Source: Bacteroidales bacterium (GTDB lineage Bacteria > Bacteroidota > Bacteroidia > Bacteroidales > UBA932). Taken from it: 64,000 nt of DNA. The stretch covers positions 62,001 through 126,000 of the forward strand of contig JAFRRW010000010.1 of NCBI GenBank assembly GCA_017427885.1. Direction: 5' to 3'. The translations under genes and the position numbers were made by a program. Below the pieces are notes generated by a model that worked only from the letters and a program-made list of their open reading frames with translations, was not told the DNA's origin and ran no database searches. Positions 1 to 64,000 of this stretch are shown piece by piece (positions within the stretch are counted from its first letter, which is position 1; each line of letters starts with the position of its first letter).

Positions 1-2
1 TC

Positions 3-1013
3 CTTCCCGGCAACTACGGGGCGATCATCCGCACTGCCGCAGAAGGCAAGAACGCGGCCATCCTCGTTGCGGAGCTCAAGTCCCTGATAGACAAATGGGA
101 AACCTCCTGGAAAAAAATCGCCGCAAAGAAAGCCATCCAGCCCCTGTTCACCGAATACAGCAAGACTACGACAATCCTCAGGGACCTTCTGAACGAATCG
201 TTCTCGGCAATCTACGTGAACGACGGAAAGGTGTGTGAGGAAATCAAGAAGTATATCACGCTTATTTCTCCCGAGCAGGAGAAAATCGTGAAGCACTACA
301 CCGACCACGAACCCATCTTCGACCATTTCGAGGTCAACAGGCAGATCAAGAGCGCCTTCGGCAAGGTAGTGTCAATCAAGCAGGGAGCCTATCTGGTCAT
401 AGAGACCACCGAGGCCCTTAATGTAATCGACGTGAACAGCGGTATCAGGGCGAAGACCAACGACCAGGAGCAGAACACCTACGAGGTCAACCGCAATGCA
501 GCGGAAGAAATCGCCCGGCAGCTGAGGCTGAGGGATATGGGAGGCATCGTCATAGTGGATTTCATCGATATGGAATCCAACGACCACCGAAATTCCCTCT
601 ACAAGTATATGGTGGATCTGATGGAGAACGACAGGGCGAAGCACAACGTGCTGCCCCTCACCAAGTTCGGCCTTATGCAGATTACCAGGCAAAGGATACG
701 CCCGGTCACGGAAATAGACACATCCGAGGTCTGTCCCGTCTGCCACGGCACAGGTAAGATAGCTCCCAGCGCCATCATCGACGAGGAAATCGACCGGAAG
801 CTCTCCTACTACACCGGCAAGGGCATCAGGTCCTTCACCATCAAGGTCAGCCCCATTCTCGGAGCCTATCTCACAAGGGGCACCCTCCTCAAGCCGTCAT
901 TTGTATCGAAGTGGAAGGCAAAGTACAGATGCAAGCTGAAAATCGCAGAAGCCTCGGGCTTCGCGGTACTGCAGAACGAAATTTACAATCACAAAGGAGA
1001 GAAGCTCGACTAG
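3..1013 (+). CDS. rng: Ribonuclease E/G family protein (3' part)
   Basis: Single-stranded RNA endonuclease that processes rRNA and mRNA in the cytoplasm. The frame is open from the first bases of the window, so the true start lies to the left; a GTG at 216 is internal. Visible hallmarks are RTAAEGK near the left edge, the two acidic metal-binding stretches (ALNVIDVNSG and IVIVDFIDME), and CPVCHGTGKI, the zinc-link cysteine pair that joins subunits. The protein ends shortly after the catalytic region, as in RNase G or short Bacteroidetes RNase E/G proteins, with no long C-terminal degradosome scaffold. The last codons form one arm of a terminator hairpin. The family is certain; the choice between rng and rne is by length only. 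Confidence 0.95.
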   Translation, partial: LPGNYGAIIRTAAEGKNAAILVAELKSLIDKWETSWKKIAAKKAIQPLFTEYSKTTTILRDLLNESFSAIYVNDGKVCEEIKKYITLISPEQEKIVKHYTDHEPIFDHFEVNRQIKSAFGKVVSIKQGAYLVIETTEALNVIDVNSGIRAKTNDQEQNTYEVNRNAAEEIARQLRLRDMGGIVIVDFIDMESNDHRNSLYKYMVDLMENDRAKHNVLPLTKFGLMQITRQRIRPVTEIDTSEVCPVCHGTGKIAPSAIIDEEIDRKLSYYTGKGIRSFTIKVSPILGAYLTRGTLLKPSFVSKWKAKYRCKLKIAEASGFAVLQNEIYNHKGEKLD

Positions 1014-1028
1014 GGCTTCTCTCTTTTT
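997..1028. terminator. Bidirectional intrinsic terminator
   Basis: A perfect 9-bp stem (GAGAGAAGC at 997-1005, GCTTCTCTC at 1015-1023) with a 9-nt loop is followed by TTTTT on the plus strand. It overlaps the stop codon of the RNase E/G gene and abuts the stop of the convergent flavoprotein gene. The minus-strand U-tract is weaker. Confidence 0.85.
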
Positions 1029-2754
1029 ATTCGACTCCTCCCGTTATCGTCGCCTTCGACAGGGCTTCCTTCTGAAGGGAGATGAAATCCGGGTCGGAAG
1101 GAGAATGTCCCTTCAAATAGACCAGGGTTGCTCCCTGACGGAGGAGTTCGTCCTGGAGGGACGGGACGTCCACCTGCTGGACCGTCGTTCCCCCGTCCAG
1201 CGCGAGGGCCGCCGCCGTTCCGGCAGCCTGACCCAGTGCCATCCAGCAGGGCTCCATCCTCAGCGTCGAGAAACCGCTGTGGGAGCCTGAGACCGGAACA
1301 GGAAGGAGAAGGTTGGAAACCTCCTTGGGGACAATAACGCCGTAGGGAACGTTGTAAACCAGGGTTCCATAGGAATAGAACCCTTCAAGGTGCGCTCTCC
1401 CCTCCTCCCTCTTGTGATGGGCGTGGGAATCCAGGTTGTAGTGGCTCGCTGTCACGGATTCCCTGTGAACGGGTCCCCTTTCAGCCGTAGCCGGCTGGGA
1501 GTCGTTCGCGGTAAAGAAATACATACCCTCGAACCTCCTTCCCTCTCTCACGTACACCTGACGCGGGAAATTGCCGTTGTCGGTATATTCATCGGCCGCA
1601 TATCCCCAGGCGCTGACGGCGGATCGGAAACTCTCGGGAACGGCCTCATCGTGGGAAGCGAACCAGAACAGGCCTTCCGTGTATTCGCGAAGCCTTTCCG
1701 CAAAGGCGTCCCTCCACTCCCAGGAGGCCGTGGGCCAGCTGTAATTCTCCTCGGGAAGGTCGGTTGAAATGAACGCCAGATGCTGGTTGTTCGCGTCTGT
1801 CTTTCCGTTGGGGAGCCTGACCATATTGGTCAGTTTGGCGATTCCCCAGGGATCGCCGGGAATCACGGTCCTTCCACCGGCAAGGATAACCTTCCTGTTT
1901 TCCACCCTCATCGAAGGCTCGATATCCCTGGAGGCTACTCCGGTATGATAACCGTAAAGGATGTCGTCTATCAGGGAGAGGTACTCCTCCCTGTTGTAGT
2001 TCAAGGGTTTGCGGAAGGGAACCAGGTTCGCCGGGTCTCTAGTGAGGCAGAGGCGGTAGTTATAGGCCTGGATGGTTTCATCTCCCTCGAATGTGGTGCC
2101 TTCGGCGAACGGGCCTCCCCAGTACTGATATACCTTCCCGGCCACGGGCTCACCGAATTCTTCCCTTCCTTCCCTTCCTACCCGGAACGGGACTCCGGCC
2201 GCAGCCCCGAGGTCTCCCTCGTAGGTGGCGTCGATGAACATCCTTCCCCTGTACTTCTCGATCTTCCCGTCATTCCTGTCCAGCACCCTGATGCCCTTCA
2301 GGTGTCCCCCGTCCATCTCAACATTTTCCTCTCTGCTATCGAACTGCCTCATAGTGAGGACTTTCACGCTCTTGCATTCAGAAAGCATCTGAGAGAAAAC
2401 GATCTCTGCTACCGACGGCTCGAAATGGTAGCCTCCAGAGCAGTCCGCCACCTGAGGGGAATCCGGGCCGTACTCGCTGACATAATGGTCTCTTACCCTT
2501 TCCACGAATTCCAGGAATAGTCCGGTCGTGGCACCCCTGGTGCCAATGTCAGTGGCTCCGAGGCCGTTGGCCGGAAGGCCCCCGACATTGCCGGTCCTCT
2601 CCAGAAGAAGCACCGACTTTCCCATCCTGGACGCCGATACCGCAGACATTATCCCTCCGGGAGTACCGCCCACGACGATGACGTCATACTCCTTAGAGCA
2701 AGACATCAGGCACAACAGGACCAGAAGGACGGGGATCACTCTTCCGCTGGACAT
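1027..2754 (-). CDS. FAD-dependent oxidoreductase lipoprotein
   Basis: A 575-residue flavoprotein of the FAD_oxidored (PF12831-like) type, predicted to be exported. I start it at 2754, because residues 1-19 from there form a lipoprotein signal peptide ending in LMSC, directly followed by the FAD-binding Rossmann motif VIVVGGTPGG and the E-containing turn LLLERTGNVGG. An upstream ATG at 2889 would bury the signal peptide. The start overlaps the 3' end of rluD by 19 bp, so translation is probably coupled. Proteins of this family often accompany glycan-degradation genes in Bacteroidetes; the substrate here is unknown. In many Bacteroidales the neighbour downstream of PASTA-rluD is ddl, so this gene occupies an unusual position. 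Confidence 0.85.
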   Translation of the reverse strand: MSSGRVIPVLLVLLCLMSCSKEYDVIVVGGTPGGIMSAVSASRMGKSVLLLERTGNVGGLPANGLGATDIGTRGATTGLFLEFVERVRDHYVSEYGPDSPQVADCSGGYHFEPSVAEIVFSQMLSECKSVKVLTMRQFDSREENVEMDGGHLKGIRVLDRNDGKIEKYRGRMFIDATYEGDLGAAAGVPFRVGREGREEFGEPVAGKVYQYWGGPFAEGTTFEGDETIQAYNYRLCLTRDPANLVPFRKPLNYNREEYLSLIDDILYGYHTGVASRDIEPSMRVENRKVILAGGRTVIPGDPWGIAKLTNMVRLPNGKTDANNQHLAFISTDLPEENYSWPTASWEWRDAFAERLREYTEGLFWFASHDEAVPESFRSAVSAWGYAADEYTDNGNFPRQVYVREGRRFEGMYFFTANDSQPATAERGPVHRESVTASHYNLDSHAHHKREEGRAHLEGFYSYGTLVYNVPYGVIVPKEVSNLLLPVPVSGSHSGFSTLRMEPCWMALGQAAGTAAALALDGGTTVQQVDVPSLQDELLRQGATLVYLKGHSPSDPDFISLQKEALSKATITGGVE

Positions 2755-3806
2755 GATACGGTGTATTTCCTCCATTTCTCGATCAGGGCAGCCATATCCT
2801 CCGGAATGACCGAGTCGAACTGCATCCACTTGCGGGTGGAAGGATGCACGAAGCCGAGCGTACGGGCGTGAAGGGCCTGGCGCGGACACAGTGTGAAACA
2901 GTTCTGTATGAACTGCTTGTATTTGGTATAGATGGTACCCTGGCGGATTTCGGAGCCCCCGTACCTTTCATCGTTGAACAGGGGATGTCCTATGGAAGCC
3001 ATATGCACCCTTATCTGATGGGTCCTTCCCGTCTCGAGGCGGCACTCCACAACGGAAACGTAGCCGAACCGCTCCAGGACCTTGTAATGCGTGACAGCAC
3101 TCTTCCCCTTTTCGGGATCCTTGTACGCCTTGAACCTCAGGCGGTCGCCCGGGTCCCGGCCGATATTCGTGTCTATCACCCCTTCATCCGCGGCTGGGTT
3201 GCCCCAGACCACGGCGGTATACCTCCTGTCGATGGAGTGGTCGTAGAACTGTTTCGCGAGGAAGAACTGGGCCTCCTCGTTCTTGGCCACCACTAGCAGG
3301 CCCGAAGTGTCCTTGTCTATCCTGTGGACCAGGATTCCCATCCTCTCATCATCAGCCTCAGGTTCCTGGCGCAGTCCAAGATGGAAAGCAAGGGCGTTGA
3401 CGAGGGTGCCTGAGAAATGGCCGTGACCGGGATGGACCACCATTCCGGCCGGCTTGTTCACCACCAGGAGGTCATCGTCCTCATACACTATGTCAAGGGG
3501 AATGTCTTCGGGAAGGATCTCCAGTCCCCTGCGGCGATAGGGCATCACGAAACGGATGACACTGCAGGGGCGGACCATCATATTGGCCTTCGCAGGCTTG
3601 TCGTCCAGAAAGACATAGCCCTGCTTTATGGCCAACTGCACCCTGTGACGTGAAGTATCCTCGAGGTGCGTGGCCATATATTTGTCAAGTCGCATCGGGG
3701 CCTGTCCCTTGTCGGCGACCAGGCGGAAATGCTCGAACATCTCCTGCCCGCCGTCCTCGGGATCAACGGTTTCGAGGTCTTCGGGATCTGAAAGGTAAGG
3801 GTTCAT
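2736..3806 (-). CDS. rluD: RluA/RluD-family 23S rRNA pseudouridine synthase
   Basis: Converts uridines in 23S rRNA to pseudouridine. An N-terminal S4 RNA-binding domain (about residues 38-90, starting RLDKYMATHLE) precedes the catalytic domain with the HRIDKDTSG motif; D164 is the expected catalytic aspartate. GRTHQIRVHM and GHPLFNDERYGG are further family signatures. The 356-residue length is normal with a short acidic N-terminal extension. Its ATG overlaps the stop of the PASTA gene (ATGA type), a pairing seen widely in Bacteroidales. RluD is the best guess; RluA or RluC specificity cannot be excluded. Confidence 0.93.
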   Translation of the reverse strand: MNPYLSDPEDLETVDPEDGGQEMFEHFRLVADKGQAPMRLDKYMATHLEDTSRHRVQLAIKQGYVFLDDKPAKANMMVRPCSVIRFVMPYRRRGLEILPEDIPLDIVYEDDDLLVVNKPAGMVVHPGHGHFSGTLVNALAFHLGLRQEPEADDERMGILVHRIDKDTSGLLVVAKNEEAQFFLAKQFYDHSIDRRYTAVVWGNPAADEGVIDTNIGRDPGDRLRFKAYKDPEKGKSAVTHYKVLERFGYVSVVECRLETGRTHQIRVHMASIGHPLFNDERYGGSEIRQGTIYTKYKQFIQNCFTLCPRQALHARTLGFVHPSTRKWMQFDSVIPEDMAALIEKWRKYTVSCPAEE

Positions 3807-4603
3807 TTCTTACCCGTGGTGTCTGTCTTGGCGACGGTGGAAACGGGATCGGGACCCAGATACAGGGTGACGTCGGTGCCCATAATGACAGGGGCATTGG
3901 AAGGTGAAGGAGTCTGCTTCTGCACGATGGCATTGATGGAATCCGCATATGTCTTCACCCTCTTGTCAAAGACCAGTTTCTTGACGTTGAGGGAATTGTC
4001 GTGGACCGCGTCCACAGAGCGCATCATCTTCATACCCACCACGTTGGGAACATAGGTAAGCCTGTCTTCTCCGTTAAGGCCCACCACCAGGTCTATCTCG
4101 GCCCCGCTCTCCACCTGGTCACCGGGAGCAATCTGACGGTTGGAATGGAGTTGCTTCAGTACGTTGTTGGTCGCGATGTCATCCACATATATCAGTCTGC
4201 CGAGATTCAGTCCCCTCGACAGCAGGGCGGCCTTTGCCTGGCGCATCGAATAGCCCACGAGGTTAGGCATGCTCACCTTCTTGGCGTTCATGGCGTTGAT
4301 GGTCAGTCTGATCCTCCTACCCTTCTTCACCATCGAACCCGGCTTGGGATTCTGGGTGTACACCGCTCCCTTCTGCATCCTCCTTACGAACACGGAATCT
4401 GCCACTCTGGCACGGAGCCCGTGGTTGGCGGCCGTCCTGCGAGCCTCGACCACGGTCATGTTCGTCATGTCGGGGACCTCGATGACCTTGTTGTGGTTGG
4501 TCAGCCTGGCCAGCAGGAAATCAGCCACGACGGCCAGAAGTATGACGGCCAGTATGGCCAGGAGGATATTCTTGACAATCCAGTTACTGAAAAACTTGCT
4601 CAT
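3803..4603 (-). CDS. PASTA-domain membrane protein
   Basis: A 266-residue protein with one N-terminal membrane segment (about residues 10-32) and three extracytoplasmic PASTA domains (roughly 40-105, 108-175 and 178-250). The first begins KVIEVPDMTNMTVVEA. PASTA domains bind muropeptides or peptidoglycan; no kinase or transpeptidase domain is attached, so it is likely an envelope-binding or scaffolding protein. I start at 4603 (MSKFFSNW) rather than at the upstream ATG at 4654, which lies inside the end of the preceding lysE-like gene. It sits 22 bp after that gene and overlaps rluD by 4 bp. Confidence 0.9.
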   Translation of the reverse strand: MSKFFSNWIVKNILLAILAVILLAVVADFLLARLTNHNKVIEVPDMTNMTVVEARRTAANHGLRARVADSVFVRRMQKGAVYTQNPKPGSMVKKGRRIRLTINAMNAKKVSMPNLVGYSMRQAKAALLSRGLNLGRLIYVDDIATNNVLKQLHSNRQIAPGDQVESGAEIDLVVGLNGEDRLTYVPNVVGMKMMRSVDAVHDNSLNVKKLVFDKRVKTYADSINAIVQKQTPSPSNAPVIMGTDVTLYLGPDPVSTVAKTDTTGKK

Positions 4604-4625
4604 TATCCATCTTGTTTGTTCTCCC

Positions 4626-5258
4626 TTACGCGAAGATGACATCGTACAGGCCATCCATCAGCAGGGCGAATCCTATTATCAATATTACGATTCCGGACAA
4701 CCGGCTTATCCAAAACAAGGTCCTGATTCTGAAGGTGTCGCGCCACCGGCTCACAAACCAGGTGAAAAAGAACCAGTAGGTTGCGGAACCTGCGCTCACC
4801 GCCAGAATTACCGGCGCCACGGCGAATCCTGCACCTCCCGCCTCCACTCCGAAGAAGGAGAACAGTGCAAGCATCACAAACACCGCCCCGGGATTGGAAA
4901 GGGCGCAGACCAGGGTCTCGAGGAAATTCTTGGTGACCGCCCGGTCAGATCCCTCCCCCGTCTTCATCCTCCGGAACGGGTCCCTGAAGGCCATGCTGAC
5001 GCCGAGGCCCATCAGGACCACACCTCCCACAATGAGTATCACGGTGTTGTTGCGTTCAAGGAACCCCCTCACGGCCGCCAGGGCGAACACGGCTGCAACG
5101 GCATAGGCCGTGTCGATCACCGTGCTTCCCAGGGCGGAAACGAAGCCCGTCCTACGTCCGTGACTCAAGGACTTCTGCAACACCATTATGGCTATGGGAC
5201 CTATTGGCGCCGCTGCGCATATGCCGATGATATAAGCCTTAAGTATGTCCAGAAACAT
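4626..5258 (-). CDS. LysE-family transporter
   Basis: A 210-residue integral membrane protein with about six hydrophobic segments. The N-terminus (AYIIGICAAAPIGPIAIMVLQKSL) carries the PxGP signature of the LysE/RhtB amino-acid exporter superfamily. Substrates in this family range from lysine and homoserine lactone to metals and cannot be assigned here. It is the first gene of the operon LysE-PASTA-rluD-FAD lipoprotein and has its own promoter-like motif at 5290-5297. Confidence 0.88.
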   Translation of the reverse strand: MFLDILKAYIIGICAAAPIGPIAIMVLQKSLSHGRRTGFVSALGSTVIDTAYAVAAVFALAAVRGFLERNNTVILIVGGVVLMGLGVSMAFRDPFRRMKTGEGSDRAVTKNFLETLVCALSNPGAVFVMLALFSFFGVEAGGAGFAVAPVILAVSAGSATYWFFFTWFVSRWRDTFRIRTLFWISRLSGIVILIIGFALLMDGLYDVIFA

Positions 5259-5289
5259 TGCGGAACGGTTCCTTTAAACTCTCATCACA

Positions 5290-5297
5290 CAAAGGTA
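5290..5297 (-). promoter_or_regulatory. -7 promoter element TACCTTTG for the LysE operon
   Basis: Matches the Bacteroidetes TAnnTTTG element, 31 bp before the LysE-family start. No clear -33 TTTG. Divergent from the lnt promoter. Confidence 0.55.
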
Positions 5298-5309
5298 GCA
5301 AAAAATTAA

Positions 5310-5317
5310 TATCTTTG
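5310..5317 (+). promoter_or_regulatory. -7 promoter element TATCTTTG for lnt
   Basis: Perfect TAnnTTTG whose last G is only 5 bp before the lnt ATG, so transcription would begin at or next to the start codon (leaderless mRNA). No convincing -33 box. Confidence 0.6.
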
Positions 5318-5322
5318 CAGAT

Positions 5323-6969
5323 ATGAAAAGGATATGGGGAATATTCGCTGCCCTGTCAGCCCTGTCGGCAACTTTGCTGTCGCTGCCGTTCCTCGTTCCT
5401 GGAGTTGGTCCCTTCTCGCTGGTCGGGCTGATTCCACTCCTGGCCATGGACAGGCTTGCGGACAGGGAAGGAGTGAAGCGGCTCTGGCCCTGGCACTATC
5501 TGACCTTCGTCCTTTGGAACGCCGCCACCACCTTCTGGGTGTGCAACGCCACGGTGGGGGGCGGGATTTTCGCCGTCCTGGCCAACTCCCTGCAGATGTC
5601 TCTGGTCTTCGGGCTCTTCCGCCTTGGAAAACGCAAGATGAAGGGAGCCCTCCCCTACATCTTCCTCGCCGCCGCCTGGATTGCATGGGAGAGATGGTAC
5701 CTGACCAGCGCCCAGATCTCCTGGCCCTGGCTGGTCCTGGGCAACTCCTTCGCCACCAACGTCAAGGCCGTCCAGTGGTATGAATGGACCGGCACCCTCG
5801 GAGGTTCGCTGTGGGTTTGGGCCTGCAACCTGAGCCTTTTCGGCATCCTGGCCTCCCTCCGCGACGGTTCATGGAAGAGCAGGTTCAACCCCATTGCCAG
5901 ATTCTCAGCCGTCCTTTCCTGCCTGCTCCTGTTCACAGTCCCTCCCGTAGTTTCCCGAATAATGTTCTCAAGATACGAAGGGACCGCGGAAACGCTGGAA
6001 ACCGTTATAGCCCAGCCGAACATCGACCCCTACAACAAGTTCCAGGCTATGAGCCAGGAGGAACAGGATTCCCTGCTGATCAGACAGATATCCCCTTATA
6101 TTACCGAAAGGGACACCTCCGGTGGGGATCCTCTCCTCATCCTCGCACCCGAGACCTTCACCAGCGGTCTTATCACCAGGGATATCGGTTCCAGCCCCAC
6201 CGTCCAGAGATTCCACTCCCTGCTCCGGGACCATCCCGGCGTCAACCTCCTCTTCGGAGCCACCTCATACACATTGATTCCTTCCCAGGCGAGGCCAACC
6301 CCTTATGCCAGACCGCTGCAGGAAGGCCTCTGGTATGATTCTCACAACTCCGCCCTGATCGCCGACGGCAGGGGCCGGGACGAGATATACCACAAGAGCA
6401 AGCTGGTGGTCGGAGTTGAGATGATGCCCTACCCCGCCCTGTTCAGGCCAATCGACGAACTCCTGGGAGGAGTGATGGGAAGGGACGTGGGACAGAAGGA
6501 ACGCAGCGTCCTGAACTTCCAGGACTTCGGTCCGGACGGAGCGACGACCGCAACTGTTCCCATAGGCTGCGCAATCTGTTACGAGTCTGTATACGGGGAA
6601 TTCTGCACCGGATATGTTAAGGCCGGGGCGACAGTCCTCTCCGTTATAACGAACGATGCCTGGTGGGGCGACACTCCCGGGTACAGGCAGCATCTCGCCT
6701 ATTCTTCCCTGAGGGCCATAGAGACCAGGAGGGACATAGCCCGCTGCGCCAATACCGGAATTTCGGCCTTCATAAACCAGAGGGGTGAAATAGTCTCCAA
6801 AACCTCCTGGTGGGAACAGGAAACCCTGACCGGAACCGTCCATCCCAATTCCTTCGTGACGTTCTTCGTCAGGCACGGTGACATAACCGGCAGAATCTGC
6901 ACCTTCGTCTTCCTCCTGCTGCTTCTGGCATTGCTGGTCCGCTGCATCATCCCGGAATCACAGAGATAA
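5323..6969 (+). CDS. lnt: Apolipoprotein N-acyltransferase
   Basis: Adds the third acyl chain to the N-terminal cysteine of lipoproteins in the inner membrane. Several N-terminal membrane segments are followed by a nitrilase domain and a final membrane segment, 548 residues in total, as expected. The catalytic triad is visible: E277 in LAPETF, K358 in YHKSKLV, and C419 in the CAICYE stretch; E366 corresponds to the additional essential glutamate. The start is fixed by the immediate hydrophobic N-terminus. Fits the many lipoproteins encoded in this window. Ends in a strong bidirectional terminator. Confidence 0.95.
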   Translation: MKRIWGIFAALSALSATLLSLPFLVPGVGPFSLVGLIPLLAMDRLADREGVKRLWPWHYLTFVLWNAATTFWVCNATVGGGIFAVLANSLQMSLVFGLFRLGKRKMKGALPYIFLAAAWIAWERWYLTSAQISWPWLVLGNSFATNVKAVQWYEWTGTLGGSLWVWACNLSLFGILASLRDGSWKSRFNPIARFSAVLSCLLLFTVPPVVSRIMFSRYEGTAETLETVIAQPNIDPYNKFQAMSQEEQDSLLIRQISPYITERDTSGGDPLLILAPETFTSGLITRDIGSSPTVQRFHSLLRDHPGVNLLFGATSYTLIPSQARPTPYARPLQEGLWYDSHNSALIADGRGRDEIYHKSKLVVGVEMMPYPALFRPIDELLGGVMGRDVGQKERSVLNFQDFGPDGATTATVPIGCAICYESVYGEFCTGYVKAGATVLSVITNDAWWGDTPGYRQHLAYSSLRAIETRRDIARCANTGISAFINQRGEIVSKTSWWEQETLTGTVHPNSFVTFFVRHGDITGRICTFVFLLLLLALLVRCIIPESQR

Positions 6970-6971
6970 AG

Positions 6972-7000
6972 AAAGCGGCACGCTGGACGTGCCGCTTTTC
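6972..7000. terminator. Bidirectional intrinsic terminator between lnt and the outer-membrane barrel gene
   Basis: An 11-bp stem (6972-6982 with 6988-6998), a 5-nt loop and T-rich flanks on both strands, between two convergent genes. Confidence 0.9.
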
Positions 7001-7008
7001 ATTTTCCA

Positions 7009-9996
7009 TTACCTGGGAGGACCTCCCGGAGGAGGACCGCCGGGACCTCCCCGACCACGGCCGCCACGCATTCCGCGCATGTTTCCGTAGTTTCCGAAGC
7101 GCCAGGTCAACGACAGGATGACATATCTTCCAAGAGTGTTGTTCAGGACCTCCTGATGGTAGTTGGAGGCGTCCGTAACGTGAAGGTTCTTGGACTGGTT
7201 CAGAAGGTCCCAGGCCTTCAGCTGGACGGTCATGGAATTCTTGAAGAGTAGCTTCGTTACAGCCACGTTCAGGATATATTCGGGATCCTGCTGGGTGGAA
7301 TATCCCCTGTACCAGTTATAGCTGAAATCGGACACCAGGCCGAAACCGGCGGGAGCCGTCCAGTTGACGGAACCGCTGACCTGGTTATTCCAGGTGGCGT
7401 TCGTACTGGCATTGGAAACCGTGTACCAGGATTTCCTGAAGCCCATCCTTCCTCCGGCCTGGAGTTCAAGATTGTCGGTACGGTAAGTGAGACGCAGACG
7501 GTCGTTCAGGTTCAGCGACTGGATGTCATTCCTGGAGAAGGCCGGCGAATCATCCAGGTCGGGGAAATCATTGTGGAAGAGTTCGTAATCGAAATCTCCG
7601 TTGACATAGTACCTGTCCGTATCGAAACTAGTGCTCCCGATATAGGAGGAAGACTTGGAGTAATTGGCATTGGTCATATTCGACACCGAGAAGTTGGACT
7701 TCGCGATGGGTGTGTTGTAGAACATCCTGATGGAACCGTTCCAGGAGGAAGGTCCGTTGACGGGTATCGAATACTGGGCTCCGTTCAAACCGTACCACAC
7801 TGCACTGACGATCGGATTCTGCACGAGTCCGGCTCCCATGTCGACGTTCAGGGAGGAGAAGGTCTTCTTGTTCGAGCGCCTGAACTCCGTGCGTATGTTA
7901 TGATTGAAATACGGCTCGAGGTAGGGGTTACCGAAGGAAACGTTAAGCGGGTTGGTGTTGTCCGGTACGGGCATCAGCTGGGAGGTGGAAGGCTGGGAGG
8001 AGCGGCCGAAATAGAACACCCTGAGGTTGGTGTTGTCGTTGGGGTCCAGGAACAGCATCGCCCTTGGTGCCCAGTTAACCACATTGTTCTCATAGGAAGC
8101 TTCCTTGCCCAACCTCATCGTAGTGTTCTTTGTGTCGGTTGGATTGGCGCCGAAGCCTATCTGGGCAGTGACCTTGTCCTTCTGGTACATCAGATTGAGA
8201 CCCATCGACTGGTTGACATAGCGGTTTTCAATCCTGTTGGAATAGGTCTTGTCAAAGGTCTCCCCTGCGGCCGAATACTTGTGCTCGTCCACGCTGAACA
8301 CGCTGTTGTCCCCGCTGTTGTAGGTATTCTTGTAAGAGGTAGACTTGTTCCAGGAATACTCGTAACTGGCCTCCAGGAAGAAGTCGCTGCTGAGTGGTTC
8401 GGTGTAGGTCAACCTTCCGGAAAGGGACCTGCCCTTCTGGTTCTGGTCGAATCTCTGGTTGATTATGGAATCCCTCGGCACGCCGTCGAAATAATCAGTG
8501 GTAAGCGACTGGTTGAAACCGTGCATGTCGTTGTTGCTGAAATTGTAACGGCCCATGAACGAGAAGGTGCGTCCCTTCTTTCCCAGCCTCTGGCGGAACA
8601 GCAGGAAACCTGAAGTGTTCCAGTTCTTGTTCTCACCGACATTATCGTTGAATCCGACGTTGGTCTGCTCGGAAGATCCCGAAGCGTTCCGCATCGTCTG
8701 GAATTCGTCGAATTCCCTGTAGCTTCCGTTACCGAAGTTGAAAGAAGGCTGGAAGAGAAGGGATGTCTTATCGGAGAACTTGTGGTCCATCCTTATGCCG
8801 AAACGGTTACCGTAGGTGTCCCTGCTGCTGAAACCGTGGTTGTCATAGACCAGGTTGCTGCCGTCATCCAGGTATGTGACCTTCCTGCTGTCCTCGGTGA
8901 CATCGTTGTTGGTGGCGTTGTAGAGGTAGTTTCCACCTATGTTCATCCGGTTGTCGAAGAGGTCCCAGGCTCCGTTGATTCCACCCATTCTGGAAGAGGT
9001 GATACCATTTGATCCTCCCCATCCTCCGCCGCCGCGGCCCATTCCTCCTCCGCCGCCCATCATACCACGCATCATACCGCCGGCGAGGTCGTTGAAGCCG
9101 CGGTTGTTGGTGTTGTTGGCATTCAGGATGAGACTTATCTGGCTATGGTCGTTGAACCGTCCTATGAAAGCACCGCCCTGATAGCGGTAATCCCCGTCGT
9201 CCTTGCCCAGGGATGATGTCTCATTGGCAGTCCAGTCGTGACCGCCTCCTGCCATTACGTTCCCGAACAGGCCCTTCATCATTCCTTTCTGGACGCTGAG
9301 ATCTATGACCGTCTCTTCCTGACCGTCGGAAAAACCGGTAAATTCCGCCTGCTCGGACTTCTTCTCGACCACCTTCACCTTCTCGATGATCTTGGCCGGG
9401 ATATTCTTGGAAGCCAGCTGGGGATCGTCCAGGAAGAAGGTCTTGCCGTCGATGGTTATCTTCGTGATGGTCTGGCCGTTGGCTGTGATGGAACCGTCTT
9501 CGGACACCTCCAGTCCGGGAAGTTTCTTCAGGAGGTCCTCCAGCATGTCGTTGTCAGTGGTCTTGAAGGATGAAGCGTTGTATTCGACGGTGTCTTTCTT
9601 GATGACGATCGGATTGCCGGTCGCGGAAACCGTGGCCGCATCAAGAACTGTCTTGTCAAGGTCCATCTTGATGATACCAAGGTCCATCGGACCGTCAACC
9701 TTGATTTCCTTCTCAAAGGACTTGTATCCCATCATCTCGGCCTTCAGGGTATATGTGCCGGGACGGACCTTCTCGAGCACCGCAACTCCCTTGTCGTTGG
9801 TAAGGGCGTATTTCGCGGGATCCTTGGCGCCGGCCTTGATGATATAGACGGTAGCAAAGGATACCGGCTCTTCGGTGGCAGAATCCCGGAGGGTGACCTT
9901 CACGTCGCCGTTCGCCTCCGCGTTACCGGCGAAGACGGAATATGATAATGAAACAGAAAGTAATATAAGGAAAAAGACCTTGTAAACAGACTGCAT
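7009..9996 (-). CDS. TonB-receptor-like outer-membrane beta-barrel protein
   Basis: A 995-residue outer-membrane protein. Started at 9996 (MQSVYKVFF), which gives a clean Sec signal peptide; the upstream ATG at 10047 only adds an unlikely leader. Order of parts: a CarboxypepD_reg-like beta-sandwich (VKVTLRDSATEEPVSFATVYI onward), a plug-like region (LEDLLKKLPGLEVSEDGSI), then a long barrel rich in aromatic and Asn residues, as in the PF14905 outer-membrane barrel family. It ends in a Gly/Pro/Arg-rich tail (GGRGRGGPGG) and has a Met/Gly-rich insertion around residues 315-340. No SusD partner is adjacent. Ligand unknown; the family often has roles in uptake of small molecules or metals. It follows ruvC by 80 bp and has no evident promoter motif. 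Confidence 0.88.
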   Translation of the reverse strand: MQSVYKVFFLILLSVSLSYSVFAGNAEANGDVKVTLRDSATEEPVSFATVYIIKAGAKDPAKYALTNDKGVAVLEKVRPGTYTLKAEMMGYKSFEKEIKVDGPMDLGIIKMDLDKTVLDAATVSATGNPIVIKKDTVEYNASSFKTTDNDMLEDLLKKLPGLEVSEDGSITANGQTITKITIDGKTFFLDDPQLASKNIPAKIIEKVKVVEKKSEQAEFTGFSDGQEETVIDLSVQKGMMKGLFGNVMAGGGHDWTANETSSLGKDDGDYRYQGGAFIGRFNDHSQISLILNANNTNNRGFNDLAGGMMRGMMGGGGGMGRGGGGWGGSNGITSSRMGGINGAWDLFDNRMNIGGNYLYNATNNDVTEDSRKVTYLDDGSNLVYDNHGFSSRDTYGNRFGIRMDHKFSDKTSLLFQPSFNFGNGSYREFDEFQTMRNASGSSEQTNVGFNDNVGENKNWNTSGFLLFRQRLGKKGRTFSFMGRYNFSNNDMHGFNQSLTTDYFDGVPRDSIINQRFDQNQKGRSLSGRLTYTEPLSSDFFLEASYEYSWNKSTSYKNTYNSGDNSVFSVDEHKYSAAGETFDKTYSNRIENRYVNQSMGLNLMYQKDKVTAQIGFGANPTDTKNTTMRLGKEASYENNVVNWAPRAMLFLDPNDNTNLRVFYFGRSSQPSTSQLMPVPDNTNPLNVSFGNPYLEPYFNHNIRTEFRRSNKKTFSSLNVDMGAGLVQNPIVSAVWYGLNGAQYSIPVNGPSSWNGSIRMFYNTPIAKSNFSVSNMTNANYSKSSSYIGSTSFDTDRYYVNGDFDYELFHNDFPDLDDSPAFSRNDIQSLNLNDRLRLTYRTDNLELQAGGRMGFRKSWYTVSNASTNATWNNQVSGSVNWTAPAGFGLVSDFSYNWYRGYSTQQDPEYILNVAVTKLLFKNSMTVQLKAWDLLNQSKNLHVTDASNYHQEVLNNTLGRYVILSLTWRFGNYGNMRGMRGGRGRGGPGGPPPGGPPR

Positions 9997-10061
9997 ACGT
10001 ATTCTCACTGCTATAGATAAACCATACTTTAGACAAAGACGCTGCACGATGGTTTAACGCT

Positions 10062-10079
10062 TAATGTGTAAACACATTA
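10062..10079. repeat. A/T-rich palindrome at the ruvC stop codon
   Basis: TAATGTGT and ACACATTA form an 8-bp inverted repeat with a 2-nt centre, overlapping the ruvC stop and lying 66 bp before the barrel gene. It could be an operator or a weak hairpin; on the plus strand it is followed by a T-run, but no plus-strand gene ends here. Confidence 0.4.
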
Positions 10080-10637
10080 TTTTTTCACCCTCGAGGGATT
10101 GTTCCTGATGAATTCCTCCCAACTCGAGGTAGAGTCTATTCCTGAAAGGGTTCCGGACGTCTGGTAGAAATGGCACAGGGCCACTCCGAGAGCGTCGGTG
10201 GCGTCAAGGGGATGGGACTCGTCGAAAGTCACCCCAAGGGTATTCTGGAGGATCAGGCTCACCTGTTCCTTGGAAGCGGCGCCGTTGCCGGTCACCACCT
10301 CCTTTGCCCTCCTGGGGGCATATTCTGCCACCTTGTCTATCCCCTGCTCCGCGGCCGCTATCATCGCAGCTCCCTGGGCCCTGCCGAGTTTGAGAATCAC
10401 CTGGGCGTTCTTCCCGTAGAAGGGGGATTCGAGGGCCATCTCGTCGCCGTGGTATGTCCTGCACACCTCGGATACGGTCTCATAGATCTGGCGGAGCTTG
10501 GCATGGGGACTCTTTTCCTTCCTCAGGTCCAGGACGCCCATATCCACAAACACGGCCTTCTTCCCCTCCACACGGATGACCCCGAAACCAAGGAGGTTGG
10601 TTCCGGGGTCGATTCCTATGATGGTCCTGGAAGCCAT
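10077..10637 (-). CDS. ruvC: Crossover junction endodeoxyribonuclease RuvC
   Basis: Holliday-junction resolvase acting with RuvAB in recombination. 186 residues, normal length. The acidic catalytic set is visible: D10 (IIGIDPGTNLLG), E70 (MALESPF), and D145/D148 in SHPLDATDAL. The start lies 5 bp after the serS stop, indicating co-transcription with serS. Confidence 0.97.
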   Translation of the reverse strand: MASRTIIGIDPGTNLLGFGVIRVEGKKAVFVDMGVLDLRKEKSPHAKLRQIYETVSEVCRTYHGDEMALESPFYGKNAQVILKLGRAQGAAMIAAAEQGIDKVAEYAPRRAKEVVTGNGAASKEQVSLILQNTLGVTFDESHPLDATDALGVALCHFYQTSGTLSGIDSTSSWEEFIRNNPSRVKK

Positions 10638-10642
10638 CGGCG

Positions 10643-11914
10643 TCAGTCTATGCGGTCGAAACCGGTATAAGGCCTGAGCACTTCCGGAATGATGATTCCG
10701 TCTTCGGTCTGGTTATCCTCGAGGAGGGCGGCGACCACGCGGGGAAGGGCGAGTGAACTGCCGTTAAGGGTATGGCAGAGCTGGATCTTACCCTCATCGT
10801 CCCTGTACCTGAGGTGGAGGCGGTTGGACTGGAAGGTCTCGAAATTGGAGACCGAGGAAATCTCGAGCCACCTGCCCTGGGCGGCAGACCAGAGTTCGAA
10901 GTCGTAGGTGATGGCGGAAGTGAAGCTCATGTCCCCTCCGCACAGGCGGAGGATGCGGTAGCGCAATCCGAGCCTGTTCACTATGCCTTCTACGTGGGCG
11001 ACCATCGCGTCGAGGGCAGCGTAGGAATTCTCCGGCTTCTCGATGCGGACGATCTCCACCTTGTCGAACTGATGGAGCCTGTTGAGTCCCCTGACGTCCT
11101 TTCCATAGGATCCAGCCTCGCGGCGGAAACAGGGAGTGTAGGCGGTCATCGCCCTGGGAAGGTCCTTCCCGGGGATGATGACGTCGCGGTAGAGGTTGGT
11201 CACGGGCACCTCGGCGGTGGGGATGAGATAGAAGTCGTCCAGACCGACGTGGTACATCTGGGCCTCCTTGTCGGGGAGCTGGCCGGTACCGAAACCGGAA
11301 GCCGCGTTGACGACCGAAGGAGGTTCGATCTCCCTGTATCCTGCGGCGGTGTTGATGTCAAGGAAGAAATTGACCAGGGCCCTCTGGAGCCTCGCACCCT
11401 TTCCCTTGTAGACAGGGAATCCTGCACCCGTTATCTTGACTCCGAGATCGAAGTCGATGATGTCGTACTTCTTCGCGAGTTCCCAGTGGGGAAGGGCGTT
11501 TTCAGGAAGGCTTACTTCCGGTCCGCCTACCTTCACGATCTGGTTGTCCTCGGCACCCTTGCCGGGAACAACGAGGTCGCAGGGAATGTTGGGAAGGAGG
11601 ACGAGCTTGGCCTCCAGTTCCTTGTTGTTCTCCTCTGCCTTCGCGAGGAGTTCATTGGAACGGACCTTAAGTTCGGAAGCCTCTTTCTTGGCCTCCTCGG
11701 CCTCTTCCCTCTTCCCCTCCTTCATCAGGGCGCCGACGCGGGAGGCTACCTGCTTCTGCCTTGCCAGCAGGGCGTCGCTCTCCGCCTGGAGCGAACGACG
11801 GTTGGCGTCCAGTTCCAGGACCTTTCCGACTATTTCCTTCGCGTCAAAATTCTTGACTGCAAGCTTCTCGATCACGTGCTGCGGATCGTCGCGAAGCATC
11901 TTCAATGTGAGCAT
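10643..11914 (-). CDS. serS: Serine--tRNA ligase
   Basis: Class II aminoacyl-tRNA synthetase charging tRNA-Ser in the cytoplasm. 423 residues: N-terminal coiled-coil arm (about 1-110) that contacts the tRNA variable arm, then the catalytic domain with the conserved LIPTAEVPVTN, motif 2 (PCFRREAGSYGKDVRGLNR and HQFDKVEI) and motif 3 (LNGSSLALPRVVAALLEDNQ). It lies downstream of the rpmA terminator and heads a serS-ruvC pair. Confidence 0.98.
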   Translation of the reverse strand: MLTLKMLRDDPQHVIEKLAVKNFDAKEIVGKVLELDANRRSLQAESDALLARQKQVASRVGALMKEGKREEAEEAKKEASELKVRSNELLAKAEENNKELEAKLVLLPNIPCDLVVPGKGAEDNQIVKVGGPEVSLPENALPHWELAKKYDIIDFDLGVKITGAGFPVYKGKGARLQRALVNFFLDINTAAGYREIEPPSVVNAASGFGTGQLPDKEAQMYHVGLDDFYLIPTAEVPVTNLYRDVIIPGKDLPRAMTAYTPCFRREAGSYGKDVRGLNRLHQFDKVEIVRIEKPENSYAALDAMVAHVEGIVNRLGLRYRILRLCGGDMSFTSAITYDFELWSAAQGRWLEISSVSNFETFQSNRLHLRYRDDEGKIQLCHTLNGSSLALPRVVAALLEDNQTEDGIIIPEVLRPYTGFDRID

Positions 11915-11931
11915 TTCGTCTCGTTTTTAAA

Positions 11932-11970
11932 GAAAAAAGAGGATACGCGCCACGTGTGCGCACGTCCTCT
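11932..11970 (-). terminator. Intrinsic terminator after rplU-rpmA
   Basis: On the minus strand AGAGGA pairs with TCCTCT, extended inward by a GC-rich stem with wobble pairs, then TTTTTTCTTT. It separates the ribosomal genes from serS. Confidence 0.75.
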
Positions 11971-11997
11971 CTTGTCGATATCGTCAAACCCGGCGGA

Positions 11998-12258
11998 TCA
12001 GTTCTCGAAAGGAACTACGGACACGTAGGATTTGGATTCTTTCTTCTTGGTGAACTTAACGGTGCCGTCAACGAGGGCGTAAAGGGTGTGGTCCTTACCG
12101 ATGCCGACGTTCTTGTCGGGATTGTGGGCCGTTCCCCTCTGGCGCACGATGATGTTGCCCGCCTTTACGGCTTCGCCACCGAATTTCTTGACTCCCAGAC
12201 GCTTGGAATGGGATTCACGTCCGTTCTTGGAACTTGACTGACCTTTCTTATGTGCCAT
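11998..12258 (-). CDS. rpmA: 50S ribosomal protein bL27
   Basis: Ribosomal protein near the peptidyl-transferase centre. 86 residues beginning [16 protein letters not shown], with the conserved [17 protein letters not shown]. The N-terminus is the mature type without the cleavable extension found in Firmicutes. Second gene of rplU-rpmA, 20 bp downstream of rplU, closed by a terminator. Confidence 0.99.
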
Positions 12259-12278
12259 AATGTTTTCCTCCTGTAAAA

Positions 12279-12590
12279 TTAAGCGATGGCGTCGATGCGG
12301 ATCTTGGTGAACTGCTGGCGGTGGCCATTGAGTTTCTGATAACCCTTGCGACGGATTTTCTTGAATACGAGCACCTTGTCACCCTTCACCATCTCATCCA
12401 GGACGGTGGCTTTGACGACTGCGCCCTCTACGTAGGGAGAGCCGACCTTCACGGCACCCTCGTTGTCAACGAGGAGGACCTTGTCGAACTCGACGGCGGC
12501 ATCCTTGGCGGCGCCGAGGCGCTGCACGAAGATCTCTTTTCCAGCTTCTACCTTGAACTGCTGGCCTGCAATTTCTACGATTGCGTACAT
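12279..12590 (-). CDS. rplU: 50S ribosomal protein bL21
   Basis: 103 residues from [17 protein letters not shown], the canonical bL21 start; a longer reading from 12647 would place coding sequence in the leader. Binds 23S rRNA. The rplU-rpmA order is standard. The mRNA has a leader of about 85 nt after a consensus promoter, long for this window. Confidence 0.98.
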
Positions 12591-12679
12591 AAAAAAACTT
12601 GTTAAAAGTTTCGACTGCAAGCGGCCTCCATCGGGGCGGCGCTTCATTTGAGCTTGACAGCCATAAAATTATCGGACCG

Positions 12680-12710
12680 CAAAGATATGAATAAATTCCA
12701 ATCTCACAAA
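12680..12710 (-). promoter_or_regulatory. Consensus Bacteroidetes promoter of rplU-rpmA
   Basis: On the minus strand TTTG (12710-12707), 19-bp spacer, TATCTTTG (12687-12680): a full match to the primary sigma consensus, and the best promoter in the window. Confidence 0.88.
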
Positions 12711-12761
12711 ATTATTTTATCCAATAGTTTTTTTCGCTTGCATTATTCGAAACAAAAATAT

Positions 12762-12769
12762 TATTTTTG
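12762..12769 (+). promoter_or_regulatory. -7 promoter element TATTTTTG for the ATPase-sirtuin pair
   Basis: Matches TAnnTTTG 22 bp before the ATPase start; a TTG lies at 12738-12740, 21 bp upstream. Confidence 0.65.
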
Positions 12770-12791
12770 TACTAACAAAAATGTTTCCACC

Positions 12792-13952
12792 ATGGATTCC
12801 CCATTCATATACGACAGATACGTCACCGGAAAGAATTTCATAGGCAACAAGGAGAACGCGACGATCCTGGGGAATCTCATCGCCCACGGTGAAAACATCA
12901 CCATCTACGCCCCTCCCAAGAGCGGAAAGCACTCCCTCATCCAGCAGGTTCTCTTCAACCTCAGGATCAGCGGCGTACGGTTCTCGGCTGGGGAGACCGA
13001 CCTCACTCCCATAAGGACGATCACGGATTTCCTCGTCACGTTCGGCTCCACGGCCATCAGGACGGTGGCCTCCACCCCCAACGAATACTCGTCCATCATC
13101 GGCAGGCATCTCGCCGGCACCCATTTTGTCTTCGATCACCAGGCCTTCTCCGACCACGACAGGATCGTCTCCCTCAACTGGGACCCGGACGACAACGACC
13201 TTGAGCAGATGCTCCTGCTCCCTTACCGCCTCGGAGCAGACTCCGGCCTGCACGTAATAATGATACTGGATGAATTCCAGAACCTGGACAAGACGGAAGA
13301 CGGCGAGAAGGTTTGGAAAGCGATGGAGAAGGTCATCTCCTCCAACCGGCCCTCGGACTCCCCCTCCCCCGCCTGCTCCTTCGTTCTCACAGGTTCCCAG
13401 GTGAATGCGATGAAATGGATCTTCAAGGATAGGCGTTTCTTCTACCGCCTTGTCGAGCAGTTCCCCGTCAAGGACCCGGAAAGCAAGGTCATCGCAGAGC
13501 ACATAGTGAAAGGTTTCCTGTCCGGAGGGAAGGTCATCGACAGGGAACTCGTGTTGGGAATGTGCAACCTCCTGAGGAACAAGATGTGGTATGTCAACCA
13601 CCTCTGCGCCATCTGCGACTATCTCACGAGGGGTTTCATCACCGAACCGATGCTTCTTGAATCCCTCGGCATCCTGCTGTCCATTCACGAGCCCAGGTTC
13701 AAGGCCACGATGAACGACCTGACCACCTTCCAGGTAAGTCTCCTGAGGGCCATCATCGACGGAAAGACGAAATTCAGTTCCGCAGACATAATAAAGGGAT
13801 ATGGCCTCAACTCCTCGGCCAACGTTCGCAGGCTCAAGGATGCCCTGATGAAAAAGGAGATCGTGACCTTCGACGACGAGGACAATCCCACCATCATCGA
13901 CCCCCTGTTCGAATACTGGGTCAGGAAGTATTATTTCCAGATAGAAGCATAA
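12792..13952 (+). CDS. AAA-type ATPase (ATPase_2-like) with C-terminal winged helix
   Basis: A 386-residue P-loop ATPase. Walker A is APPKSGKHS (residues 40-48) and Walker B is HVIMILDE (154-161). The overall form, with a C-terminal DNA-binding-like region (SSADIIKGYGLNSSANVRRL) and a terminal DPLFEYWVRKYY, resembles the ATPase_2 (PF01637) family of Bacteroidetes and archaea. I start at 12792 (MDSPFIYDRYV), because the upstream open frame runs through the promoter. The sirtuin gene follows after 4 bp. Function is unknown in this family; a nucleic-acid-related or regulatory role is only inferred. Confidence 0.85.
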   Translation: MDSPFIYDRYVTGKNFIGNKENATILGNLIAHGENITIYAPPKSGKHSLIQQVLFNLRISGVRFSAGETDLTPIRTITDFLVTFGSTAIRTVASTPNEYSSIIGRHLAGTHFVFDHQAFSDHDRIVSLNWDPDDNDLEQMLLLPYRLGADSGLHVIMILDEFQNLDKTEDGEKVWKAMEKVISSNRPSDSPSPACSFVLTGSQVNAMKWIFKDRRFFYRLVEQFPVKDPESKVIAEHIVKGFLSGGKVIDRELVLGMCNLLRNKMWYVNHLCAICDYLTRGFITEPMLLESLGILLSIHEPRFKATMNDLTTFQVSLLRAIIDGKTKFSSADIIKGYGLNSSANVRRLKDALMKKEIVTFDDEDNPTIIDPLFEYWVRKYYFQIEA

Positions 13953-13956
13953 ATAT

Positions 13957-14676
13957 ATGGGAAAGAAGCATATAGTGGTCCTTACCGGGGCCGGCGTGAG
14001 CGCGGAAAGCGGGATATCGACCTTCCGCGACAGCGGCGGGCTTTGGGAGAGATATGACGTGAACGAGGTCTGCTCCATCGAGGGGTGGCACCGGAACCGA
14101 GCCCTGGTGCTCGATTTCTACAACGAAAGAAGAGCCCAGTTGAAGGACGCACAGCCCAATGCCGCCCATTTCGCCATCGCGGACCTTGAAAAGCACTACG
14201 ACGTGGACGTCATAACCCAGAACGTCGACAACCTCCACGAAAGGGCGGGAAGCACCAGGGTGTTGCACCTCCACGGAGAGCTGACCAAGGTCAGGCCCGA
14301 GAACAGTTACGACTATGAGGACGGGTTCTCCGAGAAGGGCATCCGGGACGTGGGATATGGCGCAGTGCGACTTGGAGACACCTCTCCCGACGGAGTGCAG
14401 TTCCGGCCACATATAGTATTCTTCGGGGAAGCCGTGCCCAATATCGGGAAGGCGGCCGACATCGTTGAAGAGGCCGACCTCCTGCTGATCGTGGGAACTT
14501 CCCTGCAAATTTATCCGGCCGCCGGCCTTTACCATTATGCCCGGCCGGACGTCCCTATCTATATCATCGACCCCAAGGACGTACCGGCCCGTGAAAGCCG
14601 CATCACCCATATCAGGGACGTGGCCACCAAGGGGATGGAAACTTTCCTCAATACAATCAGGGACAAAAAGTTTTGA
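13957..14676 (+). CDS. cobB: Sir2-family NAD-dependent protein deacylase lacking zinc cysteines
   Basis: A 239-residue sirtuin that removes acyl groups from lysines using NAD. GAGVSAESGI (11-20), QNVDNLH (88-94) and the catalytic H106 in LHLHGEL are intact. Y55-N-E-R58 gives the YxxR pattern of class III sirtuins, which favour succinyl or malonyl groups. The usual four zinc-binding cysteines after the catalytic histidine are absent: the only cysteine in the whole protein is C39. Zinc-less sirtuins of this kind occur in several bacterial groups. It follows the ATPase gene by 4 bp and is probably translated from the same mRNA. Confidence 0.9.
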   Translation: MGKKHIVVLTGAGVSAESGISTFRDSGGLWERYDVNEVCSIEGWHRNRALVLDFYNERRAQLKDAQPNAAHFAIADLEKHYDVDVITQNVDNLHERAGSTRVLHLHGELTKVRPENSYDYEDGFSEKGIRDVGYGAVRLGDTSPDGVQFRPHIVFFGEAVPNIGKAADIVEEADLLLIVGTSLQIYPAAGLYHYARPDVPIYIIDPKDVPARESRITHIRDVATKGMETFLNTIRDKKF

Positions 14677-14701
14677 TTTATTCAAAAAATGCATATCTTT
14701 G
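14672..14701 (+). promoter_or_regulatory. Promoter of rpsU
   Basis: TTTG at 14672-14675, 18-bp spacer, TATCTTTG at 14694-14701. It overlaps the 3' end of the sirtuin gene. Confidence 0.8.
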
Positions 14702-14715
14702 CACCCGCTTTGAAA

Positions 14716-14724
14716 AAGGAGGTG
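14716..14724 (+). promoter_or_regulatory. Strong Shine-Dalgarno sequence before rpsU
   Basis: AAGGAGGTG, with core GGAGG ending 12 bp before the ATG. It is the only extended Shine-Dalgarno I see in the window. In Bacteroidia, bS21 helps hide the anti-Shine-Dalgarno of the ribosome, and rpsU is the known exception that keeps a strong one, consistent with autoregulation. Confidence 0.85.
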
Positions 14725-14734
14725 TAAAGACATT

Positions 14735-14929
14735 ATGATCATAGTTCCCATCAAGGAAGGCGAGAACATCGAGCGCGCCCTCAAGAAATTCAAGAGGAAG
14801 TTCGAGAAGACCGGCGCCATACGCGAGATGCGCGCCAGGAAGACTTTTGAGAAGCCTTCAGTCATCAAGAGAATGGCCCACGAAAAGGCCGTCTATGTTC
14901 AGCACCTCCGTCTTGAAGAAGACCAATAA
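14735..14929 (+). CDS. rpsU: 30S ribosomal protein bS21
   Basis: 64 residues beginning MIIVPIKEGENIERALKKFK, typical bS21. Sits at the 30S platform near the 3' end of 16S rRNA. Tyr54 in KAVYVQ occupies the position of the tyrosine reported in Flavobacterium bS21 to contact and sequester the anti-Shine-Dalgarno. It has its own promoter, a strong Shine-Dalgarno, and a terminator right after the stop, so it is a monocistronic unit. Confidence 0.98.
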   Translation: MIIVPIKEGENIERALKKFKRKFEKTGAIREMRARKTFEKPSVIKRMAHEKAVYVQHLRLEEDQ

Positions 14930-14930
14930 A

Positions 14931-14960
14931 AAAACCTGCGAAATTCGCAGGTTTTTTTAT
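14931..14960 (+). terminator. Intrinsic terminator of rpsU
   Basis: CCTGCGA/TCGCAGG stem extended by A/T pairs, 3-nt loop, followed by TTTTTTT. It begins 2 bp after the stop codon. Confidence 0.92.
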
Positions 14961-15064
14961 TGGCCTTCTGGCTGTTAAATGATTGATGGGGCGGACCCCC
15001 TCAAACTCCCCTGGGTCGCTTCGCTCCGACGACAAGTGCAGGTTTTTGGGGTCCTGGGGACCTT
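14961..15064. other. Intergenic stretch with short inverted repeats
   Basis: 104 bp between the rpsU terminator and the isomerase-like gene. It holds GGACCCC/GGGGTCC and GGTCC/GGACC inverted repeats and a second copy of GCAGGTTTTT. It may act as a terminator for the minus-strand operon, but lacks a clear U-tract on that strand. No convincing ORF. Confidence 0.35.
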
Positions 15065-15991
15065 TTAAGCCTCTTCCCACTGCTTGCGGAGCAGGGCGAC
15101 GGCAGCGGTGAGGACCTCCTTCGGGTCTCCGAGCATACCGCATTCGAAGCTTACATATTTGTCATAGCCCATCTGCTTGAGGGCGCGGAAGCCGTCGACG
15201 TAGTTATCGAGTTCCCCGTCTTCGCCCGGCGTCTTGCGACGGCCGCGGCTGGCGATGTGGACGTGCTGGAGATACTCGGTTCCGGCCGACCAGAAGGCGC
15301 CGTAGTCGGAGGTCTCCTCCTTCATATGCCAGAAATCTCCCATGCACTTTACTCCCTTGCTGTCGGAATCGCGGGCGATCGCGGCCGCATCCGCCACAAG
15401 CCTCAGATAGAAGCATTCTCCGCGGTTGAGGGGCTCAAGGATGACGGTGGTGCCGTTCTCCACGGCGAATTCACCGAGGTCATGAAGCTGCTCGCAGAGA
15501 TAGTCCCTGGTCGCCTGGGTGTGGGGCTTGCACGGCTCCTGACCGTTGAAGGCGGGAACCATTATGACTCCGGTGGCTCCGAGTTTGCCGGCGGCGACTA
15601 TTATCTCCCTCATAGAGGTATCGAAAAGTTTCTTCACGGCAGGATCCTCGGCGAGTATGAAGCCCTGGAAACCAGCGCAGATGGCAGACACCTTGATCGG
15701 CCTGCCCTCGAGGGCGTTCTTGATCTCATCTACCCTGTCGGCAAGGCCGCGGCCTCCGGGTTCGAAACCGGTGACTCCCAGGCTTTCCATGAAATCGAGT
15801 TTCTCCTTCAATGTTTCTCCGGGAGTGAGGCCTTCCTGGAAAGAAATATTGAGGGAACGTGTGCAGCACTCATTTCCCTTGCAGCAATCCTTTTTCGAAT
15901 TTCCGCAGGAGGAAAGGGAGAACGCAGAAGAGGACACGGCAAGGGCTGCCGCCCCTGCCATTGTGTCCTTCAGAAAATGTCTCCTGTCCAT
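15065..15991 (-). CDS. Exported sugar phosphate isomerase/epimerase-like TIM-barrel lipoprotein
   Basis: A 308-residue protein of the xylose-isomerase-like TIM-barrel family. The N-terminus has a Tat-like RRHFLK and a lipobox ending at C29, followed by a cysteine-rich patch (C36, C37, C42, C43). Likely metal ligands are E186 (ILEPLN), D219 (MGDFWH), H245 (VHIA) and E283 (SFECG). Family members include epimerases, and in gut Bacteroides metal-dependent lyases/hydratases that act on 3-keto glycosides. It follows an exported Gfo/Idh oxidoreductase by 3 bp. The two probably act in sequence on the same sugar outside the cytoplasm; substrate unknown. Confidence 0.87.
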   Translation of the reverse strand: MDRRHFLKDTMAGAAALAVSSSAFSLSSCGNSKKDCCKGNECCTRSLNISFQEGLTPGETLKEKLDFMESLGVTGFEPGGRGLADRVDEIKNALEGRPIKVSAICAGFQGFILAEDPAVKKLFDTSMREIIVAAGKLGATGVIMVPAFNGQEPCKPHTQATRDYLCEQLHDLGEFAVENGTTVILEPLNRGECFYLRLVADAAAIARDSDSKGVKCMGDFWHMKEETSDYGAFWSAGTEYLQHVHIASRGRRKTPGEDGELDNYVDGFRALKQMGYDKYVSFECGMLGDPKEVLTAAVALLRKQWEEA

Positions 15992-15994
15992 AAC

Positions 15995-17353
15995 CTACCT
16001 CGTCTGGTTGCCCTGGGGAGTTCCGGGAATGGCGACGAGATACTTGGACATATCCATCGGGCCGTTCTCAAGCTTCTCGGGCAGATAGTCCATATCGGCG
16101 GCGCTGATGGTGTCCCAATCGACCTCCTTGCCGGTATAAGCGGACTCACGTCCCATCACTCCGGCGAGGGTCGACTGTGCAGTGTAGGTGGCCTCGTCGT
16201 GGGCTTCTCCGCGGCGGATGTGGTTCACCCAGTCAACGTGCTCGAGGACGTAGGGGTTGTTCTGGGTATGCTCGGCGTTATTGGCATCCCAGTCGAACTG
16301 CCAGATGATGTTGCCCTTGAGGTCCCTGATGGTGTTGTCCTGGCTGTTCCAGCAGCCCTTGGTGCCCTGGACGAACTCGCTCACGTTGTTGGCGCAGCCG
16401 TCGATCTGGCGGCACATGCTGTGCAGGTGGACGTCGTTCTCGAATACGAAATCGACGCTGAAGTTGTCATACTGGTCTCCGGTGATCCTCCTCTGGCGGC
16501 TTCCCATACCGACGGCCTTGAGAGGCTGCTTGCCGGTCATCCACATGAACACGTCGATGTTGTGGACGTGCTGCTCGCAGATATGGTCGCCGGACAGCCA
16601 CTTCCAATTGACCCAGTCGCGGATCATGTATTCCATATCGCTCCAGCCGGGTTTGCGTTCGCGATACCAGAGCATGCCGCCGTTCCAATAGACGTTTCCT
16701 CCGGTAATCTCGCCAATGATGCCGTCCTGGATGAGCTGGAAAGCCTCCACGTACGGACGCTCGTGGTGACGCTGCACTCCGGTGACCACGCTGAGTCCCT
16801 TGGCGAGAGCCTGCTTGGCGGTGGCCATAACCTGGCGGTAGCCCTTGGAATCGACAGCGACGGGTTTCTCAAGGAAGGAATGTACGCCCTTCTCGGTAGC
16901 ATAGGCGAACATCATGGGACGGAAAACGGGAGGTGTCGTCAGGATTACCATGTCGACTCCGGAGTCGATGACCTTCTTGTAGGCGTCGAAGCCAACGAAG
17001 CAATGGTCTTCGGGAACGTCCTGGCCGTGCTCCTCCTTAAGGTTCTTGCGAAGGGCCTCGACCCTGTCGGGATAGGTGTCACCGAGGGCGGTGACGGTGA
17101 TGCCGTCGGCAGCCTCGAGGAGGTTCACGATGGCGCCCGAACCGCGTCCGCCGCAGCCGATGACTCCGGCTTTCAGGGGTTTGCCGTCGATGGCCTTGTC
17201 CATCAGGTCGGGAACATAGTAGGAACCTTTCTCACGGAGAGGAAGTGTGCCCTTCCTGGTGCAGGAAGCGAGGACGGTACTCCCGGCGATACCGGCGGCG
17301 CCGATCATTGCCGAGTAGGAGAGGAAGTCTCTTCTGTTAAGTGTCTTGCTCAT
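15995..17353 (-). CDS. Exported Gfo/Idh/MocA-family oxidoreductase
   Basis: A 452-residue NAD(P)-dependent sugar oxidoreductase. Tat-like NRRDFL at residues 6-11 and a lipobox ending at C31 predict an exported lipoprotein. The Rossmann motif GVIGCGGRG is at 63-71 and the catalytic-lysine motif EKP at 162-164. The long insertion-rich C-terminal domain (WKWLSGDHICEQHVHNIDVFMW) is typical of the secreted Bacteroidetes branch. It sits 15 bp after the cytochrome/SUMF gene and 3 bp before the isomerase-like gene. The exported location requires a bound cofactor or an external electron acceptor; the neighbouring cytochrome is a candidate by inference only. Confidence 0.9.
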   Translation of the reverse strand: MSKTLNRRDFLSYSAMIGAAGIAGSTVLASCTRKGTLPLREKGSYYVPDLMDKAIDGKPLKAGVIGCGGRGSGAIVNLLEAADGITVTALGDTYPDRVEALRKNLKEEHGQDVPEDHCFVGFDAYKKVIDSGVDMVILTTPPVFRPMMFAYATEKGVHSFLEKPVAVDSKGYRQVMATAKQALAKGLSVVTGVQRHHERPYVEAFQLIQDGIIGEITGGNVYWNGGMLWYRERKPGWSDMEYMIRDWVNWKWLSGDHICEQHVHNIDVFMWMTGKQPLKAVGMGSRQRRITGDQYDNFSVDFVFENDVHLHSMCRQIDGCANNVSEFVQGTKGCWNSQDNTIRDLKGNIIWQFDWDANNAEHTQNNPYVLEHVDWVNHIRRGEAHDEATYTAQSTLAGVMGRESAYTGKEVDWDTISAADMDYLPEKLENGPMDMSKYLVAIPGTPQGNQTR

Positions 17354-17368
17354 GTCGTAGTGTTTTTA

Positions 17369-18898
17369 TTAATTGATATATGTTTGAGTTTCAATATTTT
17401 CAGGGACCTCGCAGACAACCCTGAAACCGATGCCGACGATGTCGGAGTACCACCAGATGCTCTTGGGATTCTGGGGATCGGTAACGAGCCACTTGTCATT
17501 TTCGGTATGGGAGCGGGCGGCGCAGCGGACATCTCCGGGGGAGGAATCGAAGTTTCCTCCCCTAACCACATATTCAGTTCCGGATTCAGGACCCTTCGGA
17601 TCAGTGGCCGGACCTCCGGAATAGGCGTCTGGAGCATACCAGTCCGAACAATACTCCATAACGTTGCCAAGCATATTCCTGAGTCCGAAAGGATTGGCTC
17701 CAACGGACGAGGGCTCGGAAGTCCGTCCGCCGCTGTCCCCGGCATAGACCACATACCTGTCAAGCGTGTCCTTCCTGGCAGGGAAAACCTTGCCCAGCAG
17801 CCCCTTGCCTTCAAGTTTGGCAGGGTTGCCCTCGAAGAAATACGGCGTGGACGTCCCTCCCCTGGCGGCATACTCCCATTCCGCCTCGGTCGGGAGCCTG
17901 TACTTCCTGCCCGTCTTGAGGGAAAGCCACTGGCAGAACGTTTCCGCGGAATAATGGGACATCGTGATAGCAGGGAGTGAACCCATTCCCCATCCCTGGT
18001 CGGGATACCCGAAAGGAGGGGTGGGACCGCTGACCGCATCGGCATCAGGCCGGGAATTGTTGGCGTATATCACGGAAGGAGGGGTACGTCCCTCGGACAT
18101 AGTCTCGTTGTAGAAGGACCAGAACTGGTCCCAGGTCACCTCGTACCGGCCCATGAAGAACGGGGATACGGTCACCTCCCTCACCGGACCCTCGTCGCTT
18201 CGGCGGCAAGGCTCGGAATCCGGGCTTCCCATAAGGAAAGTACCGCCGGGAACCGCCACCATCTCGATGGACGCCGGAGTGCCGGGCACGGTCTCGACGA
18301 AGTCCTCGAACCTGTCCACGACGGCGGCCGAAGGATGGATCTCCCCGCCGCCGACCTCGACCTTTCCTACGAGCTGCTCGTGCTTGTAGTTCGGGTCGTA
18401 GTGACCGGCGTCAAGGTGGCAGCTGATGCACTGGAGTCCAGCTTTCTCCTTGTTGTCGTCGTAGTAGAGATGGGCCGTTATGCCTTCGTCGGTTATCCCG
18501 TCAGGGTACAGGTTCTCGTGGCATTCCTCGCAGGAGGCGTTGAACACCGTCCCCTTGGCGTGGGAGAGTTCGCCCATCCTGTCCCAGTCGAACTTTTCCT
18601 TGTCCTTGGTGTAGTAAGCCCACATATGAGAAGCGCCAAGGCGCATCTTGGTGGTGGTATGTGAGAGGGTTCCCTTGGGAGGGAGATGGCAGGCGGCGCA
18701 GTCCGTGACGGTTCCGCTGCCGTTGTTGTGATGGACCGACTGCTTCCAGCTATCGTCGGCAGCAGTGTGGACGTGGCATGACATGCAGTAAGAATTGGTG
18801 GAAGTCTTCTCCATCGTGTAATTGAATCCCACCATCAGGGAGACCAGGACGGCGAGGCATCCCAGTACGAGCAGGAGAATGACGATCCACTTTTTCAT
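17369..18898 (-). CDS. NapC/NrfH-type tetraheme cytochrome c fused to a SUMF1-like domain
   Basis: A 509-residue fusion. One N-terminal membrane anchor (about 4-24) is followed by four CxxCH heme sites at 38-42, 67-71, 123-127 and 157-161, the pattern of the NapC/NirT/NrfH quinol-oxidising cytochromes. From about residue 215 comes a formylglycine-generating-enzyme-like (SUMF1) domain: PGGTFLMGSP, EVTWDQFW, LPTEAEWEYAARGG, GNVMEYCSDWY, RCAARS. The cysteine pair used by true formylglycine-generating enzymes in the GSF...C....C region is missing (here GGNFDSSPGDVRCAARS), so sulfatase activation is unlikely; a lectin-like or structural role is plausible. First gene of a three-gene operon with a good promoter. 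Confidence 0.9.
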   Translation of the reverse strand: MKKWIVILLLVLGCLAVLVSLMVGFNYTMEKTSTNSYCMSCHVHTAADDSWKQSVHHNNGSGTVTDCAACHLPPKGTLSHTTTKMRLGASHMWAYYTKDKEKFDWDRMGELSHAKGTVFNASCEECHENLYPDGITDEGITAHLYYDDNKEKAGLQCISCHLDAGHYDPNYKHEQLVGKVEVGGGEIHPSAAVVDRFEDFVETVPGTPASIEMVAVPGGTFLMGSPDSEPCRRSDEGPVREVTVSPFFMGRYEVTWDQFWSFYNETMSEGRTPPSVIYANNSRPDADAVSGPTPPFGYPDQGWGMGSLPAITMSHYSAETFCQWLSLKTGRKYRLPTEAEWEYAARGGTSTPYFFEGNPAKLEGKGLLGKVFPARKDTLDRYVVYAGDSGGRTSEPSSVGANPFGLRNMLGNVMEYCSDWYAPDAYSGGPATDPKGPESGTEYVVRGGNFDSSPGDVRCAARSHTENDKWLVTDPQNPKSIWWYSDIVGIGFRVVCEVPENIETQTYIN

Positions 18899-18930
18899 CG
18901 ATACCGCTTCAGTTTCAGTACATATTCTTG

Positions 18931-18960
18931 CAAATATAACAATTCCATATAATTATACAA
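18931..18960 (-). promoter_or_regulatory. Promoter of the cytochrome-SUMF / Gfo-Idh / isomerase operon
   Basis: On the minus strand TTG (18960-18958), 19-bp spacer, TATATTTG (18938-18931). The start codon is 32 bp downstream. Confidence 0.8.
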
Positions 18961-18997
18961 TATGCTACAAGATATATATTATATCGCGCGTTTTGCT

Positions 18998-19005
18998 TAT
19001 ATTTG
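18998..19005 (+). promoter_or_regulatory. -7 promoter element TATATTTG for the AsmA-like gene
   Basis: Perfect TAnnTTTG with its last base 7 bp before the ATG at 19013, implying a leaderless or nearly leaderless mRNA. No clear -33 box. Confidence 0.6.
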
Positions 19006-19012
19006 TATCGCT

Positions 19013-22000
19013 ATGGCAGGGAAAGACAGGCAGGAAAGGGCGGGACGCCCGCTCTGGGAAAAGATCGTCCGTTGGGTGGTCTTCGGGACAGTATTCCTCC
19101 TAGTCGCGCTGATCATCGGACTCCAGATAGCCCTGAGACCCTCCGTCCTTACGAAAGCCGTGAACAAGATCGCGGCCGCCTATGTGGACGGAGAAGTGTC
19201 GATAGGCCGCGTGGAGGCTTCCGTAGTGAAAAAATTCCCCCTTGCCAGCGTCACGGTCGAGGACCTGAGCATAACCTATCCCCACGAAAAGTTCGCCTTC
19301 TGGGACTCCCTGGGCATCCGTAACGGGCTCAGAAAGGCAGGGGCCGGAGAAAACGGAGTCGACACCCTTGTCTCAGCCGGAAAATTGGAGGCCGAAATCC
19401 ACGTCCTCCAGGCTTTGAAAGGAAGCTACCATATCAGCCGCGCCTCGCTGGACAAGGCCAGGATCTTCGCCCATATGTACGACTCCCTCTCCGCCAACTG
19501 GAATGTCATAAAGATTCCCGAATCCGGAAACGACACCACAGCGTCGGAGGCTCCACGGATCACGGTCAACAGCGTCTCCCTGAAAGACCGGCCCCTCGCC
19601 GTCTTCACCGACATACGCGACACCCTTTTCGGCCGCCTGACATTCGACAACCTCGATTTCAAGGGTAAGTTTTCCACCGAAGACATCCTTGCGAGCAAGT
19701 TTGACCTGAGCCTAGAAAAACTCCTCCTCTCCGGAAGGACTCCGACCGATACGGTTTCCCTCGACCTGGATTATTTCTCCTATAAATCGAAAAAGGAGAT
19801 GGCCGACGTAGCCCTGAAGGCCGGGGCTACCCTTGGACTCAAGGGAATGAAGAAGATGGACATTCCGGTCGAGATGACTGGTAAGCTGAAGGTCGACCGC
19901 GGAGGTGTGATCAATGGTATGAGAATCAAGCCTTCCCGCAGCGACGGTCCATTCGACAAACTGGGAGTATCCGTGAAAGACCTTGACCTCAAGGTGGCTA
20001 CGCTGGAACTGAAAGGTGACGCCGACGCCATCTTCCTCGGGGACAGCACCTACGTCAAGGCGGGAGCGAAGATGGACAAATGCAAGGTGGGAGACCTGAT
20101 CGCCTTCCTCGGTGACAACATACCCACGCTAAAGCAGTTCTCCACCGACGCCGTCGTGTCCCTGGACGCCGCCTGCGACGGCTTCCTGAACCCTTCCCGC
20201 AAATCCTATCCCGACATGAGACTTTCGCTGAAGGCCCCCAGGTCCGCCATCAGTTACAAGGGAATCGAAGAGAAAGGCTGGATGAGCCTCGACATCGTGG
20301 CAGGCACGGGAGAAGACGGCAAGATCAAGGCCAGTTTCGACGACGTCCACCTGGGGATTCCTGGACTTGACATCGATCTCGTGGGCACAGGTGACGACCT
20401 CCTCGGCGACGGGAACAGGTTCAAGTTGGACGCCAAGGTAAACGCCTCCCTGTCAAGCCTTTCAAGGATGATTCCCGACAGCCTGGGCATCAGCGCTGAA
20501 GGAGATGTCTCCGGTAATGTGAAAGGCAACGTGTCCATTGCCGACCTTACCGGCCTGGAAGCCATTATGAAATCGGGAATCAGGGCGAACCTCAACAGCC
20601 AGGGACTCAAGGTCAAGGCTGCTAAGCAGGGCATCTCCGCCTACCTGGGCAGGACGAATGTCAACATATCCCCTTCGGAGAAGGACAGGAGACTCTCCGT
20701 CGCCGCCAGCGTCGACAGCCTGAGAGCCACATATGGAAAGAATATGTTCATAAGGGGAAGGGGCGCGGCCATGGGAGCGACCACCGACAAGGACGGGACC
20801 GTCTCCGGCCACCTCAACCTTTCCTCCATCGCGATGATGGACGTCGATTCCACTTTCATCGGCGCCAGGGACATGAAGAACTCCTTTACCTGCATGATGG
20901 ACGGCTCCGCCCCTTCGAAGATATATTTCAAGACCGACAACGGCTCCGTCGCCCTCAGGACCGGGACCACTAGGGTAATGGCAAGGAACGCCGTGTTCTC
21001 CGCCAACGCCTCCCTCACCAACCAGGAAAGGGCCTCTTCCCGTAGGAAAGCCTTCATGGACTCCCTGCAGAGGGTATATCCCGGCACTCCCCGTGATTCC
21101 CTGCTGAGGAAGATGATGAGGAACAGGATGGGCAACCGCTCCCTGCCCGATTACCTTTCAGAGAGGGATTTCGCAAAGAAAGACATTGACATCCACCTTG
21201 GGGAATCGATGGCTGAGCTGCTGAGGAAATGGAACGTCAACGGAAACGTCGACGTCGGGAGCGCTCTTGTGATTACCCCTGCCTATCCTCTCAGGAACGA
21301 AATCACCGGGTTGAAGGGAAAATTCGACAACAACAGCATCTCCCTCAGCAAGCTTGATGTTAAGAGCGGCAACTCGGACATGAGCGCCACGGGGTCCCTC
21401 ACAGGCCTGAGGAGGGCGCTGCAGAGCAAGGGAATGCTTAACCTCGACCTTGCCCTTACTTCTGACAAAATTGACGTCAACGAGGCACTCGCAGCCTGGG
21501 TCGCAGGAGAGGAGCATTCCAAGGAAGAGACGATCAAGGCTTCGGACGAGCACTATTCCGACACGGAATTCACCAGGCGGGTGGTCGTCGACAGCCTCCC
21601 CGCCACTGACACCATACCCAACAGGCTCATCGTCCTTCCTTCAAATCTCAAGGCAAACGTTTCCCTCCAGGCCAATTCGGTGAACTACTCCTCGCTCGAC
21701 ATCAGCTGGATGGCGGCGGACCTCAAACTCAAGGAACGCTGCCTCCAGGCCACGAACGCCCTCGCCACCTCCAATATGGGAGACCTCTACTTCGAAGGGT
21801 TCTATTCCACCAAGACCAAGAAGGACCTCAAGGGAGGCTTCGACCTCACCCTGGTGAACATCACGGCCGACAGGGTGATAGAACTGCTCCCGGTGATCGA
21901 CAGCATAATCCCGATGTTGAAAACCTTCAAGGGCACCCTCGACTGCCAGTTGACGGCCACCTCCGCCCTCGACACGAACATGAACCTCGTGATGTCGACC

Positions 22001-22606
22001 ATCAACGGTGTGATGAACATCGGAGGAAAGAATCTCTCCATGAGCGACAACAAGGTCTTCAACGACCTCGCCAAGACCCTGATGTTCAAGAACAAGGAGG
22101 ACTGGAAGGTGGACCGGATGGAAGTGAACGGCGTCATCGGCGACAACATCCTGGAGGTGTTCCCCTTCGTCCTGAGAATCGACAGGTACACCTTCGCCCT
22201 GGCCGGTATCCAGAACTTCGACCAGAGTTTCGACTACCACGCCTCAGTCCTGAGGTCTCCGATTCCATTCCGGTTCGGACTGGACATACGGGGGAATTTC
22301 GACAAATGGAAATGGAAGGTGGTCAAGGCCAAGTTCAAGAACACCAACGTGCCGGTATTCACCACGCAGCTTGACACGATGAGGGTCAACCTGACTGAAT
22401 CCATCCACAACATCTTCGAGAAGGGAGTGGAAAAGGCTATCGAGGAGGTGAAGAAAGACCAGGAGATAGTCGAAAGGCACAAGGAGGAGATCAACTACTC
22501 CGTCCAGGAGCAGCCGGAAGAGCTGGATGAATCCGAAAGGCGTGAGATGGAATCACTCCAGGCCGAAGCCGGAACTGAAGCCGAGGCTGAGGCCGAAAGC
22601 CTTTGA
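19013..22606 (+). CDS. AsmA-like large envelope protein
   Basis: A 1197-residue protein with one N-terminal membrane segment (about residues 18-40) and a very long beta-rich periplasmic part with repeated Leu-x-Asp/Lys strands, as in the AsmA/TamB/YhdP bridge-like group proposed to move lipids or assist outer-membrane biogenesis. Started at 19013 (MAGKDRQERAG); the frame upstream runs through the promoter. The C-terminus is charged and ends in a Glu/Ala repeat (TEAEAEAES). That repeat overlaps the end of the convergent pfkB-family gene by 54 bp. Confidence 0.87.
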   Translation: MAGKDRQERAGRPLWEKIVRWVVFGTVFLLVALIIGLQIALRPSVLTKAVNKIAAAYVDGEVSIGRVEASVVKKFPLASVTVEDLSITYPHEKFAFWDSLGIRNGLRKAGAGENGVDTLVSAGKLEAEIHVLQALKGSYHISRASLDKARIFAHMYDSLSANWNVIKIPESGNDTTASEAPRITVNSVSLKDRPLAVFTDIRDTLFGRLTFDNLDFKGKFSTEDILASKFDLSLEKLLLSGRTPTDTVSLDLDYFSYKSKKEMADVALKAGATLGLKGMKKMDIPVEMTGKLKVDRGGVINGMRIKPSRSDGPFDKLGVSVKDLDLKVATLELKGDADAIFLGDSTYVKAGAKMDKCKVGDLIAFLGDNIPTLKQFSTDAVVSLDAACDGFLNPSRKSYPDMRLSLKAPRSAISYKGIEEKGWMSLDIVAGTGEDGKIKASFDDVHLGIPGLDIDLVGTGDDLLGDGNRFKLDAKVNASLSSLSRMIPDSLGISAEGDVSGNVKGNVSIADLTGLEAIMKSGIRANLNSQGLKVKAAKQGISAYLGRTNVNISPSEKDRRLSVAASVDSLRATYGKNMFIRGRGAAMGATTDKDGTVSGHLNLSSIAMMDVDSTFIGARDMKNSFTCMMDGSAPSKIYFKTDNGSVALRTGTTRVMARNAVFSANASLTNQERASSRRKAFMDSLQRVYPGTPRDSLLRKMMRNRMGNRSLPDYLSERDFAKKDIDIHLGESMAELLRKWNVNGNVDVGSALVITPAYPLRNEITGLKGKFDNNSISLSKLDVKSGNSDMSATGSLTGLRRALQSKGMLNLDLALTSDKIDVNEALAAWVAGEEHSKEETIKASDEHYSDTEFTRRVVVDSLPATDTIPNRLIVLPSNLKANVSLQANSVNYSSLDISWMAADLKLKERCLQATNALATSNMGDLYFEGFYSTKTKKDLKGGFDLTLVNITADRVIELLPVIDSIIPMLKTFKGTLDCQLTATSALDTNMNLVMSTINGVMNIGGKNLSMSDNKVFNDLAKTLMFKNKEDWKVDRMEVNGVIGDNILEVFPFVLRIDRYTFALAGIQNFDQSFDYHASVLRSPIPFRFGLDIRGNFDKWKWKVVKAKFKNTNVPVFTTQLDTMRVNLTESIHNIFEKGVEKAIEEVKKDQEIVERHKEEINYSVQEQPEELDESERREMESLQAEAGTEAEAEAESL

Positions 22607-23503
22607 CACATAGTTGTCGGCGCTCCCGCAGCAATCCCTCGAGAAAGACATAGCAATGTCAATCAGGCGTTTCCAGTCCCCTTCACCGGGGCCGGAAGAT
22701 ATCCTTTCCTTGCCTATTCCCCCTGAAATAAGGCCGAAGGCCACACCCGCGTTGAAACTGTCGCCGGCACCTATGGTACTCACCGTCTCCACCTTCTCCA
22801 CAGGGAATCTAAGACGCAGGTCCCCGTCCATGAGGCGGATGTCTCCCCCTCCGTCGGTGAGGATGAAACTGCGGCACCTGGGGGCGATTATCTCGCCATA
22901 AACCTTTTCCGCATCCCTCGTACCGAAGGCGGTCTGGATGTCGTCGGTACTGCAGCGGACGATGTCTGCGGCGGCTATGTTCTCAAGGATGGATGGCACC
23001 AGGGCTTCCAGGTCCCTCGCGTGCGAGGGCCTGAAATTCACGTCGTAATAGATGACCGCTCCTGCGTCCCTCGCGTCCTTCAGGAACTTCCTGATATGGG
23101 GCCTGTTTATCGGAGCTATGGCGAAATAGGAGCCGAACAGGACAATGTCGTCGGGATGTATCTCAGGGTGCACGAAATCATCCTGCCCCTCGTGAGCCCT
23201 CCCCAGGAATGTATAGGTGGCGTCGTTCTTCTCATCGAGGAAGGCCAGGGCCACCTTGGTGTCCATATCGGAACGGACCCTGATGAAAGAGGGGTCCACA
23301 CCGTTATCTTCCAAGAAGTTGCGTACTATCTCCCCAGTGTGGTCGGCGCCGGTCTCCCCCACCATCGCGGTCTTGATTCCGGCCCGGCCGAGGGATATGG
23401 ATGAATTGAAGGTCGAGCCTCCGGGATTGGCCCTGAACGGCTGGTCGTCCCTGAAAATCACGTCAAGGACGATTTCCCCTATGCATATTGCCTGTCGCTT
23501 CAT
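22553..23503 (-). CDS. PfkB-family carbohydrate kinase
   Basis: A 316-residue ribokinase-fold sugar kinase, most like fructokinases. The N-terminal GGSTFNSSISLGRAG and the C-terminal IGAGDSFNAG, with the catalytic aspartate, are present. The last residues (GLSLGFSSGFGLE) are a Gly/Ser/Phe tail read antisense from the Glu/Ala repeat of the convergent AsmA-like gene, so the 3' ends are entangled. It lies 6 bp downstream of the sialidase gene and may phosphorylate a sugar released from glycans; fructose is the default guess. Confidence 0.9.
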   Translation of the reverse strand: MKRQAICIGEIVLDVIFRDDQPFRANPGGSTFNSSISLGRAGIKTAMVGETGADHTGEIVRNFLEDNGVDPSFIRVRSDMDTKVALAFLDEKNDATYTFLGRAHEGQDDFVHPEIHPDDIVLFGSYFAIAPINRPHIRKFLKDARDAGAVIYYDVNFRPSHARDLEALVPSILENIAAADIVRCSTDDIQTAFGTRDAEKVYGEIIAPRCRSFILTDGGGDIRLMDGDLRLRFPVEKVETVSTIGAGDSFNAGVAFGLISGGIGKERISSGPGEGDWKRLIDIAMSFSRDCCGSADNYVSKAFGLSLGFSSGFGLE

Positions 23504-23509
23504 AATGGT

Positions 23510-25168
23510 TTACTCTATAAAATCTTTCAACGGAACGGCCTGGAACAGGAGCTGGCCTACGCCCGATTCGTACAGGATTCCTACGGTGTCGTCGTCGATC
23601 ATCGACATGCAGGAATAACCCCAGCCTTCGCCCTCGTCCAGGAGGATGCTCTTCGGCCAGGTGTTTCCTTTATCGAAACTGGCCTTGATGGTCATATTCA
23701 TACGGATCCTCGGAGTATCGGGATTCGAGAAAAGGAGGATGTCGGTCCCGAGATTGTTCCCTGCCACGGAACCGCCGGCAATCAGAGGACTTCCCTTTGC
23801 CGGGACGTTCAGCAGGCTGCCCATGCATACAGGCTCCTGCAGAATATGGGATGAAGGATGTTCGGTCCAGGTCTTACCGAGGTCGGAAGTCGTATATACC
23901 ACCCTCCCCGGATTCTTTTTGTCGTGGTTCCTGGCATTCAAAATAAGCACTCCGGGCTCTATCTCGGCCACCTGGCTTTCCGTGAGCATATGGCCGCAAG
24001 TGTTCTCCGAAACGAGCCAGGTCGCACCATGGTCCTTGCTGTACACAATTGAATTGCCGGCGAAAGACTCTCCTGTCTCGATATGCTGGAACGGAAAGAC
24101 AAGTGTCCCGTCTGTCATCGTGATGCCCCTTCCGGGACCCTGGAAAGGCCTTATCACCCCCGGTTTGGCAACCTGGTCATATATGAACACGGGAGCCGAC
24201 CAGGTCCTGCCGTCATCCTTGCTGCATACGATGACGGGCTGCGCCCATTCGATGGGATACTGCACTCCGTCGGCCCTGCTGGACCAGCTCTGCCCCACTC
24301 CATGGCTCCACAGACCCATTACATACAGGTATCCGGTCTTCTGGTCAAGGAGTATGCACGGATCCCCCACCCCGTTCTGGGACTCGGGAAGACCGCCGCT
24401 GCATCCCATGTCGATTGCCGTTATGTTCCGGCTCCAGGTTCGCCCGCCATCGGTCGAACGGCTCACGGCGACATCTATGTTGTCATTCAGGTCCTGGGCG
24501 TTGTTCCATCTCAGGTCATACACCGCGACAATGGTCCCTTTGTTGGTCGTCACGAGGCCGGGAATCCTGTATGTGTGCACCCCGAAATCGCCGCTGTTTC
24601 TCAAGAGGACGGCGAGACGCCTCCCCTCATTAGGACCGAACTGGCTTATTTCCAAGGATTTGCCGTCAACGGACACTCCCGTCACCGCCGCATCGAGCCT
24701 GTCAGTGAGTTTAACCCCCTTCAGGCCTATTTCCATACTCACATAGAAATAGTTAACTCCCTTGACGAGTTTTACGGGAGCAGTGAAACGCACGCGCACT
24801 ACCCCGTTTTGGGCCTTTCCCGGTTTCACCTCAGCCTTCTGCATCACATAGGACGGGTCCTCCCATATCCTGAGTCCGCCGCCGGTGAAGCGGAAACCCT
24901 CCAGCATAGCGATTGATGTCGTCCATTCCGTGGCGGACTTGCGGAACAGGCAGCTCATCGTCCCCGAATACATCAGCCTCACGTTCCTGACGCTGGACGA
25001 CGGTATTCCGCTGAACTCGAAATCCACATAATCCAGGGTTCCCGTCCCGTCGGATTCGATCTCGACCTGGGAAATGATGTTGTGAGGCTGCTCCACCATC
25101 ACCGGATAGACCGGATTATAGACGGATACCGCCCCGATGACAGCCGCTATCAGACCGGAAAAAATCAT
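23510..25168 (-). CDS. Exo-alpha-sialidase (GH33)
   Basis: Releases terminal sialic acid from glycans. 552 residues: a weak signal peptide (1-22), an N-terminal beta-sandwich (about 28-180) of the sialidase-associated type, then the six-bladed propeller. The RIP motif is at 201-203. Five Asp-box repeats are visible: STDGGRTW, SKDDGRTW, SKDHGATW, TSDLGKTW and SFDKGNTW. It starts 5 bp after the fumarase stop and runs into the PfkB gene. No nan (sialic acid catabolism) genes are nearby. Activity by family; linkage preference unknown. Confidence 0.92.
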   Translation of the reverse strand: MIFSGLIAAVIGAVSVYNPVYPVMVEQPHNIISQVEIESDGTGTLDYVDFEFSGIPSSSVRNVRLMYSGTMSCLFRKSATEWTTSIAMLEGFRFTGGGLRIWEDPSYVMQKAEVKPGKAQNGVVRVRFTAPVKLVKGVNYFYVSMEIGLKGVKLTDRLDAAVTGVSVDGKSLEISQFGPNEGRRLAVLLRNSGDFGVHTYRIPGLVTTNKGTIVAVYDLRWNNAQDLNDNIDVAVSRSTDGGRTWSRNITAIDMGCSGGLPESQNGVGDPCILLDQKTGYLYVMGLWSHGVGQSWSSRADGVQYPIEWAQPVIVCSKDDGRTWSAPVFIYDQVAKPGVIRPFQGPGRGITMTDGTLVFPFQHIETGESFAGNSIVYSKDHGATWLVSENTCGHMLTESQVAEIEPGVLILNARNHDKKNPGRVVYTTSDLGKTWTEHPSSHILQEPVCMGSLLNVPAKGSPLIAGGSVAGNNLGTDILLFSNPDTPRIRMNMTIKASFDKGNTWPKSILLDEGEGWGYSCMSMIDDDTVGILYESGVGQLLFQAVPLKDFIE

Positions 25169-25173
25169 GACGC

Positions 25174-26787
25174 TTAAATTCCGAACTGTTTGAAGAAGTC
25201 GTTGCCCTTGTCATCCACAAGTATGAAGGCGGGGAAATCCTCGACACGGATCTTCCATATGGCTTCCATTCCGAGTTCGGGATACTCTACGCACTCGATG
25301 CTCTTGATGCCGTCCGAGGAAAGCACGGCGGCTGGGCCTCCTATTGAACCCAGGTAGAAACCTCCGTGTTTCTTGCAGGCATCCGTAACCTCTTGGGTAC
25401 GATTGCCTTTCGCTATCATAACCATACTTCCGCCGTGGCTCTGGAAGAGGTCTACGTACGGATCCATCCTGTTGGCCGTGGTCGGTCCCATCGAGCCGCA
25501 GGGCATGCCCTCCGGAGTCTTGGCCGGGCCGGCATAGAACACCGGATGGTCCTTGAAATACTGGGGAAGGTCCTCTCCCCTGTCGAGACGCTCCTTCAGA
25601 CGGGCGTGGGCGATGTCTCGGGCGACTATGATGGTGCCGTTCAGGCTCAGCCTGGTGCTCACGGGATACTTGTGGAGTTCCTTCAGCACTTCGGACATAG
25701 GCTGGTCAAGGTCTATCTTCACTCCCCCGTTCTCTCCGGGCCTGCGGAGTTCCGCCGGAATGAGCCTGCCGGGATTGTCGTCGAGTTTCTCGATCCATAT
25801 TCCGTCCTTGTCGATCTTCGCCTTGATGTTCCTGTCGGCCGAGCAGCTCACGCCGAGGCCGATGGGGCACGAAGCGCCGTGGCGGGGCAGGCGGATGATA
25901 CGTATGTCGTGGGCGAAGTACTTCCCACCGAACTGGGCGCCGAGGCCCATCTTGCAGGCCTCCTCGAACACCTGTTTCTCAAGTTCCACGTCGCGGAACG
26001 CCCTCCCAGTTTCGTCTCCGGTGGTGGGAAGGCCATCATAGAAGTGCGTGGAAGCCAGTTTTACGGTCAGGAGGTTCTTCTCGGCCGAAGTGCCGCCGAT
26101 CACGAAAGCGATATGGTAAGGCGGGCAGGCTGCCGTACCAAGCGTCTTCATCTTATCGACGAGGAATGGTACGAGCGTGCCGGGATTCAGCACCGCCTTG
26201 GTCATCTGGTAGAGGTAGCTCTTGTTGGCGCTGCCTCCTCCCTTGACCACGCAGAGGAACCTGTATTCGTCCCCCTCCGCAGCCTCGATGTCTATCTGGG
26301 CCGGAAGGTTGCACTTTGTGTTGACCTCCTTGTACATCGTCAAAGGGGCGTTCTGGCTGTATCTGAGGTTCTCCTCGGTATATGTCTTATATACTCCTTC
26401 GGAGAGGGCCTCGGCATCGTCGAAGCCGGTCCAAACCTGCTGGCCTTTCTCCGCGTGGATGATGGCCGTACCCGTGTCCTGGCAGAACGGGAGTTTCCCC
26501 TTCGCGGCCACTTCGGCGTTGCGCAGGAACATCAGTGCCACATATTTGTCATTAGGCGATGCCTCGGGGTCTGTCAGGATTTTCGCGACCTGCTCGTTGT
26601 GGGCTGGCCTCAGAAGGAAATTCACGTCCCTGAAAGCGGCGTTTGCAAGACGGGTGAGGGCTTCTTTCGAAACCTTGAGAATCGGTTTCCCCTCGAACTC
26701 TCCCAGGCTCACACCCTCACTTGTAAGATGGTAATACTCAGTGGTGTCGGGTCCGAGCTGGAACATTGGAGCATACTTGAAATCCAT
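25174..26787 (-). CDS. fumA: Fumarate hydratase, class I (iron-sulfur)
   Basis: Interconverts fumarate and malate using a [4Fe-4S] cluster; oxygen-sensitive, central metabolism. 537 residues, the full class I length. Cluster-type cysteines are visible in [29 protein letters not shown] and [18 protein letters not shown]. The start at 26787 ([12 protein letters not shown]) is preceded by a promoter. Its direct linkage to a sialidase gene (5-bp gap) is odd for a TCA-cycle enzyme. Confidence 0.97.
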
Positions 26788-26828
26788 ATCGGTATAGAAA
26801 TTATGTTTATGATTTATCGGTCAACCCA

Positions 26829-26859
26829 CAAATTTACCATTTTTTTAATACCTTTGCAA
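26829..26859 (-). promoter_or_regulatory. Promoter of the fumarase-sialidase-kinase operon
   Basis: Minus strand TTG (26859-26857), 20-bp spacer, TAAATTTG (26836-26829), 41 bp before the fumarase start. It overlaps the tRNA promoter on the other strand. Confidence 0.7.
26849..26856 (+). promoter_or_regulatory. -7 promoter element TACCTTTG for tRNA-Leu
   Basis: TAnnTTTG 11 bp before the first base of the tRNA. No -33 box evident. Confidence 0.65.
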
Positions 26860-26867
26860 TCCAATCA

Positions 26868-26948
26868 GCGGGTGTGTTGAAATGGTAGACAAGCCAGACT
26901 TAGGATCTGGTGCAGCAATGCGTGGGAGTTCGAGTCTCCCCACCCGCA
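26868..26948 (+). tRNA. tRNA-Leu (anticodon UAG)
   Basis: 7-bp acceptor stem (GCGGGTG/CACCCGC), anticodon stem CCAGA/TCTGG with loop CTTAGGA giving anticodon UAG, an extended class II variable arm, and T-arm GGGAG-TTCGAGT-CTCCC. Discriminator A at 26948; the following CCT shows the CCA end is not encoded. Reads CUA and, by wobble, other CUN codons. Confidence 0.97.
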
Positions 26949-26955
26949 CCTTACG

Positions 26956-26980
26956 AAGGCGCCCCTTTCCGGGCGCCTTT
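26956..26980 (+). terminator. Intrinsic terminator of tRNA-Leu
   Basis: AAGGCGCCC (26956-26964) pairs with GGGCGCCTT (26971-26979), loop of 6, then TTTG. The U-tract is short. Confidence 0.75.
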
Positions 26981-27062
26981 GTCGTGCTCGCCTGAGACCT
27001 AGCATCCCGTACGAATATAGTGACTCCGGCGGCCTATCCCAGACTGTGTTCAACCCGAAGTG

Positions 27063-27168
27063 CCGGAGATGTCCCTTAATTCGTCAGAGTACCCGCAAAA
27101 AAGGCCATTTTTGCGGGAGATGTCCCTAAATCTGGGACATCTCCCGCAGTTTATTCTCTGACCTCCGG
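27063..27168. repeat. Diverged triple-hairpin palindromic repeat, copy A
   Basis: Contains two overlapping inverted repeats: CCCGCAAAAA/TTTTTGCGGG (27092-27101 with 27108-27117) and a perfect 15-bp pair with a 7-nt loop (27112-27126 with 27134-27148; core GATGTCCC/GGGACATC). GTCAGAG/CTCTGAC (27083-27089, 27156-27162) and CCGGAG/CTCCGG (27063-27068, 27163-27168) close the outside. Spacing between the two GTCC cores is 51 bp, against 52 bp in the copies near the RAYT gene, and the same A/T hairpin precedes the last palindrome. The first hairpin has lost its right arm. It overlaps the 3' end of the GH43 gene. Confidence 0.75.
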
Positions 27169-28080
27169 GGAAATCACCTTGCCGGGGAGGCTCAGGATGC
27201 CGTGCCGGTTTATTTTCAGATTCGAATTGACGTACATCATCCTTGGATGCATCACGGAGTCGTTCTGATGGGCGTGGAACACATACATCAGTTTTCCTTT
27301 CCTGTCGTGGAACGGGGCCCCGTGCCCGATTCCGACAAGGCCGCCTGCATTAGGGAAGCTCCTGTGGAAGATGGGATTGCCCGTATACTTCGTCCAAGGA
27401 CCGAGAGGTGAACTGGCTGTGGCAAAACCGATTCCATAGTCCTGGCTGCGACAGTCGTTGGCAGAATAAATGAGGTAATAAGTATCGCCATACTTGAATA
27501 CCGAAGGCCCTTCGGCAATCTTCCCTGCGACCGATTCCCAAGGCTCGGAAGTCCTGATGCACTCGGTCAAGGTCTCTTCCCTGACGCTTTTGAAGTCTTC
27601 TTCCATCTCCGCCGCCCAGATAACGTTTCCTCCCGTGAACCTGACGAAGAAAAGGTACGGCGTCCCGTCGTCATCTATGAATATCGTGTCGTCAATCCCC
27701 TTCTCTTCCCTGACGGGACGGATTTCATCCTGTACGAAAGGTCCCTCGGGATTATCCGAAGTTGCAATGCAAATATGCTCTTCCGCCGAATATGAGAGAT
27801 AGAAGAGCCCTTTGGAAGCGATGAAATGGACTTCGGGAGCCCAGAAATTCATTGTCCCCCACGACTTCTCCACATCAAGGGCGATACCCCGTTTCTCCCA
27901 ATGCCTCAGATCGTCGGAGACATAGACTCGGAATCCCGGCTCCCCGGTACCATAAGCATAGTATCGGCCTTCGTGGCACAGGATATAAGGATCGGCAAGG
28001 GGAATCTGAGAAGGGGCGACCAGGCCGTTCCTGCCGCAGGAAACCAGCGTCAGGAGTACGGGCAGAAGAAATCTATGCAT
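27151..28080 (-). CDS. GH43-family glycoside hydrolase lipoprotein
   Basis: A five-bladed propeller hydrolase of the arabinofuranosidase/xylosidase type, 309 residues. Lipobox LTLVSC (C15). Catalytic acids: base D30 (ADPYIL), pKa-modulating aspartate in GIDDTIFIDDDG, and the general acid glutamate in IAEGPSVF. It lies 15 bp after the SpoIIE-type phosphatase gene, at the end of that operon. Its 3' end carries part of a palindromic repeat. Substrate (arabinan, arabinoxylan, galactan) cannot be decided. Confidence 0.92.
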   Translation of the reverse strand: MHRFLLPVLLTLVSCGRNGLVAPSQIPLADPYILCHEGRYYAYGTGEPGFRVYVSDDLRHWEKRGIALDVEKSWGTMNFWAPEVHFIASKGLFYLSYSAEEHICIATSDNPEGPFVQDEIRPVREEKGIDDTIFIDDDGTPYLFFVRFTGGNVIWAAEMEEDFKSVREETLTECIRTSEPWESVAGKIAEGPSVFKYGDTYYLIYSANDCRSQDYGIGFATASSPLGPWTKYTGNPIFHRSFPNAGGLVGIGHGAPFHDRKGKLMYVFHAHQNDSVMHPRMMYVNSNLKINRHGILSLPGKVISPEVRE

Positions 28081-28095
28081 ATCGAGCCGTTTCTG

Positions 28096-30033
28096 TTACA
28101 GCAATTTAAGGCAGAGAAGCGTTATGTCATCGCTGGGGATGGCACCGGAACGATGCAGTTCGACGGTTTCCTGGATTCTCTCGATCACCACCCTTGAAGG
28201 CTGGTCGGCATTCTCGTTCATGAATTCGATGAGATGCTCGGTTCCGAAAAGTTCATAGGAGGGATTCTCCGCCTCGGTAAGACCGTCGGTATATATCAGG
28301 ATCCGCCATCCGCGGACATCATCGACGGACTCTCCATGGAATTTGATCTCATCGATCATTCCAAGGGCCATGTTGACGTGTTTGATGGGCAGGAACCTGG
28401 CAGGTTCGCCGGGGACGCATATCACGGGTGGATTGTGGCCGCAGTTGCAGAATTCGAGACGGCCAGTCTTCAAGTCGGCCCGTCCGATGAACATCGTAAC
28501 GAACATACCCTGCTCGTTCTCGACAGCGAGGGCATTGTTGATCCTATTGGCAATCTCCTTAGGTGAGTATCCCTGCTGGGCAATGATCCTGAAGAGGTTG
28601 CGCGTAACGGCCATGAAGAGCGAAGCGGGAACTCCCTTGCCGGAAACGTCGCCTACACAGAAATACAACGAGTCGCCATACAGGAAGAAATCGTAAAGGT
28701 CTCCACCCACCTCCTTTGCAGGAGTCATCGAGGCGAACAGGTCGATGTCATCCCTCTCCGGGAAAGGAGGGAATATCCTCGGAACCATGCTCATCTGGAT
28801 GTCGCTCGCCACCTTGAGTTCGTTCTCGATGGACGCCTTGGCCGCAGTGGTCCGTTTCATCTCCTCGATATAATTGACCAGCGAGTGTTGCATATTGCTG
28901 AATGACTGCTCCAAACGGCCGATTTCATCCTTGCGCCCGTCATTCGGAAGGGTTTTGGAAAACTCACCGCCGGCTATGGCCTCGGTCTGGACCGCAAGGG
29001 CCTCCAGGGGCTTCAACTGCCTGCGGATGATTCTGCCCAGAGCAAGTAGCATCAGAAGAATACCAACGATGAAAATGAATATGACATCATTCCTCAACCG
29101 GTTCAACCGCCCGAGAATGTCTTTTTCCAGGCATACGATACCTACGCTCCATCCGGTGTTGCCCAGAGGTTTATAAAAAACATAGCACGGTTTCCCTCCG
29201 ACCTTCACCTTCTGAACGCCCTCTTCCCCGTTCACCATGGCAAGCCCGAGGGCCATACGGTCCGGATTGTCTTTTTCGAGCGTTTCGGTAAAAATGCTTT
29301 CGTACAGCAGTTTGGTCGGATCCGGATGCACGAAGAAGGTTCCATTACGGCCAACCATCACGCTATAGGAATTCGGATAGGGCTTTACGGCCGAGATCGT
29401 TTCGGACAGCCAGTCAAGTGACAGGTCAGCGGAAAGGGTGCCCACATAATTCCCCTGCCCGTCCTTGATCGGCATCCCGTAGGAAACGATCATATCAGAC
29501 GAGCCCTCGAAATCCGGATCCACATCCAGGAAAGGATCGGTCCAGGCAGGCCGGTCCAACAGTTTGCACAGCTGGTACCAGTCCATGTAGAAATACTCGT
29601 ATTCCGGACTCCCTTCAACCGTGGTGATTATGCTCCCGTCGTCCTGATAGCCTGCATAGGGGGAAAAATATTTTCCCTCATCCTTGTAATAATAAGGCTC
29701 GAAACCAATGGAACATCCCTGCATATAGGGATTGTTTCTGATGAAAGCCTCAGCATAGACCAGCATCGAGTCCTTATGATCGAGCTGACGCGTCAAATTC
29801 CACAGCAGATTCCCGGTGGCTCCCTCAATCCTGGAAATGATGGTATTGACGCGCTGGACGGTATTGTCCAGCACCACGCTGGCGTGATCCATCGCCTCTC
29901 TCTTGACGGCCCTGCGGGACTGTGCGAACATGAAGACCAATGCCGCGAAGAAAACGGCACTTGCCAGCAACGCCGCCAGAAGGCTCAGGCCCCTGGAAAG
30001 GGAGGAACGGTAGTTCTGGATGATTCTTTTCAT
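28096..30033 (-). CDS. dCache-HAMP-SpoIIE receptor phosphatase
   Basis: A 645-residue membrane receptor. TM1 about 16-38, a periplasmic double-Cache-like sensor (about 45-310; MIVSYGMPIKDGQGNYVGTLSADLS is typical), TM2 about 318-338, HAMP, a short coiled coil, then a PP2C/SpoIIE phosphatase domain (ASMTPAKEVGGDLYDFF, CVGDVSGKGVPASLFMA, IPSDDITLLCLKLL). Such proteins dephosphorylate anti-sigma-factor antagonists or similar partners. It starts 6 bp after the binding-protein gene, suggesting that the binding protein delivers or reports the ligand. No STAS or anti-sigma kinase gene is in view. Confidence 0.92.
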   Translation of the reverse strand: MKRIIQNYRSSLSRGLSLLAALLASAVFFAALVFMFAQSRRAVKREAMDHASVVLDNTVQRVNTIISRIEGATGNLLWNLTRQLDHKDSMLVYAEAFIRNNPYMQGCSIGFEPYYYKDEGKYFSPYAGYQDDGSIITTVEGSPEYEYFYMDWYQLCKLLDRPAWTDPFLDVDPDFEGSSDMIVSYGMPIKDGQGNYVGTLSADLSLDWLSETISAVKPYPNSYSVMVGRNGTFFVHPDPTKLLYESIFTETLEKDNPDRMALGLAMVNGEEGVQKVKVGGKPCYVFYKPLGNTGWSVGIVCLEKDILGRLNRLRNDVIFIFIVGILLMLLALGRIIRRQLKPLEALAVQTEAIAGGEFSKTLPNDGRKDEIGRLEQSFSNMQHSLVNYIEEMKRTTAAKASIENELKVASDIQMSMVPRIFPPFPERDDIDLFASMTPAKEVGGDLYDFFLYGDSLYFCVGDVSGKGVPASLFMAVTRNLFRIIAQQGYSPKEIANRINNALAVENEQGMFVTMFIGRADLKTGRLEFCNCGHNPPVICVPGEPARFLPIKHVNMALGMIDEIKFHGESVDDVRGWRILIYTDGLTEAENPSYELFGTEHLIEFMNENADQPSRVVIERIQETVELHRSGAIPSDDITLLCLKLL

Positions 30034-30039
30034 CTCCGC

Positions 30040-30984
30040 CTATTCTGATACAAGGTCTTCGTAGGTTACTTCATTAAACAGCATCTGGCCCTCGGTCATA
30101 AGGCTGTTGGCGAGGCTGACCATATCCGGTCTCAGGCGAAACTCCCGCTTTCCGGATTCCCTGTCAACCTGCAGCCGGAGGATTTCCTTCAGTTGCAATC
30201 TCTGGAGGGGACGATTTGTAACCACCTCACCTTCAGTAACATATCTCATCACTATGTCAATTGTCTCCTCCGGATGCTCGACCGCCCACTCCCAGCCCCG
30301 GCGGCTGGCCTCGGCAAAGCGCCTGGCGTCATCCCTGTGTTCCTCATAATACTTGCGGATCATATACACACCGTCTTCCTGGACGTTGTAATCGTGATCG
30401 CAGAAACGGTAGACATTCTTATCGGTAAGCCGCACTCCGCTCTGTTTAAGCAGATAATACTCATTGTAACTCATCGCAAGAGTGGCGTCGATGGCTCCGG
30501 AAACAAGCAGGGTCGAATTGGAGGCAACGGGAATCCACTTATAATCCAGCTGCTCCTTCAGGCTCATGCAGAAGGCTATCTGGTCGAAGCCCACGCTCCA
30601 GGTACCTACCCGGATGCCCTTCTGTTCGATAGGGTTTTCGTCCTTGCGCGAAACTATAACCAGGGCGTTGTTCATGGACGTCTGCAGGATATTCACCAGA
30701 GGCAGGCCCTCGTCTATTATCTGCATCGCCTGGCACAGCTGCAAGGTGGTGATCTGGCTCTTTCCGCTTCGGATCAGGTTAATGGCCGACATGCTGGCCG
30801 AAGGATGCACGATCTCCACCTCCAGGCCGGCCTCCTTGTAATAACCCATCTCTTGGGCTACATAATAGCCGGCGAACTGGGACTGGGCGGTCCACTGGGG
30901 AGTGAAGGTTATCTTCTGGGCACGGGCCGCCATTGCCAGCAATAGGAATGCAACAAGCAGCACGGACCTGATGAGTCTGTTCAT
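30040..30984 (-). CDS. Periplasmic substrate-binding protein, NMT1/THI5-like
   Basis: A 314-residue protein with a Sec signal peptide (cleavage near AARA-QK) and the NMT1-like fold of ABC-transporter binding proteins for thiamine precursors, riboflavin or sulfonates: FTPQWTAQSQFAGYYVAQEMGYYKEAGLEVEI is diagnostic. No permease or ATPase gene is adjacent; instead it is 6 bp upstream of the dCache-SpoIIE receptor gene. A sensory rather than transport role is therefore likely by context. No thiamine riboswitch is seen upstream. Confidence 0.88.
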   Translation of the reverse strand: MNRLIRSVLLVAFLLLAMAARAQKITFTPQWTAQSQFAGYYVAQEMGYYKEAGLEVEIVHPSASMSAINLIRSGKSQITTLQLCQAMQIIDEGLPLVNILQTSMNNALVIVSRKDENPIEQKGIRVGTWSVGFDQIAFCMSLKEQLDYKWIPVASNSTLLVSGAIDATLAMSYNEYYLLKQSGVRLTDKNVYRFCDHDYNVQEDGVYMIRKYYEEHRDDARRFAEASRRGWEWAVEHPEETIDIVMRYVTEGEVVTNRPLQRLQLKEILRLQVDRESGKREFRLRPDMVSLANSLMTEGQMLFNEVTYEDLVSE

Positions 30985-31000
30985 AGATATAGATAAAGCA

Positions 31001-32818
31001 TTATTTGTAAACCGGACCGAAATTGGCGCAGGCGCGGTAGTCGGCTCCTTCCTTGTCCATGCCGAAGGCGTTCCAGGCGGCGGGACGGAAGATGTCCTCC
31101 TCGGGAACGTTGTGCATGCAGACAGGGATGCGGAGGAGCGACGCGAGGGTGATCAGGTCAGCCCCTATGTGGCCGTAGGCGATGGCACCGTGGTTGGCTC
31201 CCCAGTTGTTCATCACGCTGTACACGTCCTTGAAGCAGTCCTTCGACTTGTCCAGACGGGGGACGAACCAGGTGGTGGGCCAGGTGGGATCGGTGCGCTT
31301 GTCCAGTATGTCGTGCATGTCCTTCGGCAGTTCCGCAGTCCAGCCCTCTGCGATCTGGAGCACCGGTCCGAGTCCGTCCACAAGATTCAGGCGGAGCATC
31401 GTCATTGGCATTCCGCCGCGGGTGACGAAATGCGCCGAGTAGCCGCCTCCGCGGAAATAGTCGCGGTCCGCAGGCATCCAGTTCGTAGCCTTGAGGCAGG
31501 CCTCGACATCCTTCTGAGTCATATTCCAAGGTTCCTTGATGGTAGGCTTGCCGTCCTCGTCGGACATCGCTCCGGTGGCGTCGAGGGTGGTGGCTCCGGA
31601 GTTGATGAGATGGATGAAGCCGCCGGAAGCCAGTCCTTCGGGAGCCTTGCCAGTGACGCGTTTCACGGCTTCGGGGCTCCAATAGGTGCGCACGTCGCTG
31701 AACATCACTCCCCTGTTGGTGAGGAGATGGCCGAACATCATCGAAAGACCGTTGAGGGCATCATTCTCCGTCGCCAGGGTATATGCTTCGCGGATTCCGT
31801 TCCAGTCGAACGAAGTGCACATAAGGCTCTCGGGGAAGTCGAAATTGGGCTTGTAGTCAGTCCACTGGCGCTGTCCCTGCACTCCGCCCGCCAAGGCATC
31901 GTGTCCGAGGGCCTCCTCCTTGTATCCCATCTCGAGAAGCTTGGGATTCCCGAACATCAGGTCGCGGATGATCATCATGTTCTTCACCGTGAACTCCCAG
32001 TCGGCGTCCTTTTCCTCCCTCGTCTTGCCCTTGCCCTTACCGTTGAACGTGGTCATCGGGGTGCCGGGGAACAGGGGACGGTCCTCATTGTAGTCGTGAC
32101 CTTCCTGGGGCTTGCAGTATTTGTCAACCCAGGCCATCGCCCTTTCAAACTCCTCGTGGTCGTATATACCGAAGTCCACCCTGCGGAGAATCTCCACAAG
32201 GGAGACATATTCAGCCCTCATTCCCAGATACTTCTGGAGAAAATCGGCGTTCACTATGGAACCGGCGATGCCCATGCAGGTATTGCCCATCGAGAGATAG
32301 CTCTTACCTCTCATCGTAGCCACGGCCTGTGCCGCGCGGGCGAAACGCAGGATCTTCACGGCCACGTCGGCGGGGATGCTGTTGTCGGTGATGTCCTGCA
32401 CGTCGTGTCCATAGATGCCGAAGGCGGGCAGTCCCTTCTGGGCGTGGGCGGCAAGCACAGCGGCGAGATAGACCGCACCGGGACGCTCAGTGCCGTTGAA
32501 GCCCCAGACCGCCTTGGGCCAGTGGGGATGCATGTCCATCGTCTCGGAGCCATAGCACCAGCAGGAGGTCACCGTGATGGTGGAACCGACCCCTTCACGC
32601 TCGAACTTCTCGGCGCAGGCGGCAGCCTCTGCAACACGGCCTATGGTGCTGTCCGCGATTACGCATTCCACGGGAGAGCCATCTCCGTTGCGAAGGTTCC
32701 CTGAAATGAGAGCCGCAACGGCCCTGGCCAGGTTCATCGTCTTTTCTTCAAGGGATTCACGCACGCCGCCCTGGCGGCCGTCGATGGTAGGGCGGATACC
32801 TATTTTGGGATAGTTCAT
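31001..32818 (-). CDS. fucI: L-fucose isomerase
   Basis: Mn-dependent isomerase turning L-fucose into L-fuculose (also D-arabinose). 605 residues from [21 protein letters not shown]; the in-frame ATG at 32851 would place coding sequence in the promoter leader. Family signatures: [50 protein letters not shown], and a C-terminal [27 protein letters not shown]. It pairs functionally with the GH29 fucosidase at 61285, though 28 kb away. No fucK or fucA is adjacent. Confidence 0.97.
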
Positions 32819-32856
32819 AGTGTTATGATATTTAATTATATTTTCACTCAATCATA

Positions 32857-32887
32857 CAAATATACGTTTTAACAGGCATACTTGCAA
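32857..32887 (-). promoter_or_regulatory. Promoter of fucI
   Basis: Minus strand TTG (32887-32885), 20-bp spacer, TATATTTG (32864-32857), 38 bp before the start codon. Confidence 0.7.
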
Positions 32888-32921
32888 CCCCCCGGCACTT
32901 CATTCTTTCAAGGAATCTGCC

Positions 32922-32929
32922 TATATTTG
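32922..32929 (+). promoter_or_regulatory. -7 promoter element TATATTTG for the EEP lipoprotein gene
   Basis: Only 4 bp separate the motif from the ATG. The lipoprotein signal fixes that ATG as the start, so the mRNA should be leaderless. Confidence 0.65.
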
Positions 32930-32933
32930 TAAT

Positions 32934-33725
32934 ATGAAAAAGCTTATCCTCATCCTGGCCGCCATCATCGGCCTCGCCTCCTGCGGAGGCTCCGACATCA
33001 CCGTAATGACCTACAACATCTATGGCGCCCGCGGACTGTACAAGGCGGAAGACTATGACGCCCTGGCCGAAGTAATCAACGCCCGACAGCCCGATTTCTG
33101 CGTCCTCAACGAAGTGGATTCCTGCACGCAGCGCTCACGTGGGACTCTCAACTACGAGGAACTCGCCTCACGTACGGGAATGAACGCCGCATATGCGCCT
33201 GCTTTCGACTTCGAAGGCGGAGCATACGGCAACGCCATCCTCTGCAGGCATCCGTTCACGGAACGCAGGCACATACTTCTTCCCTGCGACCCGGCCCAGG
33301 ATCCGGAAGGAGGGGAAGTCAGGTCCGCCTGTTTCCTCAAGACCGAAGTTAACGGCTTCACTTTCTGGATGGGAGGCTCGCACCTGGATTACAGGGCGGA
33401 CGAATCCAGCCGCATCTGGCAGGCAAACATCCTGAGAGACTTCATAAAGGGACTGGACGGGCACATCTTCTTCGCCGGAGACATGAACGCCGAGCCCGAT
33501 TCCAGGACGATGGCCACCTTCTCCGAGTATATGCAACTGAACTATAGGGACAAGGACCAGAAAACCTTCCCGTCGAAATACCTGGAAGAAGAACCGAGAG
33601 TGCTCATCGACTACATTATGTACCGCAAGCCGGACAAGAAGATCAGGCTCCTTTCCTACGAGGTGATCAACAACACCGCCTCCGACCACTGCGCCGTGGT
33701 CGCCAGGTTCCGTGTCAGGAGGTAA
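32934..33725 (+). CDS. Endonuclease/exonuclease/phosphatase-family lipoprotein
   Basis: A 263-residue exported protein with lipobox GLASC (C17) and an EEP fold. Active-site residues are present: MTYNIYG (Asn), VLNEVD (Glu), GGSHLD (His), AGDMNAEPDS (Asp/Asn) and SDHCAV (Asp/His). EEP enzymes cleave phosphodiesters in nucleic acids, inositol phosphates or phospholipids; the outer-surface location suggests nutrient phosphate scavenging. Convergent with the HI0933-like gene, 5 bp between stops. Confidence 0.9.
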   Translation: MKKLILILAAIIGLASCGGSDITVMTYNIYGARGLYKAEDYDALAEVINARQPDFCVLNEVDSCTQRSRGTLNYEELASRTGMNAAYAPAFDFEGGAYGNAILCRHPFTERRHILLPCDPAQDPEGGEVRSACFLKTEVNGFTFWMGGSHLDYRADESSRIWQANILRDFIKGLDGHIFFAGDMNAEPDSRTMATFSEYMQLNYRDKDQKTFPSKYLEEEPRVLIDYIMYRKPDKKIRLLSYEVINNTASDHCAVVARFRVRR

Positions 33726-33730
33726 CAGTT

Positions 33731-34915
33731 TTAAATTGAAGATGCGACAGCACGGGCAACAAGCCAGCCAGTAGTCCAAGCGGCCTGGAGGTTGAATCCT
33801 CCGGTAATCGCATCAATGTCAAGCACTTCCCCGGCGAAATAAATGCCCGGATGCTTCTTCGATTCCATTGTTCCCGGGTTGATTTCCCCAAGGTCCACTC
33901 CCCCGCAGGTAACGAATTCTTCCTTGAACCGGCCTTTCCCGGTGACGGGATAGTCATCGCTGACAAGACGGGAAACGAGCCTGTTTACCGTGACCTGACC
34001 GATCTGTCCCCAACGCATATCCGGATTCTGCCTGCACTTTTCCAATAGGAACTCCCAGAGTCTGGAGGGCAGGGGATGGACTGAGGACAGTTTCTTCGAC
34101 GGATTGGACTCTTTGATTTCCAATATCTTCTCCCGTGCATCCTCTTCCGTGCATCCCAGCCAGTTGACAATAAGGGTGGAACGGTAGCCCGTGGAAGCCA
34201 GATGCCGGGCGGCGTAAGATGAAAGGGCGAGCACGGCCGGGCCGCTGAACCCCCAGTCGGTAATGAGGATGTCTCCCGAGGCCTTGAAAGGGGTTCCTGC
34301 CAGGCTGACGGTACCTTCGGCGGATGTCCCGGCCAAGGTTCGCACGGGAGAATCGGTTCCCAATGTAAAAAGGGAAGGCACAGGAGGGACGATTTCCAGG
34401 TCCAGGGGCGCCAGGAAGGAGAAGTCGCGTCCGCCTCCGGCCGTTACCACGATCCGGTCGAACGATTCCACAGAGCCGTCTTCCAACAGTATCCTGCGCT
34501 CCGGAAGCACTGACCTGACTTTGCTGGAAGTCCGTATGGCGGCGCCCTTCAGCCCATCAAAAAGTGTATGCACTATCTCCATCGCGTCCTGCGATGCCGG
34601 GAACCAGCGATGGTCGTCCTGAAGGACAAGTCCCACTCCCCTCTCCCTGAACCATCTGCAGGTATCCTCAGGGCCGAATTCCTTGAGGGCGCGTTTCATA
34701 AGTCGGTCGCCGCGGGGATAGGCCTGCCGGACCGAGGTTATGCCTTCAAATGAATTTGTAAGGTTGCAGCGCCCTCCCCCGGTCAGTGCGACCTTGGCCA
34801 GAGGCTTTTTCCCCGCCTCGAAAACGGTTATCCCGAGATCAGGCCTCGACGAGCGCAGGTTCGCCCCGCAGAAGACCCCTGCGGCACCGCATCCTATGAT
34901 GGCTACCTTTCCCAT
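33731..34915 (-). CDS. HI0933-like NAD(P)/FAD-dependent oxidoreductase
   Basis: A 394-residue cytoplasmic flavoprotein. FAD-binding AIIGCGAAGVFCGANL at the N-terminus, the signature GGGRCNLTNS, and the C-terminal GEVLDIDAITGGFNLQAAWTTG, which is the hallmark of the HI0933/YhiN family. Members include bile-acid and other reductases; most are uncharacterised. It starts one base after the nhaC stop codon. Confidence 0.92.
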   Translation of the reverse strand: MGKVAIIGCGAAGVFCGANLRSSRPDLGITVFEAGKKPLAKVALTGGGRCNLTNSFEGITSVRQAYPRGDRLMKRALKEFGPEDTCRWFRERGVGLVLQDDHRWFPASQDAMEIVHTLFDGLKGAAIRTSSKVRSVLPERRILLEDGSVESFDRIVVTAGGGRDFSFLAPLDLEIVPPVPSLFTLGTDSPVRTLAGTSAEGTVSLAGTPFKASGDILITDWGFSGPAVLALSSYAARHLASTGYRSTLIVNWLGCTEEDAREKILEIKESNPSKKLSSVHPLPSRLWEFLLEKCRQNPDMRWGQIGQVTVNRLVSRLVSDDYPVTGKGRFKEEFVTCGGVDLGEINPGTMESKKHPGIYFAGEVLDIDAITGGFNLQAAWTTGWLVARAVASSI

Positions 34916-34916
34916 C

Positions 34917-36344
34917 CTACTCCCTCACCAACCGTACTATCTTATACCCTGTCGCGGCGATCAGAATGCTCATCAACGGACTGATTATGTTGAAGAAACA
35001 GAACGGAGCATATGTGAGCGTGGGCACGGAAAGGATGGTGGCCTGGGTCATTCCGCAGCTGCTCCAGGGGAAGAGGGGCGAGGTGACCGTAGCGGAATCC
35101 TCCACCGAACGGCTGAGCAGGCGGTCCTCATAGCCCCTTTCCTTGTAGATGTCACCGAAGAGGTTGCTGGTCAGGATGATGCTCAGGTACTGGTCGCAGA
35201 CCAGACCGTCCAGGGCCACTCCGGAAGTGACCGTCGACGCCACAAGTCCCACCCTGCGGCGGGTGAACCTCCGCAGCATCCCCGCAATCTCGGCAAGCAT
35301 TCCGCTGGCCTTCATGCATCCTCCGAAACACATCGCGCAGATGATCAGATATACCGTATTGAGCATACCCGTCATACCCCTGGTCGCGACCAGGGTGTCC
35401 ACGTCCGGATTGCCGGTGCCCAACTGAACTGAATTATACACGGTTTCCACTATTCCGGTGAACAGCACCTTCGCATCCGTGCCCTGGGTGACCGCCACAC
35501 CTATCTCTTCCACGATCGGTCTCTGGAATATCACGGCGAGAATCGCGGCGAAAAAGGTGGAAAGGGCGAGAACTATGAAAGCCGGCCATTTCCTCCAGAT
35601 CATTATACCCGTAAGGACAGGGACTACCATCACCCAGGGGGATATGTTGAACTTTCGGGCTAGGACGTCGGTATAGACCTGCACCTGCGAGGCGTCGCCC
35701 CCGGAATGGGAGAGGCCGAGGATGGTGAAGATGATGAGGGTTATGACCATCGAAGGGACGGTCGTGACCATCATATACCGGATATGGGTGAACAGGGGCA
35801 CCTTGTTGATGGACGAGGCCATCACGGTGGTGTCGGAAAGGGGGGATATCTTGTCACCGAAATAGGCACCGGAAATGATCGCACCCGCTATCATTCCGTC
35901 ACTGAAGCCTTCGGCCTTGCCTATGCCCAGGAGAGCCACGCCTATGGTGGCTATCGTGGTCCAGGAACTTCCCGTCATCAGCGAGACCAGGGCGCAGATG
36001 ACACAGGCCGTCAGCAGGAAAACCTTGGGGTGGATGATCTTGACGCCATAACAGATGAAGGCGGGCACGATGCCGCTCACCGTCCAGGTGCCTGAGATGG
36101 CGCCGATGAGGAAAAGGATGAGGATGGCGGTGGTGACGTCTCCGATATTCCCCTTGATGGCCTCCTCGAACTCCGACCAGGGAGTCTTGAACAGCCACAT
36201 CGAAAGAAGGACGCAAACACCTGCGGCGATCAGGAGGGACACCTGGCTGGCACCGAGGATCGAATCGCCGCCGAAAATGCTTATGTCGATGGCCAGAAGC
36301 GCCACGAGGACGATAACCGGCACAAGGGAGATTATCGCTTTCAT
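34917..36344 (-). CDS. nhaC: Na+/H+ antiporter NhaC family
   Basis: A 475-residue polytopic membrane protein of the NhaC type, exchanging Na+ for H+ (sometimes coupled to malate/lactate). Characteristic stretches: LMTGSSWTTIATIGVALLGIG, ISGAYFGDKISPLSDTT, and PLFPWSSCGMTQATILSVPTLTYAPFCFFN. The start overlaps the murI stop by 4 bp; the stop is one base from the flavoprotein start. Tight operon murI-nhaC-HI0933-like. Confidence 0.94.
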   Translation of the reverse strand: MKAIISLVPVIVLVALLAIDISIFGGDSILGASQVSLLIAAGVCVLLSMWLFKTPWSEFEEAIKGNIGDVTTAILILFLIGAISGTWTVSGIVPAFICYGVKIIHPKVFLLTACVICALVSLMTGSSWTTIATIGVALLGIGKAEGFSDGMIAGAIISGAYFGDKISPLSDTTVMASSINKVPLFTHIRYMMVTTVPSMVITLIIFTILGLSHSGGDASQVQVYTDVLARKFNISPWVMVVPVLTGIMIWRKWPAFIVLALSTFFAAILAVIFQRPIVEEIGVAVTQGTDAKVLFTGIVETVYNSVQLGTGNPDVDTLVATRGMTGMLNTVYLIICAMCFGGCMKASGMLAEIAGMLRRFTRRRVGLVASTVTSGVALDGLVCDQYLSIILTSNLFGDIYKERGYEDRLLSRSVEDSATVTSPLFPWSSCGMTQATILSVPTLTYAPFCFFNIISPLMSILIAATGYKIVRLVRE

Positions 36345-37102
36345 TTCTGTACCGGAATGAAGGTGGCTGCAAGTTTCTTCAAGGTCTCAGGGTCTCCCGA
36401 GGACAGGAGTTCTACGGAAAGGGAGCCTTCGTCGAGGCCTATCCCTCTCTCCTTCAGCACCCTCACCAGCTGGCAGGCCACGGCCGGAGCAGGATCTATC
36501 ACCCTAACGTCAGGACCGGCTATCTTCCTGACGGTGTCGATCAGGAAAGGATAGTGGGTGCATCCCAGGACTATTATGTCGGCTCCCGCATCCAGAAGCG
36601 GCCTCAGGCTCTTCTCCACGACCGCATCCGCCTCGGGACCAGAGAGGACTCCCCTCTCCACAAGTTCCACGAACCCTTCCCCGACGTGCTCGATTATCTT
36701 GACGTCATTCTCATATTTTCCCTTGGTATTCAGGTATTTGGAAGCCTTCAGAGTCCCTGCCGTGGCAAGCACCCCTATCACTCCCAACTCGGTGCCGAGG
36801 GCGGCTGGCTTGACTGCCGGTTCCATCCCTATGAAAGGCACCGGGAATTCCACGCGAAGGGTCTCGATCGCCGCGGCCGTCGCCGTGTTGCAGGCCACAA
36901 CGATGGCCTCGCATCCCTTTTCAAGGAGTATGGAGGTAATCGTCCGGGCACGGGAAATGACATATTCCCTGCTCCTGTTGCCATAAGGGCAGTAGGCGTT
37001 GTCGGAAAAATATATATACCTCTCCCCCGGAAGGACTTTCAATATCTCTTTGAGAACGGAGAGCCCTCCCGAACCTGAGTCGAATATGCCTATGACTGCC
37101 AT
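36341..37102 (-). CDS. murI: Glutamate racemase
   Basis: Makes D-glutamate for peptidoglycan. 253 residues; N-terminal IGIFDSGSGGLSVL, catalytic cysteines C71 (VACNTA) and C181 (LGCTHYP). The start is fixed by the conserved DSGSGG at residues 8-13. A promoter motif ends 6 bp before the ATG. First gene of the murI-nhaC-flavoprotein operon, divergent from prfB. Confidence 0.97.
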   Translation of the reverse strand: MAVIGIFDSGSGGLSVLKEILKVLPGERYIYFSDNAYCPYGNRSREYVISRARTITSILLEKGCEAIVVACNTATAAAIETLRVEFPVPFIGMEPAVKPAALGTELGVIGVLATAGTLKASKYLNTKGKYENDVKIIEHVGEGFVELVERGVLSGPEADAVVEKSLRPLLDAGADIIVLGCTHYPFLIDTVRKIAGPDVRVIDPAPAVACQLVRVLKERGIGLDEGSLSVELLSSGDPETLKKLAATFIPVQK

Positions 37103-37108
37103 ACCTCA

Positions 37109-37116
37109 CAAATATA
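37109..37116 (-). promoter_or_regulatory. -7 promoter element TATATTTG for murI
   Basis: Ends 6 bp before the murI ATG, so the transcript is probably leaderless. No clear -33. Confidence 0.62.
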
Positions 37117-37139
37117 CGGAATATTCAGCGGATTTTAAC

Positions 37140-37147
37140 TAAATTTG
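37140..37147 (+). promoter_or_regulatory. -7 promoter element TAAATTTG for prfB
   Basis: TAnnTTTG 20 bp before the prfB start. Confidence 0.62.
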
Positions 37148-37167
37148 CAAAGCAGAATGATACGGTA

Positions 37168-38292
37168 ATGATTACGAAAGAACAGATCGGCTCGCTGGAC
37201 GCAAGGCTTTCCAACCTTAAGGAATGCCTGGGAATCGACGGGAAACGCGCCAAAGTGGCCGAACTTCAGAAGAAGACCGAATCCCCGGATTTCTGGAACG
37301 ACCCCAAGGCGGCGGAAGCCTTCCTCAAGGACCTCAGTTCCCTGAAGGCCTGGGTGACCGACTACGACAGGGCCGCAACGGCCATCGACGACGTCAAGGT
37401 CCTGTACGATTTCGCAAAGGAAAGTCTCGACGCCGCTCCGGACGAGGTCCTGGAAACGGATGAGACACGGGAACTCGACGCAAGCTACTCCGATGCCGAC
37501 AAGGCCCTGGAGGACCTGGAACTCAAGAATATGCTCGGAGCCGAGGGAGACAACCTCGGAGCGATCCTCACCATCAACTCCGGAGCCGGAGGTACCGAAT
37601 CCAACGACTGGTCGGCGATGCTGATGAGGATGTATATGCGCTGGGGCGAACGGAACGGCTACAAGATGACGGTCACCGACCTTCAGGAAGGCGACGAAGC
37701 CGGCATCAAGTCGTCCACCATCCAGGTGGAGGGAGACTTCGCCTACGGCTATCTCAAGGCCGAGAACGGGGTGCACCGCCTCGTGAGGCTCTCCCCTTTC
37801 AACGCCCAGGGTAAACGCCAGACGACCTTCTCCTCCGTGTTCGTCTATCCACTGGTGGACGACAGCATCAACATAGAGATCAATCCCTCCGACCTCGAAT
37901 GGGACACCTTCCGTTCGGGGGGACACGGCGGGCAGAACGTCAACAAGGTGGAAACCGGCGTCCGCGTCAGGCATCTTCCTTCCGGTATAATGGTGGAGAA
38001 CACCGAGACCCGCTCCCAGCAGGACAACAGGCAGAATGCCCTGAGGATCCTCAAATCGAGGCTCTACGACATCGAGCTCAAGAAACGCCAGGAAAAGCAG
38101 GCCGAACTGGAGGGTCAGAAAAAGAAGATCGAATGGGGCTCCCAGATCCGCTCCTACGTGCTCCATCCCTACAAGATGGTCAAGGACCTGCGCACCGGTT
38201 ACCAGACTGCCGACACCCAGGGCGTGCTGGACGGGGACATCAACGAGTTCATGAGGACCTTCCTGATGCAGGAGGGCTCGGCTTCCAAATAG
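37168..38292 (+). CDS. prfB: Peptide chain release factor 2
   Basis: Terminates translation at UGA and UAA. 374 residues; tripeptide anticodon SPF at 209-211 and GGQ at 254-256 (GGHGGQNVNK). The frame is continuous: the programmed +1 frameshift near codon 25 found in many bacteria is absent (region LSNLKECLGIDGKRAKVAEL reads straight through, with no CUU-UGA). So this copy is not autoregulated by UGA readthrough. Followed by a terminator. Confidence 0.97.
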   Translation: MITKEQIGSLDARLSNLKECLGIDGKRAKVAELQKKTESPDFWNDPKAAEAFLKDLSSLKAWVTDYDRAATAIDDVKVLYDFAKESLDAAPDEVLETDETRELDASYSDADKALEDLELKNMLGAEGDNLGAILTINSGAGGTESNDWSAMLMRMYMRWGERNGYKMTVTDLQEGDEAGIKSSTIQVEGDFAYGYLKAENGVHRLVRLSPFNAQGKRQTTFSSVFVYPLVDDSINIEINPSDLEWDTFRSGGHGGQNVNKVETGVRVRHLPSGIMVENTETRSQQDNRQNALRILKSRLYDIELKKRQEKQAELEGQKKKIEWGSQIRSYVLHPYKMVKDLRTGYQTADTQGVLDGDINEFMRTFLMQEGSASK

Positions 38293-38312
38293 CGGACACT
38301 TGTGCAAATTAG

Positions 38313-38344
38313 GATGGGCGGCCGGAATCCGGTCGCCCATCTTT
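38313..38344 (+). terminator. Intrinsic terminator of prfB
   Basis: GATGGGCG...CCGG / CCGG...CGCCCATC stem with a one-base mismatch and an AAT loop, followed by TTT. Confidence 0.75.
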
Positions 38345-38371
38345 GTGGAAAAGTATAAAAACTAAATTGGA

Positions 38372-39871
38372 TCAGTTCAGATTCAGGGTGTTCGCAGTGC
38401 CGTTCACATTGTAGGAACTGTACTGCTCGGCCATCGACCCGTACATCTGTCCGAGAACCTCGAGATAAGGTACGCCGGAAACGAGGGTGAGGGTGAACAC
38501 CGTATCGTCGACCTTGTAGTATTTGACCCCGTCGAGGGTGATGATCTCATAGTCGTCAGGCAGCTCGTTCACGAGGGCGCCGGCAGGAGGTACAATGACC
38601 TCGTACTGGCCGTCGGCCGTCTCGCAGTAGAACACGCCGTCCTGATAGAAGTAGGACCCTTCGGCGGAAGCATAGCTCTGAACGAGGCCGAGCCTCTCAG
38701 CCACAGTGTAGGAGTTGTTCGCCCTGGTAGTGTTCAGGGCAATGGTATTGTTCTGGGCTGCAATGGTAGCGTTGTTCTGGGCTATGATGCGGTTCTGCTC
38801 GTCGATCGTCCTGTTATTGGCGTCGATTGCGCGGTAGGTGCGGTAGACGCTGTTATAATAGGCGAAGGAGAGGGGTGAGAGAGCCAGGTCTGCGACGGTA
38901 TGGGCCACCGTGATGCCGAAAGGAGGACGGCAGACGATGTAGATCCCGTTCCAAGGCCTGTAATAAATGCCGTTATAATAGTAATAATCGATGCCCCAGT
39001 ACCTCATCAGGCGATACCTGACAGGGAGGATCCTGACCCTGTAGCCGTAATAGTGAGGAGTGCGTGCCCAGAATCTTCCGGGTACGTCGTACCTCATGAA
39101 ATCACGCTCGCGGGGAGGTATTCTCACAAGGTCGCGGTGCTCGCCGATCCTCATATAGTCGGCGGAATTGACCCTCGTGCTGACACGGTTGCCTTCATTG
39201 CGCCTTCCGTTGTTGCGGGAAGAGGAATTGGAGGCATTCGATGCGGCTGAAGGGGTCTTGGTCACATTGGAATTGGATCTGAGGGCTCCCCTGTTGGTCA
39301 CGTTGCCGGCCTTTACCTCAGCCTGGGAGGAAGAGGTGGGAGCAGTACTGGAAGTGCTTCTCCTGGTCGTGGAAGAGGTGGTCGCGCTCCTGGATGCGCT
39401 GGAGGACCTGCTGCCGGTGGTGGCAGTGCTCCTGGAAGCGGAAGAAGTGGAGGAGGACCTCCTGGTGTTGGACTGGGTGGAAGGACTCGTGGTAGCTGAT
39501 CCGCTGGTGGAGGAGCTGGTGCTCCTGGAAGCGGAAGAGGAGGAAGAAGACCTTCTGGTAGGAGTCTGTGTGGAAGGACTCGCCGTGGCGGCAGAATTCC
39601 TGTTAGAAGAAGAGGACGACCTCGCGGAAGTCGAGGAGGACCTGTTCGAAGAGGAAGACGACCTGGTGGACGAGGAGGACGAGGAAGACCTGCTCGAAGA
39701 AGAGGAGGACCTGCTCGAGGAAGAAGAGGATGAAGACCTGGTGGAAGAGGAGCTGCTCTGGGTGGTGCCGGAGGAAGAACCCCTTCTCGCCTGGGCCCAT
39801 CCCTCGCCTGAAGAGGCGATCATTGCAAAGGCCAGCGTCGAAGCCAGTACGATATTAAAGATGTTTTTCAT
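38372..39871 (-). CDS. Secreted Ser/Arg-rich protein with DUF6515-like C-terminal half
   Basis: A 499-residue protein with a Sec signal peptide (1-27). Residues 31-222 are almost pure Ser with interspersed Arg, Thr, Asn and Ala, including two copies of a unit of the form SPSTQ-x2-TRRSSS...ASRST. After about 255 comes a folded part rich in Tyr (YYYYNGIYYRPWNGIYIV), resembling the DUF6515 family, then an Asn-rich heptad-like stretch (TIDEQNRIIAQNNATIAAQN) and a final beta-rich segment. Last gene of the muropeptide operon, 22 bp after namZ. Probably a surface or periplasmic wall-associated protein; function unknown. Confidence 0.75.
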   Translation of the reverse strand: MKNIFNIVLASTLAFAMIASSGEGWAQARRGSSSGTTQSSSSSTRSSSSSSSSRSSSSSSRSSSSSSSTRSSSSSNRSSSTSARSSSSSNRNSAATASPSTQTPTRRSSSSSSASRSTSSSTSGSATTSPSTQSNTRRSSSTSSASRSTATTGSRSSSASRSATTSSTTRRSTSSTAPTSSSQAEVKAGNVTNRGALRSNSNVTKTPSAASNASNSSSRNNGRRNEGNRVSTRVNSADYMRIGEHRDLVRIPPRERDFMRYDVPGRFWARTPHYYGYRVRILPVRYRLMRYWGIDYYYYNGIYYRPWNGIYIVCRPPFGITVAHTVADLALSPLSFAYYNSVYRTYRAIDANNRTIDEQNRIIAQNNATIAAQNNTIALNTTRANNSYTVAERLGLVQSYASAEGSYFYQDGVFYCETADGQYEVIVPPAGALVNELPDDYEIITLDGVKYYKVDDTVFTLTLVSGVPYLEVLGQMYGSMAEQYSSYNVNGTANTLNLN

Positions 39872-39893
39872 TTTGTTATGTTTTAGCTGTCAA

Positions 39894-41162
39894 TCAATAA
39901 ATGTAGTATCTGCGGGCAAGGGTCCTGAAACTCTCGACATCCGCATTCCAATATTCCTTGATGTCATCGACTTTCATCCTTGTCTCAAAAGTCTTCCTTA
40001 CATAATCCGTACCACATAATTTGTGGAACATTCCCAAACGGTCCTTGGCAAGTGTGAACGGGTTGCGATCCGGATACAGTTTTTTTACCGCCTGCATCAC
40101 GTAAAACTGTGTGAGTGTGATAGTTGCCTTCTCAAAATCCGTGTACGAAAATTGAACTCCATGAATGAGTTTTCCGCTGTTGGAACCGGCGATGGGCTTG
40201 TAATGTATAGTCCTGAAAGCCACGCCGGGAAGGTTGTATGAATCCAGTTCCGCCTTCAGTTTGTCAGCGTCGATCCAGGGGGCCGCAAAAGCTCCGAAAG
40301 GAATGGTGTAGCCTATGCCGATGTTGAGATAGCCGTAGAGTTCCCCGCAGAGGCCGGAAGAAGGATAGTCGATAGTGGTCTTGGCATAGGGGATGTTCGG
40401 GGAAGGCATTATCCAAGGAAGGCCGGTGTCGTCATAAAGCATATCCCTGGTCCAGCCCTCCATCGGAACCACGGTAAGGTCGCATTTCAGAGGCGTTTCC
40501 TTCCCGTTCTGCCCCCGGTTCATTCCCTCCTCATTGATGAGTACGGCCAGTTCCCCGACGGTGAGGCCATAGACATAGGGTATCCTGTACTGGCTTACGA
40601 ACGAGAAGAAGCCGTCCCTCACGAGAGGACCTTCTATCTTGTTGCCGCCGAGGGGGTTGGGCCTGTCCAGCACCATCACCTCGATCCCGAGGCGGGAACA
40701 GGCCCTCATAACCAGACCCAGGGTACTGATGAAGGTGTATGAACGGCAGCCCACGTCCTGTATGTCATAGACCATTATGTCAATGCCCTTCAGCATCTCA
40801 GGTGTCGGCTCACGGTTGGGACCGTAGATGGACCAGACCTTCAGGCCCGTCGCGGGATCCACGGTATTCGGCACGTAGTCCCCCGCCCAGGCGTCTCCCC
40901 TCACCCCGTGTTCCGGGCCGAAGAGGGCCACCAGCTTCACTCCGGGGGCGTTGTAGAGGATGTCGATGGTGGACCTGAGTTCCCTGTCCACCCCGCTGGG
41001 GTTGGTCACCAGACCGACCTTCTTACCGACCAGTCCCTTGAACCCGGAGTCCCTCAGGACCTCGATCCCGGTCTTGACCGCCACCCCCTTGGCAGACAGG
41101 CACAGGGAAAGCGAAAGGGCCAGGACCGGCAGGAGTATTTTCTTGAATGTCATCTCTTTCAT
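39894..41162 (-). CDS. namZ: Exo-beta-N-acetylmuramidase NamZ (DUF1343, GH171)
   Basis: A 422-residue exported enzyme of the DUF1343 family, shown in other species to remove MurNAc from the non-reducing end of peptidoglycan fragments. Signal peptide 1-24, then GLVTNPSGVDRELRSTIDIL, FGPEHGVRG, YDIQDVGCRSYTFIST, VLDRPNPLGG and MPSPNIPY, all family signatures. It sits one base after the ampG-like gene and downstream of DUF4922-SpoIID, so the operon is coherent with wall-turnover recycling. Confidence 0.93.
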   Translation of the reverse strand: MKEMTFKKILLPVLALSLSLCLSAKGVAVKTGIEVLRDSGFKGLVGKKVGLVTNPSGVDRELRSTIDILYNAPGVKLVALFGPEHGVRGDAWAGDYVPNTVDPATGLKVWSIYGPNREPTPEMLKGIDIMVYDIQDVGCRSYTFISTLGLVMRACSRLGIEVMVLDRPNPLGGNKIEGPLVRDGFFSFVSQYRIPYVYGLTVGELAVLINEEGMNRGQNGKETPLKCDLTVVPMEGWTRDMLYDDTGLPWIMPSPNIPYAKTTIDYPSSGLCGELYGYLNIGIGYTIPFGAFAAPWIDADKLKAELDSYNLPGVAFRTIHYKPIAGSNSGKLIHGVQFSYTDFEKATITLTQFYVMQAVKKLYPDRNPFTLAKDRLGMFHKLCGTDYVRKTFETRMKVDDIKEYWNADVESFRTLARRYYIY

Positions 41163-41163
41163 A

Positions 41164-42489
41164 TTATTTTTTCCCGTATTCGGGATCCACTTTCACAAGG
41201 AAGGTAACCGCAACAGTGAGCAGGCAGCAGGCCATCACCGTGATGAAGAAGTTAACGTATCCTCCGAGCCATTTCCACAAATACCCGGCCAGCATTCCCG
41301 GAATCATCATGCTCAGGGCCATGAAGGCGGTGCAGATGGCATAATGGGAGGTCTTGAACTCCCCGTCGGAGAAATAGATCATATAAAGCATGTAAGCCGT
41401 GAAGCCGAATCCGTATCCGAACTGTTCGAAGGCCACGCAGGCACCTGTCACCCAGAGGGATGCGGGATGGGCCAGACTCATATACACATAGACGATGTTC
41501 GGAAGGATGAGGCTCAGTGCCATCGGCCACAGGGCCTTCTTCAGTCCCCACCTGGAGGCGGCGATTCCACCGACGATTCCGCCGACGGTGAGGGCGATAA
41601 CCCCTATCGTACCGTAAATCAGACCGAGCTGGGACGTCGTAAGTCCCATTCCTCCGGCGGCGCGGTTGTCCAGGAAGAAGGGGGTGACCATCTTGAGCAT
41701 CAGGGCTTCGGGAATCCTGTACAACAGCAGGAAAAGCAGCGCAATCAGAATCCCCCTCTTCTTGAAGAAGGTGGCGAAAGCCCTGCCGAACTCACCCATT
41801 ATCTCGCTGAATTTTAAGGCTTTCCCATTAGTCTCAACCGAAGGCTTGTCCGAGTCGGGACGGGGTATTATGAAAACGTGATAGAGGGTTACGGCGGCGA
41901 ATATGACGGAGGTCAGAAGGAGGGTGAGGCGCCAGGCGGCCGGGATGTCTCCCGTGGAGGTCTCGAGGGCGCCGGCTATCCAGACAAGGACCCCCTGGCC
42001 GAAAATCGAGGAAAGGCGGTAGAAGGTGCTGCGGATCCCCACGAAGAAGGACTGGTCCTTCTGGGGAAGGGCAAGCATATAGAAGCCGTCGGCCGCTATG
42101 TCGTGGGTGGCCGAGGCGAAGGCCGTGATCAGGAAAAGGATCAGGGTGGTGGTGAAAAGGCTCACCGGGACCGTCCTGGAGGCCATTTCCGCCCCGTCCG
42201 GACGCGGCACCGAAAGTGCCAGGAATATCATCGCCGCGGTTATCAGTGCCTGCATCGCCACTATCCACCACCTCTTGGTCTTCAGGATGTCCACGAAGGG
42301 ACTCCAAAGGGGTTTGATCGTCCACGGAAGATACAGCAGCCCGGTGTACAGGGCCATCGACTCGTTGGGCACACCCATCCTCGTGAACATCACCACGGAG
42401 ATGTTGTTCACGATGAAATACGGAATGCCTTCGGCGAAATAAAGCGTCGGTATCCACCACCAGGGCGATCTTGTACTCACCTTTTCCAT
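41164..42489 (-). CDS. ampG: AmpG-like muropeptide MFS permease
   Basis: A 441-residue, roughly 12-TM MFS transporter. The N-terminus WWWIPTLYFAEGIPYFIVNNISVVMF and LPWTIKPLWSPFVDILKTKR are typical of AmpG, which imports GlcNAc-anhydroMurNAc muropeptides. Context (NamZ downstream, SpoIID fusion upstream) supports the muropeptide role. Confidence 0.9.
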   Translation of the reverse strand: MEKVSTRSPWWWIPTLYFAEGIPYFIVNNISVVMFTRMGVPNESMALYTGLLYLPWTIKPLWSPFVDILKTKRWWIVAMQALITAAMIFLALSVPRPDGAEMASRTVPVSLFTTTLILFLITAFASATHDIAADGFYMLALPQKDQSFFVGIRSTFYRLSSIFGQGVLVWIAGALETSTGDIPAAWRLTLLLTSVIFAAVTLYHVFIIPRPDSDKPSVETNGKALKFSEIMGEFGRAFATFFKKRGILIALLFLLLYRIPEALMLKMVTPFFLDNRAAGGMGLTTSQLGLIYGTIGVIALTVGGIVGGIAASRWGLKKALWPMALSLILPNIVYVYMSLAHPASLWVTGACVAFEQFGYGFGFTAYMLYMIYFSDGEFKTSHYAICTAFMALSMMIPGMLAGYLWKWLGGYVNFFITVMACCLLTVAVTFLVKVDPEYGKK

Positions 42490-42493
42490 TTTC

Positions 42494-44785
42494 CTATAAT
42501 CTCGTTATTTCGGTTCCGGGATAATAATGGGACAGGATGTCACGGTAGCCGTATCCACGGGCGGCCATCACCGCGGCCCCGATCTGGCACAGGCCCACGC
42601 CGTGTCCCCAGCCCCGGCCCTTCAGGGTTATATGTTCAGGATCCGGCCAGGAAACCTCGAAATTCGAGCTCTTCAGATGGGATTCTGAGAGTATCTTCCT
42701 GATCATCAACTCCTTCCCTATTATCATCGAAAACATCGTCCCTACCACCTTTAGTTTCACTATCCTTCCCGAAGGCCCCCTCTCGACAGGAACGAGGTCC
42801 ACGAGTTCCCCTATCATATGGCCGGACTTGCGGGAGATCAGTTCCGACAGTTCTCCCTTGCCGTATGTCACTTCCCAGTCATAGAAATCTCTCGTCTCCA
42901 GGTCGTAATCGTTGAGGACCTGGGAAAGGATCGAGGAAGGAGGATTGTCGCAGAAGGGATCTCCCGACGGGTCATGGCCGGGAGTATCCGGAAGCGCCTG
43001 TAAATAAGGGATATCAGAATCTTCCCAGCAGGAAGGGAACACCTCAGTGACTCCCCCGCAGCATTTCGAGAAACGGGCGTCGCAGACCTCCCCTCCGAAG
43101 GTGAGGACCTCTCCCCAGGTCTGGTCGATCGCCTTTCGGACATTCTCCCCCACGGCCATCGTAAGGCCCTGGTATCTCTGGCAATGATCGTCAGCACAGA
43201 CGTCGAAGAGGGTATGGTCCTCGTGGTCGGCCCAGGAGATGAATTCCGGGACCTCCCCGACGGAGCCTTCGTCGACGACCTTTCCCTGGTTCCTCACGGA
43301 ATCAAGGAAGGTTACCAGCGAGGCCTCGTTCCTTATTTTCAGGGCCGGGGCGCTCACGAACACAGGAGGTTTATGGGGCAGGCCACGGTGAGACACTATG
43401 GCCATAACCCAGGACCTGGAGATGACGGCGTGGGCCTTCAGGAACTCCAGGGAGGCGCTGGCGCGCATCTCCGACGATATGACGCTAAGCAGATAGTCCT
43501 CCACCCCGACTATGTTGACGGCTGTCACCATCCCGTTTTCGACGATGAATTTCAGCCTCCCGGCGAACTTCTGGTCCACCTTCCTCTCCCAATGGAACTG
43601 CTTCCCGATCGTCACCCCGTACAGGATGAACGAGGGCTCGGCGAATATGGCGGAACGAGTCATCCCTCCGAAGAATATCTCGTCGTAGAGGACCCCGTTG
43701 TAGTCAATTTTCCCTTCGCGGTAGGACACTTTCTGGGGCCCCGCCCCGTCGGAAATGATTTCAAAGTTGATTTCCTTCGCCGACATTATCCCCACCTGGA
43801 TCTTAGGCTGGCGGCGACGGAGTTTCCAGACAATCTCCTTTTCCTCCTCTTCGCTCACAGTCACCTCGTCGAGCATCGCAGAAAGGGCCTTCACGTCCAG
43901 TTTTTCGAATTCGGATTCTACCGGGCAGACAAGGATTCCGGCCATGTCGGCGCAGCCGGGAGACATCGTCAGATGGTCATCCCCCGCGGAGAAATAGTGG
44001 CTGGAGCGGTGTTTCTCGCGGAAAACGATGATGCTGCGGTACTCTCCCCCTGTGTACCAGGTGTAGAGGTTGAACCTCGGCTCCCTGTCCCCTTCCACAA
44101 TGGGGGCGCAGTCTATCACCCTGTAGAAAAGTTTCGCCATCGATTTCGCCGTCCTGGCGCGCAGGGCGAAGATCCCCCGCAGGTATTTACGGTAATGGAA
44201 CACCCAGGCGTCCTGGATGGAAGTCATATACTCCAGCGGACCGTAGTCCTGGTGGCGGGAGGTATGGGGAAGAAGGGCGTCGATGTCGTTCTCCAATGGG
44301 GCCAGGTGCCTGGGACAGGCCTGGAAATGAAGATGCTCGGGGATGGAGGCACCGCTGGAAGGGCCGTTGTAGAAGAAGGTGAAACCCTGGAATTTCCGGC
44401 TCAGGTCGAGCACGTCCACGTAGTTGTGCCATATGGACTGGGGAACGTGGGAGTTCCGGACTATGACGAGATGGTCGGGGAAAATGGGATATGGGCTCAG
44501 GATGATGTCGTACTTGCGGCCCTTGCGGCCCTCGAAAGGCAGGAAGGCCTGCCTGGACGGACGGCTGTCACGGCACAGGAGGCATTTGCGGGAATTCACC
44601 GACGCCTCGTCGGTCCGGGCATCGCAGGAACCCATACGCGAAGGATTCAGCTGCAGCCTCACAGTCAGCCCGCCGACCTCCATCTCCCTGGTCCTCACGG
44701 ACTTCAGGGCCCTGTAATTGGCCGAGGCGAGGGGCCAGACTGAAAGCTGGTCCGAAATGAATTTCCCGATATCCTGTTTTTCCAT
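42494..44785 (-). CDS. DUF4922 (HIT-like) - SpoIID/LytB fusion protein
   Basis: A 763-residue two-part protein. N-terminal half: DUF4922, a HIT/GalT-like nucleotidyl-binding domain with CLLCRDSRP and the histidine motif IPEHLHFQACPR. C-terminal half (about 335-763): SpoIID/LytB domain (VEDYLLSVISSEMRASASLEFLKAHAVISRSW, GRGWGHGVGLCQIGAAVMAARGYGYRDILSHYYPGTEI), known in spore formers as a lytic transglycosylase on denuded glycan strands. There is no signal peptide, so the SpoIID domain appears cytoplasmic, which suits work on imported muropeptides. Between Nudix and ampG genes. Confidence 0.9.
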   Translation of the reverse strand: MEKQDIGKFISDQLSVWPLASANYRALKSVRTREMEVGGLTVRLQLNPSRMGSCDARTDEASVNSRKCLLCRDSRPSRQAFLPFEGRKGRKYDIILSPYPIFPDHLVIVRNSHVPQSIWHNYVDVLDLSRKFQGFTFFYNGPSSGASIPEHLHFQACPRHLAPLENDIDALLPHTSRHQDYGPLEYMTSIQDAWVFHYRKYLRGIFALRARTAKSMAKLFYRVIDCAPIVEGDREPRFNLYTWYTGGEYRSIIVFREKHRSSHYFSAGDDHLTMSPGCADMAGILVCPVESEFEKLDVKALSAMLDEVTVSEEEEKEIVWKLRRRQPKIQVGIMSAKEINFEIISDGAGPQKVSYREGKIDYNGVLYDEIFFGGMTRSAIFAEPSFILYGVTIGKQFHWERKVDQKFAGRLKFIVENGMVTAVNIVGVEDYLLSVISSEMRASASLEFLKAHAVISRSWVMAIVSHRGLPHKPPVFVSAPALKIRNEASLVTFLDSVRNQGKVVDEGSVGEVPEFISWADHEDHTLFDVCADDHCQRYQGLTMAVGENVRKAIDQTWGEVLTFGGEVCDARFSKCCGGVTEVFPSCWEDSDIPYLQALPDTPGHDPSGDPFCDNPPSSILSQVLNDYDLETRDFYDWEVTYGKGELSELISRKSGHMIGELVDLVPVERGPSGRIVKLKVVGTMFSMIIGKELMIRKILSESHLKSSNFEVSWPDPEHITLKGRGWGHGVGLCQIGAAVMAARGYGYRDILSHYYPGTEITRL

Positions 44786-44794
44786 ATATAATCG

Positions 44795-45388
44795 TTAGAG
44801 GAGGGCCTCCAGCAGATGACGGACCTTGGGGAATTCCCCCTCGAAATTCGGCGTCAGGATCCCCTTCCCGACGGCGGCTTCGATTTCATCGGGTGTCCAC
44901 CACTTCCCACCGCTCACCTCCCCGTTGGCAGGTGTCAGGCGGTAATTGCCTACGGTCCCGTACACGTTCACAAGTTCCTTTTCCCTTCCCGACTCATAGA
45001 CATAGGACATCAGATAGACCGCGTGGAAATCGAATAATCCGAGTTCCTCGCCAGCCTCGCGGATAAGGGCCTCCTCCAACTGTTCGCCGAAATCCACGTG
45101 GCCGCCCACGGCCGTGTCCCACATTCCGGGAAGGAGGTCCTTGTGCGCCCCGCGTTTCTGGAGGTAGAACAGGCCTTCCCTGTTGATTATGTGGAGATGA
45201 ACCACGGGGTGAAGGAGTTTCGAACCGCCGTGAACATATTTCCTGGTAGCCTCTCCCACCACCAGGCCGCTCTGCTCCACTATGGGGACCATTTCCCCGG
45301 GCCGGATTTCCTTCCCGTTGGAAGGCCTTTCCGCCGTGGGAAGGGGGAAAACGGTTACAGGTGAAAGAGGATATACGAGTTCGAACAT
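44795..45388 (-). CDS. Nudix hydrolase
   Basis: About 197 residues. A full Nudix box GGHVDFGEQLEEALIREAGEELGL is present, for hydrolysis of nucleoside diphosphates linked to another group; the overall form resembles the Idi/YfcD-type Nudix branch. I use the ATG at 45388; two codons upstream there is only a TTG. First gene of the muropeptide operon, 9 bp before DUF4922-SpoIID. It could act on UDP- or nucleotide-linked products of that pathway; this is inference. Confidence 0.92.
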   Translation of the reverse strand: MFELVYPLSPVTVFPLPTAERPSNGKEIRPGEMVPIVEQSGLVVGEATRKYVHGGSKLLHPVVHLHIINREGLFYLQKRGAHKDLLPGMWDTAVGGHVDFGEQLEEALIREAGEELGLFDFHAVYLMSYVYESGREKELVNVYGTVGNYRLTPANGEVSGGKWWTPDEIEAAVGKGILTPNFEGEFPKVRHLLEALL

Positions 45389-45408
45389 ATTCAACCGGTC
45401 ACTTCCTA

Positions 45409-45416
45409 CAAATATA
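45409..45416 (-). promoter_or_regulatory. -7 promoter element TATATTTG for the Nudix-SpoIID-AmpG-NamZ operon
   Basis: 20 bp before the Nudix ATG; no clear -33. Confidence 0.62.
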
Positions 45417-45461
45417 ATATTTTTACCCGGGATTCAGGAAGGTGTTCTACCCCTTTTTGAT

Positions 45462-45469
45462 TATTTTTG
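45462..45469 (+). promoter_or_regulatory. -7 promoter element TATTTTTG for the 45485 lipoprotein
   Basis: 15 bp before the ATG; divergent from the Nudix operon promoter. Confidence 0.55.
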
Positions 45470-45484
45470 TAAAAAATATTTTAC

Positions 45485-47428
45485 ATGAACAGAATCCTCC
45501 GCCTCGCGGCTATCCTGATGGTCGCAGTTCTTGCCTCCTGTACAAGTTCTTCGCATAAGAGCGAACCGGACAAACCAGTGATAATCACCCAGGTGTCTTT
45601 CAGCGATCTCACCAGGGACAATGCCCAAGGCTATCTGGAAGATCTCAAGAAGGCGGACGTATCGGTCGTGCTGCTGTCCCTGTGCATCTATTATGAAACC
45701 GGAGCCCGGAGGGATTCGACCATGGCGAAGATGAAAGAGGCCATCAGTTTCTTCGAAAAGGAAGGTTTCGAAGTCGGAGTCTGGACATCGTCGCTCGGAT
45801 ACGGAGGCAAGATGCCGCCGTTTGACGAAGTCTATCCGGAATATCAGCGACTTGTCAATTTCGACGGCAATTCCTGCGGCGCCGCCTGCACGACCGACAA
45901 AAAGTTCCTGGAACTGATCAAGGACAACATCCGCGATTTCGCAAAGGCGGGGGCCAAATTCATCCTGATGGACGACGAACTCGTACAGTCCGTACGTCCG
46001 GGATTCACCTGCGTATGTCCCGGCCATCTTGCCATGCTAAAGGAGGCGACGGGAAAGGATTTCACGAGGGAACAGGTCCGCGACCTATTCTCCGGCGCTC
46101 CGAGCGCTGACAGGACAGCCTTCCTGGACGTTATGGGCAAGAGCATGGAAGACTTCTGCAAGGGGCTGAGGGAGGCCGCCGACGAGGTCAATCCCGACAT
46201 CGTAATGGCCATCTGCTCGAGTTACACCCACTTTGACGCCGAGGGCGTCGATATGGAAAATCTTTCCAGAATCCTGGCGGGAAAGGGGCACAAGCCCTTC
46301 CTGCGTCTCAGCGGGGCGACATACTGGCCTGCGACCTGGCCCCATTATCCCGGAGTGACCCTCGGGGACGTGGTGGATTTCGTAAGGATGCAGATCGGAT
46401 GGCTGAGAGGACGCGACATCATCCTCTTCGACGAGAACGATCCCTCCCCCCGCAGAGTGGAGATCGTGCCTGAACCCTGGTGCGAACTCTACGACAAGGT
46501 GATGATGGCGAACGGAGGGGTCAACCGCCACAAATACTTTCTGTGCTATGACCCCGAGACCCGTGAGGGAAGGGAATACCTGGAGGCCCATATCGCGAAT
46601 ATGGAGGACGATAAGGTCCTTATGGACATGTTCATGGGCACTTCGCCCTGCGGTTTCAGAGTATGGAACTCCGAGCATCTCCTGAGGGATATCAACCTTC
46701 CGGACAAATATCCCGGCAACGGCGACATGATGGTCCGCGCCTCCCGTTCCGCCGGAGCCGTCTTCCTCACCGCCAACTCTATACCTGTCTGCTATGAGGG
46801 CTCCGGCTTCCCCGGGATTGCCTTCGGGGACCAGGCCCGCCTGCTGTCCTCCGAGGCCATCGGCAATGGCTTGATACTCGACGTACCTGCCGCTCTCGCC
46901 CTTCAGTCCAAAGGGATCGATGTCGGACTGGAAGAAGCGGTCCCGGTTCCGGACACTGAAGGCCTTCTCTATGGACTTGTTCCCCGCAAGGATGCCGAAG
47001 CACGGACCATTGGCGACCGCTGCATCCTCTGCAAGACAAAGGACGGACTGTTCGCAATCTACGGCTGGGACGGCTACGGAATGCTTTTCCGGGAACCTAG
47101 GCCCTGGAACGGATCAATCATCGAGGCCCAGTTGAAAGAACTGTACAAGGAAATGTCGGGAGGAAAGGACCTGCCCGTGTCTCTCAGGGATGACGCCCCC
47201 GGAATCTACCTCCTCCCTGCCCTTTCAAAAGACGGGAAACGGCTTTCCGTACTCGTATGCAACATGGTCGACTCCGAGACTGCTCCAGTCCTGGAAGTCC
47301 CTGCAGGCTGGGATGTGTCGAGGACACTGCGCACCGAAGCCGCTCCGGACAATGGCGGAGGACTTGCGCTGTCCGCAATTCCCAAAAGGGACTGGTGCGC
47401 CGTGGAATTCAAGAAAGCCGGGCGCTGA
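45485..47428 (+). CDS. Large lipoprotein of unknown function, possible GH-like TIM barrel
   Basis: A 647-residue lipoprotein (lipobox VLASC, C19). I do not recognise the family with certainty. The first 350 residues read like a TIM-barrel glycosidase: alternating strands and helices, FILMDDELVQS, CSSYTHFDAEGVD, ILFDENDPSPRR and other acidic strand ends that could be catalytic. The second half (LILDVPAALALQSKGIDVGL, later YLLPALSKDGKRLSVLVCN) resembles the accessory beta-rich domains seen after such barrels. Eleven or more cysteines are spread through the barrel, unusual for an exported protein. Convergent with GH92, 8 bp between stops. Confidence 0.6.
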   Translation: MNRILRLAAILMVAVLASCTSSSHKSEPDKPVIITQVSFSDLTRDNAQGYLEDLKKADVSVVLLSLCIYYETGARRDSTMAKMKEAISFFEKEGFEVGVWTSSLGYGGKMPPFDEVYPEYQRLVNFDGNSCGAACTTDKKFLELIKDNIRDFAKAGAKFILMDDELVQSVRPGFTCVCPGHLAMLKEATGKDFTREQVRDLFSGAPSADRTAFLDVMGKSMEDFCKGLREAADEVNPDIVMAICSSYTHFDAEGVDMENLSRILAGKGHKPFLRLSGATYWPATWPHYPGVTLGDVVDFVRMQIGWLRGRDIILFDENDPSPRRVEIVPEPWCELYDKVMMANGGVNRHKYFLCYDPETREGREYLEAHIANMEDDKVLMDMFMGTSPCGFRVWNSEHLLRDINLPDKYPGNGDMMVRASRSAGAVFLTANSIPVCYEGSGFPGIAFGDQARLLSSEAIGNGLILDVPAALALQSKGIDVGLEEAVPVPDTEGLLYGLVPRKDAEARTIGDRCILCKTKDGLFAIYGWDGYGMLFREPRPWNGSIIEAQLKELYKEMSGGKDLPVSLRDDAPGIYLLPALSKDGKRLSVLVCNMVDSETAPVLEVPAGWDVSRTLRTEAAPDNGGGLALSAIPKRDWCAVEFKKAGR

Positions 47429-47436
47429 GGATTGTT

Positions 47437-49764
47437 TCAGATACTTTCCCGCGGAGGGCAGCTTTCAGGAGAAGACGCCCATCGGCGGGACGGTTTCCTG
47501 CCCATCACGAACACCAGGGTTCCTCCCTTGGCAATGTCTTCGTGCAGTAAGTAATTCCTGTCATACCGCTTTCCGTTGAGGCGGGCCCGACGGATGTACA
47601 AATTCCCGTCCGAAGCGTGTTTCGCCTTGATGGTGAACACCTTGCCTTCTCCGACACGGACTGAGGCCTTCCTGAAAAGCGGGCTGCCGATCACGTAATG
47701 GCCGCTGGCGGGACAGACCGGGTAGAAACCGAGGGACGAGAAGATGTACCAGGCCGACATCTGGCCGGCGTCGTCGTTGCCCGACAGGCCGTCGGAACCG
47801 GGATGATACTCGTTCAGAAGCACTCCCCTGACCGTTTCCTGGGTTTTCCAGGGAAGGCCGGCATAGTTGTACAGATAGGCTATCTGGTGGCAGGGCTCGT
47901 TGCCGTGCCAGTATTCCTTGCGGCCGAAGAGGGTGTCCAGTTTCTCGACATAGCTGTCCCTGCCTCCCATACACTCCATCAACCCGTAGAGGTCGTGGGG
48001 AACGTACCAGGAGTAATGGCAGGGCTTGCCTTCGGTGATGAAAGGAGCCTTGTCGAAGGCGTTGTCCGCATCGATGAAGGTGCCGTCCTCGTGGCGACCC
48101 TGGGCATAGCCCGTACGGGGGTCGATGACATTCCGGTAGAACTGACTCCGGCGGGCCAGTTCGGCGGCCTCTTCCTTGTGGCCGAGTTCCCGGGCGAACT
48201 TCGCGAGGGCATAGTCGTCATAGGCATATTCCAGGGTACGGGAAACCTGTTCCTGACGGTGGAAAGCCTCCCTCACAGGGTCTTCAAGGGGGATATACCC
48301 ATACTTCAGATATGAATCCAGGGCCCTCCTGCCCTTCCCGTCCTTATACTCCTCATAGGTCTCGGGGATGTCGAAGGCATTCTTCCTCAGGGCCTCCCAG
48401 GCAGCCTCGACGTCAAAATTCCGGATACCCTTGAAATAGGCGTCGGCGATAAGGGAGGCGCAGTGGTCGCCGATCATCTCCGAGGTGTAACTGTTCCAGC
48501 ATGGGAAGATAGGGAGCCACCCGCCCTGGCGGTATTTGTCTATCAATGACTGGATCATATCTCCGGTCTGTTCGGGATAGAGAATGCTCAGAAGGGGATG
48601 CAGGGCACGGTAGGTGTCCCACATGCTATAGTCCTCATAATAGGTTCCGTCCGTTTTCTCGACAGTCGCTCCGCCGGCAAATGAGGGATATCTGCCGTCG
48701 GCATCGTTGAAGGCGTGGGGAAGGAAGGATGCGTGGTAGAGCGCCGTGTAGAAATTGGTCAGTGCCACCTCGTCGGGAGTCTCCACCCTGATGGCGGAGA
48801 GGCGGTCCTCCCAAATACCTGTAAGCCTGTCCCTTATGGCGTCAAAATCCCAGCCGGGGTTCTCCGCCTGCTGGTTCGCCCTCGCACCCTCGACATCGCA
48901 GAAAGAGGTCGCAACCCTCACGAGCACGGTCTCCCCGGCCTCGACGTCGAACTCCAGGTATGCCCCGAGATTCTTCAGGTTGCCGTCCGAGAGATTCCCC
49001 GGCATCGTTCCCTCAGCCGAGAACGTCCCCACACCTGTGACAGGCTTTGAGACCGTCACGCTGAAATAGCCGCTGAATCCCGCGGGTTCCCCCCATCCCT
49101 GATAAATCCTGTGGACCGGATTGCTGCCGCTCACCTCTCCATTGCCGGGATCCACGCACACCGTGGCCTGCGCCTCGTCGCTGTTGGGCTGGATTACCAG
49201 CCAGGCCTTCCCTGCATTCTTGTAGGTAAACCTGAAGATGCCGGTGCGTGATGTGCCCGTCATCTCGGCGAAAATCTCACCGCCGAAGAGAGGGACGCTG
49301 TAATAATCCGGACGGGCGGCCTCCTCTTCGTGGCTGAACAGGCTCGCCCTGTCCCCGGAAAGGCATTTCAGCGGCCCGCAGCCGGGCATCACCGTTACGG
49401 ATCCGTAGTCCTGGGTGGCCCCTCCGGTAATCCAGTGGGAGGCCCTGAACCCGGTGAGTTTCTCCCTGGAATAATAGAACGGGGAGGCACCCTTCCTTTC
49501 CGTGGATTCCGTCTCGGGGGTCCAGAAGTTCATTCCGTTGGGCTCGAGCACGGCCGGTATGGTCTGGCCCTTGTCCGCGCGCACTATCCTCTGCCCTGTC
49601 CTGGGGTCGATCTGAACGGCGTCGGTGTTTCCCTTCGACTCGTCGAACCTCTCCCCTGTCCCCGTCATCACGTCAACATAGGGTATCAGTTTCTTTCCCC
49701 CATCCCTTCCGGACAGGCCCAGACACAGTGACAGGAGGATCGGTATCAGCAATAATTTCTTCAT
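47437..49764 (-). CDS. GH92-family alpha-mannosidase
   Basis: Calcium-dependent exo-alpha-mannosidase, usually on high-mannose or yeast/host N-glycans. 775 residues from MKKLLLIPILLSLCLGLSG (signal peptide); two upstream ATGs in frame are less likely. N-terminal beta-sandwich (DVMTGTG, NFWTPETES), then the (alpha/alpha)6 barrel with SMWDTYRALHPLLSIL and GNDDAGQMSAWYIFSSLGFYPVCP, diagnostic of GH92. It has its own promoter, divergent from the Gfo/Idh gene. Confidence 0.95.
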   Translation of the reverse strand: MKKLLLIPILLSLCLGLSGRDGGKKLIPYVDVMTGTGERFDESKGNTDAVQIDPRTGQRIVRADKGQTIPAVLEPNGMNFWTPETESTERKGASPFYYSREKLTGFRASHWITGGATQDYGSVTVMPGCGPLKCLSGDRASLFSHEEEAARPDYYSVPLFGGEIFAEMTGTSRTGIFRFTYKNAGKAWLVIQPNSDEAQATVCVDPGNGEVSGSNPVHRIYQGWGEPAGFSGYFSVTVSKPVTGVGTFSAEGTMPGNLSDGNLKNLGAYLEFDVEAGETVLVRVATSFCDVEGARANQQAENPGWDFDAIRDRLTGIWEDRLSAIRVETPDEVALTNFYTALYHASFLPHAFNDADGRYPSFAGGATVEKTDGTYYEDYSMWDTYRALHPLLSILYPEQTGDMIQSLIDKYRQGGWLPIFPCWNSYTSEMIGDHCASLIADAYFKGIRNFDVEAAWEALRKNAFDIPETYEEYKDGKGRRALDSYLKYGYIPLEDPVREAFHRQEQVSRTLEYAYDDYALAKFARELGHKEEAAELARRSQFYRNVIDPRTGYAQGRHEDGTFIDADNAFDKAPFITEGKPCHYSWYVPHDLYGLMECMGGRDSYVEKLDTLFGRKEYWHGNEPCHQIAYLYNYAGLPWKTQETVRGVLLNEYHPGSDGLSGNDDAGQMSAWYIFSSLGFYPVCPASGHYVIGSPLFRKASVRVGEGKVFTIKAKHASDGNLYIRRARLNGKRYDRNYLLHEDIAKGGTLVFVMGRKPSRRWASSPESCPPRESI

Positions 49765-49791
49765 AATCATATCGGTATCTTGGTCATCTAT

Positions 49792-49799
49792 CAAATATA
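49792..49799 (-). promoter_or_regulatory. -7 promoter element TATATTTG for GH92
   Basis: 27 bp before the GH92 start. Confidence 0.6.
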
Positions 49800-49819
49800 C
49801 GAATTTTCCGGATATTCGC

Positions 49820-49827
49820 TATCTTTG
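49820..49827 (+). promoter_or_regulatory. -7 promoter element TATCTTTG for the Gfo/Idh-GH39-def-like operon
   Basis: 25 bp before the ATG at 49853. Confidence 0.62.
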
Positions 49828-49852
49828 TAAGAAACCTTACCTAACGGACTGA

Positions 49853-50887
49853 ATGAAAAAAAGAATCGGAATCATCGGCTGCGGAAAGATTGCACAGGTG
49901 CGGCATATACCCGAATTCAGCGCGCATCCCCAGGCCGAAATCGCAGGATACTACAACCCCACCCGCTCTAGGGCGGAACAAATGGCCCAAACCTACGGCG
50001 GCCGCGTCTATGACAGCATCGACGAGATGCTTGCAGACACTTCCGTGGACGCCGTGGTGATCTCCCTTGCCAACACCGCCCACGCAGAGGTGTCGATCAA
50101 AGCCCTGCAGTCCGGCAAGGACGTCCTTTGCGAGAAACCGATGGCGACGACACTCGAAGAATGCGAGGCTATGATGGATGCGGCCCGGGAATCCGGCAGG
50201 CTTCTGCTCATAGCCCAGAACCAGAGGCTCACCCCGGTCCACCGCCAGGCACGCGAGATGATAGCCTCCGGAGCGATAGGAAAGGTGCTGACCTTCCGGA
50301 CCACCTTCGGTCACGCCGGTCCCGAGACCTGGAGCGTCAATCCCGGGAAAGGCACCTGGTTCTTCAGCAAGGAGAAGGCCGCGATGGGCGTGATGGCCGA
50401 CCTCGGGGTGCACAAGATCGATCTGATAGATTATCTGCTGGACAGCAGGATTACGGACGTGGGAGCCCTGCTCTCCACATTGGACAAGACCGGTCCGGAC
50501 GGGAATCCCATCTCGGTCGACGACAACGCCCTGTGCATCCTCAGGATGGAGAACGGCGTGGTCGGGACGATGACCGCCAGCTGGACATATTACGGGGCCG
50601 AAGACAATTCCACGATCATCTACGGCACGGAAGGGATCCTGCGCATATATGACGATCCGGTACATTCCCTCAGGCTGATAGGCAGCGACGGTTCGGTCAG
50701 GGATTTCGACGTAGAAAGGATCCAGACGAACGACAACCAGACCTTTTCCGGCATCGCGGAAGCCTTCGTCGGGGCGCTGTTCTCCCGGGACGGAGGCGAA
50801 CTGTCTGCAGAAAAGGTACTTCCGGCGATGAAAGCCGTCTTCGCCGCCATCCGCAGCAGCGGCGAAGGCCGGTTCATCAAGATTTGA
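49853..50887 (+). CDS. Gfo/Idh/MocA-family oxidoreductase (cytoplasmic)
   Basis: A 344-residue NAD(P)-dependent sugar or inositol dehydrogenase. Rossmann motif GIIGCGKIAQVRHIPEF at the N-terminus and CEKPMATTLEEC with the catalytic lysine. No signal peptide, unlike the exported homologue at 15995. It is followed after 45 bp by a GH39-like gene, suggesting that it handles a sugar released by that enzyme. Confidence 0.93.
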   Translation: MKKRIGIIGCGKIAQVRHIPEFSAHPQAEIAGYYNPTRSRAEQMAQTYGGRVYDSIDEMLADTSVDAVVISLANTAHAEVSIKALQSGKDVLCEKPMATTLEECEAMMDAARESGRLLLIAQNQRLTPVHRQAREMIASGAIGKVLTFRTTFGHAGPETWSVNPGKGTWFFSKEKAAMGVMADLGVHKIDLIDYLLDSRITDVGALLSTLDKTGPDGNPISVDDNALCILRMENGVVGTMTASWTYYGAEDNSTIIYGTEGILRIYDDPVHSLRLIGSDGSVRDFDVERIQTNDNQTFSGIAEAFVGALFSRDGGELSAEKVLPAMKAVFAAIRSSGEGRFIKI

Positions 50888-50932
50888 CGAATTCCACATA
50901 TCCTGTATCACAGACATCTCAATATCAATTAT

Positions 50933-52312
50933 ATGAAACGCCTGATCCTGCTATCGCTCCTCCTCGTTCCATTTCTCCTCGCCGGCCAACCGAAGATCAA
51001 TTTCGACAAGACCGTGGGCATCATAAAGCCGGTCAACGGAGTGGGACAGCCTCCGATCTACAGTTACACCAACACCTCGCTGTTCCATTATCTGAAAGAG
51101 GCGGGCGTCCCATATTCCCGGCTCCACGACGTGGGAGGGGCCTACGGAATGAACATATATGTCGATATCCCCAACGTTTTCAGGGACTTCGACGCCGACG
51201 AGAACGACCCGGCATCATACGACTTCACATTCACGGATTATCTGATTAAGGGGCTGGTGGACAACGGAGTGGAACCTTATTACCGGCTCGGAGTGACCAT
51301 CGAGAACGCCCAGCGAATCAAGGCCTACAGGATATTCCCGCCAAAGGACTATGCGAAATGGGCCAGGATCTGCGAGCACGTCATCCTTCACTATACCCAG
51401 GGATGGGCCGACGGATTCAATATGGAGATATCCCACTGGGAGATATGGAACGAACCGGAAAACGGCAGGCTGGAAGAAAATGAGAATATGATGTGGAGGG
51501 GCACCTGGGAGCAGTATATGGACCTGTACGGGACGGCCGCCACCTACCTGAAAGCCAAGTTCCCGCACCTGAAGATCGGAGGATACGGCAGCAGCGGATT
51601 CTATGCCATAACCGGAGAGGGGGTCAAGGCGGCCAACGTCAGCCCGCGGTTCGAGTATTTCGTAGACTGCTTCCTGGCCTTCCTCGAAAGGGCCCGCAAG
51701 GAAAAATGGCCCCTGGACTTCTTCTCGGCCCATTCATACGCCAATCCGGCGACCGCCGTCAAACAGATGGAGTATGTCCGCAAGACCCTTGACAAATACG
51801 GTTTCAAGGACACCGAACTGTCCGTCAATGAATGGTTACCCGAGCCCAGCCTCAAAAAGTTGGGCAGCGCCCGGCAGGCGGCGGAGATCGCGGCTGAAAT
51901 GATCGGCTTCCAGAACACCGGAGTCGATGACGCTGAAATCTACGACGCCAAAGTCGGAGGCGGACTGTACGCTCCCCTCTTCGACAACAACACCTTCGAG
52001 CCCAGGAAAGCCTACTATACCTTCGTGATGTTCAATGAACTGCGGAAACTGGGCAAGGCCGTTGCCGTCCCCGACGCCGGCGAAGGCATCTATCTCTGCG
52101 GCGCCTCCGACGGCGACGGAAAGGCCGCCCTTCTGGTTTCCAACATCTCAGGAGAACCCTGGAAGATAGGCCTGGACTTCGGAAAATACGAGGTCAAGGA
52201 AAGTTTCCTGCTGGACGAAACGCACCAGAACGACAGGTTGGATGCCGTACCTGAGACCGTGGATAACTTCTCCGTCTGCCTTCTCCTGCTTGAAAAGAAA
52301 GGGAAACGATGA
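50933..52312 (+). CDS. GH39-like glycoside hydrolase
   Basis: A 459-residue exported clan A TIM-barrel hydrolase. Signal peptide 1-18. Acid/base E174 in WEIWNEPE and nucleophile E300 in SVNEW fit GH39 (xylosidase/iduronidase type) or a close clan A family; the C-terminal beta-sandwich (LLVSNISGEPWKIGLDFG) is also typical. The stop overlaps the start of a peptide-deformylase-like gene by 4 bp. Confidence 0.86.
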   Translation: MKRLILLSLLLVPFLLAGQPKINFDKTVGIIKPVNGVGQPPIYSYTNTSLFHYLKEAGVPYSRLHDVGGAYGMNIYVDIPNVFRDFDADENDPASYDFTFTDYLIKGLVDNGVEPYYRLGVTIENAQRIKAYRIFPPKDYAKWARICEHVILHYTQGWADGFNMEISHWEIWNEPENGRLEENENMMWRGTWEQYMDLYGTAATYLKAKFPHLKIGGYGSSGFYAITGEGVKAANVSPRFEYFVDCFLAFLERARKEKWPLDFFSAHSYANPATAVKQMEYVRKTLDKYGFKDTELSVNEWLPEPSLKKLGSARQAAEIAAEMIGFQNTGVDDAEIYDAKVGGGLYAPLFDNNTFEPRKAYYTFVMFNELRKLGKAVAVPDAGEGIYLCGASDGDGKAALLVSNISGEPWKIGLDFGKYEVKESFLLDETHQNDRLDAVPETVDNFSVCLLLLEKKGKR

Positions 52313-52971
52313 AAAAGGCCGTACCCATTACCTGCGCACTCGTCTGTGTCTACCTGCTTCTGATACACGGAGGCGGGAGGCCCTGGACATCCCGTGAACG
52401 CACCATCATCAACCGTTCCGATTCCCTGATGTACATCACCGTATTGCCGCAGGACAGCGCCATCCTGCGCGCCCCCAGCCGTGACATCAGCCGGAAGGAA
52501 CTGAAATCCAGGGAATTCAGAACTCTGAAAGACAAGATGCTCCGGACCGTGACGGACCCTTCGCAGGACGGTGTGGGAATAGCCGCTCCGCAGGTGGGAA
52601 TCAACCGGAGGATCATCTGGGTCCAGAGGCTGGACAAGGCCGGGGAGCCGTTCGAGTGCTATGTCAACCCGCGCCTGGACAGCCTGTACGGAGACATCAA
52701 GGTAGGTCCTGAAGGCTGCCTTTCCGTACCGCCGATGCGGGGCCTTGTCCCCCGCCGCACGGGCGTCGTCCTGTCCTATCTCGATCAGGAGACAGGAGAA
52801 TCCCGCCGCGAACTCGTGGAAGGATTCACCGCAGTCATCTTCCAGCACGAATGCGACCATCTCGACGGCATCCTGTACATTGACAGGGCGGACTCCGTCT
52901 TCGTGGACAAAACCTGGGCCGAGGAACGGTCATCATTCACCTATGAACGCCCCTCCTGGTGGCCTTATTGA
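52309..52971 (+). CDS. def: Peptide deformylase with N-terminal membrane anchor
   Basis: A 220-residue metalloenzyme with all three deformylase motifs: GVGIAAPQ (88-95), EGCLS (135-139) and HECDH (180-184), so the metal site is intact. Unlike housekeeping deformylase, it begins with a hydrophobic segment (about 4-19) and a linker before the catalytic core at about 47, predicting a membrane-anchored or periplasmic enzyme. Translation is coupled to the GH39 gene by an ATGA overlap. It may be a paralogue with another amide substrate; removal of formyl from nascent proteins would not be expected outside the cytoplasm. Confidence 0.88.
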   Translation: MKKAVPITCALVCVYLLLIHGGGRPWTSRERTIINRSDSLMYITVLPQDSAILRAPSRDISRKELKSREFRTLKDKMLRTVTDPSQDGVGIAAPQVGINRRIIWVQRLDKAGEPFECYVNPRLDSLYGDIKVGPEGCLSVPPMRGLVPRRTGVVLSYLDQETGESRRELVEGFTAVIFQHECDHLDGILYIDRADSVFVDKTWAEERSSFTYERPSWWPY

Positions 52972-52991
52972 TAACTATTAATCATCTGAAT

Positions 52992-54629
52992 ATGAAAAAA
53001 TATATCCGTTTCGTCCTGCTGTCGGTTGTTGTCGTTTCCGGCATTGTCTTCAGCAGTTGTTCAAGAAAGAAAGTCGACCTGTCTTCGCTTGATTACGGGG
53101 CGCTGAAAGAGCAGGCCCTTCAGGAAATCCTGCAACCGGTCCACCCGGGAGTCAAAGGAGAGGTCCCGTTCTGGAATAAGTTCGCCTTCAGGTACATATA
53201 TGCTCCGGTATTTGACCTTGACGAGGTTGAAGGAGCCGGCTCGTACGTATTTACCGCCACGGCCGGGGACGTGACGAAGTCTTTCACGGCGGACACCCCC
53301 ACCGCGGCGTTATCTCCGATTTGGAACGACATCCCGTACGGCCCGGTCCGCCTTGAGGTCCAGGCCGTGGATAAGGAGAAACAGCCTGTGGGAGAGCCGG
53401 CAGTCCGGGAATTCACGAAATGCCAGCCTTTCGCCGGACCCTATGAAGAGCCGAAAACAGGATATATGGAAGCGGCTCTCAAGGCGGCGGAATGGATTCA
53501 TACCTATATAGGCAGCCTATGGCTTGAAGGTACAGATCCGGACCTGTCATATCTGTACAATGCATATCCCTGCAAGATATGGAGCGGAATCATCCAGAAC
53601 GAATGTTTCCTTGCGAAGAACAAACCTGAATCCAGGGATTCTGCGCTGAAAATTGCACATAACGTTGCCGATGCCCTTATTGAGAATTCCCTTCCCGAGG
53701 AAGAACCCCTTGCTTATTTTCCTCCGACATACTATACGAAAAAGATAGACGAGGAAGGATTGCTCGCCGGTACGGTTCACGACAACAGCCGTTACACAAT
53801 GTTCGTCGAGGCCGTCTCTGCCGCCGATGCCTTGCTTGACCTGTACGACAATACCGGAGAACGGAAGTATTTCGACCACGCCTGCCATATCGCCGAGACC
53901 TATCGTTCAAGACAGGCGGAAGACGGCTCCTGGCCGATGAAGGTGGATTATTATACGGGAGAACCTTTTATTGACGCTCCCTGTATGTCCGCCGACATTC
54001 TCATACTTGCAAGCCGGCTAAAGGATCAATACAAGGTGAAAGGATTCGAACGGATGATCGAAAAGGGAGAAGCCTGGCTGTGGGACAACACGATCGTAAC
54101 GTTCAATTTCAACGGACAGTTCGAGGACGTGCCTGTCAAAGGACTGCAACCCTACCTAAACCTTACAAACTGTACTGCAAGGTATTGCATCGAGTACCTG
54201 CTCAGCAAGCCCAGGCCGTCCAAAAAGGATATCGCAGCATCCCTCGAGATGGCGCGCTTTACCGAGGACCAGTTCACATACTGGACGGAACGTCTCGAAC
54301 ATGAGAGGGTCCAGGAGGCCATCATCGGCGTTGAGGAAATGGTACCTTTCGTCTATGAGCAATATCAATGGAGGTATCCGGTCGATGCCAGCAACGCAGG
54401 CGTGGCGATGGCCTGGATGCAGATATATCAAGCAACGGGAGACCTCCTGGCCCTCGCCAAGGCCAAGGCGCTGGTCGACGCCATCGTCAGGACGCAGATT
54501 CCTTCAGGTTACATCAACACCGCGTTGCTCAAGTATCCTCTTGACGACCTCGATGACGACTATCCCTGGGTGAACTGCACCTACCACAGCATCACCGCCC
54601 TGGTACGCTTCGCAGAAATTGTTGAATAG
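52992..54629 (+). CDS. (alpha/alpha)-toroid lipoprotein, putative glycan-active enzyme
   Basis: A 545-residue lipoprotein (lipobox FSSC, C23), started at MKKYIRFVLL; an upstream ATG at 52959 lies in the preceding gene. After a beta-sandwich of the fibronectin type (about 75-150), the rest is helical pairs with aromatic and acidic loops (QAEDGSWPMKVDYYTGEPFIDAPC, YPVDASNAGVAMAWMQIYQATGD), as in polysaccharide lyases, GH88/GH105 and GH127-type toroids. I cannot name the family. Last gene of the Gfo/Idh-GH39-def cluster, 20 bp after def. Slightly lower GC than its neighbours. Confidence 0.68.
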   Translation: MKKYIRFVLLSVVVVSGIVFSSCSRKKVDLSSLDYGALKEQALQEILQPVHPGVKGEVPFWNKFAFRYIYAPVFDLDEVEGAGSYVFTATAGDVTKSFTADTPTAALSPIWNDIPYGPVRLEVQAVDKEKQPVGEPAVREFTKCQPFAGPYEEPKTGYMEAALKAAEWIHTYIGSLWLEGTDPDLSYLYNAYPCKIWSGIIQNECFLAKNKPESRDSALKIAHNVADALIENSLPEEEPLAYFPPTYYTKKIDEEGLLAGTVHDNSRYTMFVEAVSAADALLDLYDNTGERKYFDHACHIAETYRSRQAEDGSWPMKVDYYTGEPFIDAPCMSADILILASRLKDQYKVKGFERMIEKGEAWLWDNTIVTFNFNGQFEDVPVKGLQPYLNLTNCTARYCIEYLLSKPRPSKKDIAASLEMARFTEDQFTYWTERLEHERVQEAIIGVEEMVPFVYEQYQWRYPVDASNAGVAMAWMQIYQATGDLLALAKAKALVDAIVRTQIPSGYINTALLKYPLDDLDDDYPWVNCTYHSITALVRFAEIVE

Positions 54630-54631
54630 GC

Positions 54632-55603
54632 TTAAATGAACAGCACTTCCCTGCCGTGGAAGAGGAAACTTCCCGCCACGAGGAATTCGCGGCAGGTCGG
54701 TGAGAACTGGTCCTCGACCGTGATATGCTCGTGACCGGCAAGGATGCACTTCAGCAAAGGTTCCTTTTTAAGATATGAGATGAAATCACGCGTCACGGGA
54801 TCTTCCCGCTGGAGTTTGTACTCTCCCGTGATCTCCGGGAGTCCGCTGTAATCCATCCTGCCCTCATCGCCCCAAAAACGCCTCTGGGCCCTCCAGATGT
54901 TATCCGTGAAGAACGGGACATGCATGCACAGGACGATCGGGAGGCCTTTCCTGACCTCTTTCCTGAACCTGCTGACCTGGTCCTTGACCACATAGCCGTA
55001 CACGTCGTCCAGGGTTATGAAATTCACCCCGTTGACCACCTGCGACTGGAAACTGATGTCGAACGGATATACAGACTGGAGCTTGGCCCGGGAAAGGTCC
55101 TTGTACTCCTCGGTCTGTTCTTCCTTGGGTTCGCTCATCCACATATCGGGGCTGAACTCGTGGTTACCCATAGAGCCGGTCATCCCCTCGCCGAAATACT
55201 TCTTCACGAGGTCGAAATTCGCCTCGCTCTGCCAGTCGATAAGGTCGCCGGTATGGACGACGTAGTCGACGTGTTGCTTTGCCCACGTAAGGGCGTCCCT
55301 CAGAGCCTCCTCCTGCCGTCCTCCGAAGGTCTTCGTCCGCCTCGTGCAGAGGTCCTGCTTCTTCTCGTTCTCGTGGGGATATGCAGCCGTCAGATGCGTG
55401 TCCGACAGGTGAAGTATGGAAAAAGGCTTCTCCAGCCCTATCTCAACTATTCCGTAACTGATGGTAAGGCGTTCATACCCACCCCTCTCGGGAAATACTT
55501 CCGGCTTGTCCTCTCCCCACGAAGGGAGCTGCGAAGTGGCGATCAGGGCCCCCGCCCCCGCCAGCCTCTTCATGAATGATCTCCTGTCAATCGTGTTGCC
55601 CAT
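54632..55603 (-). CDS. Exported calcineurin-like metallophosphoesterase
   Basis: A 323-residue protein starting at MGNTIDRRSFMKRL, a Tat-like signal (RRSFMK) with a hydrophobic stretch; the longer frame upstream crosses the promoter. Metal-binding motifs: LSDTHL, HTGDLIDW, GNHEF, CMHVP and AGHEHI, a complete di-metal site. Likely a periplasmic phosphodiesterase or phosphatase. Convergent with the 52992 gene, 2 bp between stops. Confidence 0.9.
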   Translation of the reverse strand: MGNTIDRRSFMKRLAGAGALIATSQLPSWGEDKPEVFPERGGYERLTISYGIVEIGLEKPFSILHLSDTHLTAAYPHENEKKQDLCTRRTKTFGGRQEEALRDALTWAKQHVDYVVHTGDLIDWQSEANFDLVKKYFGEGMTGSMGNHEFSPDMWMSEPKEEQTEEYKDLSRAKLQSVYPFDISFQSQVVNGVNFITLDDVYGYVVKDQVSRFRKEVRKGLPIVLCMHVPFFTDNIWRAQRRFWGDEGRMDYSGLPEITGEYKLQREDPVTRDFISYLKKEPLLKCILAGHEHITVEDQFSPTCREFLVAGSFLFHGREVLFI

Positions 55604-55630
55604 AGGATAATATTTGTTCAGTGACAATGT

Positions 55631-55638
55631 CAAAGATA
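55631..55638 (-). promoter_or_regulatory. -7 promoter element TATCTTTG for the exported phosphoesterase
   Basis: 27 bp before the ATG at 55603. Confidence 0.6.
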
Positions 55639-55690
55639 CGAAAAAACGAGAGAATACGGCTTGGATAGTACCTGAATCTGCGACTACGGT

Positions 55691-55721
55691 TTTGAAATGT
55701 CCCGGCAAAGGGTTATCTTCG
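55691..55721 (+). promoter_or_regulatory. Promoter of dtd-glpT
   Basis: TTTG (55691-55694), 19-bp spacer, TATCTTCG (55714-55721), one mismatch from consensus, 19 bp before dtd. Confidence 0.65.
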
Positions 55722-55740
55722 TTCCAAAGCGAAAAAGGAT

Positions 55741-56190
55741 ATGAGAGCGGTTGTACAAAGGGTTCTGTCAGCATCAGTCACGATAGACGGGGAGGTCAGG
55801 TGCGCCATAGGGTCCGGCCTTCTGGTCCTGCTGGGAGTAGGGCACGAAGACGGGCAGGAAGATATTGATTATCTGGTGAAAAAGGTGGCGGCCCTGAGGA
55901 TATTCGACGACGCTGAAGGCGTGATGAACCTGAGTGTGACGGAGACCGGCGGGGACGTCATCGTCGTCAGCCAGTTCACACTGATGGCGTCGACGAAGAA
56001 GGGCAACAGGCCGTCGTACATAGGTGCGGCAGGGCACGAAAAGGCCGTTCCGATGTATGAAAGTTTCTGCGATTCCCTTTCGGCAGCCATAGGCAAAAAG
56101 GTAGGAACCGGAGTCTTCGGAGCGGATATGAAAGTCGCCCTCGTAAACGACGGACCGGTCACTATTTGCATTGATTCAAAGAACAAGTGA
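55741..56190 (+). CDS. dtd: D-aminoacyl-tRNA deacylase
   Basis: Hydrolyses D-amino acids (and glycine mis-charged on tRNA-Ala) from tRNA. 149 residues; MRAVVQRVLSASV, VVSQFTLMAS and VNDGPVTI are the expected signatures, the last containing the Gly-cisPro element. Overlaps the downstream transporter gene by 4 bp. Confidence 0.97.
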   Translation: MRAVVQRVLSASVTIDGEVRCAIGSGLLVLLGVGHEDGQEDIDYLVKKVAALRIFDDAEGVMNLSVTETGGDVIVVSQFTLMASTKKGNRPSYIGAAGHEKAVPMYESFCDSLSAAIGKKVGTGVFGADMKVALVNDGPVTICIDSKNK

Positions 56191-57566
56191 TGTTAGGATT
56201 CCTCAGACAACCGGCGTACAAACCGGCGGAAACCGGTCCCGCCGCAGACGGCAGATACAAGAGACTGCGTCTCCAGGTCTTCACCGGGGCCTTCATCGGA
56301 TACGCAGGCTTCTACCTGGTCCGGAAGAACCTCTCCCTCGCCATCCCTTTCCTGGCCCCTCTGGGTTTCGCGAAGATGGAACTCGGCTTCGTACTGGGTC
56401 TCAACGCCGCCGCCTACGCCCTTTCCAAGTTCCTGATGGGCAGCGTGTCGGACCGTTCCAACGCCAGGGTGTTCCTTCCGCTGGGACTTATCCTGTCGGC
56501 AATCGCGATGTTCTTCATGATCGTGCCGATACAGTTCATCGGCGCCGAGCACAAGACGCTGGCAATAGTCGTGATGGGGATCCTGAATTTCCTCGCGGGC
56601 TGGTTCAACGGAATGGGCTGGCCGCCTTGCGGGCGGGTGATGACCCACTGGTTCTCGGTGAGCGAGAGGGGCACGATGATGAGTATCTGGAACTGCGCCC
56701 ACAACGTCGGCGGAGGCCTTGTAGGCCTTATGGCCACCTACGGGGCCATCTGGTTCGGAAGCTGGTTCTACGGCGCCCACACCGAACTGTATTTCCTCAT
56801 AGGCACCTTCGCCTTCCCTGCGGCCGTCGCACTGCTAATAGCCATACTCGCCTTCATACTCCTGAGGGACACCCCCCAGTCCTGCGGCCTTCCCTCAATC
56901 GAAGCCTGGCGGAACGACTATCGCAAAAACTACTCCGAGAAACATGAGGAAACCCTTTCCACCAAGGACATTTTCTTCAAATATGTCCTTAACAACAAGT
57001 TCCTATGGTACATAGCCATAGCCAACGCATTCGTCTATATGGTCCGCTACGGCTGCCTGGACTGGGCCCCCACCCTGCTTACGGAGAAGGGCATTGACAT
57101 CAAATCGATGGGCTGGTCATACTCCGCCTACGAATTCGCGGCCATCCCGGGAACGATAATCTGCGGCTGGCTGTCAGATAAGGTCTTCCACGGCATGCGC
57201 GCCCTCCCGACGATGATCTTCATGGCAGTGGTTGCGGTGTTCGTCGTGCTGTATTGGATGTATATCGACAACCTGGCCGTGGTGATGGTCTGCCTCATCG
57301 GCATCGGATTCTTCATCTACGGGCCCGTGATGCTGATAGGGGTCCAGGCCCTTGACCTGGCGCCCAAGAACGCGGCTGGGACGGCAGCCGGCCTAACCGG
57401 TTTCTTCGGTTATTTCTTCGGGACCTTCCTCCTCGCCAACTGGCTCATCGGCGCCGTGGCGCAGTCTTTCGGATGGAACGCCACCTTCATCCTGCTGATC
57501 GCCGCCAGCCTCCTCTCCATCCTATTTATGGGGTTCACCTACAAGGCGGAACGGCTCTCTTCCTGA
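56187..57566 (+). CDS. glpT: GlpT/UhpT-family organophosphate:phosphate antiporter
   Basis: A 459-residue 12-TM MFS protein of the OPA family. Substrate-site residues of GlpT are conserved: R45 (FYLVRKNLSLA), H171 (WNCAHNVGG) and R286 (YMVRYGCLDW, equivalent to R269 of the E. coli protein). Imports glycerol-3-phosphate or a hexose phosphate in exchange for phosphate. Its coupling to dtd is conserved by position only. It fits with two secreted phosphoesterases nearby that could supply substrates. Confidence 0.9.
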   Translation: MMLGFLRQPAYKPAETGPAADGRYKRLRLQVFTGAFIGYAGFYLVRKNLSLAIPFLAPLGFAKMELGFVLGLNAAAYALSKFLMGSVSDRSNARVFLPLGLILSAIAMFFMIVPIQFIGAEHKTLAIVVMGILNFLAGWFNGMGWPPCGRVMTHWFSVSERGTMMSIWNCAHNVGGGLVGLMATYGAIWFGSWFYGAHTELYFLIGTFAFPAAVALLIAILAFILLRDTPQSCGLPSIEAWRNDYRKNYSEKHEETLSTKDIFFKYVLNNKFLWYIAIANAFVYMVRYGCLDWAPTLLTEKGIDIKSMGWSYSAYEFAAIPGTIICGWLSDKVFHGMRALPTMIFMAVVAVFVVLYWMYIDNLAVVMVCLIGIGFFIYGPVMLIGVQALDLAPKNAAGTAAGLTGFFGYFFGTFLLANWLIGAVAQSFGWNATFILLIAASLLSILFMGFTYKAERLSS

Positions 57567-57599
57567 TTCCTAAACCAAAGGATATTTCCCCCTAAACCC

Positions 57600-57682
57600 G
57601 CGTGAAGGTCCAAAACCTGGGACATCACGCTGGAAAAGACCCTATTTTCCCGCGTAAAGGTCCAGACATTGGACCTTTAAGC
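57600..57682. repeat. 83-bp triple-hairpin palindromic repeat, copy B
   Basis: Three consecutive hairpins: 57600-57630 (GCGTGA/TCACGC plus GTCC/GGAC), 57632-57650 (GGAAAA/TTTTCC) and 57652-57682 (TAAAGGTCC/GGACCTTTA, closed by GC/GC). Same length and layout as copy C at 59157; I count 18 differences in 83 positions. It lies between glpT and bcp, upstream of the RAYT gene. Confidence 0.85.
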
Positions 57683-57747
57683 AAGGTGGGCCCGCAATAT
57701 TTGCCACTGTTTCCGCCTTTGAGACTGGCAGACTGCCATTTTTTGAC

Positions 57748-57755
57748 TATCTTTA
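57748..57755 (+). promoter_or_regulatory. -7-like element TATCTTTA for bcp
   Basis: One mismatch from TAnnTTTG, 21 bp before the bcp ATG. Confidence 0.45.
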
Positions 57756-57776
57756 TCGAAAGGATTTAAAAACTCA

Positions 57777-58238
57777 ATGAATATGCTGAAAATAGGAGAC
57801 AGGATGCCGTCTTTCGAGGTTTTGGACCAGGACGGGAATGCCGTGAAGTCGGAAGATTTCATCGGAAAGGGCCGCAAGACGGTCGTTTATTTCTATCCGA
57901 AGGACAATACTTCGGGATGCACTGCGGAGGCCTGTTCATTCAGGGACAATTACGCTGAACTGACTGCGGCCGGATACAATGTCGTGGGCGTAAGCAAGGA
58001 CAGCGTCAAGTCCCACACCGGATTCCGGGCGAAATACGGACTCCCTTTCCGGCTCCTTGCAGACACTTCCACCCAGATGCTCCAGGATTTCGGAGCTTGG
58101 GGAGAGAAGAAGATGTACGGAAAGACGGTGCTGGGAACACTTCGCCGCACGTTCATCTTCGATGAGGACGGAATCCTCGAAAGGATCATAGAAAAGGTCG
58201 ATACCAAGAATGCCGCCGGGCAGATCCTAAAAACATAA
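57777..58238 (+). CDS. bcp: Thioredoxin-dependent peroxiredoxin (Bcp/PrxQ)
   Basis: Reduces hydrogen and organic peroxides. 153 residues; peroxidatic C48 and resolving C53 in TSGCTAEACSFRD, the five-residue spacing typical of PrxQ. It sits between triple-hairpin copy B and the RAYT gene. Confidence 0.96.
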   Translation: MNMLKIGDRMPSFEVLDQDGNAVKSEDFIGKGRKTVVYFYPKDNTSGCTAEACSFRDNYAELTAAGYNVVGVSKDSVKSHTGFRAKYGLPFRLLADTSTQMLQDFGAWGEKKMYGKTVLGTLRRTFIFDEDGILERIIEKVDTKNAAGQILKT

Positions 58239-58278
58239 TTTGTTCCGCAATACAATAAACACTAAATTTTTATGAACT

Positions 58279-59148
58279 ATGAAAAACGTTTTCCTGATTA
58301 CTACCGACCACCTCGAAGATCATCTATGGTTTTACGATGATGAAGATTTCAAGGCCGGAATGAATTTCGTAGCCGTTTTGGCTTTTCGTCACGGTCTTAC
58401 CATTATTGCATTTATTCTGATGTCGAACCATGTCCATTTTCTGGTATATGGTCAGAGAAAAGACGCCAAGGCTTTCATAGACGGATTCAAAAACCATCAT
58501 TCCAGGTATCTGCGCCACAAATATGGCTTTAAGGAATTACTGCGTCGTAACGGTGTCGATATCCAACTTGTTTCCGATTTGGATGAAGGAGTTGAAAAGG
58601 CCGTCGCATATGTCCATATGAACAGCGTTGCTGCCAATATCTGTTCTTATCCAGCCCAATATCCATGGGGTACCGGGAACCTCCTCTTCAATCCCGTCAA
58701 GAGAAAAGGGAAACGTCTCGGGGACTTGTCAAACAGTGCGTTGAGGAGATTATTGCATACATATGACACGAAACTGCCCTCCGACTGGATAATTGGTGAA
58801 GACGATTACATCCTTCCCGAATCGTATGTGGATATTGAATATGCCGAGAGGGTGTTTTGTTCTCCGAAGAGAATGAACTTCTTTTTGACGAACTCATCCA
58901 AAGCGAAACGCCGTTTGGAAGTACCGGAAAAGAATCTCCCCGCTTTCAGGGATCAGATAATCATAGGCGCTCTGCCAGACTTATGCCGCAGCCTTTTCCA
59001 GAAAAAAAGCTTTCAAGACCTCTCAATGGAAGAAAAGAAAGAATTCGTCCGCCAAATTCGGTTCCGCTTCAGCAGCGAGGCTAATCAAATTGCCCGCGTG
59101 GCCGGTATTTCATATACGGAAGCGGCAAAACTGCTCGACGGGATGTGA
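58279..59148 (+). CDS. REP-associated tyrosine transposase (RAYT, Y1_Tnp family)
   Basis: A 289-residue IS200-like HUH nuclease. The HUH motif is HVH at 51-53 (MSNHVHFLVYG) and the likely catalytic tyrosine is Y77 (HHSRYLRHKYG). PWGTGNLLFN and a C-terminal extension of about 130 residues match the Bacteroidetes branch. There are no terminal inverted repeats of a normal IS; instead 83-bp triple-hairpin repeats lie on both sides. Base composition is visibly more A/T-rich than neighbouring genes, consistent with acquisition. It probably acts on the hairpin elements; inferred from RAYT-REP systems in other phyla. Confidence 0.88.
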   Translation: MKNVFLITTDHLEDHLWFYDDEDFKAGMNFVAVLAFRHGLTIIAFILMSNHVHFLVYGQRKDAKAFIDGFKNHHSRYLRHKYGFKELLRRNGVDIQLVSDLDEGVEKAVAYVHMNSVAANICSYPAQYPWGTGNLLFNPVKRKGKRLGDLSNSALRRLLHTYDTKLPSDWIIGEDDYILPESYVDIEYAERVFCSPKRMNFFLTNSSKAKRRLEVPEKNLPAFRDQIIIGALPDLCRSLFQKKSFQDLSMEEKKEFVRQIRFRFSSEANQIARVAGISYTEAAKLLDGM

Positions 59149-59156
59149 TCATCCCT

Positions 59157-59240
59157 GCGTAAAGGTCCAAATAATGGGACGTTGCGCTTGAAAGCACCCC
59201 ATTTTCCTGCGTGAAGGTCCAAAACTTGGACCTTCACGCA
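59157..59240. repeat. 83-bp triple-hairpin palindromic repeat, copy C
   Basis: Begins 8 bp after the RAYT stop. Hairpins at 59157-59187 (imperfect), 59190-59206 (GAAA/TTTC) and a perfect 13-bp pair with a 7-nt loop at 59208-59240 (core GAAGGTCC/GGACCTTC). Copy B has the same three-part order and identical hairpin lengths. Confidence 0.85.
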
Positions 59241-59294
59241 AGCTGCCTCCATCAAGGATCGTTTTCAGCTTAAAAACAATGTGCATTTCTTTGC

Positions 59295-59302
59295 TATATT
59301 TG
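59295..59302 (+). promoter_or_regulatory. -7 promoter element TATATTTG for the membrane phosphoesterase
   Basis: 6 bp before the ATG at 59309; another probable leaderless start. Confidence 0.6.
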
Positions 59303-59308
59303 CAAGGT

Positions 59309-60406
59309 ATGAGATACGGATTCCTCATAGTTCTGGCGGTGCTTCTCGGGTCAATCATTTGGACCTGCAGGTGTTTCTGGCATATCCTGCCACTGCCTTC
59401 TTGGGGTAAATGGGCTTTCACGGTCCTTTACGTGCTATCCTTCCTTGTAATATTCCCGCATTTCATATGGGGCGACAGGATGTCTCTGTCCCTTGCTACG
59501 GCCACCTACGAACTCGGCACGTCCTGGATGATATTCTTCCTGTACGCCCTCATCCTGTTCGCCATACTATACCTCGGAAAAGTTTTCCGAATTGTCCCGG
59601 GAACGTTCCTTAAAGACTCACTCCCTGGAAGTTGCACGGTGCTCGGCATCATCGCCTTCCTGCTCATCTGCGGCAACCTCCATTACCGGCACAAACATCG
59701 CGAAGTCATCGACATCTGCACCGAAAAGCCTCTCGAACGGCCGCTGACGCTTGTGCTTGCCAGCGACCTGCACGTGGGATATAGCAACCGCAGAGCCGAA
59801 CTTTCCCGCTGGGTTGACTTGATCAACGCGGAGAATCCGGATATTGTGCTGTTCGCAGGGGACATCGTCGACGGAGCCCTCAGGCCGGTCAGGGAAGGAA
59901 GGTATGAGGAGGAATTCCGCCATCTCGAACAGGAGGTCTATGCTTGCCTCGGCAATCACGAATATATCTCAGGATCAACTGGTTCCGAGAAATTCTACGC
60001 TGATGCCGGTATTACTCTCCTCAAAGATTCATCCGTATGCTCACAGGGGATAAGGATAACCGGCCGGGACGACAGGGCCAACCCTTCCCGGAAAGCCCTT
60101 GAAGACATCGCTCCCACCGACTCACTTTTCACCATCCTTCTCGACCATCAGCCTTCCCACCTGGAAGAAGCAGAAGCAGCGGGGGTTGATTTCCAGTTCA
60201 GCGGGCACACCCATCACGGCCAGGTCTGGCCCCTCAACTGGATTACCGACGCCTTTTTCGAAAAGGCCTTCGGTCATTATCAGAAAGGGAATACCCGGTA
60301 TTACATCAGTTCGGGCCTGGGCCTGTGGGGCGGAAAATTCCGCATCGGCACCCGTTCAGAATACATCGTCCTCAGACTGCACAACCCTTCCTCCAAAACT
60401 GAATGA
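59309..60406 (+). CDS. Membrane-anchored metallophosphoesterase (YkuE-like)
   Basis: A 365-residue protein, started at MRYGFLIVL. Four membrane segments (roughly 3-20, 30-50, 65-88 and 105-125) precede a calcineurin-like domain with ASDLHVGY, AGDIVDG, GNHEY and SGHTHHGQ, a complete di-metal site. YkuE-like enzymes act on phosphodiesters or pyrophosphates outside the inner membrane. Convergent with the SGNH gene. Confidence 0.92.
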   Translation: MRYGFLIVLAVLLGSIIWTCRCFWHILPLPSWGKWAFTVLYVLSFLVIFPHFIWGDRMSLSLATATYELGTSWMIFFLYALILFAILYLGKVFRIVPGTFLKDSLPGSCTVLGIIAFLLICGNLHYRHKHREVIDICTEKPLERPLTLVLASDLHVGYSNRRAELSRWVDLINAENPDIVLFAGDIVDGALRPVREGRYEEEFRHLEQEVYACLGNHEYISGSTGSEKFYADAGITLLKDSSVCSQGIRITGRDDRANPSRKALEDIAPTDSLFTILLDHQPSHLEEAEAAGVDFQFSGHTHHGQVWPLNWITDAFFEKAFGHYQKGNTRYYISSGLGLWGGKFRIGTRSEYIVLRLHNPSSKTE

Positions 60407-60434
60407 TAATTTCTATTGGACCTAACGGAGGATT

Positions 60435-61205
60435 CTAGAATCCATTTGCCAGGAAGGCAGCCTGGACCGGGCCGATGCGGCGGTAGCCGTCGGCGTTCAT
60501 ATGCAGGAGGTCGTCAAGGTAGAAGACACTGGCATTGAAGCGGTTAATACCCTGAAGGTTGAACTGGTCCAGAACGGGAATGCCGTAGTAGGCGCAGCAA
60601 TCTTTCTGCCCCTGGATGTAGTCGGCGAAGGTTTTGCCCGTAGAGTTGGTTTCGGTGGAGAAGGGATTGTTGCCGCTGTCCTTGCGGAAGAACCGCAGGG
60701 AGGTGAAGAAATATATTTCAGCCCTCGGGTTCTTTTCCATAAGGGTCTTGATGCAGTAATTGATGCCGCCGCACTGGGTGGAAAGCTTGTTCTCGTCGTA
60801 GCCGTCGAACTCAGTGTAGTCCTTCCAGGTGCCACATTCCCTGCCATTTGTGAAATCATTGGTCGAAGCCCAGAGCACATAGACGTCGAAAACGTCCGCC
60901 ATATCCACCTGCCTTTGGAGGGTATAACCCTGCTCCCTGGAGAAACCGGCCCCGCCGACGCCATAGGTAACAACTTCAGCCCCAAGGAGATCTGCCCATA
61001 TCTGCTTGGCGGCATCGGACTCCTCGTTCACTGAGAGGGAGCCTCCGAACACCGCTATCCGCTTGCCGTAGTTCTTGGAAGCCCTGTAGGGGCTCGACTT
61101 CGCGGCCTTCCGGTTAGGATAAAGGGTATGGGACGAAGGCGCGGGCTGCCCCAAAGCCGCTGCGGCCAACAGAAGGAGGCCGGCGATGACAACTATTCTC
61201 TTCAT
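60435..61205 (-). CDS. SGNH/GDSL-family hydrolase, exported
   Basis: A 256-residue esterase-like protein starting at MKRIVV with a Sec signal peptide. Block I is VFGGSLS (serine in GGS instead of the usual GDS), then GVGGAGFS, STND (block III) and the catalytic DLLHMNADGY (Asp/His). Likely removes acetyl or other acyl groups from glycans. It lies divergent from the GH29 fucosidase. Confidence 0.88.
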   Translation of the reverse strand: MKRIVVIAGLLLLAAAALGQPAPSSHTLYPNRKAAKSSPYRASKNYGKRIAVFGGSLSVNEESDAAKQIWADLLGAEVVTYGVGGAGFSREQGYTLQRQVDMADVFDVYVLWASTNDFTNGRECGTWKDYTEFDGYDENKLSTQCGGINYCIKTLMEKNPRAEIYFFTSLRFFRKDSGNNPFSTETNSTGKTFADYIQGQKDCCAYYGIPVLDQFNLQGINRFNASVFYLDDLLHMNADGYRRIGPVQAAFLANGF

Positions 61206-61245
61206 ATTTTCAAATATCGGCATTCATCAGGAAAAAACAAATATC

Positions 61246-61253
61246 TATATTTG
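61246..61253 (+). promoter_or_regulatory. -7 promoter element TATATTTG for GH29
   Basis: 31 bp before the GH29 ATG at 61285. Confidence 0.6.
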
Positions 61254-61284
61254 TATACAGCGTTCTCCACGCTCCTGAAGGAAA

Positions 61285-63042
61285 ATGAAGATAACCCGCC
61301 ATACGATGAAAAAAGCCATTTTACTCTCCGCCTGCGCCGTCGCGGCCCTGTTCCTGTCCTCGTGCAAATCCAAGGTTCCGGCCCCCACCGAAGACTCCCG
61401 CTCCCCGCAGGAGATTCTTTTCGATGACGGCAACTACGCGATGTTCATACATTTCGGCCTGTACTCCAAGTTGGAGGGAGTGTGGAAAGACAAAATCTAT
61501 TACGGCAACGCCGAATGGATAATGAACGGGAACCAGGCGGGAATCCCCGTGGATGAATATATGGCCGAAGCGGCCTCTTTCAACCCCACGGAGTTCGACG
61601 CCGATGCTATAGTACGGCTCGCCAAGGACGCGGGGATGAAGTACATCATAATCACCTCCAAGCACCACGAAGGATTCGCGATGTTCGACACCAAGGCCAG
61701 CGACTTCGACATAGTGGATGCGACGCCCCTGGGGCGCGACCTGATGGGAGAACTTGCCGACGCCTGCCACAGGGAAGGCCTGGGAATAGGATTCTATTAC
61801 TCCCAGTTCCAGGACTGGACCGCTCCGGGAGGAGGCAACGGCCCCAAGTATGACAAGGACGGCCGTGAGGTGTCCTTCGACGAGTATTTCAGGACCAAGT
61901 GCGTTCCCCAGGTCGAAGAACTCACCACGAAGTATGGTGAAATCGAGCTCATCTGGTTCGACACCCCGGGCGACATGCAGGCGGGATATTCGGAAGAACT
62001 CGTCCAACTGGTCAGGAAGAATCAGCCTCACGCCCTGGTCTCCAGCCGCGTGGGGAACGGTATGGGAGACTACCAGACCCTGGGTGACATGGAGGTGCCT
62101 GTGGCCAACGTCGAAGGACGGTGGGAAGGGATTGACGTAACCCAGGTCGGCTGGGGTTATTCCAGATACGACAATGAATGGAAAAGTCCCGGATATATCG
62201 TCCGCAACCTCGTTTCCACCATCGCCCGAGGCGGGACGTGGATGCTCAACGTGGGACCGAAGGCAGACGGCAGCATCCCGGAGATGGCCGCCGCATCACT
62301 CAGGAAGGCCGGACAATGGGTCAAACGCCATCCCGAGGCGGTATACGGCGCAGGTCCTTCCCCCTGGGGACACGCCCTGCCCTGGGGAGACGCCGTCCAG
62401 CAGAAAGGGAAGTTGGAACTGGTCGTCTTCGACTGGCCCCGCAACGGGGAACTGACGGTTCCCGGATTGAAAACCGGCGTGAAGTCGGCCCGGCTAAACG
62501 GAAAGAAACTCGCAATCAAACAGAAAGACGGATGGCTCACCGTAAAGGTTCCCGTCGCCGCTCCGGATGAATACGCCTCAGTCATCGAACTGATCCTCGA
62601 CTCCCCTGCAGAGGCCGACGGAGGCCTTGCCGCCGATCCTCGATCGGTTACCGTGCTGCCCGTTGAATTCGCCTCCACCTCGGACTGCCTGGCAGAACGT
62701 TCCGGGTGGATGGAAAAATTCGGGGAATGGAAGGTCAGGAATGTCGTACAGCGCTTTAATGATAGTTCGACAGTCACCTGGACGGTGAATTTCAAGGAGC
62801 CGGGAGTGTTCGCCGTGGATCTGGAGTATCTCGGCGGGGACACCGTTGAATGGAAGATGGCCCTGGACGGACAGGAGGCCCTCGTGGACCGGCACCGCAA
62901 CACTCCGGCCTACGCTTGGTATCCGCTCGGGTGGATCAGTATCGGAAGCCCCGGAATTCACGAACTGACCCTCTCCCCTTCCGACGGTGACATTGCCTCG
63001 GCCAGGGTAGCGGCTATGCGGCTGACCCCCATTGACCTGTAA
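61285..63042 (+). CDS. Alpha-L-fucosidase (GH29) lipoprotein
   Basis: A retaining fucosidase releasing L-fucose from host-type glycans. 585 residues with lipobox FLSSC (C27); an ATG at 61306 is an equally possible start. Catalytic barrel: FIHFGLYSKLEGVW, SKHHEGFAMFDTKASDFDIVD, nucleophile D226 in LIWFDTPGD, GGTWMLNVGPKADGSIP. Two C-terminal beta-sandwich regions follow. Completes a fucose route with FucI at 31001. Followed 10 bp later by a tyrosine phosphatase gene. Confidence 0.95.
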   Translation: MKITRHTMKKAILLSACAVAALFLSSCKSKVPAPTEDSRSPQEILFDDGNYAMFIHFGLYSKLEGVWKDKIYYGNAEWIMNGNQAGIPVDEYMAEAASFNPTEFDADAIVRLAKDAGMKYIIITSKHHEGFAMFDTKASDFDIVDATPLGRDLMGELADACHREGLGIGFYYSQFQDWTAPGGGNGPKYDKDGREVSFDEYFRTKCVPQVEELTTKYGEIELIWFDTPGDMQAGYSEELVQLVRKNQPHALVSSRVGNGMGDYQTLGDMEVPVANVEGRWEGIDVTQVGWGYSRYDNEWKSPGYIVRNLVSTIARGGTWMLNVGPKADGSIPEMAAASLRKAGQWVKRHPEAVYGAGPSPWGHALPWGDAVQQKGKLELVVFDWPRNGELTVPGLKTGVKSARLNGKKLAIKQKDGWLTVKVPVAAPDEYASVIELILDSPAEADGGLAADPRSVTVLPVEFASTSDCLAERSGWMEKFGEWKVRNVVQRFNDSSTVTWTVNFKEPGVFAVDLEYLGGDTVEWKMALDGQEALVDRHRNTPAYAWYPLGWISIGSPGIHELTLSPSDGDIASARVAAMRLTPIDL

Positions 63043-63052
63043 ATACCTGTAA

Positions 63053-63508
63053 ATGAAGATATTGTTCGTTTGCCACGGCAACATTTGCCGAAGTCCGATG
63101 GCGGAATTTATCCTGAAGGCCCTGGTTAAGGCCCGCGGGATGGAGGATGATTACCACATCGAGTCCGCGGCGGTTTCGACTGAGGAACTGGGGAATCCGA
63201 TCTATCCTCCTGCGAAGCGGTGCCTGAGCCAGCACGGGGTGTGGTTCGACCCGGCCAAAAGGGCCAGGCAGATTACCCGCAGCGACTATGCCCGTTTCGA
63301 CCGTATCATCTGTATGGACGCATCCAACCTCCGGCTGATCAAGAGGATAATACCTGATGACCCGGAGGGAAAGATTCATCTTTTGATGTCATACCACGGC
63401 TATGGCCGAGACGTAGCCGACCCCTGGTACACAGGGGATTTCGAAACAACCTTCCAGGACATTCTGGAAGGTTGTGAATCTATGCTGGACGGCCGGGATT
63501 TTATCTAA
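63053..63508 (+). CDS. Low-molecular-weight protein tyrosine phosphatase
   Basis: A 151-residue phosphatase. The CX5R loop is C7-HGNIC-R13, and the general acid is D123 in DVADPWYTGDF. Often regulates capsule or exopolysaccharide tyrosine kinases, but none is in view. The 3' end overlaps the convergent CE15-like gene by 8 bp. Confidence 0.95.
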   Translation: MKILFVCHGNICRSPMAEFILKALVKARGMEDDYHIESAAVSTEELGNPIYPPAKRCLSQHGVWFDPAKRARQITRSDYARFDRIICMDASNLRLIKRIIPDDPEGKIHLLMSYHGYGRDVADPWYTGDFETTFQDILEGCESMLDGRDFI

Positions 63509-64000
63509 GATACGGCCCGGCGAAACCGAGCATCCACTCCCAGTCTATGGCGGCGATGCCGTGCCCGAGCGGCCTGTGGTAATAGGCCAGACGGGGACCT
63601 ATGGCGGAACGTTCGTAATCACCCGGCCACTCCACATCGGGCAGTCCACCATAACCCAGGAACTTCCACACCGGGCTGGCGGCCTTGAGGGCGAGGAACT
63701 CTCCCCTGGTATCGAACCAGAGCTCATCGAACCCCTGAACCATCAGCGGACGCGGGGCGATGCAGGCGAGCAGGAGATGCTGGTCGAAAGGCATCGACTG
63801 CTCCTTCCCTGCGTATTTGTCATATGAACGACTGTACCAATGGCTGTAACTGGCAACCTCGGTCGCGACATTCTCTCCGAAGCAACGTTTCGTCAGGGGC
63901 GCTCCCCCACCGCCGGTCTGGTTCAGGACGACTGCGGCGAAGCGCTCGTCATATGCCCCTGCCAGCATCGCGGCCTTCCCGAGCCTCGAATAACCCGTCA
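63501..64000 (-). CDS. CE15-like glucuronoyl esterase/acetylxylan esterase (C-terminal part)
   Basis: The frame is open to the right edge, so the N-terminal part lies outside. At the edge it reads TGYSRLGKAAMLAGAYDERF, the nucleophile elbow (Ser in GYSRLGK) of CE15-type alpha/beta hydrolases, followed by LNQTGGGGAPLTKRCFGENV, MPFDQHLLLACIAPRPLMVQG, LWFDTRGEFLAL and the terminal GHGIAAIDWEWMLGF with the catalytic histidine. CE15 members cut ester links of glucuronate in plant xylan or act on related esters. Confidence 0.85.
   Translation of the reverse strand, partial: TGYSRLGKAAMLAGAYDERFAAVVLNQTGGGGAPLTKRCFGENVATEVASYSHWYSRSYDKYAGKEQSMPFDQHLLLACIAPRPLMVQGFDELWFDTRGEFLALKAASPVWKFLGYGGLPDVEWPGDYERSAIGPRLAYYHRPLGHGIAAIDWEWMLGFAGPYLR

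Follow-up and report, generated by a model that had tools for sequence, protein, structure and literature searches.

How an exported, NAD-dependent sugar oxidoreductase renews its cofactor out of reach of the NAD in the cytoplasm is a question to which we know of no answer for the 3-keto-glycoside pathway, which gut Bacteroidales run on disaccharides and plant glucosinolates. The locus described here, in a 64,000-nucleotide stretch of a Bacteroidales genome (the window), raises it directly. Three genes follow one another on the minus strand: CYT (17369..18898; 509 aa), which joins a membrane-anchored tetraheme cytochrome of NapC/NirT type to an FGE/SUMF1-like domain; GFO (15995..17353; 452 aa), an exported Gfo/Idh oxidoreductase with a Tat-type lipoprotein signal; and TIM (15065..15991; 308 aa), an exported xylose-isomerase-like TIM barrel with a signal of the same type. 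Pfam assignments for all three products exceed their gathering scores. An earlier note on this DNA had described three genes, 15 and 3 bp apart, under one promoter, and the coordinates bear this out: CYT and GFO are separated by 15 bp, GFO and TIM by 3 bp, and a single candidate -7 element, TATATTTG (18931..18938, minus strand), lies 32 bp ahead of the start of CYT, with no further TAnnTTTG found on the minus strand within the trio. We take TAnnTTTG to be the -7 box of Bacteroidetes. A sigma-70 and terminator scan was uninformative in this Bacteroidales genome. The CYT-GFO order is kept down to about 48-50% protein identity, which is more than chance would give, and we reject a fortuitous grouping.

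The N-terminal part of CYT has the anatomy of a quinone-linked cytochrome. Residues 3-170 (18389..18892, minus strand) match PF03264 (Cytochrom_NNT) at 94.7 bits against a gathering score of 24.1, and a hydrophobic segment at residues 4-27 (18818..18889, minus strand), read from the sequence, forms a putative membrane anchor; the structure model has a helix at residues 2-31, although its overall confidence is low (mean pLDDT 67.8) and haem is absent from it. Four haem motifs follow on the minus strand: CMSCH (18773..18787), then V-H (His44), with CxxCH and His44 both present in 92/92 sequences; CAACH (18686..18700; 92/92); CEECH (18518..18532; 92/92); and CISCH (18416..18430; 91/92), so that 91 of the 92 CYT sequences hold all four, in agreement with the NapC/NrfH-type protein of the earlier note. 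A phmmer search of the PDB with the single NapC domain gave no match at E<=0.1; a profile from a 26-row alignment of CYT (A3) later found NrfH and aligns to 2j7a_C. In that alignment His44 occupies the column of NrfH Met49, so that the haem 1 methionine of CXXCHXM is absent in 92/92. This methionine occurs in NrfH and some NapC proteins but is absent in CymA according to PMC13390432, and is thus not strictly defining. Lys84 of CYT corresponds to Lys82 of the NrfH menaquinol site and is invariant in alignments A1 (32 rows) and A3 (26 rows), while position 91, which corresponds to the haem 1 distal Asp89 of NrfH, is Asp in 87/92 and His in 5/92. The conserved quinone-site residues support the linkage to the quinone pool that had been proposed at the outset; the window CYT is itself one of the five with His91, which counts against the explanation we favour below.

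The degenerate FGE/SUMF1 domain of CYT, which the title of the earlier note leaves unnamed beside the cytochrome, proved central to understanding the module. It spans residues 212-465 (17504..18265, minus strand; PF03781 FGE-sulfatase), and at its end stands the signature DPQNPKSIWW (17450..17479, minus strand), which as DPQxPKSxWW is kept in 13/13 aligned proteins, both fused and unfused. Its top NCBIfam match is PvdO, at 106.9 bits against a cut-off of 500. Beyond Bacteroidales the same SUMF1 subfamily is found unfused, adjoining GFO and accompanied by ApbE or a monohaem protein, and a GMC gene lies close to the unfused SUMF1-GFO set at two loci (L144, by Pfam, and L145, by sequence). A covalent-flavin motif scan of the ORFs of seven non-Bacteroidales loci gave no convincing target beside ApbE.

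GFO belongs to the Gfo/Idh/MocA family, with PF01408 and PF22725, a Rossmann fold with GxGxxG and EKP motifs, and a structure model of pLDDT 88.6. TIM (PF01261) matches PDB 3kws at 400.6 bits and 6wn6, a 3-keto-D-glucoside 4-epimerase, at 88.9 bits; Glu186, Asp219, His222 and Glu283 are kept in 81/81 sequences and form a predicted Glu-Asp-His-Glu metal site, the metal-binding residues being presumed from the xylose-isomerase-like family, and His243 and His245 are conserved in at least 97%. Export or anchor signals had been claimed for all three products, and this was borne out: CYT has its hydrophobic segment, GFO passes the TIGR01409 TAT_signal cut-off and carries RRDFL and LASC, and TIM carries RRHFLK and LSSC, read from the sequence, with no TIGR01409 match at E<=1e-3. 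Across GFO sequences the twin arginine is replaced by RK in 28/93 and KK in 2/93, which counts against a uniform Tat reading. TatC is encoded in 57/61 genomes, including 13/13 with the module.

Conservation of the trio in related genomes, on which the earlier note had staked its proposal, is high: GFO comes next after CYT in 87/87 loci with room for it, and TIM is the third gene in 80/84. Full-length relatives of CYT are encoded in 13/61 genomes (own genome counted), CYT matches at E<=1e-100 occur in 51/393 genomes of the order, and CYT and GFO are found in identical genome sets. The cultured commensal Alistipes sp. dk3624 (L124) is among the carriers of the trio. The haem-attachment genes ResB and CcsA follow the module in 43/67 loci. 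Neither was found in the window's own genome (81% complete), which also weighs against the favoured explanation; CcsA is present in 11/13 genomes with the module and in 33/48 without it, and being common in any case its presence says little. Pairing of the cytochrome with another respiratory multihaem gene, which would have spoken against the proposal, was not seen: no second ORF with at least three CxxCH was found among ORFs of at least 100 aa flanking 92 CYT loci, in a search in which overlapping ORFs were thinned beforehand and a few could be missed.

The proposed connection to 3-keto-glycosides is supported at the level of genomes and contigs. A BT2158-family gene is encoded in 44/51 CYT genomes as against 52/342 others, counts that treat related genomes as independent. 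In three contigs BT2158-family and PF06439-type genes lie downstream of the module on the same strand in an operon-like arrangement, and a fourth shows convergent adjacency. The own genome encodes both the BT2158-family dehydrogenase (NF058561, 763.7 bits) and the PF06439 hydrolase (155.5 bits) by which the pathway was recognised, as neighbours on contig C17. The module, lying mostly in genomes with the recently found oxidise-and-eliminate route of cleaving sugar bonds, may thus plug that route into the respiratory chain. GFO of the window has no match to the BT_2158 model NF058561 (cut-off 750 bits) at E<=1e-3; weak matches occur in 25/35 members of set A2. Moreover, 52 of the 96 genomes with a BT2158-family gene are without CYT, and the pathway can therefore run without the module. 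Conversely, 7/51 CYT genomes have no BT2158-family gene, and three of these (G591, G793, G797) reach a completeness of at least 97%.

On balance, we lean towards the view that CYT-GFO-TIM is an accessory module through which the 3-keto-sugar chemistry of the periplasm is connected with menaquinone in Bacteroidota. GFO, as an exported lipoprotein with bound nicotinamide, would oxidise or reduce its substrate, a sugar or a glycoside, probably at position C3, and TIM, as a metal-dependent barrel, would eliminate, hydrate or epimerise the keto-sugar. The SUMF1-like domain may bind GFO or its substrate, and the tetraheme domain would carry electrons between the GFO site and menaquinone, with net flow most likely from sugar to bound NAD, haem and menaquinone. 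A dehydrogenase stuck in its NADH form after its keto-sugar product has escaped or been imported could in this way be reset. Against this, the trio shows no flavin site at which hydride transfer could be converted to single electrons. A wider and more tentative proposal, which we consider less likely than not, is that the DPQxPKSxWW SUMF1-like adaptor connects an exported dehydrogenase and its captive NAD to menaquinone, as a new respiratory entry point. The adaptor would be the constant part, fused to the quinone-linked tetraheme domain in Bacteroidales and elsewhere standing alone, served by flavin (ApbE) or a monohaem carrier, and the SUMF1 fold may itself switch hydride to single electrons.

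Electrons could also run the other way, with CYT oxidising menaquinol and driving GFO as a periplasmic keto-sugar reductase, so that keto-sugars serve as respiratory electron acceptors. Characterised members of the family oxidise quinol, according to excerpts of PMC10654088 and PMC8840924, as NapC and NrfH do, and this known role of NapC-type proteins as quinol dehydrogenases, opposite to the flow we propose, counts against the favoured explanation. CydA-/CydB-type genes near CYT in 7/92 loci tie the region to the quinol pool. Reduction of NAD (about -320 mV) by menaquinol (about -74 mV) is uphill, however, and the module is associated with a dehydrogenase-first pathway, and we regard this direction as unlikely. 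To the idea that GFO is redox-neutral, recycling its bound NAD in each catalytic cycle while CYT only anchors GFO and TIM or senses redox, we give less credence again. Some Gfo/Idh enzymes are known to keep their cofactor bound and to run a redox-neutral cycle (PMC4628093), and GH4 and levoglucosan-type routes oxidise and then re-reduce; but a scaffold would have no need of the haem motifs, all four of them, or of the Lys84 and, in most sequences, Asp91 kept in CYT, haem-attachment genes accompany the operon, and GFO and TIM already carry lipoprotein anchors.

Two further readings were rejected. That CYT works for some other respiratory enzyme, for instance a nitrite reductase, with its neighbours coincidental, draws on NCBIfam NrfH and TorC models that match CYT under their cut-offs, but is very improbable given the invariable adjacency and shared genome sets of CYT and GFO and the lack of a second multihaem ORF in the flanks searched. 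That the SUMF1-like domain generates formylglycine on sulfatases is hardly credible: PF03781 matches at 145.9 bits, yet the catalytic cysteine pair, placed as we presume in the SUMF1-like alignment, is absent from the active-site segment in 13/13 aligned proteins.

The favoured reading, a menaquinone-linked keto-sugar module, offers a concrete and testable candidate electron connection for the 3-keto-glycoside pathway and hints at what a set of FGE/SUMF1-like proteins may do; should it be correct, some of the glycoside breakdown in the gut would be respiratory and not purely hydrolytic. A search of open-licence PMC papers found no description of such a cytochrome operon, and the excerpts of the 3-keto-glycoside papers (PMC11300592, PMC11501099, PMC12385236) mention no cytochrome partner. 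Among the closest known systems, BT2156-BT2160 of B. thetaiotaomicron, with the glycoside 3-dehydrogenase BT2158, likewise comprises exported Gfo/Idh and TIM-barrel enzymes and shares genomes, and in places a gene run, with the module, but the window GFO has no match to the model of its dehydrogenase at E<=1e-3. In LacABC (Caulobacter, periplasmic) and GlycDH (Rhizobium/Agrobacterium), flavin-based C3 oxidation proceeds without the cytoplasmic NAD pool, and in Agrobacterium it is followed by TIM-barrel elimination and Gfo reduction, according to excerpts of PMC9007349 and PMC10628242. GlycDH is a flavoenzyme, whereas no GMC or other flavoenzyme family is among the Pfam matches of the trio. The glucose-fructose and aldose-aldose oxidoreductases (Zymomonas GFOR, Caulobacter AAOR) are redox-neutral, unlike the module as proposed, and the excerpts mention no cytochrome for them. 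PvdO resembles the SUMF1 domain as one of the FGE-like proteins without FGE activity, but the CYT domain is fused to a tetraheme domain; it also carries DPQxPKSxWW. With the quinol dehydrogenases NapC, NrfH and CymA, CYT shares PF03264, four CxxCH, the N-terminal anchor and the equivalent of Lys82, and in most sequences, though not in the window protein, that of Asp89; it departs from them in having CHxH instead of CHxM at haem 1, in having no second multihaem gene found in its flanks and in its fusion to SUMF1.

The module occupies the minus strand of the window and comprises a NapC/NirT-type tetraheme cytochrome fused to an FGE-sulfatase (SUMF1-like) domain (CYT, 17369-18898; PF03264 94.7 bits, PF03781 145.9 bits, four CxxCH motifs), a Gfo/Idh oxidoreductase (GFO, 15995-17353; PF01408 and PF22725) and a xylose-isomerase-like barrel (TIM, 15065-15991; PF01261), with intergenic gaps of 15 bp (CYT/GFO) and 3 bp (GFO/TIM). 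A TAnnTTTG element, which we take to be the Bacteroidetes promoter box, lies 32 bp upstream of CYT (18931-18938, minus strand), and none occurs on the minus strand inside the trio. These coordinates and the single box confirm the earlier note's claim of three close genes under one promoter, and its observation of the trio as a whole. As to export signals, GFO exceeds the TIGR01409 (Tat signal) cut-off, TIM gave no TIGR01409 match at E<=1e-3, and both, read from sequence, carry an RR-x-F-L start and a lipobox-like cysteine. The signal dipeptide of the 93 GFO sequences is RR in 63, RK in 28 and KK in 2. Over the whole window TAnnTTTG occurs 26 times versus 13.4 expected in shuffles, which fits promoter boxes. 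An antisense open frame of 907 codons (15257-17980, plus strand) runs across TIM, GFO and the end of CYT; comparable frames occur in relatives, and codon usage is its most likely origin.

Scanning genome contigs for CYT yielded 234 relatives, the best 80 of which were kept, with titles including Bacteroidales, Candidatus Cryptobacteroides, Alistipes, Rikenellaceae and Phocaeicola abscessus. Together with 12 from further genomes these gave 92 inspected loci, which include near-identical contigs and so represent fewer than 92 independent cases. The gene order proved to be conserved in related genomes, a check proposed in the earlier note: wherever more than 1.5 kb of downstream sequence is available (87 loci), the gene after CYT is always a same-strand GFO, and of the 84 loci that extend beyond 2.6 kb, 80 have TIM in third place. 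Three loci have another exported TIM barrel instead: at L043 it comes immediately after GFO, and at L044 and L045 it is encoded on the opposite strand. L156 has none. Of the 67 loci with over 6 kb of sequence, 43 have both of the System II haem-attachment genes, ResB and CcsA, downstream. Among 61 genomes, including that of the window, 13 have the full-length CYT fusion, and these are also the 13 with the GFO orthologue; CcsA is common without the module too (33/48, versus 11/13 with it), so alone it is no marker, and TatC occurs in 57 of the 61, including all 13. Neither CcsA nor ResB was found in the window's own genome assembly, which is incomplete (1.87 Mb, 17 contigs, 81% complete). Across a class-level set of 395 genomes the fusion occurs in four, each with GFO adjacent (61-63% identity in the three others), while seven further genomes hold only GFO homologues of about 45%; GFO paralogues (43-49%) without CYT were seen in G377, G167 and G049. 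Cytochrome bd genes lie upstream of CYT at L034 (by Pfam) and at L059, L061-L064 and L075 (by clustering), and 13 of the 92 loci have an AGE-type epimerase in the neighbourhood of the trio.

Seven genomes outside Bacteroidales that have GFO homologues (~40-45%) were also inspected. In six of them GFO adjoins a SUMF1 protein that is unfused (298-353 aa, signal-peptide-like N-terminus), all six matching PF03781; none was found at L148. A gene of the ApbE family (PF02424), which comprises FAD:protein FMN transferases, lies beside or near GFO in five (L144, L145, L147, L148, L150); L146 and L149 have a Tll0287-like gene with one CxxCH just upstream. No convincing covalent-flavin motif was found in the ORFs of the seven loci. 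Six of the seven genomes also have a PF01261 TIM barrel whose start is Tat-like; none was seen at L150. The motif DPQxPKSxWW, near the C-terminus, is common to fused and unfused SUMF1 proteins (13/13 aligned), and none of the 13 has the FGE cysteine pair. The constant partner of GFO is thus the SUMF1 domain and not the cytochrome, and the carrier attached to it varies.

In the tetraheme domain, CxxCH motifs 1-3 are complete in 92/92 CYT and motif 4 in 91/92. Its profile aligns to NrfH of PDB 2j7a (E 2.1e-6), such that His44, which follows haem 1 (CHxH) in all 92, corresponds to Met49, Lys84 to Lys82 and Asp91 to Asp89 (numbering counted from the alignment). Lys84 is invariant in alignments of 32 and 26 rows; residue 91 is Asp in 87/92 and His in five, including the window protein (codon 18626-18628, minus strand), whose haem-1 surroundings may differ. 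According to published work, Met49 and Asp89 of NrfH matter in menaquinol oxidation (PMC10654088), the lysine is implicated in quinone interaction, and the methionine, which NrfH and some NapC share, is absent from CymA (PMC13390432). Thus the quinone-site lysine is retained, the acidic residue is retained in most and the haem-1 methionine position is altered. The earlier note had named pairing of the cytochrome domain with nitrite or other respiratory genes as a refutation; among ORFs of at least 100 aa at L034-L125 (overlapping ORFs thinned) only CYT has at least three CxxCH, and these flanks thus give no hint of a nitrite-reductase partner.

Of the residues tested in the nucleotide-binding and EKP motifs, all but Gly69 (91/93) are invariant across 93 GFO sequences, and the lipobox cysteine is kept in 90. 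For the predicted GFO structure, a good model (pLDDT 88.6), the highest-scoring structural neighbours lie within one Z unit of each other: a Kribbella oxidoreductase (34.6), DgpA1 (34.5), NAD-dependent glycoside hydrolases, among them an oxidoreductive sulfoquinovosidase (33.9-34.5), and levoglucosan dehydrogenase (34.2). The P2B11 glucuronide-3-dehydrogenase scores 31.4. Such matches indicate a common fold in the model, and function is not shown by fold. TIM retains Glu186, Asp219, His222 and Glu283 in 81/81, and its nearest PDB entries are the putative sugar isomerase 3kws (400.6 bits) and 6wn6, named 3-keto-D-glucoside 4-epimerase (88.9 bits). Two studies of other systems (PMC10628242, PMC7676230) describe proteins annotated as sugar phosphate isomerases (TIM barrels where the structure is known) that carry out elimination on 3-keto-glycosides or are believed to hydrate the resulting product, in routes whose oxidoreductase reduces 3-keto-glucose.

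A tie to the 3-keto-glycoside pathway was examined with the NCBIfam glycoside 3-dehydrogenase model BT_2158_fam (NF058561), counting only matches above its cut-off. This BT2158 family occurs in 12/13 module genomes versus 3/48 others among the 61 genomes, and in 44/51 versus 52/342 in an order-level set of 393 genomes (Fisher p 4e-24, odds ratio 35). Of the 37 genomes in the window's genus, eight have both, none the module only, two the family only and 27 neither (p 1.2e-6). These p-values assume an independence that the genomes do not have. By the family labels of the genome set, 20 of 21 families with the module also have a BT2158-type dehydrogenase. Physical linkage to the trio was found in 4 of 96 loci searched. 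L073, L080 and L086 each carry a single-strand CYT-GFO-TIM-ResB-CcsA run (gaps -16 to 45 bp), followed on that strand, 402-453 bp after CcsA, by a gene of the BT2158 family and one for DUF1080 (in L073 confirmed as PF06439), with a BT2156-like TIM gene beyond, while at L039 module and BT2158 cluster converge with 66 bp between; the four dehydrogenases score 840-900 bits against a cut-off of 750. The keto-glycoside link drawn in the earlier note is supported by the co-occurrence and by the linked loci; against it stand the 52 family genomes without the module and seven module genomes without the family (completeness 61, 72, 75, 76, 97, 99 and 100%). On another contig of the window's genome (C17, 83448-87468; L160), TatC lies ~2 kb from a BT2158-family gene (763.7 bits) on the same strand, with a 3-keto-disaccharide hydrolase gene (PF06439) on the opposite strand, all within ~5.5 kb. 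TatC and a BT2158-family gene are near neighbours also in G029 (L161) and G012 (L162), as though the translocase moved together with the dehydrogenase that it would export. PF06439 3-keto-disaccharide hydrolases with two matched stretches lie near the trio in 15/96 loci (two being duplicate records; e.g. L113, L115, L119), and at L164 a bd pair adjoins a gene of the BT2158 family and a DoxX gene. BT2158 itself is described as a periplasmic glycoside 3-dehydrogenase required for trehalose, leucrose and palatinose (PMC11300592) and, within BT2159-BT2156, as part of an operon for glucosinolate conversion (PMC12385236); BT2157 and BT2158 mutants grew normally on raffinose-family sugars in a later study (PMC11501099).

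Anatomy, synteny, co-occurrence and residue conservation are what the analysis shows; every functional step of the mechanism that we propose is inferred. In it, GFO would be exported folded, carrying NAD, and exchange hydride with a sugar, TIM would process the keto-sugar, the SUMF1 domain would dock GFO or its substrate, and the tetraheme domain would carry electrons to menaquinone. The earlier note's interpretation of the trio is supported in part. We prefer a flow from sugar to quinone because electron transfer from NADH to menaquinone is downhill by redox potentials, and accordingly regard reverse flow through CYT as unlikely. The weak point of the preferred mechanism is the passage of hydride to haem without a flavin. 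A redox-neutral GFO, with the cytochrome as a scaffold, appears still less likely than reverse flow. No description of a 3-keto-sugar route coupled to a quinone-type tetraheme via a SUMF1-like adaptor was seen in the open-access literature searched; what is known already is the exported 3-keto-sugar route, and this coupling is what would be new.
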